Source of the DNA: Candidatus Sulfopaludibacter sp. SbA3
Lineage (GTDB): Bacteria; Acidobacteriota; Terriglobia; 20CM-2-55-15
Assembly (NCBI GenBank): GCA_945865815.1
Contig: CAMBFR010000003.1
Coordinates: forward strand, 65,258-102,580
Length of the DNA stretch: 37,323 nt
Reading direction: 5' to 3'
Shown in pieces: positions 1 through 37,323 of the stretch. Under the pieces are notes generated by a model. The model saw nothing but the letters and a program-made list of their open reading frames with translations, was not told where the DNA came from and made no database searches. Each line of letters begins with the position of its first letter. Position 1 is the stretch's first letter. The translations under genes and the position numbers were made by a program.

Positions 1-835
1 ATCGTGAAACGGCGATTGTCTTGAGGTCATCCATGCCGGTTGTAGTCGGCAAGTGCGCGTAAACGGTATGCTCCGGATGAAACGCAAGCGGGATGAAGCA
101 ATTGAAACCGCCGGTCTCGTCCTGCAGCTCTCGAAGCCGGATGAGGTGGTCGACGCGCTCTTCCAGCGTTTCGATGTGGCCATAAAGCATTGTCGCGTTC
201 GTCCGGATTCCGGCCTTGTGTACGGCTCGCGCCACTTCCAGCCAGCGCGCGCCGGAAATCTTGTGTCCGGCAATCAGCGGCCGGGCCCGCTCGGCAAAAA
301 TCTCGGCGCCGCCGCCCGGGCAACTGCCAAGGCCCGCTTCCTTCAAGTCCGCGATGATGGATTCGAGGGGTTGCCTTGCGATCTTCACGAAGAAATCGAA
401 CTCGACCATCGTGAAGGCTTTGAGGTGAACCAGCGGAAACCGTTCCCTGAGGCCGCGCAACAGATCCAGGTAGTACTGGTACGGCAGCGCGGGGTTCAGG
501 CCGCCAACGATGTGAAACTCGGTGAGCGAATCGGTGTATTCCTGCTCGGCAAAGCGGAACACCTGGTCCAGCTGCATCGTATAGCCGCCGTCCTCGCCGG
601 GTTTTCGAGCATAGGCTCCCTGGCAGAGTTGGCAGTCGATGACGCAGACATTGGTGTAATTGATGTGCCGGTTAACGTTGTAGTAGGCATTGTTGCCGTT
701 GATCCGCTCACGCAGCCGATTCGCAATACGCCCGACTTCAACGATGTCGTTCGACCGGAAGAGCTTCACACCGTCTTCAAAACTCAACCGCTCTTTGCGG
801 TCAACCTTCCCGCGGATGGTGTTCAGATCGCTCAT
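1..835 (-). CDS. mqnE: Aminofutalosine synthase MqnE (3' end cut by window)
   Basis: Radical SAM enzyme of the futalosine route to menaquinone; MqnE joins the chorismate-derived enolpyruvyl benzoate to the adenosyl radical to give aminofutalosine in the cytoplasm. The first 278 codons are visible (the family is about 370 residues), so the C-terminus lies outside the window. The cluster-binding cysteines are C64, C68 and C71 (C-x3-C-x2-C). They are followed by HIVGGLNP near residue 108, the GGGAEIF segment near 175, and the ATMLYGHIETLEERVDHL stretch. The last two separate MqnE from the related cyclase MqnC. The ATG at 835 is preceded by no good Shine-Dalgarno but by a strong promoter ending about 10 nt upstream, so the mRNA is probably nearly leaderless. 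It is divergent from the hydrolase at 943. Confidence 0.9.
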   Translation of the reverse strand, partial: MSDLNTIRGKVDRKERLSFEDGVKLFRSNDIVEVGRIANRLRERINGNNAYYNVNRHINYTNVCVIDCQLCQGAYARKPGEDGGYTMQLDQVFRFAEQEYTDSLTEFHIVGGLNPALPYQYYLDLLRGLRERFPLVHLKAFTMVEFDFFVKIARQPLESIIADLKEAGLGSCPGGGAEIFAERARPLIAGHKISGARWLEVARAVHKAGIRTNATMLYGHIETLEERVDHLIRLRELQDETGGFNCFIPLAFHPEHTVYAHLPTTTGMDDLKTIAVSR

Positions 836-845
836 GACGGTTGAG

Positions 846-874
846 ATTATAACCCGTAACCCGGCCCATGACAG
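846..874 (-). promoter_or_regulatory. Sigma70-type promoter of mqnE
   Basis: On the minus strand a perfect TATAAT (846-851) is separated by exactly 17 bp from CTGTCA (869-874), which matches four of six bases of TTGACA. The -10 box ends 10 nt before the mqnE ATG, so transcription should begin only a few bases upstream of the start codon. Confidence 0.6.
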
Positions 875-891
875 CCCTGCGGGTACATTCA

Positions 892-918
892 GCGCCGATC
901 GGTGACATAATTCGGCGC
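892..918. promoter_or_regulatory. Inverted repeat around a -10-like box, upstream of the MBL hydrolase
   Basis: GCGCCGA (892-898) and TCGGCGC (912-918) form a perfect 7-bp inverted repeat with a 13-bp gap. The gap contains CATAAT (906-911), a plausible -10 for the gene starting at 943. A clear -35 is not seen. It could be an operator or a 5'-UTR hairpin. Confidence 0.3.
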
Positions 919-942
919 CGGAAAGACAATCGGGAGGTCACG

Positions 943-2412
943 ATGAAGAAAACATGGATTTTGGTCCTGGTGCTGGCCGGCGTGCTGTCACAGACAGCCG
1001 CCGCACAGGACGCGAAGACAGTAATCAGCAATGCCTCAAAGGCGATGGGTATCGAAGGGCTCAATTCGATTCACTACTACGGCGTCGCGCAGAACGGCAA
1101 TCTGGGGCAGAACAACAATGCCAACCAGCCGTGGCCCATGGGCGCCGCGAACGACTATGTGCGCGCGATCGATTTCGCACAGCCGGCGTCCCGGGCTACC
1201 TGGGTGACGTTCGCCGTGCCGGTGACGGGCGGGCCGGCCGCGCAGGGCGCCGGCCAGCAGAACATCACGCCGCAGAATACGGCGTGGGCGCAGCAGCTCG
1301 AGATCTGGATCACGCCGTGGGGATTTCTCAAGGGCGCCGCGGCAAACAACGCCACGGTGCGCGCGCAGACCGTCGACGGCAAGCGCTACCAGGTCGCCAC
1401 GTTCAACTCTCCCGTGAGATCGCCGGGCGGACAGCCCTACCGGGTCGTCGGATACATCAATAACCAGAACCTGGTTGAGAAGGTTCAGACGTGGCTGGAA
1501 AACCCGATCTTCGGCGACATGCTCGTCGAGGCCGAGTACACGCAGTACCGGGATGGCGCCAACGGCCTGAAATTTCCGGCGCAAATGGTTCAGAAGCGGG
1601 GCGGCTGGCCGACATTCAGCGCCTACATTCTGGGCGCGCACGCGAATCCGGCGAACCTCCAGCAGTTGCTGACGCCTCCGGCCCCCGGCCCTCGCGGCGT
1701 CGGCGGCGCAGGCGGAGCGCCCGCCCAGCAGGCGCAGACACCCGCTTCGGAGAAGCTTGCCGACGGCGTCTTCCGGATCAACGGCGCGTATAACAGTCTT
1801 GCGATCGAGTTCGCGGACCACATCGTGCTCTTTGAACCGGGACCACAGAACGAAGCGCGCGCCCAGGCGGTCATTGCCGAGACCAGGCGGGTCATTCCAA
1901 ACAAGCCGATCCGGTACGGTGTCATCTCCCACCACCACTTCGATCACACGAGCGGCCTGCCGGGGGCCGTCGCCGAAGGCATCACCCTCGTGACGCCCGC
2001 GGTGAACCGGGCGTTCCTGATGAACGCGCTGTCCGCGCCTCGGACGCTCGCCCCGGATTCTCTTTCGAGGTCCGGCAAGAAGCCGGTGATTGAAGGTTTC
2101 GCGGGAGACAAACGCGTCTTCCAGGACGCCACACGCACGCTGGAGGTGCACGTGATCAAGGGGCTGCCGCATGCCGACGGGTTGGTCATCGGGTACCTTC
2201 CGAAGGAGAAGATCCTGGTGTATGCCGACATGTTCAATCTGCCTCCGGCGAACAACCCGGTGCCGAATCCTCCGGTGGTCGGCACCATCGTGTTCATGGA
2301 GAACCTCGAGCGGCTGAAGCTCGATATCGACCGGATCATGTCCATTCACAGCCTGAACCCCGATCGGCTCACGTCGGTCGCGGATATCCGCGCGTCGCTT
2401 GGCAGGAATTAA
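943..2412 (+). CDS. Secreted metallo-beta-lactamase-fold hydrolase
   Basis: A 489-residue exported protein of the metallo-beta-lactamase superfamily. The ATG at 943 was chosen because GGGAGGT lies just upstream and it opens directly into a signal peptide (charged MKK, hydrophobic core, cut near AAAQD); an earlier in-frame ATG at 868 would precede this with unlikely sequence. Residues about 25-280 form an N-terminal region with no recognised domain, followed by a Pro/Gly/Ala linker near 260-280. The MBL domain follows, with the zinc motif H330-x-H332-x-D334-H335 and later histidines in LPHADG and in the C-terminal MSIHSLN. The substrate cannot be told. A Uma2 gene follows after 4 bp. Confidence 0.8.
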   Translation: MKKTWILVLVLAGVLSQTAAAQDAKTVISNASKAMGIEGLNSIHYYGVAQNGNLGQNNNANQPWPMGAANDYVRAIDFAQPASRATWVTFAVPVTGGPAAQGAGQQNITPQNTAWAQQLEIWITPWGFLKGAAANNATVRAQTVDGKRYQVATFNSPVRSPGGQPYRVVGYINNQNLVEKVQTWLENPIFGDMLVEAEYTQYRDGANGLKFPAQMVQKRGGWPTFSAYILGAHANPANLQQLLTPPAPGPRGVGGAGGAPAQQAQTPASEKLADGVFRINGAYNSLAIEFADHIVLFEPGPQNEARAQAVIAETRRVIPNKPIRYGVISHHHFDHTSGLPGAVAEGITLVTPAVNRAFLMNALSAPRTLAPDSLSRSGKKPVIEGFAGDKRVFQDATRTLEVHVIKGLPHADGLVIGYLPKEKILVYADMFNLPPANNPVPNPPVVGTIVFMENLERLKLDIDRIMSIHSLNPDRLTSVADIRASLGRN

Positions 2413-2416
2413 CGCG

Positions 2417-2968
2417 ATGTCAAAAGAGCCCTTGGTCAAAACCTACACGCTCCAGGAATTCTGGGATCTGCCCGATCCGGCGGATCGCTCCAAGCTGGAG
2501 TTGATCAAGGGAGTGCTCTACATGTCGCCTCCACCCGGAGAAATTCACGATGATGTTTGGGGAAACCTGAACAAGGAACTCCAAAGAGCGATTGACCGGT
2601 GCGATTATCGGGGCAGAATCTACGCTCCACGGGCCGTTCTCTGGATTGATGACAGCACATGTCTTGAGCCAGATCTCATGTACATCTCGGATGAGCTCAA
2701 ACGCGAGATGAAACCGAAACACCGAACCCGGGCCGACATCGTCGTGGAGATCCTCTCTCCGAACACGGCGGTCTACGATCGCACAACCAAATCCGACACG
2801 TATCGCGCGATGGGCATTCGAGAGATGTGGCTCGTCGATATCGAAGCGAAAGAAGTGGAAGTGCGATCCTTTGAAATGGGGAAAACGGCGGTCTACAAGA
2901 TCGCCGACGTCCTGCGCTCCGAAGTTTTACCTGAGATCGACATCCCGGTTACCGCGCTTTTTTCCTAA
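2417..2968 (+). CDS. Uma2 family (DUF820) nuclease-fold protein
   Basis: A 183-residue member of the Uma2/DUF820 family, which has a PD-(D/E)XK restriction-endonuclease fold; the biological role is unsettled for the family. The putative catalytic residues are present: the Asp in LEPDLMYIS, the Glu in VVEILSPNT, and the Lys in TTKSDTYR followed by the MGIREMWLVD strand. The ATG at 2417 gives a normal N-terminus (LVKTYTLQEFWDLPD); an in-frame TTG at 2399 would overlap the upstream gene. It lies 4 bp after the MBL hydrolase stop, so it is co-transcribed with it. Uma2 genes are often mobile and multicopy, so this probably marks the left edge of the accessory patch. Confidence 0.85.
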   Translation: MSKEPLVKTYTLQEFWDLPDPADRSKLELIKGVLYMSPPPGEIHDDVWGNLNKELQRAIDRCDYRGRIYAPRAVLWIDDSTCLEPDLMYISDELKREMKPKHRTRADIVVEILSPNTAVYDRTTKSDTYRAMGIREMWLVDIEAKEVEVRSFEMGKTAVYKIADVLRSEVLPEIDIPVTALFS

Positions 2969-3218
2969 TACCGAACAGCAACCTAGTAAACCCCGCGCGA
3001 TCCGGATCGGGTCACGACAGTCTTGCCCTGCATAATGCCCAGTGCCAAACATGCACGGTCTCCGAGTTACAACCCAAGTTTCTTCGTCTCGACGATCAGC
3101 GCGCCCGCCTCGGTCCGTTGTTTTCCATTGACTAGTTGGTGATGCGAATCGGGTCCTGACCTGTCTCTTCCGGAAGTACACTCATAGGAGCGACCGGCCC
3201 ACAATTGGAGGAAATTTC
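2969..3218. other. 250-bp spacer with possible gene remnant
   Basis: No intact gene. On the minus strand, 3138 down to the stop at 3067-3069 reads as a protein-like C-terminus (TEAGALIVETKKLGL, then stop) with no start or body, so it may be the tail of a lost gene; I do not recognise the family. The 8-mer ATCGGGTC occurs twice here (near 3006 and 3149) and again near 4788, always in non-coding accessory DNA. Confidence 0.25.
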
Positions 3219-3758
3219 ATGAACCAAAGGGCGTCGGTCTATGTTCACTTGCTTCAGGGCTACGATCATCCGGGGAGTGACCCCGAAGTAGCAACCAAAG
3301 ATGGCCCCACGTTCGCTATCAATGGAAAAATCATCTTCGCGCCGCAGACTATAGAATTCATTGAATGGAGGTCTGGCCAACTCCGTGCCATGCAGATCGT
3401 CGAAGGCAGTATCTACTACGATAACGTCTATTTTCGCTTGTGCTCTATTGCCACCGCTAGAGAAACATCTCCCACTCTGTTTGATCCAGAGCTAGCAGAC
3501 TGGAATCGTCGGCAGAATTGGTCTGAGGAATATCGTCGCGGACGAGAGCATCAAAGTAAATACGCCCAGCTCTCCGATAAGGAACGATTTCAAAAGGTCG
3601 CATCACTTCTGGAATCGTCCATCGAAGATCGTCTCGGATTGCTTCGCACGCTCGACGAGTCGGAGCGAGACTACCTTTTGACGTCAGATATCGATGATCA
3701 GATCGCCCATTGGGAATGGATCCGTCAGGAGTTGATTGAGTTGAAATCGGCGGAATGA
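3219..3758 (+). CDS. Hypothetical protein, 179 aa
   Basis: Not recognised. The start is well supported by GGAGGA at about 3207 and a suitable gap to the ATG. The first 100 residues look like a small beta-rich domain (YVHLLQGYDHPG, FAINGKIIFAPQTIEFIEW, EGSIYYDNVYF). The last 80 are charged and helical, with no membrane segment or signal peptide, so it is probably cytoplasmic. Codon use and GC are lower than in flanking genes, suggesting acquisition by transfer. It ends 1 bp from the convergent HNH endonuclease gene. A link between the two is possible but not shown. Confidence 0.75.
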   Translation: MNQRASVYVHLLQGYDHPGSDPEVATKDGPTFAINGKIIFAPQTIEFIEWRSGQLRAMQIVEGSIYYDNVYFRLCSIATARETSPTLFDPELADWNRRQNWSEEYRRGREHQSKYAQLSDKERFQKVASLLESSIEDRLGLLRTLDESERDYLLTSDIDDQIAHWEWIRQELIELKSAE

Positions 3759-3759
3759 A

Positions 3760-4560
3760 TCATCCAATCGCGCGCTTCGAGCCTACGAATACGTTCTTCC
3801 GGTGATGCTCTAAAAAGGAAACATCGGGCTGGAACCGGCTAGGCAGGATTAATGACCGGCCCTCTCGATCGAAGAACTCCTGCTGCAGCGCGGTATTCGG
3901 CAGGTACTCTTTCAGGATTGAACTGAGTAGAAGGCGTCCATTGGCATCGAATGCGATGAGACCTCGGTCAAACGCCCGGTCGAAATGCGCCACCAAACAC
4001 AAACCATTGGCAGGGTTGACGCGATGCGCTGGAAAACTCTTCCATGGAAGAATGTGGCTTGCGACAAGTAAGGCTCGAACCGGATTGCCGGTAATGCAAC
4101 ACTTGGATTCGTATGACGCAAGAACCGTTCTCCTGAAGAAACTCTGGAGCAAACGTACTGAACCTAAACGAGTACCTTCGGTCTCGGCGCCTTCGAAAAA
4201 CTGTTCCGCGTCTTCATATTCTTCAACGTAGTCCTTTCCGGTAACGGGAAGGTTTCTGGCCAAGTTGCGGATAATCCGTTCGCCCTCCAGTGCCACTTCA
4301 CTCCCGTCTTCGCGAAACTCCTTCCAAATTTTCCGATCGGCGGCACTCACACCGGATAGTCCCTTCACCCCTCTCGCGATGTGGAACGGATCAAGCGACG
4401 CGAAGTTTACGAGCTTCATTGCGACGCTACTCGGGGTTCGGTCGAGCTTCCCTGCAATCTCGATGATCACCGGGTTCCCTTTGTGCAGTTGGCCGAACGG
4501 AAGTCCGCAGTAGAGATTGAGGACGATGATCAATTCTTCGCGAGTCCACGCTTTGGGCAT
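3760..4560 (-). CDS. HNH endonuclease family protein
   Basis: A 266-residue protein with a C-terminal HNH nuclease domain of the HNH_2 type. The domain runs from about residue 150: KCCITG, then ASHILPW (first His), then NPANGLCLVAHFDRAFDRG, with the Asn and the second His in the usual order. The N-terminal 100 residues (TREELIIVLNLYCGLPFG, then RTPSSVAMKLVNFASLDP) resemble a helical DNA-binding region common in putative restriction HNH proteins. The start is supported by AAGGAG 8 nt upstream of the ATG. No methyltransferase or McrB-like partner is nearby, so it is either a solitary nuclease or a remnant of a defence system. Confidence 0.85.
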   Translation of the reverse strand: MPKAWTREELIIVLNLYCGLPFGQLHKGNPVIIEIAGKLDRTPSSVAMKLVNFASLDPFHIARGVKGLSGVSAADRKIWKEFREDGSEVALEGERIIRNLARNLPVTGKDYVEEYEDAEQFFEGAETEGTRLGSVRLLQSFFRRTVLASYESKCCITGNPVRALLVASHILPWKSFPAHRVNPANGLCLVAHFDRAFDRGLIAFDANGRLLLSSILKEYLPNTALQQEFFDREGRSLILPSRFQPDVSFLEHHRKNVFVGSKRAIG

Positions 4561-4882
4561 GCTTGGCTCCTTGCAGGATGAGAATACGACTCCCGACTTG
4601 TCATATCATCTCCAGTCTTGGAGTGTCACCGCCATTTTGCGCAGGTACGATCTCGGGGAAACCATTCGACCCTGTCGTCCGCTTGCGTGTTTAACCTCTG
4701 CTTCCTGAACCCCGACCGCCCCATCACACGGCGTTTTCCGCGTGAACTCTTCATTGGAGGGCATACAAGGGCGGCGAATCAGTCCAAATCGGGTCAGGTT
4801 TGGCCCGGCTTGTCGAGCCGAAGCACCGAGGATCAGACGATTGAAAGACAGGAGAAGGAACTGGAAAGGCTTGCTTCGGCTG
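4561..4882. other. 322-bp gene-free stretch
   Basis: No convincing intact gene. The first 25 bp carry the ribosome site of the HNH gene. The plus-strand end (about 4820-4905) reads as a charged helical tail, ERQEKELERLASAVNQFPDS then stop, overlapping the 3' end of parE; its upstream part does not look coding, so it may be a gene relic. The motif AATCGGGTCAGG near 4786 resembles sequence in the 2969-3218 spacer. Confidence 0.3.
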
Positions 4883-5197
4883 TTAACCAATTTCCCGATT
4901 CTTGAGAATATTCTTCACGTTGCGCTTGGCGTGCAGTAAGGCAACGATTTCCAGCGGAGTCTTTAACCGGTAGATGATCAGGTACGGGTATGGAAACGCT
5001 CGATAAAACAGTACAGGAATGCTGGTCAGGTCTTGTCGCTTGTGACCCAAGCCGGGACTTTTTGAGAGGAGCGCGAAGTCATCGAATAACTTGGATTCAA
5101 CCTGGTCCGCGAACTCGACATTCACTTCATTCGCCAGGTAACTCCAAATCTCGAAGATGTCATCTTCGGCCTCTGGCGAGAGAATGAAACTGTTCAT
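4883..5197 (-). CDS. parE: RelE/ParE family toxin
   Basis: A 104-residue toxin of the RelE/ParE superfamily. Relatives poison DNA gyrase or cleave ribosome-bound mRNA; sequence alone cannot say which here. The fold-typical elements are present: N-terminal LSPEAEDDIFEIWSYLA, the middle SPGLGHKRQDL, VLFYRAFPYPYLIIYRL, and the C-terminal IVALLHAKRNVKNIL, which matches the ParE-type H-x-R-N/D ending. Its start overlaps the stop of the antitoxin by 4 bp (5194-5197), so the two are translationally coupled, antitoxin first. Confidence 0.87.
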   Translation of the reverse strand: MNSFILSPEAEDDIFEIWSYLANEVNVEFADQVESKLFDDFALLSKSPGLGHKRQDLTSIPVLFYRAFPYPYLIIYRLKTPLEIVALLHAKRNVKNILKNREIG

Positions 5198-5466
5198 CCG
5201 CGCTTGTGCCCGGCCTGCCAGTCCGCTTTGCGGCGCTGGAGGCGCGCGTGAGCGACGTCACCTGAAACACCTTCGCCACGGTCCAGTTGGGCGACGCCAC
5301 GGGCGATCTTCTCGTTAATCGCAACCTTGTTGGCGGCAAGCCATTCCGCCTCGGAATCTTGTGAAGCAAGGGCGTCATGGATGACTTCCTCAACGCTCTT
5401 GAATGAGCCGGTTTTCATGCGCTTTTGAATTAGCTTCTTGTCTTCTGGTGTTAGTGAAATCGCCAT
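5194..5466 (-). CDS. parD: ParD-like antitoxin
   Basis: A 90-residue antitoxin partner for the downstream ParE-like toxin. The N-terminus (MAISLTPEDKKLIQKRMKTG, then FKSVEEVIHDAL) matches the ribbon-helix-helix DNA-binding domain of the ParD/CopG type. The C-terminal half (EKIARGVAQLDRGEGV) is the toxin-binding tail typical of the family. It likely represses its own promoter, but no clear operator palindrome was seen in the roughly 30 bp upstream, which overlap a decayed gene. The gene is intact and overlaps parE by 4 bp. Confidence 0.82.
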   Translation of the reverse strand: MAISLTPEDKKLIQKRMKTGSFKSVEEVIHDALASQDSEAEWLAANKVAINEKIARGVAQLDRGEGVSGDVAHARLQRRKADWQAGHKRG

Positions 5467-5477
5467 AGTTTGAATTT

Positions 5478-5694
5478 ATGCCATGCCAAACGGACGGTCA
5501 AGTCCTGCCGCAACGAGGCAGTTCCTCGCGAGTGCGGTTCTGTCGCAATCGTCACGATGGCTTCAAAGCCAACGGCAGCCGCGGCGGTCATGGGAGCACC
5601 GTTCCCAGTTCATCTCTTTCGCGGTGTGAATTTCATGCCCTGGCAACTGAGTGCGAAGCCTGCGGGGTAGATTGTGGTCGAACAGGATCTTCAC
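5478..5694 (-). pseudogene. Decayed DUF5615 (PIN-like) gene
   Basis: From a GTG at 5694 the minus strand reads VKILFDHNLPRRLRTQLPGH, then EIHTAKEMNWER, the typical N-terminus of DUF5615 PIN-like proteins. After NWER the frame breaks, with family residues apparently missing, and another frame resumes with MTAAAAVGFEAIVTIA, the next block of the family. The later NLRxQQ block is scrambled. The GTG overlaps a TGA that ends an upstream reading frame (SHLLDDLPKP), as expected for a coupled antitoxin-toxin pair, but only about 40 bp of that partner remain before a tandem repeat interrupts it. The gene is dead by at least one frameshift. Confidence 0.6.
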
Positions 5695-5730
5695 GGTTTC
5701 GGCAGATCATCCAGCAAGTGAGATCCCGCT

Positions 5731-5770
5731 AATTGGAGATTTTGGGGACAAATTGGAGATTTTGGGGACA
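5731..5770. repeat. 20-bp perfect tandem repeat, two copies
   Basis: AATTGGAGATTTTGGGGACA occurs at 5731-5750 and again, without a gap, at 5751-5770. It is followed by GACTCCGAATT. The phrase GGGGACAGACTCC resembles sequences found around REP-associated (Y1/RAYT) transposase elements in many bacteria; no transposase gene is present here. That similarity is from memory. Confidence 0.8.
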
Positions 5771-5798
5771 GACTCCGAATTGGGCGGCAACATATCGA

Positions 5799-5840
5799 TG
5801 TGGATTATGCAGAATAATCCACAACTTCCTGTGGATTATT
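5799..5840. repeat. Three alternating TGTGGATTA 9-mers forming hairpins
   Basis: TGTGGATTA lies at 5799-5807 (+), 5815-5823 (-) and 5830-5838 (+). The last two make a perfect 11-bp stem (5813-5823 with 5830-5840) and a 6-nt loop. Each 9-mer differs by one base from the DnaA-box consensus TGTGGATAA. It could be a DnaA-binding cluster, a regulator site or a remnant mobile palindrome. Confidence 0.6.
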
Positions 5841-5856
5841 CCAAACGGATTCCCTG

Positions 5857-5917
5857 AAACCGCAGAGGCGAGTAAGGGGCGGTCGGCAGTTCCGGAGTTC
5901 GCTCGTCCACCAGGGCA
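5857..5917 (-). pseudogene. Detached duplicate of the thiO 3' end
   Basis: The minus strand here encodes AALVDERTPELPTAPYSPLR, then F, nearly the same as the ThiO C-terminus coded at 8649-8712 (AALVNERTPELPIEPYSPLR, then F). Over about 64 bp the DNA is roughly 84% identical by eye. The copy lacks the stop after the final Phe and has no body upstream: the sequence becomes unrelated near 5917 and the stop codon of the barrel gene is at 5955. It is a relic of a duplication that placed thiO-end sequence on both sides of the barrel gene. Confidence 0.65.
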
Positions 5918-5954
5918 GCGGGGATATGAAGAGTCAGCTCCTGTGGCCGGGCAA

Positions 5955-8597
5955 TCAGAACTGAAAGCGCAGACCGGCTTCGATTTCCCTGGGATCGCCG
6001 GCGTTGGTCGATCTGCCGAAGTTCGAAGACGTCATGACGCCGGAGGGGACGCCATAGTTCGGCCTGTTGAACGCATTGGTCATGTTGATGAAGACGTTCA
6101 CATTCGTTTGCGAGCCGCTGTTGCCTTGTCCGCTCCCGAAGAAGAATGCCTTCGATATGTTGAAATTGAAGTTCAGGGAATTCGGGGTCGGCGTGTTGTT
6201 TCTCTTTCCGCCGGACGGCCGGTCGTTGACGGAAGTGTCCTGGTTGTCGTCCTTGCCTGTCGTGATCGTGTATTTGCGGCTGCTGGCGAAGTTCATGGTT
6301 CCGGTGAGGAACAATCCCAGCGGCAGGCGCGCGTTTGCCGTGGTATTCAACTGATGGACCGGCTGCGCGCCGTTAGCCCAGTCCGCGCGCAGGTTGTAGC
6401 TGTCGGACGGCAGGCCATCGGCCGCGAAGCCAAACTGGCTGACGTTGCTGTTGTTGTTGCTCGGGTTCTGTATGGTATCGGTCCGGTTCACGGTCGTGGT
6501 GTAGTTCCCCGACAAGTTGAAGATGCTGAATCGCTGGCGGAAGTTGAGCCGCAACGAATGGAACGTTTCCGATCCCGTCGATTCCATATTGATAATGTTG
6601 CCGCGATCGGGCTGGGGCCGCACACAGACGTCGCTTGACTGTCCCGGCTTGCACGAAGCCGGAACCGGCGACGTGAGGTCCAGCGGCGCATTGAGATTCC
6701 TGAATCTGAACCGGTGAAGCTCCCGGCTGAAATCGTAGCTGGCGCTGACGAACAGGTTGTTCAGGAACGTCCTCTCGTACGAGAACATCGCTACGGACTC
6801 GTATGGCGACTTAAAACCCGGGTCGATCACCTTTACCGATGGTCTATTTCGAATCGTTCCCGATATGAACGGATCCGGATAAGAGGGGTTGTCGATAATG
6901 ATTTCGTATTGCGGATAATCCCGGTCCGGGCTCTGTTTGAGGTGGTCGGCGATTTGAAAGTGGCCAATCCGCTGGTGAAACACGCCCGCGCCGGCGCGAA
7001 GGACAGTGGCGCGTCCTATGGCATACGCAATCCCGATCCGGGGATCGATGTTGTTATGGTCGCTTATGTTCGTCTGGACTTCGTAACGAACGCCCGACAT
7101 CAGAGTAAAGCGTGAGGTCAGCTTCAGATCGTTCTGAAAGAAGAAGCCAAGATCCCATTGGCCGAGTTCCATCAGGGGATTGCCGCGATTTACCCGGAAG
7201 TTGAGCGGAGTGCCTGCCAGGTAGGATTCCAGGCTGGAAAACGTAAACTGTCCGGTGAAATTCGTTTCCTGAAGCTGATTAAGCTTTCGATATCCGCCTT
7301 CCATGCCGGTCTTGATGGTCAGCTTCTCTCCAAGCTGCGTGTAGAGATTCGAGAACTCGTAGTTCTTGTTGCGGTTCTCGCTTCGGTTCTGCGCGCCACC
7401 GGATGAGAAGCTGTCGGTCACGTTGATCCGAAGGCCTTCGGTCAGTGGGACCGTCTGGTTACGATTCGTGTTGTAGTTGAAACGCGCTTCAAAAATTTTC
7501 TGAGCGGAGAGCGCGGAAAACTGTTTGACTTCGATATTCCAATTCCCGCCGCTGTTGTTCGCCGCCCGGTCGGGCATGACGAATCCACCGACTCCCTGAT
7601 TGCGGTTGGTGTTGGAGCGCTTGCCTGCATTGAAGCTGAGCGAATGGCCTTCCGACAACTGCAGCGTGTGGCGCGTCTCCAATCCTCTGAACGTACTTGG
7701 CCGCGTGATGCCGAGCGCGAAAATGCCGTCGGGCAGTGTCGCGCGGATTGTGTCGACGTTTTCGGCCCGATTGATGGCCATGTTGACGCTGCTGGTTAAC
7801 CGGCCCGGAAGGACCGGCCCGCCGACGTCGAAGCTGATCTGACGTTCCTGATAGGGGGGCTTGTTATTCGCAAACCGGCGCCCCGCATTAAGGGATTCGT
7901 CCTTCAGCAGGACCTGGGCATTGCCGTGAAACGCTCCCGCTCCGCCGCGCTGAATGACTTCGGCGCCGCCCTGCCCGCCAAAGTTGCCGCGATTGTTGTT
8001 ATTGTTGTTGAAGTTACCGAAGCCACCGCCACCGCCACCGCCAAAATTGTTGAAGTTGCCGCCGCCGCGGTTTCTGTACTGGTTGTCCTCGGCGGTGAAG
8101 GGATTGTTGTTGATGCGGACAAATTGCGTCTGGTTCTGCTGACGCCGCGCAGCCGCCTGAGCAGGGAGGGAAGTTTCTCGCGCCGAAGCGGCAAGCGCCG
8201 TTTCCTGGTGACGTCCCCAGATTCTAAGCTGCTCCGGAGTCAGGTAGTCCTGCAGGCGGCTGAGAAATTCGGCGCGCATCCACTGGATTGCATCGCGAAG
8301 ACGATCGGCCTCCTGGCCGCGCGTGGGACCTGAACTGAAATCCATCAGGTTGCCAAACAGGTCTTCGGAGGCCTTACGGCGATCTTCCATCATCAGGGTG
8401 ATCGCCCTTTCCTGGTCCTCGGTAAAGGGGAGATTGGCGTCCCCAACAACTTTCTGAACTTCAGCTCTCAGTTGCGCCAGAGGGTTTTCGGCTCCCGTGG
8501 CCGGCTCCTGGGCGAACGACGGTGAGACCAACATCAGGACAATAAGAACAATGGCCAAACTAATACCCCAAGCATAAAGACTAAATACAATGCTCAA
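5955..8597 (-). CDS. TonB-receptor-like outer membrane beta-barrel protein
   Basis: An 880-residue outer-membrane protein related to the large Oar/TonB-dependent receptors of Acidobacteriota. It starts at TTG (8597), the only start that keeps the signal peptide (hydrophobic 10-27, cut near SFAQ30). Residues 40-130 form a helical domain with EDQERAITLMMEDRRKA and LTPEQLRIW, like Spy/LTXXQ periplasmic proteins. Residues 175-211 are a Gly/Asn-rich linker. EVIQRGGAGAFHGN (213-226) matches only the last strand of a receptor plug, followed by the barrel to the terminal LRFQF, whose last Phe suits BAM insertion. The usual carboxypeptidase-regulatory domain, TonB box and most of the plug are missing. 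The ligand is unknown. It lies downstream of thiO with a 51-bp gap. Confidence 0.8.
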   Translation of the reverse strand: MSIVFSLYAWGISLAIVLIVLMLVSPSFAQEPATGAENPLAQLRAEVQKVVGDANLPFTEDQERAITLMMEDRRKASEDLFGNLMDFSSGPTRGQEADRLRDAIQWMRAEFLSRLQDYLTPEQLRIWGRHQETALAASARETSLPAQAAARRQQNQTQFVRINNNPFTAEDNQYRNRGGGNFNNFGGGGGGGFGNFNNNNNNRGNFGGQGGAEVIQRGGAGAFHGNAQVLLKDESLNAGRRFANNKPPYQERQISFDVGGPVLPGRLTSSVNMAINRAENVDTIRATLPDGIFALGITRPSTFRGLETRHTLQLSEGHSLSFNAGKRSNTNRNQGVGGFVMPDRAANNSGGNWNIEVKQFSALSAQKIFEARFNYNTNRNQTVPLTEGLRINVTDSFSSGGAQNRSENRNKNYEFSNLYTQLGEKLTIKTGMEGGYRKLNQLQETNFTGQFTFSSLESYLAGTPLNFRVNRGNPLMELGQWDLGFFFQNDLKLTSRFTLMSGVRYEVQTNISDHNNIDPRIGIAYAIGRATVLRAGAGVFHQRIGHFQIADHLKQSPDRDYPQYEIIIDNPSYPDPFISGTIRNRPSVKVIDPGFKSPYESVAMFSYERTFLNNLFVSASYDFSRELHRFRFRNLNAPLDLTSPVPASCKPGQSSDVCVRPQPDRGNIINMESTGSETFHSLRLNFRQRFSIFNLSGNYTTTVNRTDTIQNPSNNNSNVSQFGFAADGLPSDSYNLRADWANGAQPVHQLNTTANARLPLGLFLTGTMNFASSRKYTITTGKDDNQDTSVNDRPSGGKRNNTPTPNSLNFNFNISKAFFFGSGQGNSGSQTNVNVFINMTNAFNRPNYGVPSGVMTSSNFGRSTNAGDPREIEAGLRFQF

Positions 8598-8600
8598 TAT

Positions 8601-8615
8601 CGTATCAAAGATACG
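8601..8615. promoter_or_regulatory. Short palindrome at the barrel-gene start
   Basis: CGTATC (8601-8606) and GATACG (8610-8615) form a 6-bp inverted repeat with an AAA gap, immediately before the TTG start codon. No clear Shine-Dalgarno is present. It could be a small operator or could affect initiation. Confidence 0.2.
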
Positions 8616-8648
8616 GGAGTTCCCCGGCGCGAATTCTCTCAGTCCTGC

Positions 8649-9740
8649 CTAGAACCGCAGCGGCGAGTACGGCTCGATCGGGAGTTCCGGAGTTCGCTCA
8701 TTCACCAGGGCAGCCATGATCGAGGCCGTAATTGGAGCCAGCAGGATGCCGTTTCGATAGTGGCCGGTGGCATAAAACACACCGGGGATTCGGGACCTGC
8801 CGATGATCGGCAGGCCATCCGGCGTGCCGGGCCTCAGGCCGGACCACATTTCCTTGATGGGAAACGAACCCACGTGGGACGAGATTGCCTGTGCCTTTGA
8901 AAGCAGCGTCCCGATACCGGCGGGCGTGAGGCTTCGATCAAAACCTGCGTCTTCAGACGTGGCTCCCACAACAAGGTCGCCATCCGGGCGCGGCACGAAA
9001 TAAGCGTTATTCCAACGAATCATGCACCGGAAGGGCTGGCCTGAAGTGCTCAGGGACAGTATCTGTCCCTTTCGCGGACGCACGGGCACGGGGGGATCCA
9101 GCCCTTTCAACTCCGAAGTCCATACGCCGGAAGCAACGATGATGGTCTTTGCCCGCAGTTCTTCGGCGGCAATGCGAACGACTCCTTTTGAAACCTCCGT
9201 CACAAGCGCGCCACTGCGAATCTCGACACCGCGGCGGATGCATGACTCGTGGAGCGCCCTCACGAGCCTGCGGGGCGTTACCTGAAGGTCGTCGGGAAAG
9301 AAGAGGGCTCCATGTACCAGGGCGGTCACGCGCGGCTCGACCAGGCGAAGTTCGTCCGGATACAGGAACTCGACGTTGGGACTGAACCGCCGCTGCGTTT
9401 CGTACCGGTCTCGCAACGTCTCGGGCGAATCATCCGGCGAGGCAAGGTGAAGCAATCCATTCGTGGAGCAGCCGCAGTCGATATCCGTTTCCCGAACCAG
9501 TTCCTCGGCAAATCCTCGATACATGCGCTGGCCGGCCATGCAGAGGTCGAGAAATGAGCTGCCGGAATCGGCTTCGCTCAGTGCCGAAAGCATGCCTGCC
9601 GCGGCCCAGGATGTTCCTTCTCCAATTCCGCTACGATCCACGACCAGCACGGATCTTGACCGATCCGACCGCAACTCGCGCGCGATCGCCAGGCCTATGA
9701 CTCCGCCGCCGATAACGATCACATCGTGCATGGCGTTCAT
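8649..9740 (-). CDS. thiO: Glycine oxidase ThiO
   Basis: FAD-dependent glycine oxidase of the DAO family, 363 residues, the usual length. It oxidises glycine to the imine that supplies the glycine-derived part of the thiamine thiazole ring. The N-terminal dinucleotide fold is DVIVIGGGVIGLAIARELR, followed by SWAAAGMLS, the flavin-contacting segment of ThiO. The C-terminal FAD block is MWSGLRPGTPDGLPIIG and ATGHYRNGILLAPITA, diagnostic of the family. ATGs at 9740 and 9731 are both possible. Other thiamine genes are not in the window. The first gene on the other strand starts 17 bp away, so the two share a very compact divergent promoter region. Confidence 0.92.
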   Translation of the reverse strand: MNAMHDVIVIGGGVIGLAIARELRSDRSRSVLVVDRSGIGEGTSWAAAGMLSALSEADSGSSFLDLCMAGQRMYRGFAEELVRETDIDCGCSTNGLLHLASPDDSPETLRDRYETQRRFSPNVEFLYPDELRLVEPRVTALVHGALFFPDDLQVTPRRLVRALHESCIRRGVEIRSGALVTEVSKGVVRIAAEELRAKTIIVASGVWTSELKGLDPPVPVRPRKGQILSLSTSGQPFRCMIRWNNAYFVPRPDGDLVVGATSEDAGFDRSLTPAGIGTLLSKAQAISSHVGSFPIKEMWSGLRPGTPDGLPIIGRSRIPGVFYATGHYRNGILLAPITASIMAALVNERTPELPIEPYSPLRF

Positions 9741-9757
9741 GTTAACCTACGACGCTC

Positions 9758-10435
9758 ATGATTCGCGCGCTCATCTTTGATTTCAACGGCGTGATCGCGG
9801 ATGACGATCCCATACACATGCGGGCCTTCCGGCAGGTGGCTGAGGAAGAAGGCATCAGCTTCACAGATGAAGAGTATCTCGACGCCTACCTTCCCCTGAA
9901 CGATCGTGATTGTTTCAATGCCTTGTTCGGCAGGAATGCGCAGACGCTGACGCCTGCAAAGCTGGAGGCGTTGATACAGCGCAAGAGCCGTTACTACTAT
10001 CAAGCGATAGATCAGAAGTCCGTATTGTTCCCGGATGCCGCCGGAGCGGTCCGGGCCGCAGCCGGACGATATCCGCTGGCGATCGCTTCCGGCGCCCGGC
10101 TCGACGAGATTCAACACATTTTGAAACAGGCTCACCTGGAGACCTGCTTTGCCGCAATAGTTGCCGCCGAAGACGTCGAGCATGGGAAACCTCATCCGGA
10201 GCCGTTTCTACTGGCACATCAAAGACTGAAGCAGAGCCACGGAGCGGTAACCGTTTCCGAGTGTGTGGCCGTCGAAGACTCTGTCGGTGGAATCGAGGCC
10301 GCGCACCGCGCGGGCATGCAGTGCCTCGGCGTAGCCCATTCGTACGGTCCGGAGCGCCTGCTGGCGGCCCGAGCGGAGTGGGTCATTGATTCGATTTCGG
10401 ATTTCATATCCTGGATGAACAAGGTAGCGGAGTGA
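9758..10435 (+). CDS. HAD-superfamily phosphatase, beta-phosphoglucomutase-like
   Basis: A 225-residue cytoplasmic HAD hydrolase with a subclass-I helical cap. Motif I is FDFNGV, with nucleophile D8 and an Asn at position 10 where most phosphatases and phosphomutases have the acid/base Asp. Motif II is the Ser of LAIASGA, motif III the Lys of HGKPHPEPF, motif IV the Glu-Asp of VAVEDSVGG. The Asn substitution may alter or slow the chemistry, but DFNG variants seem to recur in this subfamily. The substrate is unknown. The stop overlaps the next gene's GTG start by 3 bp, so the two are coupled. Confidence 0.85.
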   Translation: MIRALIFDFNGVIADDDPIHMRAFRQVAEEEGISFTDEEYLDAYLPLNDRDCFNALFGRNAQTLTPAKLEALIQRKSRYYYQAIDQKSVLFPDAAGAVRAAAGRYPLAIASGARLDEIQHILKQAHLETCFAAIVAAEDVEHGKPHPEPFLLAHQRLKQSHGAVTVSECVAVEDSVGGIEAAHRAGMQCLGVAHSYGPERLLAARAEWVIDSISDFISWMNKVAE

Positions 10436-11265
10436 GTTCACGATCACGCCGGACATTTAATGAGTTGGTGACGTTGCCCGACAACGCGATTCCGCTGGCG
10501 GAATCGGCGCTGCTCGTGGCTTGCGAGGAGTACCCGCAACTGGAAATCGGGCCGTACCTCGACCAGCTCGACGTTATAGCCAGGGTGGCAAAGGAGCGGG
10601 TGCATGACACGGACTCGCCTCAGGAAAAAGTCTCGAAGATCAACTCCGTGTTGTTCGAAACGTTCGGATTCCGCGGCAACGCCGAAAACTACTACGACCC
10701 CCGCAACAGCTTCTTCAATGACGTTCTCGACCGCCGTATCGGAATTCCGATCACGTTGTCGGCGGTATACCTCGAGGTTTCACGCCGGCTGAACTTCCCT
10801 ATTTGGGGCGTGGGAATGCCTGGACACTTCGTCGTGCGCTATGCGGACCGCGAGCAGGAATTTTTCCTGGATCCATTCAATCAGGGAGAGATTCTGTCTC
10901 GAGACGATTGCCGCGCCCGCATCCACGGCATGTATGGCGATTCCCTGCGCTACTCGGAACGCCTGCTCGAACGGGTAACCAATCGGGAAATCCTGCTGCG
11001 GATGCTGAACAACCTGAAGGTCATTTATCTCAAGGCGCAGTCCTTCGACAAGACCCTGGCAATCGTCGACATGATGCTCATGGCGAACCCCAACGACTTC
11101 GACCAATACCGCGATCGCGGTCTGCTCCACCTTCAACTTCACCAATTTGAGGCGGCGGCGAGGGATTTTGAACGGTATATCGAGAACCGCTCCGATGCTA
11201 CCGACCGGGATGCCGTCGAAAACCACCTGAAAGAACTCCGCAGAATTCAGGCCATGATGAATTAG
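10432..11265 (+). CDS. SirB1-family transglutaminase-like/TPR protein
   Basis: A 277-residue protein of the SirB1 family: a transglutaminase-like core in residues about 35-180 and tetratricopeptide-like helices in the last 80. Recognisable segments are KINSVLFETFGFRGNAENYY, DVLDRRIGIPITLSAVYLEV, and VGMPGHFVVRY with FFLDPFNQGEIL. The core's catalytic-type Cys is not evident, while the His (GMPGHF) and Asp (FLDPF) are present, as is common in this family, whose function is not established. The GTG start at 10432 overlaps the HAD stop (GTGA), arguing for coupled translation. Confidence 0.85.
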   Translation: MSSRSRRTFNELVTLPDNAIPLAESALLVACEEYPQLEIGPYLDQLDVIARVAKERVHDTDSPQEKVSKINSVLFETFGFRGNAENYYDPRNSFFNDVLDRRIGIPITLSAVYLEVSRRLNFPIWGVGMPGHFVVRYADREQEFFLDPFNQGEILSRDDCRARIHGMYGDSLRYSERLLERVTNREILLRMLNNLKVIYLKAQSFDKTLAIVDMMLMANPNDFDQYRDRGLLHLQLHQFEAAARDFERYIENRSDATDRDAVENHLKELRRIQAMMN

Positions 11266-11292
11266 CTGATGGTCAATCAATACTGAAATCAA

Positions 11293-12120
11293 ATGAGAAA
11301 TCAGATTCGGGACGCCAGGCGGGTTGTCGTCAAGCTGGGGTCCAACTTATTCTTCGACGGCGCCGGGCAACTTGCCCTTGGAAGGATCTCCTCTTTGACG
11401 GGAGACATCGCCAGGGCGCACCTTGCCGGACGCCAGGTGATTGTGGTCTCTTCGGGCGCCGTCGCGCTGGGGCAAAACGCTCTCAAGGCATCGCAGACGA
11501 AATCTTCGGCGTCGTCGCTCGTTAAGAAGCAGGCGCTTGCCGCAATAGGACAGAGCAGGCTGATGAACCTTTACGAGCGGGAGTTCGCGAAATGCGGCAT
11601 CACGCCGGCGCAGGTACTACTGATCGAGGAAGATTTCTCGAACAAGACGCGCTATCTGAACCTGAGGAACACGCTGCTGACGCTGCTCGACATGGAAGTC
11701 ATTCCGATCATCAATGAGAACGATACCGTCTCCACGGCGGAACTCGAGGTTACCGATCGAAGCGTGAGCTTTGGCGATAATGATCAACTGAGCGCGCTCG
11801 TCATGAGCAAACTCGAAGCCCAGGTTCTGATCCTGCTTTCCGACGTCGATGGCCTGTACAGCGGCAACCCGCGCGAAAATCCGGATGCTCAATTCATTCC
11901 CGAGGTTCGGGAAATCACGCCGGACGTCGAAGCGCTTGCCGGGAGCAAGTCCGCACGGGGCCGGGGCGGCATGTCCACGAAACTTCAGGCCGCCCGCATC
12001 GCGATGAATTCCGGGGGCATGGCGATCATCGCCAATGGGATGAAGGAAGGCGTACTTGCCCGGGTGCTGGGAGGTGAAACGGAAGGCACCCTGTTCGCAG
12101 CGAAATCCGGCAGCTTGTAA
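11293..12120 (+). CDS. proB: Glutamate 5-kinase (short form, no PUA domain)
   Basis: First enzyme of proline synthesis: phosphorylates glutamate to gamma-glutamyl phosphate. At 275 residues it is the amino acid kinase domain only, without the C-terminal PUA domain of the 367-residue Escherichia coli enzyme. Family blocks are RRVVVKLGSNLFF (phosphate binding), VIVVSSGAVALG, KKQALAAIGQSRLM, IPIINENDTVS, FGDNDQLSALV, LLSDVDGLY and GRGGMSTKLQAARIA. Together with the next gene it forms a proBA operon, 74 bp apart. Confidence 0.93.
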   Translation: MRNQIRDARRVVVKLGSNLFFDGAGQLALGRISSLTGDIARAHLAGRQVIVVSSGAVALGQNALKASQTKSSASSLVKKQALAAIGQSRLMNLYEREFAKCGITPAQVLLIEEDFSNKTRYLNLRNTLLTLLDMEVIPIINENDTVSTAELEVTDRSVSFGDNDQLSALVMSKLEAQVLILLSDVDGLYSGNPRENPDAQFIPEVREITPDVEALAGSKSARGRGGMSTKLQAARIAMNSGGMAIIANGMKEGVLARVLGGETEGTLFAAKSGSL

Positions 12121-12194
12121 GGCGCGCAAAGAATTATGCTGCCTCCATCACCCGCGATAACATTGCGTTTTTGCCGGAATAGCCGGATTAACTT

Positions 12195-13421
12195 ATGAGC
12201 GAGATGCGACAACATGCCGAAAATGCCCGGCTGGCGTTCTTCAAGCTGTCGACCGAAGCCGACCGCACACGAATTCTGATCGAAGTGGCCGCCGCGCTCC
12301 GCGGCAACGCCGGTCTGATTGTCGAGGCGAATGCCAAAGATCTGGAAAGCGCCCGGGGTAATCTCTCCGAGTCTCTCTACAAACGCCTCGTTCTAAACGA
12401 TGCGAAACTGCGCGACGTTGTCGACGGCATCGAGCAGCTCGCGGCGATGGACGATCCTCTGGGCCGCGTGCTTTCTGAAACCGAAATTGATGACGGCCTG
12501 ATCCTTCGCAAGGTCCAGACGCCAATCGGAGTGATCGCGGCGATTTTCGAATCCCGTCCCGACGTTGTGCCACAGATCGCCTCACTCGCCATTCGTACCG
12601 GCAATGCCGTCCTTCTGAAAGGGGGACGTGAAGCGGTACAGACAAACGCCGTGATGGGAAGCGTGATCCGCGGCGTCCTCGATCGATACGGTCTGAAGGA
12701 TGCGGTCCAGATTCTTTCGACGCGGGAAGAAATCGCCGAATTGCTCCGGATGGACGACCTGATCAGTCTCGTGATTCCCCGCGGCTCGAACGAAATGGTA
12801 AGGACGATCCAGGAGAGCACAAGGATTCCAGTCCTGGGACATGCCGATGGCATCTGCCATGTCTTCATCGACGAGCATGCCGATGTCGAAAAGGCGGTTC
12901 GAATCGCCGTCGATTCGAAGGCGCAGTATCCGGCGGTGTGCAACGCCGCGGAAACTCTCCTGGTTCATAAGCGCTTTCCGGGGGTGGACCGCGTCACGAG
13001 CGCCTTGCGGGCAGCGGGCGTCGAGCTCCGTTTCGATACCGGTTTCGGAGAGGAATTCTCCGATCTCATCATGGCTGTGAGGGTCGTCAACAGCCTCGAT
13101 GAGGCGATTGACCACATTCACAAGCACGGCTCCGCCCATACCGACGCCATCGTCACCGAAAACGAACCCAACGCGCGGCGTTTTTTGGACCGCGTCGACT
13201 CGGCAAACGTCTTCTGGAACGCTTCGACGAGGTTTGCCGATGGCTTTCGTTATGGTTTCGGAGCGGAGGTCGGCATCAGCACGAACAAGACGCATGCGCG
13301 AGGGCCGGTGGGGGTCGATGGCCTCCTTATTTACAAGTACCAGCTTATCGGTAACGGCCATATCGTAGCCACCTATGCGGGCGATAATGCGCGGCCGTTT
13401 CTTCATCGGCGCCTGAAGTAA
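12195..13421 (+). CDS. proA: Gamma-glutamyl phosphate reductase
   Basis: Second enzyme of proline synthesis: reduces gamma-glutamyl phosphate with NADPH to glutamate semialdehyde, which cyclises spontaneously. The length, 408 residues, is usual. Family segments include IGVIAAIFESRPDVVPQIAS, LKGGREA, DLISLVIPRGSNEMVR, and the catalytic Cys in QYPAVCNAAETLLVH, as well as FADGFRYGFGAEVGIST near the C-terminus. It follows proB on the same strand. The final step (ProC) is not in the window. Confidence 0.95.
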   Translation: MSEMRQHAENARLAFFKLSTEADRTRILIEVAAALRGNAGLIVEANAKDLESARGNLSESLYKRLVLNDAKLRDVVDGIEQLAAMDDPLGRVLSETEIDDGLILRKVQTPIGVIAAIFESRPDVVPQIASLAIRTGNAVLLKGGREAVQTNAVMGSVIRGVLDRYGLKDAVQILSTREEIAELLRMDDLISLVIPRGSNEMVRTIQESTRIPVLGHADGICHVFIDEHADVEKAVRIAVDSKAQYPAVCNAAETLLVHKRFPGVDRVTSALRAAGVELRFDTGFGEEFSDLIMAVRVVNSLDEAIDHIHKHGSAHTDAIVTENEPNARRFLDRVDSANVFWNASTRFADGFRYGFGAEVGISTNKTHARGPVGVDGLLIYKYQLIGNGHIVATYAGDNARPFLHRRLK

Positions 13422-13486
13422 CACAAATCCGCTGCCTTAATGCTAGAATCCGCTACCCCCAAGTAGAGAACAGGAAAGGTTTCCGA

Positions 13487-14797
13487 ATGCTTTCCCCCGC
13501 ACGCACCGGGTTGAGGATTGTAATGTGGATTGTGTTGGCCGGTTTTGCGGCCGAGTCCGCATGGTCCCTGCCCGTGTTTGCCCGCCGGTACGAGACTTCA
13601 TGCACGACCTGCCATGTCATGATCCCGAAGCTGAACGCGTTTGGCCTGGCGTTCCGTAACAACGGCTACCGCATTCCCCTGAATGAAGAGCGGCTGATCA
13701 AGACGCCCGATGTATCGCTGGGCGCGCCAGCCTGGAGAACCCTCTGGCCCAAGGCCGTATGGCCGGGCGCGATTCCGGGAATGCCGCCGGTCGCAATACG
13801 CGTAACGCTGGATGGGAACATCCGCCCGTCTGCTCCCGTGAATGTCAATTTCGATTTTCCTCAGGGAGTCACCGGGTATTTCGCCGGATCCGCAGGCGAG
13901 GCCTTCTCGTTCTTTGGAAACGTTTTTCTGCAGGGCTCCACGAACTCCATTTTCCTTGACCGGGCATACGGACAATTCCGGCTGTTTCCTGAAACGCCGG
14001 GGCAAAACTGGCTCACGGTGAAAATTGGCCGCATCGACACTCGAGCCGAACCGTTCTCGCACACATTCAAGCGCCTTACTGCCCAAAGTTTCAATGTTGG
14101 CGACTATCGCCCCGTGGCCAATACGCTGGCCCTGCGAGATCATGACGCGGGTATTGAACTCTGGGGAGCCGCAACCGGGCCGGACAATCGTGGAGGCATC
14201 GAATATGCGGCCGGCGTCACCCAGGGAACGGCGGGCAGGCCCGAAAACAACAATTTCAAGGACTACTACTGGACAGTCTCCTACAAGGCCGGCGGGTTGG
14301 GCGTCGTTGGTTCGCGAGTCGAGCAAGCCGAGGATCCCAACACGGCCGAAGGATACACGGAGACTTCAGTGGGTTTTGGCGGGTTCATGTATATCGGAAA
14401 GGGCCAGCCGCCACTGGCGGGTGTCAGCGAAGACCGCTACAGGCGCGAAGGCGTGAAGGTTGATGTGTCGCTCCAGAATCTCAATATCTTCGCGGCCGCG
14501 GTTCGCGGCGAAGACCAGTTGCGCGGCGCCGGACCGGCTATCCTCAACTCGAGTGCGATATTTGCCGAAGCGGACTACCGGGTTCTGCCGTGGGTCATGC
14601 CGATCTTTCGTTTTGAAAAGACGAACTACTCGGACGGTCGTAGAAACATCGTCGCGCTTATTCCCGCAGTCAGCGTTCTACTTCGCGCGAATGTGCGGGT
14701 ACACGGAGAGGCGCGCTATTTTAATCGGGTCAGCACGACAGGCACGGCCAGAACGGGGCTGAATGAGGGCCTGGTGCGCATGGAGTTCCTCTTTTGA
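13487..14797 (+). CDS. Monoheme c-type outer-membrane beta-barrel protein
   Basis: A 436-residue exported protein with one heme c motif and a predicted outer-membrane barrel. The signal peptide is residues 1-28 (ESAWS, then LPVFARRYETS). C39-T-T-C42-H43 is the single CxxCH, followed by VMIPKLNAFGLAFRNNGYRI. The rest alternates short amphipathic strands (NWLTVKIGRIDTRAEPF, DYYWTVSYKAGGLGVVG, VRVHGEARYFNRV) and ends in Phe (RMEFLF), as expected for BAM substrates. The arrangement suggests a periplasm-facing heme plug on a porin, but one heme cannot by itself span the membrane. The start is supported by AGGAAAGG upstream. It leads a three-gene operon with the cupredoxin and hybrid kinase. Confidence 0.75.
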   Translation: MLSPARTGLRIVMWIVLAGFAAESAWSLPVFARRYETSCTTCHVMIPKLNAFGLAFRNNGYRIPLNEERLIKTPDVSLGAPAWRTLWPKAVWPGAIPGMPPVAIRVTLDGNIRPSAPVNVNFDFPQGVTGYFAGSAGEAFSFFGNVFLQGSTNSIFLDRAYGQFRLFPETPGQNWLTVKIGRIDTRAEPFSHTFKRLTAQSFNVGDYRPVANTLALRDHDAGIELWGAATGPDNRGGIEYAAGVTQGTAGRPENNNFKDYYWTVSYKAGGLGVVGSRVEQAEDPNTAEGYTETSVGFGGFMYIGKGQPPLAGVSEDRYRREGVKVDVSLQNLNIFAAAVRGEDQLRGAGPAILNSSAIFAEADYRVLPWVMPIFRFEKTNYSDGRRNIVALIPAVSVLLRANVRVHGEARYFNRVSTTGTARTGLNEGLVRMEFLF

Positions 14798-14825
14798 AGC
14801 AACAAGTTAAAGGCTGCCCCTGAAA

Positions 14826-15443
14826 ATGACGATAAAACGACGGAACCTGATATCCATTATGACTCTAGTCTTCTCCACATTTGTCGCTGCCCTGTTGTCA
14901 GCCGGCACTGCCGACGGTACGACGATCCAGGGGCAGGTCGTCGTACGCAACGCGCGCGACAACGCGGACGCGGTCATTTATATTGAGAAGATACCCGGCA
15001 AAACGTTTTCGCCGCCGGCCACTCCTGTCATCCTGGACCAGGTCAATCTGACGTTCACGCCTCATGTCCTGCCAGTCCTGGCGGGTACACGAGTCGCCTT
15101 TCCAAACCGCGACGAAATCCGGCACAACGTTTTTTCGCCGACGGCGATTTCAAAATTCAACCTCGGCACCTATCCACGCGGCGCCACGAGGTATTACGTC
15201 TTCGACAAGCCCGGCCCCGTGACGGTGCTGTGCAATGTGCACGCGGAAATGTCGGCATATGTCGTGGTGACAGAAACACCGTACTTCGCGACGACGGACA
15301 AGACGGGAAAATTCGCGATCCCGAATGTTCCCCCGGGGAATTACGTGCTGAAGGCATGGCATGAGAAGTCGAAACCCGCAAGCATGGAAATCGAGGTTCG
15401 CGAGGGCGAACCTTTGAACGTGCAATTTGAATTACGAAAGTAG
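14826..15443 (+). CDS. Type-1 copper (plastocyanin-like) periplasmic protein
   Basis: A 205-residue exported cupredoxin. Signal peptide residues 1-31. The copper ligands are visible: H100 (IRHNVFS), C136, H139 and M142 in VLCNVHAEMSAYVVV, the C-x2-H-x2-M order of mononuclear blue-copper sites. The last 60 residues (FATTDKTGKFAIPNVPPGNY and on) form a carboxypeptidase-regulatory-like beta domain. Similar two-domain proteins are often annotated as methylamine-utilisation-like or plastocyanin-like. It most likely shuttles single electrons in the periplasm between donors such as heme proteins. It sits 28 bp after the monoheme barrel and 6 bp before the sensor kinase. Confidence 0.8.
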   Translation: MTIKRRNLISIMTLVFSTFVAALLSAGTADGTTIQGQVVVRNARDNADAVIYIEKIPGKTFSPPATPVILDQVNLTFTPHVLPVLAGTRVAFPNRDEIRHNVFSPTAISKFNLGTYPRGATRYYVFDKPGPVTVLCNVHAEMSAYVVVTETPYFATTDKTGKFAIPNVPPGNYVLKAWHEKSKPASMEIEVREGEPLNVQFELRK

Positions 15444-15449
15444 ACTGCA

Positions 15450-17603
15450 ATGAACCTGAAGCAGAAGACTCTCTTCTTTGTTGCGCTCAATGTGGCGGGC
15501 TTGCTGCTGTTGTATGTCTACTTCAGCAGCTTCTACATCGGCGAGCAGGAAAAGCAGTTTTTCGACGGCCGGCTTGGAACGGTGACGGCCATATCTCAGG
15601 AGTTCGGAGAATTCTTCGCGCGCGGAACCGACCGGCTGAACGTCATCGGGGAGCTGCCGGGCCTGGTATACGGCCTTCAGAGTCTTGAAGACTCAAGAGA
15701 GGGCAAGCAGATTCCCGTCTGGGGCACGCTGCATTATCTGTTCTTTGAATCGGATGTCTTCAGCTCCGGCGTCTACCTGGTGAACAACCAGGGCAACGTC
15801 CTCTGGAGCGAGCCTCCCGATGTGGACCTCATCGAAAAGCCCTATGCGGCGTACGACAGCGTCAGCCGGTCGTTTGTTCAGGACGACCCGGCGGCATCGT
15901 CGTATACGTTGTGGGAGGGAGAGCAGGGCCCGGAAATCCTGATTGCCAAACCGATCGCCGACGGCGATGGGAATCGCGTGGGCGCTCTTGTCGGCGCAAT
16001 ACCCGTCGACCACCCTGTGATTCAGGCGATCCTACAGCGCAGTCCGGCGGGTCAGGGAACGGCTCAACTCGTCGACACCGCCGGCCGAGTCATCGCGGGT
16101 ACGGACCCGGCGCGGCAGTCGCAAACCTTGCGGTATTGGCAGCAGGCACCATCTGAATCCAGGGCGGGCATTGTAGACGGGGACATCGTAGCCGTCGCGC
16201 CTGTGCTGCCTTCAGGCTGGGTGGTTACGATCGATCAGGACGGCACGGCGGCGCTCGCGCAGATCGAGCGCCTGAAGCTCGTCATCACGGGCTTTGGAAT
16301 TGTCTTCACGATAATCGCCATGGGAAGCCTTCTTTTCATACTTCGGAGCTTCACGCGTCCCATCGAAGCGCTGACACATGCCGCGCGCCGGATCGCCGAA
16401 GGCGACCTCACAAGCCAGTTCACGCTCAAACGCGGCGATGAAATCGGCCTGCTGGCCAGGACGCTGGACGACATGAAGGCGAAGCTGAAGGCCTCTTACG
16501 AACTCCTTCTTCAGTCTGAAAAAATGTCCTTGATGGGGCAGATCGTCGCGGGCATTGCTCACGAGTTGAATAATCCATTAACGATAGTGATCGGCAACGT
16601 GCAGCTCATGAGGATGCACGAAAAGAATGAGAAGAACGTGCAGTCGCTTGCGCGGGTGCAGGAGGGGGCTGAGCGCGCTTCGAAGATAGTGAAGAACCTG
16701 CTGGCATTCGCGCGCCAGGAAATGCCGGAGAGAAAGGCGACCGTCATTAATTCCGTAATTACCAGGACCCTCGAACTTCGACTTTATGAACTCAAGGTCA
16801 ACAATATCGAGGTCGGCATGGACCTCGATCCGAATCTTCCGGAAACCATGGCAGACCCTCGCCAGCTGCAGCAGGTATTCCTCAACCTCATCGTGAACGC
16901 CGAGCAGGCCATGATCGAAGCGCATGGCAAGGGCCTTCTTCGAATCAGGAGCCGGAGAGAGGCCGGAAACATTCAGATTCTCTTTTCCGACGACGGTCCG
17001 GGTATTTCGAACGAGAACGTCCGCCGGATCTTCGATCCTTTCTTCACGACGAAGCCGGTGGGCAAGGGCACGGGACTTGGCCTGAGTATCTGCCAGGGAA
17101 TCATCGCCGAGCATGGTGGCCGCATTGACGTTGAAAGCACCGTGGGGCGCGGTTGCACGTTCGTTGTGGAGATTCCCATCCAGCAATGGGAAAGAAGCGC
17201 AACGGTTGCCGCGGTTCCCGAGCGAAAATACAAGTCCACGAAAAAGAAGATTCTGGTTATCGAGGACGAGCCCCAGATCCGCCAGCTGTTCACCGATGTG
17301 CTCGAAGCCGAGGGCTACGATGTGGAGACCGCGGCCAATGGCAAGATCGCCCTCGAAATGATCGACCAGAAACCGTACGACCTCATCATCAGCGACGTGA
17401 AAATGGCTGAATTGAGCGGAGCCGATCTATACGCGCTGATCAAGCGAAAGGGATCGGCATTGGAACACCGCTTTCTCTTTGTCACCGGAGATCTGCTCAA
17501 TCCCGATACCCTTCAGTTCGTCGAGAGCACCGGGCGCGCTTGGCTGCGAAAACCTTTCGATGTGACTTCACTCACCAGGACCGTCGCCGAAACACTGCAG
17601 TAG
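15450..17603 (+). CDS. Membrane hybrid sensor histidine kinase with receiver
   Basis: A 717-residue hybrid kinase. Membrane segments at about 8-30 and 274-298 enclose a roughly 240-residue extracytoplasmic sensor resembling a double Cache domain (GVYLVNNQGNVLWSEPP; EILIAKPIADGDGNRVGALV). HAMP follows at about 300-350, then HisKA with phospho-acceptor H371 in GIAHELNNPLT, HATPase about 470-577 (N-box NLIVNAEQAM, DDGPGI, FTTKPVGKGTGLGLS), and a C-terminal receiver 600-717 with E605-D606, D649 as phospho-acceptor, T679 and K701. The receiver has no output domain, so the signal presumably passes to a separate protein. It is co-transcribed with the cupredoxin and ends 3 bp from the convergent LytTR gene. 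Confidence 0.92.
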   Translation: MNLKQKTLFFVALNVAGLLLLYVYFSSFYIGEQEKQFFDGRLGTVTAISQEFGEFFARGTDRLNVIGELPGLVYGLQSLEDSREGKQIPVWGTLHYLFFESDVFSSGVYLVNNQGNVLWSEPPDVDLIEKPYAAYDSVSRSFVQDDPAASSYTLWEGEQGPEILIAKPIADGDGNRVGALVGAIPVDHPVIQAILQRSPAGQGTAQLVDTAGRVIAGTDPARQSQTLRYWQQAPSESRAGIVDGDIVAVAPVLPSGWVVTIDQDGTAALAQIERLKLVITGFGIVFTIIAMGSLLFILRSFTRPIEALTHAARRIAEGDLTSQFTLKRGDEIGLLARTLDDMKAKLKASYELLLQSEKMSLMGQIVAGIAHELNNPLTIVIGNVQLMRMHEKNEKNVQSLARVQEGAERASKIVKNLLAFARQEMPERKATVINSVITRTLELRLYELKVNNIEVGMDLDPNLPETMADPRQLQQVFLNLIVNAEQAMIEAHGKGLLRIRSRREAGNIQILFSDDGPGISNENVRRIFDPFFTTKPVGKGTGLGLSICQGIIAEHGGRIDVESTVGRGCTFVVEIPIQQWERSATVAAVPERKYKSTKKKILVIEDEPQIRQLFTDVLEAEGYDVETAANGKIALEMIDQKPYDLIISDVKMAELSGADLYALIKRKGSALEHRFLFVTGDLLNPDTLQFVESTGRAWLRKPFDVTSLTRTVAETLQ

Positions 17604-17606
17604 CCC

Positions 17607-18344
17607 TCACCTGAACCGGGATCTCAAGTCTTTGGCATAATTCCGCCCAATCTGGACGTCGGAACCATCGGAAAGTTTCAACAGATAATGCCCTCCGGTA
17701 AGCGCGTGCACTACACGAGCATGCGCGAGTTGGACGATCGCCTGCTTGTGGACGCGGCAAAAGAGATCCGGATCGAGCCGTTCCTCAAGCTCCTTCATCG
17801 TGATACCGAGAACGAAGCGGCCATCCCTGGTTCGAGCGAACACAAGACGGTCTTCGGATTCGAATGCGATGACGTGATCGACATTCACGATCAACAGCCT
17901 GGCGCCCGAACGAGCCATCAGCCTTTCGAGCTTGCGCCGATCGCGCCGCGCTTCATCCAGCCTGATGCGCTGTGACGCCGGACGAACCGCATCGAGTTCG
18001 GACAGACACTCTCCCAGGCGTTTCTGGCTGATTGGCTTCAGCAGATAGTCCAATGCGTGAACCTCGAACGCCCGGATTGCGTAATGGCCATACGCAGTCG
18101 TGAAGATGACCATCGGCCACTCATCCCTGGAAAGAGAATCCAGAACACCGAAACCGTCAAGGCCGGGCATCTCGATATCGAGAAAAACGATGTCGGGCTT
18201 AAGTTTTTGGATGGCGGCTACGGCGGCAAGTCCGTCGGAAGCTTCTCCGACAATTTCGATCTGGTCGGCGTGCGCAGACAGGAGGCGCGCCAGCCGCCTC
18301 CTTGCCTCCCGTTCATCGTCGACGATCAACGCCCGGCGTTTCAC
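17607..18344 (-). CDS. LytTR-family response regulator
   Basis: A 245-residue transcription regulator. The receiver spans residues 1-120, with D9-D10, phospho-acceptor D56 in FLDIEMPGLDG, T82/T83 and K103 in LLKPIS. The C-terminal LytTR DNA-binding domain (about 145-245) shows VDHVIAFESEDRLVFARTRD, the FCRVHKQAIVQLAHA block and the terminal IGRNYAKDLRSRFR. It overlaps the kinase stop by 4 bp (18341-18344), so the pair is coupled and almost certainly cognate. Its targets are unknown; LytTR sites are direct repeats about 21-22 bp apart and none was recognised here. Confidence 0.92.
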   Translation of the reverse strand: MKRRALIVDDEREARRRLARLLSAHADQIEIVGEASDGLAAVAAIQKLKPDIVFLDIEMPGLDGFGVLDSLSRDEWPMVIFTTAYGHYAIRAFEVHALDYLLKPISQKRLGECLSELDAVRPASQRIRLDEARRDRRKLERLMARSGARLLIVNVDHVIAFESEDRLVFARTRDGRFVLGITMKELEERLDPDLFCRVHKQAIVQLAHARVVHALTGGHYLLKLSDGSDVQIGRNYAKDLRSRFR

Positions 18345-20119
18345 GAAGGAACTCCGGTGAGCAGGGGCAGCGCGAGCGAAACCCGGGTCCCGGAAGGAAC
18401 GAGGTCTTCAATTTGCAGGACGGTTTCATCGCCACAGAGATGTTTCAGCCGCTCCGTCACATTACTTAACCCGATTCCCGTGCCATGCCTGCGGCCTCTG
18501 TTGCCCCTGCCGGCGCCTGTGTCTTCAACCGTTACAATCAACCGCTCTCCTTCAATTCGCGCGATGATCCTCACTTCCCCGCCCTCGACTTTCGGGCTGA
18601 TTCCATGGATCACCGCATTCTCGACCAGTGGCTGCAGGATCATGGCCGGCACCAGCAGCGGTCCGGCTTTCGGGTCCACGTCAAAACGAAACGCCAGCCT
18701 CTCTTCGAAACGCGCCTTCTCGATCTCCAGATAGGACTCGAGAAAGTGAAGTTCGTCCTCCAGCTTCACCCATTCCTTGCGGGTCGATTCGAGAGCGTAC
18801 CTGAAGATCTCCGCCAGTTCTTCGGTGACGCGCTCAGCCTTCGCCGGACTGGTGTGAATCAGGCTGGCCAGCACATTAAGCGTGTTGAACAGAAAGTGCG
18901 GGTTGATCTGCGCCTGCAGGGCCTTCATCTGCGCCCGCGCGGTGGTCTCGCGCAATTCGTGATGGCTCAATTGCTGCAGGTGGGTGGCCAATTGAAGGGC
19001 CGTCGTCCTGGAGACACGCAAGTGACGGCTCATGTAACGGCGGCCGCCGGCTCGCGGACCAAGTGAAAGGTACATGGCGGAGAGTCCGGGAATCTCAAAG
19101 TGGCAAGCCGCTCCCGAAACCGGGGCAGTTTCGATTCTCACCCAATCTGCGTCCAGTTCCTTTCTCACGATTTCAGATACGCTGGACGCGAGACCATCCG
19201 TCCGGGTAAAACCGCGGATCGCCATTCCCACACGTTCCTCCTGCTCTTCGATGGACCCTTGATAGCCCATGAATCGATGCTCCACCCAGCGCGTGACCGG
19301 TTCCCTGGCGTATGCCAATGCCACCGCGCAGACCATGGTCAGCAGGACGAGCAGGTCCGGCAGCAGGAGCGGCGCGGCCGCGGCCAGCACAATCACGACA
19401 GCGCTGAGCAGGATCAGTCCCGACAGAACCTCGCGCACAAAGGCATCCATGAATGGAAGCTGGTACATGTGATATGCAATCGCGATGGTAAAGGGAACGG
19501 AAGTCATCATCGCGGCAAGGTTGACGTAGGCCAGCCAGTCCGGGCGAATCAGGCCGCCGCTGCCCAGCATCAGGATAAACATCGCTGAACCGAGGAGAGC
19601 CGCGGTTACCCCCGCCTGGTTCGCACGCCGCACGGCAGCAGGTCCGTCTGCCGGAAGGCTGCGCCGGCCGAGCCATCCGCGGACCGAGAATGCCACAAAG
19701 TACAGGAGCATCAGGTAAAGCGTGGTCTCGATGGTGAGGCTTGGCCCCAGTCCGGGATCACCAGGGGCGCTGGGAAACGCGACCTGTATGAGCGCCAGAA
19801 TGGACCACGGCCATAGCGCGTATCGGAACACGCGATTCACCCGGCCGAACCATCCGGCATCGTCGATCATGTAGCTGAACAGGAGCGGGAACAAAACCAA
19901 CGCGACAGCCCGTATGAATCCTCCCGTCCCCGTAAGCTCCCAGAAGAAGTTTCCAAACTGCCAGAAGAAGGCAAGCACACAGATGCGGAAGCCGGCCCGG
20001 ACGCCGAATAGACTGGCGCCCGGCGTCTGGCGCCACAGTCTTGCCACCAGCGCCGACTGGATCCCATGGATCAGGCAGCCGGCGCCGAAGGCTATCAAAG
20101 ACAACTGGTGGAAAGTCAT
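18341..20119 (-). CDS. LytS-type membrane sensor histidine kinase
   Basis: A 592-residue kinase of the His_kinase (PF06580) class. Seven or eight hydrophobic segments fill residues 5-270, an unusual membrane sensor with no recognised ligand site. A linker (290-380) resembling a degraded GAF-like domain follows. The phospho-acceptor is H408 in QAQINPHFLFNTLNVLASL, the signature of this class, then the ATPase segments LQPLVENAVIHG and VEDTGAGRGN, GTGIGLSNVTERL. It is the middle gene of a three-gene operon, 26 bp after the TPR-heme gene and coupled to the LytTR regulator. Confidence 0.9.
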   Translation of the reverse strand: MTFHQLSLIAFGAGCLIHGIQSALVARLWRQTPGASLFGVRAGFRICVLAFFWQFGNFFWELTGTGGFIRAVALVLFPLLFSYMIDDAGWFGRVNRVFRYALWPWSILALIQVAFPSAPGDPGLGPSLTIETTLYLMLLYFVAFSVRGWLGRRSLPADGPAAVRRANQAGVTAALLGSAMFILMLGSGGLIRPDWLAYVNLAAMMTSVPFTIAIAYHMYQLPFMDAFVREVLSGLILLSAVVIVLAAAAPLLLPDLLVLLTMVCAVALAYAREPVTRWVEHRFMGYQGSIEEQEERVGMAIRGFTRTDGLASSVSEIVRKELDADWVRIETAPVSGAACHFEIPGLSAMYLSLGPRAGGRRYMSRHLRVSRTTALQLATHLQQLSHHELRETTARAQMKALQAQINPHFLFNTLNVLASLIHTSPAKAERVTEELAEIFRYALESTRKEWVKLEDELHFLESYLEIEKARFEERLAFRFDVDPKAGPLLVPAMILQPLVENAVIHGISPKVEGGEVRIIARIEGERLIVTVEDTGAGRGNRGRRHGTGIGLSNVTERLKHLCGDETVLQIEDLVPSGTRVSLALPLLTGVPS

Positions 20120-20145
20120 GATCTGCGAGCCGTCACCGCTAAATT

Positions 20146-20982
20146 CTACTTCAACAGTTTCTCAGGGTACCGGAGATGGCAGGACTGGCAACTCGTGAAA
20201 ATCCGGTTGGTGAAAAGCGAGTTCTCGCCGCCGTTCATGCGCTTCGTTATCTCTGCAGCCAGGACTTCGCGGCCGGACCGCTTCCCGGAGTCGGCGGGCA
20301 CTGGCACCGCGAGTGCAGCTTCAAACAGGGTTTTCGCCTTCTCGTGATCGCCCTGCCTCTGGTAGGCCTCGGCAACGAATGCCTTCATGACGACATCCGC
20401 ATGGGGCGCCCGTGGAAACGAGAGGCCGGCGAAGCGGGAGCTGACCATCTCCAGATCGGCCAGCGCGTTGTAGTTTCCGATGGCGGCAAGCGCTTCGGGA
20501 GGAAAATTCTGTGCGGTAAACGCCATGACAATCCGGTTGTTTATGTTTTCCGGCTCGCTCTCGATGGCGGTCTTCATTTCACGCACACCCTGCATGAACT
20601 TGGGAATGTCCTGTCCGCGGCTCAGCACCGTCAGCACAGAACCATGAAAGGACATGGCTTCCGTATGTTTGGGCTGCAACTCCATGATCCGGGCGAATGC
20701 TTCCTCCGCCTTGACGAGGGCCTCCCCCCGGTTATGTCTCACCGCCTCATAGAAATAGGCGCGGCCAAGCGTGTACAGGTTGTAAATCCGTGTGCCATCC
20801 AGCGTGCGCGCCTGCTCCATTAACCCCAACGCCTCAGGCAGCCTTGCCTCGTCACCGGCCAGCACTTCCTGAAAAATCGCCATGCCTTTTTGGGACAGCT
20901 GGGACGCATCCTGCCCGACAGCACTCAAACTCCCGGATACCAGTCCGACGCCCAGAATCGAAATCAAAATCCAACGTCTCAT
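20146..20982 (-). CDS. Exported TPR protein with C-terminal heme c motif
   Basis: A 278-residue periplasmic protein. The signal peptide runs to about residue 23 (LSAVGQD). The body consists of helical repeats resembling TPRs (EALGLMEQARTLDG, IYNLYTLGRAYFYEAVRH, EEAFARIMELQPKHTEAM, EAYQRQGDHEKAKTLFEAAL). Near the end lies C265-Q-S-C268-H269, a CxxCH heme-attachment motif, with TSCQSCHLRYPEK-type context like that of c-type cytochromes. A heme on a TPR scaffold could act as a redox or gas-sensing input for the kinase encoded next. A disulfide or metal site is the alternative. The start is well supported by AAGGAGA 8 nt upstream. Confidence 0.7.
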   Translation of the reverse strand: MRRWILISILGVGLVSGSLSAVGQDASQLSQKGMAIFQEVLAGDEARLPEALGLMEQARTLDGTRIYNLYTLGRAYFYEAVRHNRGEALVKAEEAFARIMELQPKHTEAMSFHGSVLTVLSRGQDIPKFMQGVREMKTAIESEPENINNRIVMAFTAQNFPPEALAAIGNYNALADLEMVSSRFAGLSFPRAPHADVVMKAFVAEAYQRQGDHEKAKTLFEAALAVPVPADSGKRSGREVLAAEITKRMNGGENSLFTNRIFTSCQSCHLRYPEKLLK

Positions 20983-21020
20983 ATCATCAGTCTCCTTTTT
21001 TGTTAATGAGGCGAGTCTAT

Positions 21021-21038
21021 GGCGCGAAAGATCGCGCC
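21021..21038. promoter_or_regulatory. Perfect 7-bp palindrome in the tpr-heme/fadN divergent region
   Basis: GGCGCGA (21021-21027) and TCGCGCC (21032-21038), with a 4-bp gap, lie between two divergent starts, where no terminator is expected. A dimeric regulator site is a plausible reading. Confidence 0.35.
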
Positions 21039-21082
21039 CAAATCGATTCCGGACAAACTGCAGAAAAACGCGACAAACGACA

Positions 21083-21109
21083 GTTCCCGCCCATAATTCA
21101 TGGGGGAAC
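21083..21109. promoter_or_regulatory. Long imperfect palindrome upstream of fadN
   Basis: GTTCC (21083-21087) pairs with GGAAC (21105-21109), and CCCAT (21090-21094) pairs with ATGGG (21100-21104), leaving a 2-nt bulge and a 5-bp centre AATTC. It lies 38 bp before the fadN ATG, a position suited to a repressor of the fad operon; a 5'-UTR hairpin is the alternative. Confidence 0.4.
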
Positions 21110-21147
21110 GCCGCGTGCTCTGCAATAAAGTGGAGTTGGAATAGCTA

Positions 21148-23298
21148 ATGATTCAAAAAGTTGCAGTTTTGGGCGCAGGCACCATGGGAGCGCAGATCGC
21201 CGGCCATGTGGCCAATGCGGGCCTGCCGGTTCTGCTGTTGGACCTGACAACCGAACAGGCGGACCGGGGCATTCGTGCTCTCGAAAAGAGCTCGCCCGCG
21301 GCGCTGTTTGTTCCGGAAAATGTCCGCCGGATCAAGACCGGAAGTTTCACCGCCGACATTGGCAAGCTGAAAGACATCGACTGGATTGTCGAGGCTGTGG
21401 TTGAAGACGCGGGCATAAAGCGAACGTTGCTGGAGCAGGTCGATTCGAACCGGAAGCCTGGCGCGTGGATCACAACAAACACCTCCGGACTGTCGGTAGT
21501 CTCGCTTGCGGAAGGCCGCAGCGAGGATTTTCGCCGGCACTGGTTTGGAACTCATTTTTTCAACCCGCCTCGCTATATGAAGTTGCTTGAAGTCATTCCG
21601 GCAGCGGAGACGGATCCCGAAGTACTGACGAACTTCGGGCACTTTGCCGATCTCGTCCTCGGCAAGGGCGTGGTTCGGGCAAAGGATACGCCGAACTTCA
21701 TTGCCAACCGCATCGGCGTATTTGCCGCGCTCGAAGCGATGAGACTGATGAAAGAAGCGCGTCTCACGATTGAAGAAGTGGATGCCTTGACCGGTGCGCT
21801 GATCGGCCGCCCGAAAACAGCCACGTTTCGAACGATGGATATGGTTGGCCTCGATATTTTCGCCCACGTCGCCCATAACATGTCCGAGCCCATTCCCGAT
21901 TTCATGACGGCGATGATCGAGCGAAAAATGCTTGGCGCCAAGACCGGACGCGGCTTCTACAAGAAGGATGGAGACGCCATATTCAGCCTGGACCTCGACA
22001 CGATGGAGTACCGTCCTCAGCGCAGACCGCACTTTCAAAGCCTGGAAATGATCGCAGGCATCGAGAGTCTCCCCGAGAGGCTGAAGGCCCTGATCGAGAC
22101 AAAAAGTCCGGCCGGCGATTTTGTGAAGCAACTGTTGACCTCGACGATCGATTACGCGAAAGCCAGGCAGCCGGAAATCGCAGACAACAAGGTTTCCGTC
22201 GACCGCGCCATGCGATGGGGATTTGCCTGGGAAATGGGACCGTTTGAGCTTGCCGACGTGATCAGCCCTGTTCAATCTGTTCAATCCGATCGAGCGTATC
22301 GAGAAGACGAAGTTCCTCTGCCCTCCGCGTGGACCGTGCTTTCAAAACAACCTGTTATTCGTCATAACGCCGGGGCGAGTCTCCGCGACCTGGGCGACGG
22401 AGTGGCCTGTCTTGAATTTCACTCCAAGATGAACACGATTGGCGGCGACATCATGTCGATGCTGTTTTCCTCGATTGAGGAGGTGAACGCCAACTTCGAA
22501 GGACTCGTCATCGGCAGCCAGGGTCAGAATTTTTCGGCGGGCGCGAATCTCATGCTTCTGATGATGGAAGCGGCCGAGGGCAACTGGGACGAAGTGGATC
22601 ATATGGTCCGCACGTTCCAGCGCGCGACTCAGACCATAAAGTACAACTCCAAACCAGTAGTGGCTGCGCCGTTCGCGTTGACATTGGGCGGCGGATGCGA
22701 ATTCGTCATGGCCGCCGCTCACGTTCAGGCGGGGGCCGAAACTTACATTGGACTGGTTGAAGTAGGGGCCGGGTTGATTCCGGCGGGAGGCGGAACCACG
22801 GAGATGGTCGCTCGCGCCTCGGGCAGCGGCGGCGCTCCGGCAATTCGTGAAGTGTTCGCGAATATCGGCCTGGCAAAGGTCTCGACAAGCGCCGAACATG
22901 CCCGGCGGCTCCGATATCTGCGGCCCACGGACGAAATAACGATGAATCCGGCGCGCCTGCTCTCGGACGCGAAGGCGGCGGTTCTCCGGCTTGCGGCTGG
23001 TGGCTATCGCCCACCTTTGCCGGCCGAGCTGCCGGTATTTGGCGAGCCCCTGGGCGCCGAACTGAAGCTTGGGATCTACCTGATGCGCAAAGGCGAGCAG
23101 ATTTCCGACTACGAAGCGCAGATCGCGCGCAAACTCGCCTACATCCTGTGCGGGGGCGACGTGACGCGTTCCGCCACAGCTCCCGAACAGTACTTTCTCG
23201 ATCTGGAGCGGGAGGCATTCCTTTCGTTATGCGGCGAGTCCAAAACTCTGGCACGAATGGAACATCTGCTGAAGAAAGGCAAAGTACTCAGAAACTAG
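21148..23298 (+). CDS. fadN: 3-hydroxyacyl-CoA dehydrogenase/enoyl-CoA hydratase FadN
   Basis: Bifunctional beta-oxidation enzyme, 716 residues, with the dehydrogenase first and the hydratase last, as in Bacillus subtilis FadN and opposite to Escherichia coli FadB. The NAD fold is VAVLGAGTMGAQIAGHVANAG; the dehydrogenase His is in GTHFFNPPRYMKLLEVIP. The C-terminal crotonase domain (about 405-600) has GQNFSAGANL for the oxyanion hole and both candidate catalytic glutamates, in LGGGCEFVMAA and GLVEVGAGLIPAGGG. Substrates are trans-2-enoyl-CoA and 3-hydroxyacyl-CoA. It leads fadN-fadA-fadE with small gaps (11 and 5 bp). GGAG lies upstream of the ATG. Confidence 0.93.
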   Translation: MIQKVAVLGAGTMGAQIAGHVANAGLPVLLLDLTTEQADRGIRALEKSSPAALFVPENVRRIKTGSFTADIGKLKDIDWIVEAVVEDAGIKRTLLEQVDSNRKPGAWITTNTSGLSVVSLAEGRSEDFRRHWFGTHFFNPPRYMKLLEVIPAAETDPEVLTNFGHFADLVLGKGVVRAKDTPNFIANRIGVFAALEAMRLMKEARLTIEEVDALTGALIGRPKTATFRTMDMVGLDIFAHVAHNMSEPIPDFMTAMIERKMLGAKTGRGFYKKDGDAIFSLDLDTMEYRPQRRPHFQSLEMIAGIESLPERLKALIETKSPAGDFVKQLLTSTIDYAKARQPEIADNKVSVDRAMRWGFAWEMGPFELADVISPVQSVQSDRAYREDEVPLPSAWTVLSKQPVIRHNAGASLRDLGDGVACLEFHSKMNTIGGDIMSMLFSSIEEVNANFEGLVIGSQGQNFSAGANLMLLMMEAAEGNWDEVDHMVRTFQRATQTIKYNSKPVVAAPFALTLGGGCEFVMAAAHVQAGAETYIGLVEVGAGLIPAGGGTTEMVARASGSGGAPAIREVFANIGLAKVSTSAEHARRLRYLRPTDEITMNPARLLSDAKAAVLRLAAGGYRPPLPAELPVFGEPLGAELKLGIYLMRKGEQISDYEAQIARKLAYILCGGDVTRSATAPEQYFLDLEREAFLSLCGESKTLARMEHLLKKGKVLRN

Positions 23299-23309
23299 AG
23301 GTATCGGCA

Positions 23310-24485
23310 ATGAGTTCTCCAGTCATTGTTTCAGCGGTTCGAACAGCGGTCGGCAAGGCGCCCAGAGGTATGCTGTCCGCGACGCGGCCCGACGACATGG
23401 CCGCGGTGGCCATGCGCGCCGCAATTGAGCGCGTGCCCGGCTTGAAATCGGAAGACGTGGACGACATCTATATTGGTTGCGCCATGCCAGAGGCCGAGCA
23501 AGGGATGAACGTGGCGCGGCTCGCCGCATTCCGTGCAGGTATCCCCCACACGGTTCCGGCGATGACGTTGAACCGGTTTTGTTCCTCGGGACTTCAATCG
23601 ATTGCGTTCGCCGCGGACCGGATCAATTCCGGCGTTGCGCACTGCATCGTTGCGGGCGGAACCGAGTCGATGAGCATGATTCCGATGGGCGGCCACAAGG
23701 TCGCTCCGAATCCCGCGCTGATCGAAAGCTATCCTGAAACGTATCTGAGTATGGGCCTGACCGCCGAGAATCTCGCGCACGACTTCAAGATCGGTCGTGA
23801 GGAACAAGACGCCTTTGCGCTGGAAAGCCATCGAAGAGCGCTTGCCGCGATGGAAGCCGGCCGCTTCAAAGACGAGATCGTCCCCTTCCCTGTTCATCAA
23901 GTCATCCTGGAAGACTCCCGGCGCGTCAGCCGGGATTTTGTTTTCGACGGGGATGAAGGCCCGCGGCGCGACACATCGATGGATGCTCTCGCCAAGCTGC
24001 GCCCGGCTTTCAATCCGAACGGCACGGTCACAGCCGGCAACGCATCGCAAATGAGCGATGGAGCCGCCTCCGTCGTCGTCATGTCCGAGGAAAAAGCCCG
24101 CGCGCTGGGCATCCGCCCGCTCGCGCGGTTTCTGACGTTTGCGGTCGCGGGAGTCCGGCCCGAAATCATGGGAATTGGTCCCGTCGAAGCGATACCGAAA
24201 GCACTGCGGCAGGCAGGATTGAAACTAAGCGACATCGATCTTATCGAGTTGAATGAGGCGTTCGCCGTCCAGGCGCTGGCCGTCATTCGCGAGGCGGGGC
24301 TGGATCCGGCAAAGGTAAACGTCAATGGCGGAGCCATCGCGCTGGGGCACCCACTGGGTTGCACAGGTTCCAAACTCACGGCGACTCTGCTTTACGAGAT
24401 GCAGCGGCGAGATGCGAAATACGGAATGGTCACGATGTGTGTCGGCGGCGGCATGGGCGCCGCAGGCATTTTCGAGAGGTTTTAA
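23310..24485 (+). CDS. fadA: Acetyl-CoA acyltransferase (3-ketoacyl-CoA thiolase)
   Basis: Thiolytic step of beta-oxidation, 391 residues, the usual thiolase length. The ATG at 23310 is preceded by AGAGGT and follows the fadN stop by 11 bp; the frame stays open further upstream but inside fadN and without family similarity. The active-site Cys is in NRFCSSGLQSIAFAADRI, the His in GGAIALGHPLGCTGS, and the second Cys in MVTMCVGGGMGAAGIFERF. It acts on the 3-ketoacyl-CoA made by FadN. Confidence 0.95.
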   Translation: MSSPVIVSAVRTAVGKAPRGMLSATRPDDMAAVAMRAAIERVPGLKSEDVDDIYIGCAMPEAEQGMNVARLAAFRAGIPHTVPAMTLNRFCSSGLQSIAFAADRINSGVAHCIVAGGTESMSMIPMGGHKVAPNPALIESYPETYLSMGLTAENLAHDFKIGREEQDAFALESHRRALAAMEAGRFKDEIVPFPVHQVILEDSRRVSRDFVFDGDEGPRRDTSMDALAKLRPAFNPNGTVTAGNASQMSDGAASVVVMSEEKARALGIRPLARFLTFAVAGVRPEIMGIGPVEAIPKALRQAGLKLSDIDLIELNEAFAVQALAVIREAGLDPAKVNVNGGAIALGHPLGCTGSKLTATLLYEMQRRDAKYGMVTMCVGGGMGAAGIFERF

Positions 24486-24490
24486 ACTGT

Positions 24491-26254
24491 ATGGCCAAGG
24501 AAGTCACCGAACTGAAAAAAGGCGGCAGCTTTCTGATCGAAGAAACCGCGAAGGAAGATGTCTTCACGCCCGAAGACCTCTCCGAAGAGCAGAAAATGAT
24601 CCGCGAAATGACGGAACAATTCGTCGAGGACGAAGTCGTACCGCAGCAGGAACAAATCGAAAACAAGCAGTGGGACGTTACCAGGAATCTTCTTCGCCGC
24701 TGCGGTGAACTCGGATTGCTCGGAATCGAAGTTCCCGAAGAATACGGGGGTGAGAATCTCGACAAGATCTCCTCGATGATCGTCTCTGAAAAGCTGGGAC
24801 GTGTCGCCTCGTTTGCCGTCACATATGGGGGCCACAGCGGAATCGGAACATTGCCGATCGTTTACTTTGGCGCCGAAGAACACAAGCGCAAGTACCTTCC
24901 CCTGCTCTGCAAGGCCGAAAAGATATCGGCATATGCGCTTTCCGAAGCCAGTAGCGGATCGGACGCGCTGTCGGCAAAGACGACCGCGGTGCGCAGCGCC
25001 GATGGAAGCCACTGGATTCTGAACGGCGAGAAGATGTGGATCACCAACGCCGCATTCGCCGACATGTTTGTTACTTTTGCTCAAGCCACTCAAGGCGACC
25101 AGAAGCAGTTCAGTTGCTTCATCGTTGAAAAGGACTATCCGGGTGTTTCAACCGGCGCCGAAGAGCACAAGATGGGACTGAAAGGGTCCTCGACGCGTAC
25201 GCTGGTCCTGGACAACGCGCGCATCCCCATCGATAACGTGCTCGGCGAAATCGGCAAGGGCCATCATGTCGCGTTCAACATCCTCAACATGGGTCGCGCA
25301 AAACTGGCGGCAGGCGCGGTTGGAGGAAGCAAGACAGCGCTGAATGCCTCTATCGCCTATGCGAAACAGCGCGTCGCGTTCGGCAAGCCCATTTCGAGTT
25401 TCGGCGCCATCAAGCAGAAACTTGCGGAGATGGCCGTTCGAACCTGGATAACCGAGGGCATGGTTTATCGCACGGCGGGCCTCATGGACCGCCGGCTCGA
25501 AAGCGTAGACGTGAAGGATCCAAAGCAGGTGTTGAAGGCTATCGAGGAGTACGCGGTCGAGTGCTCGATCCTGAAGGTATTCGCCAGCGAAGTTCTCGAT
25601 TTCGTCGTCGACGAAGCGGTGCAGATCCACGGCGGCTTTGGTTACAGCGCTGAATACCCGGTGGAACGTTACTATCGCGATTCAAGGGTGAACCGTATCT
25701 TTGAAGGAACAAACGAAATCAATCGATTGTTGATCCCCGGCATGCTGCTGAAGCGCGCATCGAGCGGACAACTGCCTTTGCATGCCGCCGTGCGCAGCGT
25801 CATGGACGAAGTGATGTCCGCAGGGATCGGCAACGAACCGTCCGGGCCCTTTGCCCGGGAACGATCCGGCGTGAAGCAGGCGCAGAAGGCCCTGCTGCTT
25901 GTCGCGGGCTCAGCGATTCAGCGGTTCAGGGACTCCATTCGCGACGAGCAGGAAGTGCTGATGCACATCAGCAACATGGTGATGGACGTTTACGCCATGG
26001 ATACCGCTGTTTGCCGGCTCATGAAGAACTCCGGAGAGCTTCACGCCGATGTCGTAAGCACTTTCATGAACGATGCGATTGCGGACATCAAATTCTCGGG
26101 CAGGCAGGTGCTTGCGGCCACAGGAGACGGCGACACGCTGCGGATTCAGCTGTCGGCGCTCCGCCGGCTGCTCCGTTGGACTCCCGTCAATACGGTCGGA
26201 GCGCGCCGGCGGATCGCAGAACATTTGATCGATCACGGAGTGTATGCCCTGTGA
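24491..26254 (+). CDS. fadE: Acyl-CoA dehydrogenase FadE (long form)
   Basis: FAD-dependent first step of beta-oxidation. The ATG at 24491 lies 5 bp after fadA and gives 587 residues, close to the 594 of Bacillus subtilis FadE. Core ACAD blocks are ISAYALSEASSGSDALSAKT, KMWITNAAFADMFVTFA, QRVAFGKPISSFGAIKQKLA and QIHGGFGYSAEYPVERYYRD, with the catalytic base Glu in IFEGTNEINR. A C-terminal extension of about 170 helical residues beyond the core is typical of this subclass. Electrons would pass to ETF, which is not encoded here. It converges on the following gene with a 14-bp gap. Confidence 0.94.
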   Translation: MAKEVTELKKGGSFLIEETAKEDVFTPEDLSEEQKMIREMTEQFVEDEVVPQQEQIENKQWDVTRNLLRRCGELGLLGIEVPEEYGGENLDKISSMIVSEKLGRVASFAVTYGGHSGIGTLPIVYFGAEEHKRKYLPLLCKAEKISAYALSEASSGSDALSAKTTAVRSADGSHWILNGEKMWITNAAFADMFVTFAQATQGDQKQFSCFIVEKDYPGVSTGAEEHKMGLKGSSTRTLVLDNARIPIDNVLGEIGKGHHVAFNILNMGRAKLAAGAVGGSKTALNASIAYAKQRVAFGKPISSFGAIKQKLAEMAVRTWITEGMVYRTAGLMDRRLESVDVKDPKQVLKAIEEYAVECSILKVFASEVLDFVVDEAVQIHGGFGYSAEYPVERYYRDSRVNRIFEGTNEINRLLIPGMLLKRASSGQLPLHAAVRSVMDEVMSAGIGNEPSGPFARERSGVKQAQKALLLVAGSAIQRFRDSIRDEQEVLMHISNMVMDVYAMDTAVCRLMKNSGELHADVVSTFMNDAIADIKFSGRQVLAATGDGDTLRIQLSALRRLLRWTPVNTVGARRRIAEHLIDHGVYAL

Positions 26255-26268
26255 CCGGCTGGAAGTAG

Positions 26269-29200
26269 CTAGGGAGCGAGCACTCGTATCCGGTAGGCGC
26301 CGGAGTTATAGACGATGGTATTCGCGGATCCAAGAGTGTAGTAGCTTCGCACCTCGATGACGTAGGTTCCCGGCCGCAATTGCGTGGAAATCAACTCGGA
26401 CTGCCCATTCAACCCGCCATCCGAGCGCTCTACAATTCTTCCGCTCACATCCATCAGAAACAGATCGAGATCGTTCGCCTCGGGATTGCCGCCGGGACCG
26501 GCGCCAACGATATCCAGCCGGACTGCCACCGGTCCTCCGTTCGTTGTGAACGACAGGAAGTGAGACGACTGCATGAGGTTCTTGCGTTTCGTGGTGAGCG
26601 AATCGACTTCACCCGTCAGCGCCTCTCCATTCGCAATCATCCGTGGAAATGGATTGGTCACGCTGGGACGCACACGCGGCTGGAAGTCGATCGAGCGAAG
26701 CTGCGCCATGGACCGGAGACCGTCGGCGGCCGCGGGAGCGCGATCGAGAAGATGATCGAGAAAATACGGCAGGTACACAAAGCGGTCGCCGCGAAGATCT
26801 GAAAAGGAACGCCAGATCACGCCGAGCGGAAATCGCATATCGTCGCCGGCATCGATTGCCTCGTCATACAGGTCCCACAGCAGGCCCTGCACGGAGGCTT
26901 CGCTCCAATAGCCCGGGCGGTCCCCGGCGGGAACATTCTCTTCCAGATCGTAGCGAAGAATCCGCGAGCCTTCAGGGCCATTGGAGTCCCTGTAGACGCG
27001 GTCATTGCGAGCTGCGCTGGAAAAAAAGTTCGCAAACCCCTCAGACCAGGCAAGACGGGGATCGAGCATGTCACCCAGACGATGGGAGCCCCCCGGGGAG
27101 TCATCGCGGGAGAAACGGGCGGCAAGCAGGTGCGCGTATTCGTGAAGAATCACGGAGTCGTCGAATTCATCCGAGTCCGTGCCGCGGTCTCCGACGACAA
27201 ATGCCGTCCCGCTGTTCAGGTCGAAATGTGTCGTGCCGACGGCGCCTTCACGAACATCTCCGGTGCGCGAGGCATTACGAACGCTCCAGAAGACCGTGAG
27301 TGGCAGCGGAGTGATCGCCGGGTCCGCAAGATGAACCGTATCGTTGCCGCGCTGAACAGCCTCGAGAATGTTGAAGGCGCCCGATACCCGCGTGCTGTCG
27401 ACCAGCAGAATGTTCGACGGCGCGTCGCGCATATCGACGTCGGCGGATATGGCGTAAAGGGCGCTGTTATTCGTATTGTCGGCAACAAGCAGGTCAATCG
27501 AGCGCAACCTGCTTATGACTCGTATGGACACGGCCCGGCCGGCAGGAGCAGCTACACGAAATCTGCCCAGAGCATCGGTTTCCGAGACAGACACAACAGC
27601 CTGCAGAGCGACGTCGAACACCTCAACGCGCGCGTTGCGAACGGGCACCATCGAAGTGCGCCTCGGGTCCAAACCGGCATCTCCGACTTCAATTTTTTGA
27701 TAGAACGCCCGGCCGTTGACGACCTGAGTGGGGGAATTATCGACGGGCAGAACCTGTAGTTCCACTGGAGCCGATTCGAGACCCGCGCTTCGAAGGCGCA
27801 CCTTGACGAGGCCAACCTCGACAGGCGGGACGACAGCCGCATAAATGCCCGGAGTCGCCGTGGCCTGCAGCGGTATCGCACGCCCGCCGATCAGAAGCGA
27901 AGCCTGTTCCGCGATGTTGGCCGCCAGAATCTGAAGTACCATTCCCTCCCGAATAAAATTGCGAGGTTCAATGCTGAGAAGCGCCGGAGGCAGGGAAACC
28001 GGGCCAGGCGCGTAGCCCGAGGGCGGCGTGCGTGGCGTAACCGTCGTCAGAAACTCGTTCTCAAGCCCAGCCAGCACTTCCACGCCGTAAATCGGAACCG
28101 ACGACCGGAGCCAGATAAATCCGTTTGTGCCGGCGCCGAAGCCGGGAACAAGATCACGAATGAGCGACGAGAGTTTAGCGCCGGCGGCAATCTCAAGAGT
28201 GTTCCGGACCAGGGTCGCACCATCGGCGCCGATCAGCGACACCTCAACATTTGCGGCCGTGGGATTGTCATTCACAATCACCAATCCTGAAAAGGACGTC
28301 TCGTTATCGGCGCGTTGGGAATAGACCATGCTCCCCGCAGGCGTCGCTTCAAGCGGGATGGCCGTTGATGCCGTTTCCGAATCAACCACAACGACACCGG
28401 CAAGCGGCGCATTACTTGAATCGATGCGAAGCCATCCGTCGACGGCAGGCAAGATCGGGGAACGCGTAATAGCGGCCGTATCCAGCGATATCGACCCGTT
28501 AGCGGGCAGTGTCACCACAACAGAGAATCGTCCTGAAACCGGGCCTCCGGACCCATTGTAGAGAGTCACGGTCGCCGTAGTCGGAAGCAGCGCCGGATTG
28601 GAAAGAATCAGGTTGGAATTCAACGCGCTTGCGCGAATGAAATGAGGCGCAATCCGTGTTGCGGCCGACTGATCGGTGCGCTGGCCATTGACGAATAAGA
28701 GCGTATTCACGGTCTCGACGGAAGCCACCGCGACTGCGGCAACGCTTGTGGAAACCCTGGCTGAGACGTTACCGGCGCCAACCGCCGGCCCGATATCCGA
28801 CAACGGCACGCGGACAACAGCGCGCGACGCCAGATTCCGCGTTAGTGTCCCGACCTCCTCGCCGCGAGTATTGTAGAAAGTGATCGTGGCCGCAGCCGGT
28901 GACGCCCCCGGATTGATAACCACAACACTGGAGCTGGTAGCTTCATCCTCCCTGAGAAATGGAATCCACTGGCTGGAAAGCGCAACGGGCGCTTCAGACA
29001 CTTCCAGGGTCGAACTGAAATCACCGGCCGTGTAATGCCCAATCAAACCTGAAGAGGAACTGGTGGCCTGTATCCAGCCTTGAAGGCCTTGAAGGCCTTG
29101 AAGGCCCCCAAGGTTTCCCCCGGCAAAGAATTCATCGGCGATCATCGATAGCTGCGCGTTGGGACCGACCCGATAACTGACCGGGTTAACCACGCCCGCC

Positions 29201-29409
29201 GAAACCACGTTTCCCTCAAGGCCGTAGAGGGTTAGCTGAACATCGACGTAGTAGGGTGTTGGATTCGTGACAGAGATGCCCGTTCTGGATTGGCCGGCAT
29301 GAATCAGTTTTGGAAAGTTCAACACGGACTGCGCGCGGGCGAGCGGAGACAGCAACACCAATAGAGCCAGTGTGTTAACCACGCGGAACGCTGTGTTGAA
29401 TCTGCTCAC
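26269..29409 (-). CDS. Large secreted HExxH protein with PPC-like C-terminus
   Basis: About 1046 residues if started at GTG 29409, which has AGGTGA upstream; a TTG at 29433 would add 8. A signal peptide (LALLVLLSPLARA) is followed by roughly 450 residues of repeated beta domains, including a short LQG triple (DNA repeat near 29076-29102). An IPT/TIG-like domain (LLSIEPRNFIREGMVL) and a carboxypeptidase-regulatory-like domain follow. Near residue 756 HEYAH (HExxH), with the Glu of WSEGFA 30 residues after the second His, suggests a zinc metalloprotease. The end (NDLDLFLMDVSGRIVERSDG, LRPGTYVIEVRSYY) is a pre-peptidase C-terminal domain, common on secreted proteases. The substrate is unknown. 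Confidence 0.75.
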   Translation of the reverse strand: MSRFNTAFRVVNTLALLVLLSPLARAQSVLNFPKLIHAGQSRTGISVTNPTPYYVDVQLTLYGLEGNVVSAGVVNPVSYRVGPNAQLSMIADEFFAGGNLGGLQGLQGLQGWIQATSSSSGLIGHYTAGDFSSTLEVSEAPVALSSQWIPFLREDEATSSSVVVINPGASPAAATITFYNTRGEEVGTLTRNLASRAVVRVPLSDIGPAVGAGNVSARVSTSVAAVAVASVETVNTLLFVNGQRTDQSAATRIAPHFIRASALNSNLILSNPALLPTTATVTLYNGSGGPVSGRFSVVVTLPANGSISLDTAAITRSPILPAVDGWLRIDSSNAPLAGVVVVDSETASTAIPLEATPAGSMVYSQRADNETSFSGLVIVNDNPTAANVEVSLIGADGATLVRNTLEIAAGAKLSSLIRDLVPGFGAGTNGFIWLRSSVPIYGVEVLAGLENEFLTTVTPRTPPSGYAPGPVSLPPALLSIEPRNFIREGMVLQILAANIAEQASLLIGGRAIPLQATATPGIYAAVVPPVEVGLVKVRLRSAGLESAPVELQVLPVDNSPTQVVNGRAFYQKIEVGDAGLDPRRTSMVPVRNARVEVFDVALQAVVSVSETDALGRFRVAAPAGRAVSIRVISRLRSIDLLVADNTNNSALYAISADVDMRDAPSNILLVDSTRVSGAFNILEAVQRGNDTVHLADPAITPLPLTVFWSVRNASRTGDVREGAVGTTHFDLNSGTAFVVGDRGTDSDEFDDSVILHEYAHLLAARFSRDDSPGGSHRLGDMLDPRLAWSEGFANFFSSAARNDRVYRDSNGPEGSRILRYDLEENVPAGDRPGYWSEASVQGLLWDLYDEAIDAGDDMRFPLGVIWRSFSDLRGDRFVYLPYFLDHLLDRAPAAADGLRSMAQLRSIDFQPRVRPSVTNPFPRMIANGEALTGEVDSLTTKRKNLMQSSHFLSFTTNGGPVAVRLDIVGAGPGGNPEANDLDLFLMDVSGRIVERSDGGLNGQSELISTQLRPGTYVIEVRSYYTLGSANTIVYNSGAYRIRVLAP
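29076..29104. repeat. 9-bp tandem repeat inside the HExxH protein gene
   Basis: TTGAAGGCC occurs three times in a row with a fourth partial copy, encoding Leu-Gln-Gly repeats in the protein. The period is a multiple of 3, so copy changes would alter length but not frame. Confidence 0.7.
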
Positions 29410-29474
29410 GCCAATAGTTTCACCTGCCCGCAAGCTCTTGAGATTACAGGCCGAATGTGAAAAATGCCTCCATA

Positions 29475-30779
29475 CTAAGCAGGTATCCTGCCATTAATAA
29501 CCTTCCGCACGGCCTCAACGTCGGCCGGAAGCCGGATGGGAGGGTTTGGAAGCAAGGAATTGACTCCGGGGATTTGTCCTTCGTGGAATCGCGTTTTGAA
29601 GTCGGCGAATTTCAGGCCATGGGCTGTGCTGACGACGACCACCCTCGAGGCTGGCGGAATCTTCCCGGCTTGTGCGAGCTTGATGGTCGCTGCCAGGGCA
29701 ACCCCTGTCTGAGGATCGTTGAAAAACCCGAAACGATCGACGGCGGCCGCGGCATTCGCCAGCTCCGCTTCGCTTGCCTGTTCAACAATGCCGTCGGTGG
29801 CGCGGAGAACCTTCACCGCCTTCTCAAAGCTGACCGGATTTCCGATTTGAATGGCGGTGGCCATGGTATTGCCGGCAGTCATCGGCTCCAGTGCGCGAAA
29901 CCCATCACGGTAGGAGCGATAAAGCGGATTTGCTTTTTCCGTCTGAGCGCAAACCAGGCGCGGAAGCGTGTCGATCAATCCAAGCTCACGCATGAGAAAG
30001 AAACCGCTTCCGATGGCCGAGATGTTTCCGAGATTGCCGCCGGGCACAACGATCACGTCGGGAACCTGCCATCCCAACTGCTGCACGATTTCGAAACTGA
30101 TGGTCTTCTGTCCCTCGACCCGGAGCGAGTTCATGGAGTTGGCCAGGTACACCGAGCCATCCTTCGTGATCTCCTGGACAATCTTCATGCAGCCGTCAAA
30201 GTCGGTATCCAGCGAGAGTGTGAGCGCTCCGTTGGCAATCGGCTGTATGAGCTGGGCAATCGTGACTTTGTCCTGAGGGAGAAACACGATCGATGGAATG
30301 CCCGCGGCGGCGCAATACGCGGAGACGGCGGCCGAGGTGTCACCGGTAGAAGCGCAGGCGACGGCCCTCACCTTCGAGCGAATCTGATTCACCATCGAAA
30401 CCAGCACTGTCATTCCGAGATCCTTGAAGGACCCCGTATGCGACGTGCCGCACTGCTTGATGTAGACCTCGTCGATCCCGATCGATTTTGCGAAACCGTC
30501 CGATTTGATCAGCGGCGAATTGCCTTCGCCAAGGGAAACAATGTTCCGGCTGTCCAGACCGGGAAGCACCATTTCCTTCTTCGACCACACGCCGCTCTCG
30601 CGGCCCAGCCGGGAATCGAAAAGCGCTCTCCACTCGGAAGGCTTCCGCCGCTTGAGTTCACCGACGTCGTGACGGACCTCCAGCAAGCCTCCGCAGGATG
30701 CGCAACGGTACACGACCTCCTCCAGCGCGTAACGGACACCACACCCTGAAAAGCATTCAAACCAAGCGTTAAAGTTCAT
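29475..30779 (-). CDS. thrC: Threonine synthase
   Basis: PLP enzyme converting O-phosphohomoserine to threonine, 434 residues from the ATG at 30779; an upstream in-frame start would add 15 atypical residues. The N-terminus carries two cysteine pairs (C9, C13 and C26, C29), a zinc-ribbon-like feature known in some class I threonine synthases. The PLP lysine is K119 in GTSHTGSFKDLGMTV; the phosphate-binding region is ACASTGDTSAAVSAYCAAAG, and VVPGGNLGNISAI also fits. An alternative is a cysteate or other fold-II lyase, but the SFKDLG block favours threonine synthase. It follows lon on the same strand, after a hairpin. Confidence 0.88.
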   Translation of the reverse strand: MNFNAWFECFSGCGVRYALEEVVYRCASCGGLLEVRHDVGELKRRKPSEWRALFDSRLGRESGVWSKKEMVLPGLDSRNIVSLGEGNSPLIKSDGFAKSIGIDEVYIKQCGTSHTGSFKDLGMTVLVSMVNQIRSKVRAVACASTGDTSAAVSAYCAAAGIPSIVFLPQDKVTIAQLIQPIANGALTLSLDTDFDGCMKIVQEITKDGSVYLANSMNSLRVEGQKTISFEIVQQLGWQVPDVIVVPGGNLGNISAIGSGFFLMRELGLIDTLPRLVCAQTEKANPLYRSYRDGFRALEPMTAGNTMATAIQIGNPVSFEKAVKVLRATDGIVEQASEAELANAAAAVDRFGFFNDPQTGVALAATIKLAQAGKIPPASRVVVVSTAHGLKFADFKTRFHEGQIPGVNSLLPNPPIRLPADVEAVRKVINGRIPA

Positions 30780-30836
30780 TTGTAAATGGCTTTCGAACAG
30801 GAAGATCCGCCAGAAAATCCACAAAAGTGAGCAAAA

Positions 30837-30842
30837 ACTATA
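30837..30842 (-). promoter_or_regulatory. Possible -10 box for thrC
   Basis: TATAGT on the minus strand lies about 57 bp before the thrC ATG and just after the lon hairpin. The -35 region is weak. Confidence 0.3.
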
Positions 30843-30850
30843 CCACGATA

Positions 30851-30875
30851 AATTCAGGGGTCTGCGCCCCGAATT
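30851..30875 (-). terminator. Hairpin at the lon 3' end
   Basis: AATTC-A-GGGG (30851-30860) pairs with CCCC-GAATT (30867-30875) around a TCTGCG loop, with one bulged base. It overlaps the end of the lon stop codon. The minus-strand sequence after it has a few T residues but no long U-tract, so termination may be partial or the structure may serve mRNA stability. Confidence 0.45.
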
Positions 30876-33295
30876 TACATGGCTTTGGGAACCGGAGTCT
30901 CGTTGCTGACAGGGCGCAGGACGGGATGAGGATAAGCCAGATGAAGGACCTCTTCGATGGTCCGGACGTAGTGGATCTTTAGTTCCTTAAGCAGCTCCGG
31001 TTGAATGTCTTCGCGGACGTTCCGCTCGTTCTGTGCGGGAAGAATCAGTTCCTCGATATGCGCGCGGTGGGCCGCCAGGACCTTTTCCTTGATTCCACCG
31101 ACGGGCAGCACGTGACCACTGAGCGTAATCTCGCCCGTCATGGCGAGCTTTGGCTTGACCGGAGTGTTGGTAAGCGCAGACACCAGGGCCGTTACCATCG
31201 TTACGCCGGCCGAAGGCCCGTCCTTTGGTATCGACCCGGCCGGCACATGGATGTGGACGTCCGTATCCTTGTAGAAATCCGAGTCCAGACCCAGCTGAAC
31301 GGCATAGGAACGAACCCACGTCAGCGCGGCCTTGGTCGACTCCTGCATCACGTCGCCGATCTGGCCGGTCATGGTCAGGTGACGCCCGCCTTTGGCGATG
31401 TTGGCCTCAATGAATAAGACATCGCCGCCCACAGGCGTCCAGGCAAGGCCGACCGCAACGCCGGAATGCTTCACGCGCTCTTCGACCTCTTCTTCCAAAA
31501 GGTACTTCGGTATGCCCAGCAGTTCTGTAATCACTTCGGGCGTAACGACAAGCTTAGGGTCCCTGCCTTCCAGAATTCGCCGGGCATGCTTCCTGCAGGT
31601 GCTGGCGATTTCCCGCTCCAGGTTGCGCACGCCGGTTTCACGGGTGTAGTGCCGAACCAGAAACCTTAACGCTTCATCCTGGAACTCAATCTGGTCGGGC
31701 TGAATGCCGTTGTTCTCACGTCCGCGAGGAACCAGGTAGTTGCGCGCAATCTGAACCTTTTCTTCCTCGGTATATCCCGGAAGCTCGATCACCTCCATGC
31801 GGTCGCGAAGAGCCGATGGAATCGTGTCGAGAACATTCGCGGTCGTGATGAAGAACACCCGCGACAGATCAAAGGCGACGTCGAGATAGTGATCGCGAAA
31901 CGCGTTGTTCTGCTCGGGATCGAGAACCTCCAGAAGGGCAGACGCCGGATCGCCGCGAAAGTCCGCGCCAAGCTTGTCGATCTCGTCGAGCATGAAAACG
32001 GGATCGCGCGATCCCGCCCGCCGGATGTTCTGAATAACCTGTCCGGGAAGGGCTCCGATATACGTCCGGCGATGTCCGCGAATTTCGGCCTCGTCGCGCA
32101 TGCCGCCCAGCGAGATGCGGATGAACTTGCGGCCCATCGCGTCGGCGACAGAACGTCCCAGGGATGTCTTTCCCACGCCCGGGGGCCCGACGAAACACAG
32201 GATCGGCGCCTTGCCGTGCGGTTTCAATTCGAGCACGGCCAGATATTCAAGAATCCGCGCCTTGATCTTCTCGAGATCGTAGTGATCCCTGTCGAGGACT
32301 TCTTTCGCCCGGACAATGTCCACTCTCTCGGTGGTAAGAACACTCCACGGAAGTGAAACCAGCCAGTCCAGATATGTCCTCGTCACCGTGTATTCCGCGG
32401 CGGCGGGAGACATGCGGCCCAGCCGCCCCAGTTCACGGTCTGCTTCCTTGCGGGCTTCCTCGGTCATGGCCGCCGCTTCCACCTTCTGGCGAAGTTCCTC
32501 GATCTCACGCTGAGTGTCGTCGGATTCGCCCAGTTCCCGCTGGATGGCGCGGAGCTGCTCGCGCAGGAAGTATTCACGCTGGCTCTTTCCCACTTCTTCC
32601 TGGACCTGGCTCTGAATCTTGCCCCGCAGTTCCAGAACTTCGAGTTCCTTCGCAAGCTCGGTATTCAGCAGCTCAAGGCGTTTCCTGACTGAAATCTGTT
32701 CGAGCACGACTTGTTTGGAGGCAATCGACAGGTTAGGCAGATTGGTCGCAATGTAGTCGGCAAGACGGCCGCTTTCCTCGATGTTGATTACGATCGTCTG
32801 GAGATCGTCGGGCAACTGCGGAGAGAGCTTGATGATGCGTTCGAACTGGCTGATCACAGTTCTGCGCAGCGCCTGAAAATCGGTCACCGTTTCATCTTCT
32901 TTTTCGTCGGCGATCACTTCAATTCGAGCGCGAAGATAGGGCTCGAACTGGACGAATTCCTGAACGCGCATTCTTGAAACGCCCATGATGATGACGAAAA
33001 GGTTTCCTTCCGGCGTTTTCATGACGCGATGAACCATGCTGACGGTGCCGATCTCATACAGATCGGCCGGACCGGGCGAATCGACGCGCTTGTCGCGCTG
33101 CGTGAGGACGACCAGCATTCCACTTCCCTGCTGAACTTCCGTAATCAGCTTTACGGAGGTTTCCCGTCCCACGGTCAACGGTATGACGGCGTTCGGGAAA
33201 ATAACCGCGTCACGGACAGGAAGAATCGGCAGTTCCTCGGGAATGGTCTGAATCTTCTGCTGGATGTCGTCAATGTCGTCGAATTCGCGTTTCAT
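30875..33295 (-). CDS. lon: ATP-dependent protease LonA
   Basis: Cytoplasmic AAA+ protease, 806 residues, usual length for LonA. The N-terminal substrate-binding domain runs to about residue 310 (LPILPVRDAVIFPNAVIPL), followed by the ATPase with Walker A GPPGVGKTSLG and Walker B FMLDEIDK, and the sensor region PSALRDRMEVIELPGY. The C-terminal protease has the catalytic Ser in KDGPSAGVTM (S695) and the Lys in GGIKEKVLAA (K738). It degrades misfolded and regulatory proteins, often under heat-shock control. The start is the ATG at 33295. The MFS gene diverges from it after 46 bp. Confidence 0.96.
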   Translation of the reverse strand: MKREFDDIDDIQQKIQTIPEELPILPVRDAVIFPNAVIPLTVGRETSVKLITEVQQGSGMLVVLTQRDKRVDSPGPADLYEIGTVSMVHRVMKTPEGNLFVIIMGVSRMRVQEFVQFEPYLRARIEVIADEKEDETVTDFQALRRTVISQFERIIKLSPQLPDDLQTIVINIEESGRLADYIATNLPNLSIASKQVVLEQISVRKRLELLNTELAKELEVLELRGKIQSQVQEEVGKSQREYFLREQLRAIQRELGESDDTQREIEELRQKVEAAAMTEEARKEADRELGRLGRMSPAAAEYTVTRTYLDWLVSLPWSVLTTERVDIVRAKEVLDRDHYDLEKIKARILEYLAVLELKPHGKAPILCFVGPPGVGKTSLGRSVADAMGRKFIRISLGGMRDEAEIRGHRRTYIGALPGQVIQNIRRAGSRDPVFMLDEIDKLGADFRGDPASALLEVLDPEQNNAFRDHYLDVAFDLSRVFFITTANVLDTIPSALRDRMEVIELPGYTEEEKVQIARNYLVPRGRENNGIQPDQIEFQDEALRFLVRHYTRETGVRNLEREIASTCRKHARRILEGRDPKLVVTPEVITELLGIPKYLLEEEVEERVKHSGVAVGLAWTPVGGDVLFIEANIAKGGRHLTMTGQIGDVMQESTKAALTWVRSYAVQLGLDSDFYKDTDVHIHVPAGSIPKDGPSAGVTMVTALVSALTNTPVKPKLAMTGEITLSGHVLPVGGIKEKVLAAHRAHIEELILPAQNERNVREDIQPELLKELKIHYVRTIEEVLHLAYPHPVLRPVSNETPVPKAM

Positions 33296-33329
33296 AGAGT
33301 CACTAGAAGGGCGCAGTCGGCAAGTTTGC

Positions 33330-33335
33330 TACAAT
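33330..33335 (+). promoter_or_regulatory. -10-like box just before the MFS start
   Basis: TACAAT is followed 6 nt later by the GTG start codon, so transcription would begin at or next to the start codon. No good -35 is seen. Confidence 0.35.
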
Positions 33336-33341
33336 CCGCGC

Positions 33342-34517
33342 GTGTCTGAAGCCAAACGATTCGATTGGAGCGTCGCACTGATTCTTTTCGGCGTCCTTTT
33401 CCTTGGAGTTTCAGACACGCAGTTGATCCCGCCGCTTCTGCCACTCATCGCCCAGGATATGAACATGCCGGCCGGCCGGGCGGGAATCATTGTTACATGC
33501 TACTCGCTGGCTGCCGCCATGTTCGCCTTGTTTGCCGGCCCGGTCTCGGATCGTGTCGGCCGCAAGAAAGTACTCAGCGCCGGGCTCGCATTGTTCTCGG
33601 TAGCCTCATTTCTTACATATCACGTTTCCACATACGGCGCCCTACTGATTCTACGCACTCTTACCGGTCTCAGCGCAGGCGTGCTGTCAACGTGTTCGCT
33701 GTCTCTCGCAGGCGATCATTTTCCGTATGCCCAGCGAGGCCGGGCCATGGGCGTCATCTCGATGGCTTATTTCTGCGCCTTCGTAATCGGAATTCCGGTA
33801 GCCGCGTTTGTCGCCTCGCGCCAGGGCTGGCAGGTTGTGTTTGGAGTTCTGGCCCTCATGGGCGCGCTTATGCTGGCGCTCACGGCCATGCGCCTTCCCG
33901 CCGACGCGATGCGGGCAGCCACCCCCTCCGCACCCTTCTCCTATCGAAGCATGCTGAGTCACTTCCACCGGCCTGAACGCCTCGCGGGTGCGGTTGCAGC
34001 GTTTCTGACCTCGGGCGGCGTCGTGGGATTTCTGACGTACGTCGGGGCATGGCTGCAATCGGAACGCGGCATCGGCATCGACCGGATCGGACTGCTCTTC
34101 ATGATTTCGGGTCTTGCAGCGATGGCCGCATCACCGCTCTCGGGCTGGCTTTCAGACCACGCGGGCAAAAAAAGCGTCATCATCTGGGCCAACGTCGCGC
34201 TGGCTGTGCTGTTTGTGGTTGTGGCCCGCATCGAGTCCGGAATCTGGCTGGTCTGCGGTATCGCGGCGCTGAGCATTGCGGCATCGGCCAGACAGGCTCC
34301 CCTCCATGCCGTTACGACCGAACTTGTGGGAACGGAAATACGGGGTGAGTACATCGCCGTACGCAATGCGGCGTCCCAACTCGGAATCGCGGTGATGGCG
34401 GCCGTTTCCGCATACGCCTTCGATTCGGGAGGCTTTGCGTTCGTATCCATTGCCGCCGCATCCGTAACCGTACTGATACCGTTTACCTGCCTCTGGATTC
34501 CGGAACCACGTCGCTGA
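33342..34517 (+). CDS. MFS transporter
   Basis: A 391-residue major facilitator with about 12 hydrophobic segments. The GTG at 33342 is chosen because an earlier in-frame ATG (33264) would lie inside lon. Motif A is FAGPVSDRVGRKKVLSAG after the second segment. The first segment is WSVALILFGVLFLGVSDTQL, and the segment at about residue 30 starts PPLLPLIAQDMNMPAG. It probably exports drugs or small metabolites (DHA1-like), but the substrate cannot be told. Its stop lies 24 bp before the GTPase ATG. Confidence 0.9.
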   Translation: MSEAKRFDWSVALILFGVLFLGVSDTQLIPPLLPLIAQDMNMPAGRAGIIVTCYSLAAAMFALFAGPVSDRVGRKKVLSAGLALFSVASFLTYHVSTYGALLILRTLTGLSAGVLSTCSLSLAGDHFPYAQRGRAMGVISMAYFCAFVIGIPVAAFVASRQGWQVVFGVLALMGALMLALTAMRLPADAMRAATPSAPFSYRSMLSHFHRPERLAGAVAAFLTSGGVVGFLTYVGAWLQSERGIGIDRIGLLFMISGLAAMAASPLSGWLSDHAGKKSVIIWANVALAVLFVVVARIESGIWLVCGIAALSIAASARQAPLHAVTTELVGTEIRGEYIAVRNAASQLGIAVMAAVSAYAFDSGGFAFVSIAAASVTVLIPFTCLWIPEPRR

Positions 34518-34528
34518 TTATCTTTTGC

Positions 34529-34534
34529 TATCCT
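34529..34534 (+). promoter_or_regulatory. -10-like box just before the GTPase start
   Basis: TATCCT ends 7 nt before the ATG at 34542, giving a possible leaderless transcript. No Shine-Dalgarno is seen in the gap. Confidence 0.3.
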
Positions 34535-34541
34535 GATTCTC

Positions 34542-35498
34542 ATGCCGGCCAATCTGACGCCTCAGTACCATGAAGCGGAAAAGCGATTCAAACAGGCGGC
34601 CGATAACGAGGAAAAAATTGAAGCGCTCGAAGAAATGATGGCGACCATTCCCCGGCACAAGGGAACAGAAAAGCTTCAAGCCGACCTCAAGAAGAAAATG
34701 TCGGTGTTACGCAAGGATGCCGACCAGCAGAAAAAGAGCGCTCCCCGGCGCGAGGTTTTCGTCGTGGAACGCGAAGGAGCGAGGCAACTGGCCCTGCTCG
34801 GCGCGCCGAATGCCGGGAAATCCCAATTGCTGCGGGCATTGACGAATGCGACACCCGAGGTTGCGGACTACCCATACACCACAAGAACTCCGATTCCCGG
34901 AATGATGATTTTCGACAATGTACGTCTACAGTTGATTGATCTGCCGGCCATTTCGCCCGAGTATATGGAGTCGTGGGTGCCGCAGCTCGTTCGTAATGCC
35001 GATGCGGTCTTGTGGATCGTGGACCTTTCAGATGACGACGTCCTGGAGCGGCTCGACGAGACCCGGAACCTCATTACGGAAGCCAAAGTCGACCTCGCCA
35101 GGAAGAGAGTCCTGATAGTGGGTAACAAATCGGACGCGCCGGGCGCCCGGGAGCGCGCTGAAATAGTTCGTGAAGTTCAGGGAAATCAGTGGCCCATGGC
35201 TCCGATGTCGGCCGTAACGCAAGACCCTTCAGAAGTAGATCGGTTCAAGAGAGTCGTGTACGATTTTCTGGATGTAGTCCGTGTCTACACCAAGGCGCCG
35301 GGAAAGAAACCGGATTTCTCGGATCCATACGTCATGGCCCGGGGCAGCACGGTGCTGGATGTCGCTGAGAAAGTGCATCGCGCTTTTCTGGAGAACCTCA
35401 AATATGCCCGCATCTGGGGAGAAGGAAAACCCGACGGCATCATGGTGCCGCGCGATTTTGTGATTACTGAAGGAGATATACTGGAGCTGCACCAATGA
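34542..35498 (+). CDS. DRG/Obg-like GTPase with TGS domain
   Basis: A 318-residue GTPase. Residues 1-70 form a charged helical arm (YHEAEKRFKQAADNEEKIEA; HKGTEKLQADLKKKMS), like the N-terminus of DRG proteins. G1 is G87-APNAGK-S94, G4 is N195-KSD-198. G3 reads D133-LPA, so the usual Gly is Ala. The C-terminal TGS domain (about 245-318) includes VRVYTKAPGKKPDFSDPYVM and GDILELHQ. The TGS and helical arm suggest an RNA- or ribosome-binding role. The family resembles archaeal/eukaryotic DRG more than bacterial Obg; the function is not established. The ATG of the next gene overlaps its stop (35495-35498). Confidence 0.85.
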   Translation: MPANLTPQYHEAEKRFKQAADNEEKIEALEEMMATIPRHKGTEKLQADLKKKMSVLRKDADQQKKSAPRREVFVVEREGARQLALLGAPNAGKSQLLRALTNATPEVADYPYTTRTPIPGMMIFDNVRLQLIDLPAISPEYMESWVPQLVRNADAVLWIVDLSDDDVLERLDETRNLITEAKVDLARKRVLIVGNKSDAPGARERAEIVREVQGNQWPMAPMSAVTQDPSEVDRFKRVVYDFLDVVRVYTKAPGKKPDFSDPYVMARGSTVLDVAEKVHRAFLENLKYARIWGEGKPDGIMVPRDFVITEGDILELHQ

Positions 35499-36682
35499 AA
35501 AACATAGTTAAGGTTGCAATCCTCAGTTCGATCATCACCGCAGCGAGTGTTTACATCATTCTGGAGTGGCGGCCGCTGCAGTCTGCGGAGGCGCCCGTGC
35601 CGCCCGCTGTGAGCTGGGCTTCCTCGATCGAAACCTCAGCTCCGCAACAGGCCGCAGCCGGAACCGCAGCGGGCAATTTCAGCCCGGACGAGTCGAACAA
35701 CATCGATATCTATCAGCGTTACAGTGCGGGCGTCGTGAACATTACGACCACCACGCTCGGATACGATTTTTTTCTCAGGCCCGTCCCGATGGAAGCCGGC
35801 ACAGGATCCGGAGCGATCATTGATACCGAGGGACGTATCCTGACAAACTTCCATGTGATCCAGGGCGCCCGGCGCCTGGAAGTGACGCTGGCGGACAAGA
35901 GCAAGCACATCGCCGAAGTCGTAGGCAGCGATGCCAACAACGACCTGGCCGTCATCAAGATCAATGTTCCTGCCGCCCGTCTTACTCCGATACCGCTGGG
36001 AACTTCCAAGGGCCTGGTCGTGGGTCAAAAGGTTCTTGCGATCGGCAATCCATACGGCCTCGAGCGAACGCTGACGACCGGAATCATCAGCTCCCTGGGA
36101 CGATCGATTGAGGGCCCCAACGGCCGGATTATCGAAGAAATCATCCAGACCGACGCCGCGATCAATCCTGGAAACTCCGGCGGGCCGCTGTTAAACAGCC
36201 AGGGACAAATCATCGGCATCAACACGGCGATCCTGTCGGAATCCCGAAGCAGCGCCGGTATCGGCTTTGCCATTCCGGCAGACACGGTGCGCCGGATCAC
36301 CGCCGATCTGATTACTCTCGGTCATGTCCGGCATTCCTACATGGGCCTGACGACTTTTGCGCTCAGCGACGCCCCGGCGCTCGCCCGCGAACTCGGGATC
36401 GAAAGCGAAGGCGGCTTGCTCGTTATTGCCGTGCAGCCGGGCAGCCCCGCCGCACGCGTCGGAATCCGCGGGCCCTCACGGCAGGTTATCGTGGGCAACT
36501 ACCAGTTTCCGGTGGGAGGCGACGTCATTCTGAAACTGCAGGACAAGACGATGAGATCCAACCAGGAAATGGCGACGGAGGTCGATCGATACAAGCCCGG
36601 AGAGCGCGTGAAAGTAACCGTGCTGCGGAACAGCCAGATGATGGATCTGCAGGTCGTGCTGGACGAGGCGCCGAATCCCTGA
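35495..36682 (+). CDS. HtrA/DegP-like serine protease with PDZ domain
   Basis: A 395-residue periplasmic serine protease anchored or exported by an N-terminal hydrophobic segment (residues about 5-23), followed by a Pro/Ala-rich linker. The trypsin-like domain carries the triad H120 (ILTNFHVI), D150 (NNDLAVIK) and S228 (NPGNSGGP). One PDZ domain follows (about 280-390: VQPGSPAARVGIRG, GGDVILKLQDKTM, RVKVTVLRNSQ). It is a quality-control protease or chaperone for envelope proteins. The start overlaps the GTPase stop (ATGA) and its stop overlaps the next start (TGATG), so the three are coupled. Confidence 0.93.
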   Translation: MKNIVKVAILSSIITAASVYIILEWRPLQSAEAPVPPAVSWASSIETSAPQQAAAGTAAGNFSPDESNNIDIYQRYSAGVVNITTTTLGYDFFLRPVPMEAGTGSGAIIDTEGRILTNFHVIQGARRLEVTLADKSKHIAEVVGSDANNDLAVIKINVPAARLTPIPLGTSKGLVVGQKVLAIGNPYGLERTLTTGIISSLGRSIEGPNGRIIEEIIQTDAAINPGNSGGPLLNSQGQIIGINTAILSESRSSAGIGFAIPADTVRRITADLITLGHVRHSYMGLTTFALSDAPALARELGIESEGGLLVIAVQPGSPAARVGIRGPSRQVIVGNYQFPVGGDVILKLQDKTMRSNQEMATEVDRYKPGERVKVTVLRNSQMMDLQVVLDEAPNP

Positions 36683-37101
36683 TGCTTTCCTTCTTCCGCA
36701 CGCGCGAATGGGTGATTGCGCGACGCCTTGCCCTTGTCGCAGTAATTCTGTTTCTGGGATACCGCTCGTACGGAAACGCAATCGTCTCGTTGTTCGCGCG
36801 CGCCGATGCCGTGCGCGATATCGAAATCATCCGCGCGGAATTCCGGCCCGAGGTCAATGGCGCGCGTCCTGCCTGGATCATCAACTTCCGCAACAACAGC
36901 AACCGGCACACGTACGACGACATCCTGCTGGAAGCGACCTACCTGGGCGCCGATGGCTCGGTATTGGAAACGGACAAGCTCACCGTCAAGCAGCGCCTGA
37001 TTCCCGGCGATGAACAAATTGTCGGCAGCGTCGACTTCAAGAGCCGTGGTCCGGCAAGGCGCGGCACAGTGAAGGTTATAGGGGCGCAGGAAATCAACTA
37101 G
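36682..37101 (+). CDS. Small membrane-anchored protein, FxLYD-like
   Basis: A 139-residue protein with one N-terminal membrane segment (LALVAVILFLGYRSYGNAIV) and an extracytoplasmic domain. The domain resembles the FxLYD/DUF3426-type beta fold: AWIINFRNNSNRHTYDDILL, ATYLGADGSVLETDKLTV, IPGDEQIVGSVDF. This similarity is by eye. It starts on the A of the HtrA stop codon, so it may act with or report to that protease. No catalytic motif is visible. Confidence 0.65.
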   Translation: MLSFFRTREWVIARRLALVAVILFLGYRSYGNAIVSLFARADAVRDIEIIRAEFRPEVNGARPAWIINFRNNSNRHTYDDILLEATYLGADGSVLETDKLTVKQRLIPGDEQIVGSVDFKSRGPARRGTVKVIGAQEIN

Positions 37102-37134
37102 CGCCCATGCCTGTGGGCGTGGGGCTGAAGCCCC
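37102..37134. other. Two hairpins after the htrA operon
   Basis: CGCCCA (about 37102-37107) pairs with TGGGCG (37114-37119), and GGGGC (37121-37125) pairs with GCCCC (37130-37134) around a TGAA loop. There is no U-tract, so an intrinsic terminator is uncertain. The GGGGCTGAAGCCCC core is a frequent intergenic repeat in bacteria, as I remember it. Confidence 0.4.
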
Positions 37135-37323
37135 GTGCAAGACTTCAACTTCACGAGCAAGCGAAGCGTGACTTCGAACTCCCCTGCTATGTAGAGTTTC
37201 GTGAAGGCGAATCTCAAGAAATTGTTTTAATCACCGCAGCAGGCAAGAGGATTGACACGAAAAGTTTTATCTCGTGGCGATCCCCTTGCTCGCGGAGGTC
37301 TCCCTTTTGTTCCCGAATGCGGC
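37107..37323 (+). CDS. Open frame running off the window, unrecognised
   Basis: An ATG at 37107 opens a frame with no stop to the edge. The middle reads QLHEQAKRDFELPCYVEFRE and EIVLITAAGKRI, which looks protein-like and faintly recalls a PilZ-type opening, but the start overlaps the two hairpins and the last 15 residues look non-coding. It is therefore a weak call. Confidence 0.2.
   Translation, partial: MPVGVGLKPRARLQLHEQAKRDFELPCYVEFREGESQEIVLITAAGKRIDTKSFISWRSPCSRRSPFCSRMR

Follow-up and report, generated by a model that had tools for sequence, protein, structure and literature searches.

The window analysed here, a 37,323-nucleotide stretch of Candidatus Sulfopaludibacter sp. SbA3 (G000:C3:65258-102580, from a 4.34-Mb genome in 193 contigs), carries six adjacent genes that fall into two groups on opposite strands (Table 1). 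In unit A (13487-17603, plus strand) a gene for a barrel protein is followed after 28 bp by a cupredoxin gene, which is followed after 6 bp by a hybrid kinase gene; in unit B (17607-20982, minus strand) the gene for a TPR-like heme protein lies 26 bp from that of a LytS-type kinase, which in turn overlaps the gene for a LytTR regulator by 4 bp. All six ORFs are present in the ORF listing of the window, and the hybrid kinase and LytTR genes converge with 3 bp between them, the junction reading TAG-CCC-TCA, so the arrangement given in the original prediction, six adjacent genes with a 3-bp meeting point, could be read directly from the ORF coordinates and stop codons. Scans for sigma-70 promoters and for terminators stayed near the shuffle expectation. 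Elsewhere in the window we noted a 1054-aa ORF with DUF5719 and weak PPC matches (26269-29433) and an OMP_b-brl_4 outer-membrane protein (5955-8597). ORFs outside the window were called with a custom script.

Table 1. Features of units A and B, with positions in the window and the evidence for each.
Feature	Position	Strand	Evidence
Cyc2-like fused monoheme cytochrome-porin, 436 aa	13487..14797	+	ORF, conserved residues, AlphaFold2, Foldseek, hhalign
Periplasmic cupredoxin with C-terminal carboxypeptidase-regulatory-like domain	14826..15443	+	ORF, Pfam, conserved ligands, AlphaFold2/Foldseek
dCache_1-HAMP-HisKA-HATPase_c-REC hybrid histidine kinase	15450..17603	+	ORF, Pfam, orthologues
LytTR response regulator, unit B	17607..18344	-	ORF, Pfam, orthologues
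LytS-type (PF06580) membrane histidine kinase, unit B	18341..20119	-	ORF, Pfam
Predicted secreted TPR-like protein, one C-terminal CxxCH, unit B	20146..20982	-	ORF, conservation
Predicted LytTR operator CGTTTGTC-N12-AGTTTGTC	21052..21079	-	repeat shared by three genomes

The barrel protein has a single CxxCH, within the heme motif SLPVFARRYETSCTTCHVMIPKL near its N terminus, and AlphaFold2 modelled 16 strands after the heme domain (pLDDT 81, pTM 0.80). Foldseek matches to the model included OprO/OprP at ranks 10, 13 and 23, with general porins ranking above them, and in an alignment of its relatives P29, F31, R33, Y35, C39, C42, H43, P47 and L49 were invariant; the prediction of a monoheme outer-membrane barrel was thereby borne out. 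Pfam and NCBIfam searches of the protein returned no match. OprO/OprP are the templates named for Cyc2, which is characterised by its heme motif, PXL, length and 16-strand barrel, and in which the motif AXPXFAR[Q/K][T/Y] immediately precedes CXXCH (PMC8406198). Set against this description, the window barrel has a single CXXCH in its N-terminal domain, PXL four residues past it (CTTCH-VMI-PKL), a length of 436 aa for a minimum of at least 365 aa, and an OprO/OprP-like barrel of 16 strands by AlphaFold2 and Foldseek. The residues ahead of its heme motif read SLPVFARRY, with R for Q/K and S for A relative to the strict motif, which was found in 40/75 barrel relatives, a circular count in that the loci were fetched partly by the same motif.

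Pairwise searches of the barrel against plasmid-borne Cyc2-type genes did not reach the Cyc2 threshold (blastp E <= 1e-5), the best tblastn match being 1e-2, and all pairwise matches (E 1e-2 or worse) were confined to the heme region. An hhalign comparison of the barrel with a profile of Cyc2-type proteins encoded on plasmids, an Acidithiobacillus ferrooxidans plasmid among them, extended over 349 columns (probability 99.4, E 1.3e-21) and was best conserved in the heme region. Since the barrel departs from the strict motif and falls short of the E-value limit in pairwise searches, we do not count it as a member of Cyc2, though the profile match and shared architecture identify it as a divergent homologue. 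It resembles the Cyc2 proteins of Mariprofundus, Acidithiobacillus and Leptospirillum (Cyt572) in its N-terminal CxxCH, PXL, FAR box and outer-membrane barrel, and differs from them in the two FAR-box substitutions, in its position on a deep branch apart from the plasmid-borne Cyc2-type proteins (which split from the barrel tree on a long branch of 2.16), and in sitting with a cupredoxin and a kinase of its own. Acidobacteria homologues have been reported for cluster 3/Cyt572 (PMC10654088). A further monoheme barrel, highly divergent in sequence (IPAFSRKHQLACNQCH; L061:8822-10596, on contig G000:C1), is encoded next to a c-type cytochrome elsewhere in the genome of the window.

For the second product of unit A, the type-1 copper ligands H100/C136/H139/M142 were invariant in 12 relatives; in a set of 39 sequences C136, H139 and M142 were invariant and H100 nearly so. 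The AlphaFold2 model (pLDDT 94.7) has a cupredoxin fold, and Foldseek matched it to amicyanin, plastocyanin and pseudoazurin. The Pfam Copper-bind match scored 15.1 bits, under its cut-off of 21.2, so the cupredoxin identity rests on conservation and the structural model, which together uphold the proposed blue-copper protein with His-Cys-His-Met ligands. The third product proved to be the expected Cache-type hybrid kinase: dCache_1, HAMP, HisKA, HATPase_c and Response_reg all exceeded their Pfam cut-offs. It has two hydrophobic segments and lacks a DNA-binding output domain, and its orthologues are 61% (L044) and 48% (L041) identical.

When species genomes were scanned using the alignment of barrels, with loci chosen by the heme motif, 79 loci were obtained, in 75 of which a barrel ORF was called. 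A cupredoxin gene lay within four genes of the barrel in 61/75 loci, spread over many phyla, a histidine kinase in 26/75 and a sigma-54 regulator in 23/75; a LytS, LytTR or TPR-heme gene was found within that distance in none (0/75). Taking genes six or more positions from the barrel as the baseline, cupredoxins were found immediately after the barrel in 47/73 loci versus 4/298 distant genes. Kinases at distances 1-4 were modestly enriched (26/477 vs 6/298, p 0.025) and NtrC-type regulators more so (27/477 vs 3/298, p 0.0008); at two positions chosen after the table was seen, kinases at -2 numbered 9/59 (vs 6/298, p 0.0001) and NtrC-type regulators at -1 numbered 12/66 (vs 3/298, p 1.5e-7). 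Several of the kinases beside barrels are dCache-HAMP proteins. Rieske or cytochrome-b genes followed within nine genes downstream of the barrel in 24/75 loci, and a layout of [kinase-NtrC]-barrel-cupredoxin-GltD-like-Rieske-cytochrome b-octaheme appeared in Ignavibacteria, Calditrichota, Gemmatimonadota, Zixibacteria and others, its domains being verified by Pfam in one relative of the same class as the window genome (L050). In most relatives from that class (barrels 27-31% identical) the barrel and cupredoxin genes precede a bc-type cluster with no kinase, and the kinase is therefore not a universal partner of the pair.

In the tree, the window barrel clustered with those of four loci (L070, L071, L072 and L073; SH-aLRT 100), and the order barrel-cupredoxin-hybrid kinase is kept in the last three, the contig of L070 ending past the cupredoxin gene. 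The L073 record is titled as a Bifidobacterium breve MAG, probably wrongly; its barrel is 54-55% identical to that of the window. The L073 kinase matches the window's hybrid kinase in architecture and position, with a core only 26% identical compared with 54% for the barrel, so it is either fast-evolving or was separately recruited. No sigma-54 (-24/-12) promoter was found above the control upstream of barrels, which is weak evidence given that ORF start positions are uncertain. We noted that in one relative from the window's order (G003) a sigma-54 activator without a receiver domain is encoded directly upstream of the barrel (L041:12165-13103); it is a possible partner for the kinase receiver, and the window barrel has no adjoining counterpart.

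In unit B, the LytTR regulator was recovered as described, with Response_reg and LytTR domains by Pfam and orthologues 73-77% identical in two relatives (G003 and G009). The other two assignments held in part. The LytS-type kinase has His_kinase PF06580 and HATPase_c domains and about six hydrophobic segments, with no Pfam match to the 5TM LytS sensor domain; the TPR-heme protein has a CxSCH near its C terminus that was kept in 3/3 orthologues at 53-60% identity, while all its TPR matches fell under the Pfam cut-offs, so the TPR assignment rests on conservation. The three genes are conserved together in the window genome, G003 and G009. Across 396 genomes of the phylum, the TPR-heme protein gave weak partial matches alone outside the window's order, and unit B was found solely within it. 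Compared with LytSR and BtsSR, unit B likewise pairs a PF06580 kinase and a LytTR regulator with a direct repeat, here a predicted operator, upstream of the operon, and differs in lacking a matched LytS sensor domain and in having a gene for a predicted secreted TPR-heme protein in first place. Two predicted ORFs away from the TPR-heme gene of G003 lie genes for a decaheme cytochrome and a porin of the MtrB/PioB family (L042:3993-7691), possibly another outer-membrane electron conduit in this order.

The upstream regions of the three unit B copies share VGTTYGTC-N12-VGTTYGTC amid sequence much of which has diverged. We predict it to be a LytTR operator; in the window it lies 70-97 bp ahead of the first codon of the TPR-heme gene. 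The exact direct repeat occurs once in each of these three genomes, upstream of the TPR-heme gene alone; as the pattern was drawn from these sites it matches there by construction, and the informative part of the scan is that the match list for 11 genomes held no other exact LytTR-type repeat (expected 0.07 per genome of that size) and none near unit A. Matches with one mismatch were, for the most part, about as frequent as in the backward control. Near-repeats (AATCCGCT..) at 21-bp spacing upstream of the barrel, considered as a candidate LytTR site, are of different sequence and probably due to chance. Binding to paired direct repeats is known for LytTR regulators, for example AgrA (PMC4227749), and from this precedent and the confinement of the exact repeat to unit B we predict that unit B regulates its own operon.

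The original prediction went further, treating the six genes as one module and, by inference, one circuit. Our comparison covered 11 genomes of the order in 4 genera, most of them draft MAGs in which contig breaks limit the counts; the barrel was present in 4/11 and the TPR-heme protein in 3/11. In G003 (~100% complete) the units are on different contigs, each amid unrelated genes: unit A lies between the sigma-54 activator gene and one resembling rlmH, with rsfS-, nadD- and obgE-like genes (named by eye) beyond the activator, and in unit B TPR-LytS-LytTR faces proA. In G009 TPR-LytS-LytTR lies between fadB and proA and the genome has no barrel; in G007 unit A and the LytTR gene are on separate contigs, the latter gene near proA with one masked gene intervening; in the congener G001 (81% complete) the contig stops just past the cupredoxin gene, and the genome yielded no TPR-heme gene. 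The gap between proA and fadB is empty in G004 (proA ends at 7954, fadB starts at 7964) and in G008 (proA end 9162, fadB start 9281), holds a 200-aa gene in G006, and holds four other genes in G010, which marks it as a variable insertion spot; L165 and L162 are the loci that show proA and fadB directly adjacent in two relatives.

Rare adjacency of the halves in related genomes, named beforehand as the outcome that would count against the module, is thus what G003, G007 and G009 show: each half is conserved, and the two are joined in one genome alone. A single circuit newly assembled in the insertion spot of SbA3, in which the LytTR unit would also control or sense unit A, is in our judgment very improbable; the 3-bp convergent gap and the likeness of the units, each combining envelope redox proteins with a kinase, would fit it, but the units are convergent rather than co-transcribed, they stand apart in G003 and G007 with unit B by itself in G009, no exact LytTR-type repeat lies upstream of the barrel, and none of the 75 barrel loci has a LytS, LytTR or TPR-heme neighbour. 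Synteny, neighbour counts and the operator scan together led us to reject one six-gene module. Units A and B share only the proA-fadB insertion spot, and by gene order and content the six genes appear as two separate units rather than one circuit. Being neighbours in a single genome says little about whether genes form a circuit: across the 11 genomes of the order the units come apart.

We consider it probable that unit A is an outer-membrane electron-transfer operon and unit B an independent, self-regulated two-component system. In unit A, the Cyc2-like barrel would hold its one heme within an outer-membrane pore and pass single electrons between a dissolved extracellular partner and the periplasmic cupredoxin, which would exchange them with the respiratory chain. 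The dCache hybrid kinase most likely controls expression of unit A in response to a periplasmic signal, and would hand its phosphate to a regulator encoded elsewhere. In unit B, the LytS/LytTR system with its predicted secreted TPR-heme protein would act on its own operon. Unit A most likely serves, under its own kinase, to carry electrons one at a time between the periplasm and a redox partner outside the cell, for which Fe(II) is a candidate. A different assignment, in which the barrel would be a porin for some substrate and use its heme for structure or sensing, the cupredoxin would deliver copper and the kinase would respond to copper or to a nutrient, seems unlikely to us: dCache domains usually bind small molecules, e.g., amino acids or organic acids, and the cupredoxin carries a carboxypeptidase-regulatory domain, both in keeping with such a role, but its type-1 ligands are of the electron-transfer type and the barrel-cupredoxin pair lies near respiratory complexes in the 24 loci mentioned above.

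The direction of flow under the electron-transfer reading is less constrained. The genome of the window has two COX1 matches (heme-copper oxidases) over the cut-off and, elsewhere (G000:C12, L063:8486-14966), genes for a cupredoxin-like protein, an octaheme cytochrome, two cytochrome-b parts and a Rieske protein, with no barrel; with these, flow could run inward or outward. The Rieske/cytochrome-b, GltD-like flavoprotein and octaheme clusters that have the barrel-cupredoxin pair directly upstream in many relatives, and which may be linked to anammox bc complexes, thus have their counterpart apart from unit A in this genome, and no GltD-like match was among the genes seen there. Outward flow, in which respiration would send electrons from quinol through a bc-type complex, the cupredoxin and the barrel onto an acceptor outside the cell such as Fe(III) or humics, is a possibility to which we give clearly less weight. 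It is allowed by the quinol-type complexes downstream in relatives, the 24/75 loci with Rieske/cytochrome-b genes being as expected for quinol oxidation, and many such loci are in lineages generally regarded as anaerobic (Ignavibacteria, Calditrichota and anammox Planctomycetes). Against it, the two heme-copper oxidases permit inward flow to O2, and characterised Cyc2 proteins oxidise Fe(II) (PMC8406198), a precedent that favours inward flow from Fe(II).

Among known systems, the rus operon of Acidithiobacillus (cyc2-cyc1-cup-cox-rus; PMC10654088) similarly encodes an outer-membrane monoheme porin with a periplasmic blue-copper protein. Unit A differs from it in having no cyc1, cox or rusticyanin gene and in the addition of a sensor kinase; the regulator of the Acidithiobacillus iron oxidation genes is reportedly RegB/RegA, a global system. 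MtrAB and PioAB are also outer-membrane electron conduits, with a decaheme in a 26-strand barrel (PMC8406198), whereas the window protein has a single heme fused to a small barrel.

Ca. Sulfopaludibacter has been read as a sulfate reducer (PMC10564751). We found no dsrA match in the genome of the window, in a weak search whose control gave sub-cut-off matches in unrelated genomes, so that reading of the genus is not obviously applicable. Cyc2 is a leading marker of neutrophilic iron oxidation; what its distant homologues do has been named an open question (PMC8406198). It is conceivable, and we suggest it only tentatively, that the FAR[K/R]Y barrels, the window protein included, constitute a sister group to iron-oxidising Cyc2 that spans phyla, has a cupredoxin partner and, in many lineages, dedicated dCache/NtrC signalling, and serves regulated outer-membrane electron transfer in organisms for which iron oxidation is not known. 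A Cyc2 homologue encoded with a blue-copper partner and a sensor kinase offers a concrete place to test the role of this distant branch and the signal that triggers it, and unit A is a lead on how electrons may move through the outer membrane in bacteria outside the known iron oxidisers.
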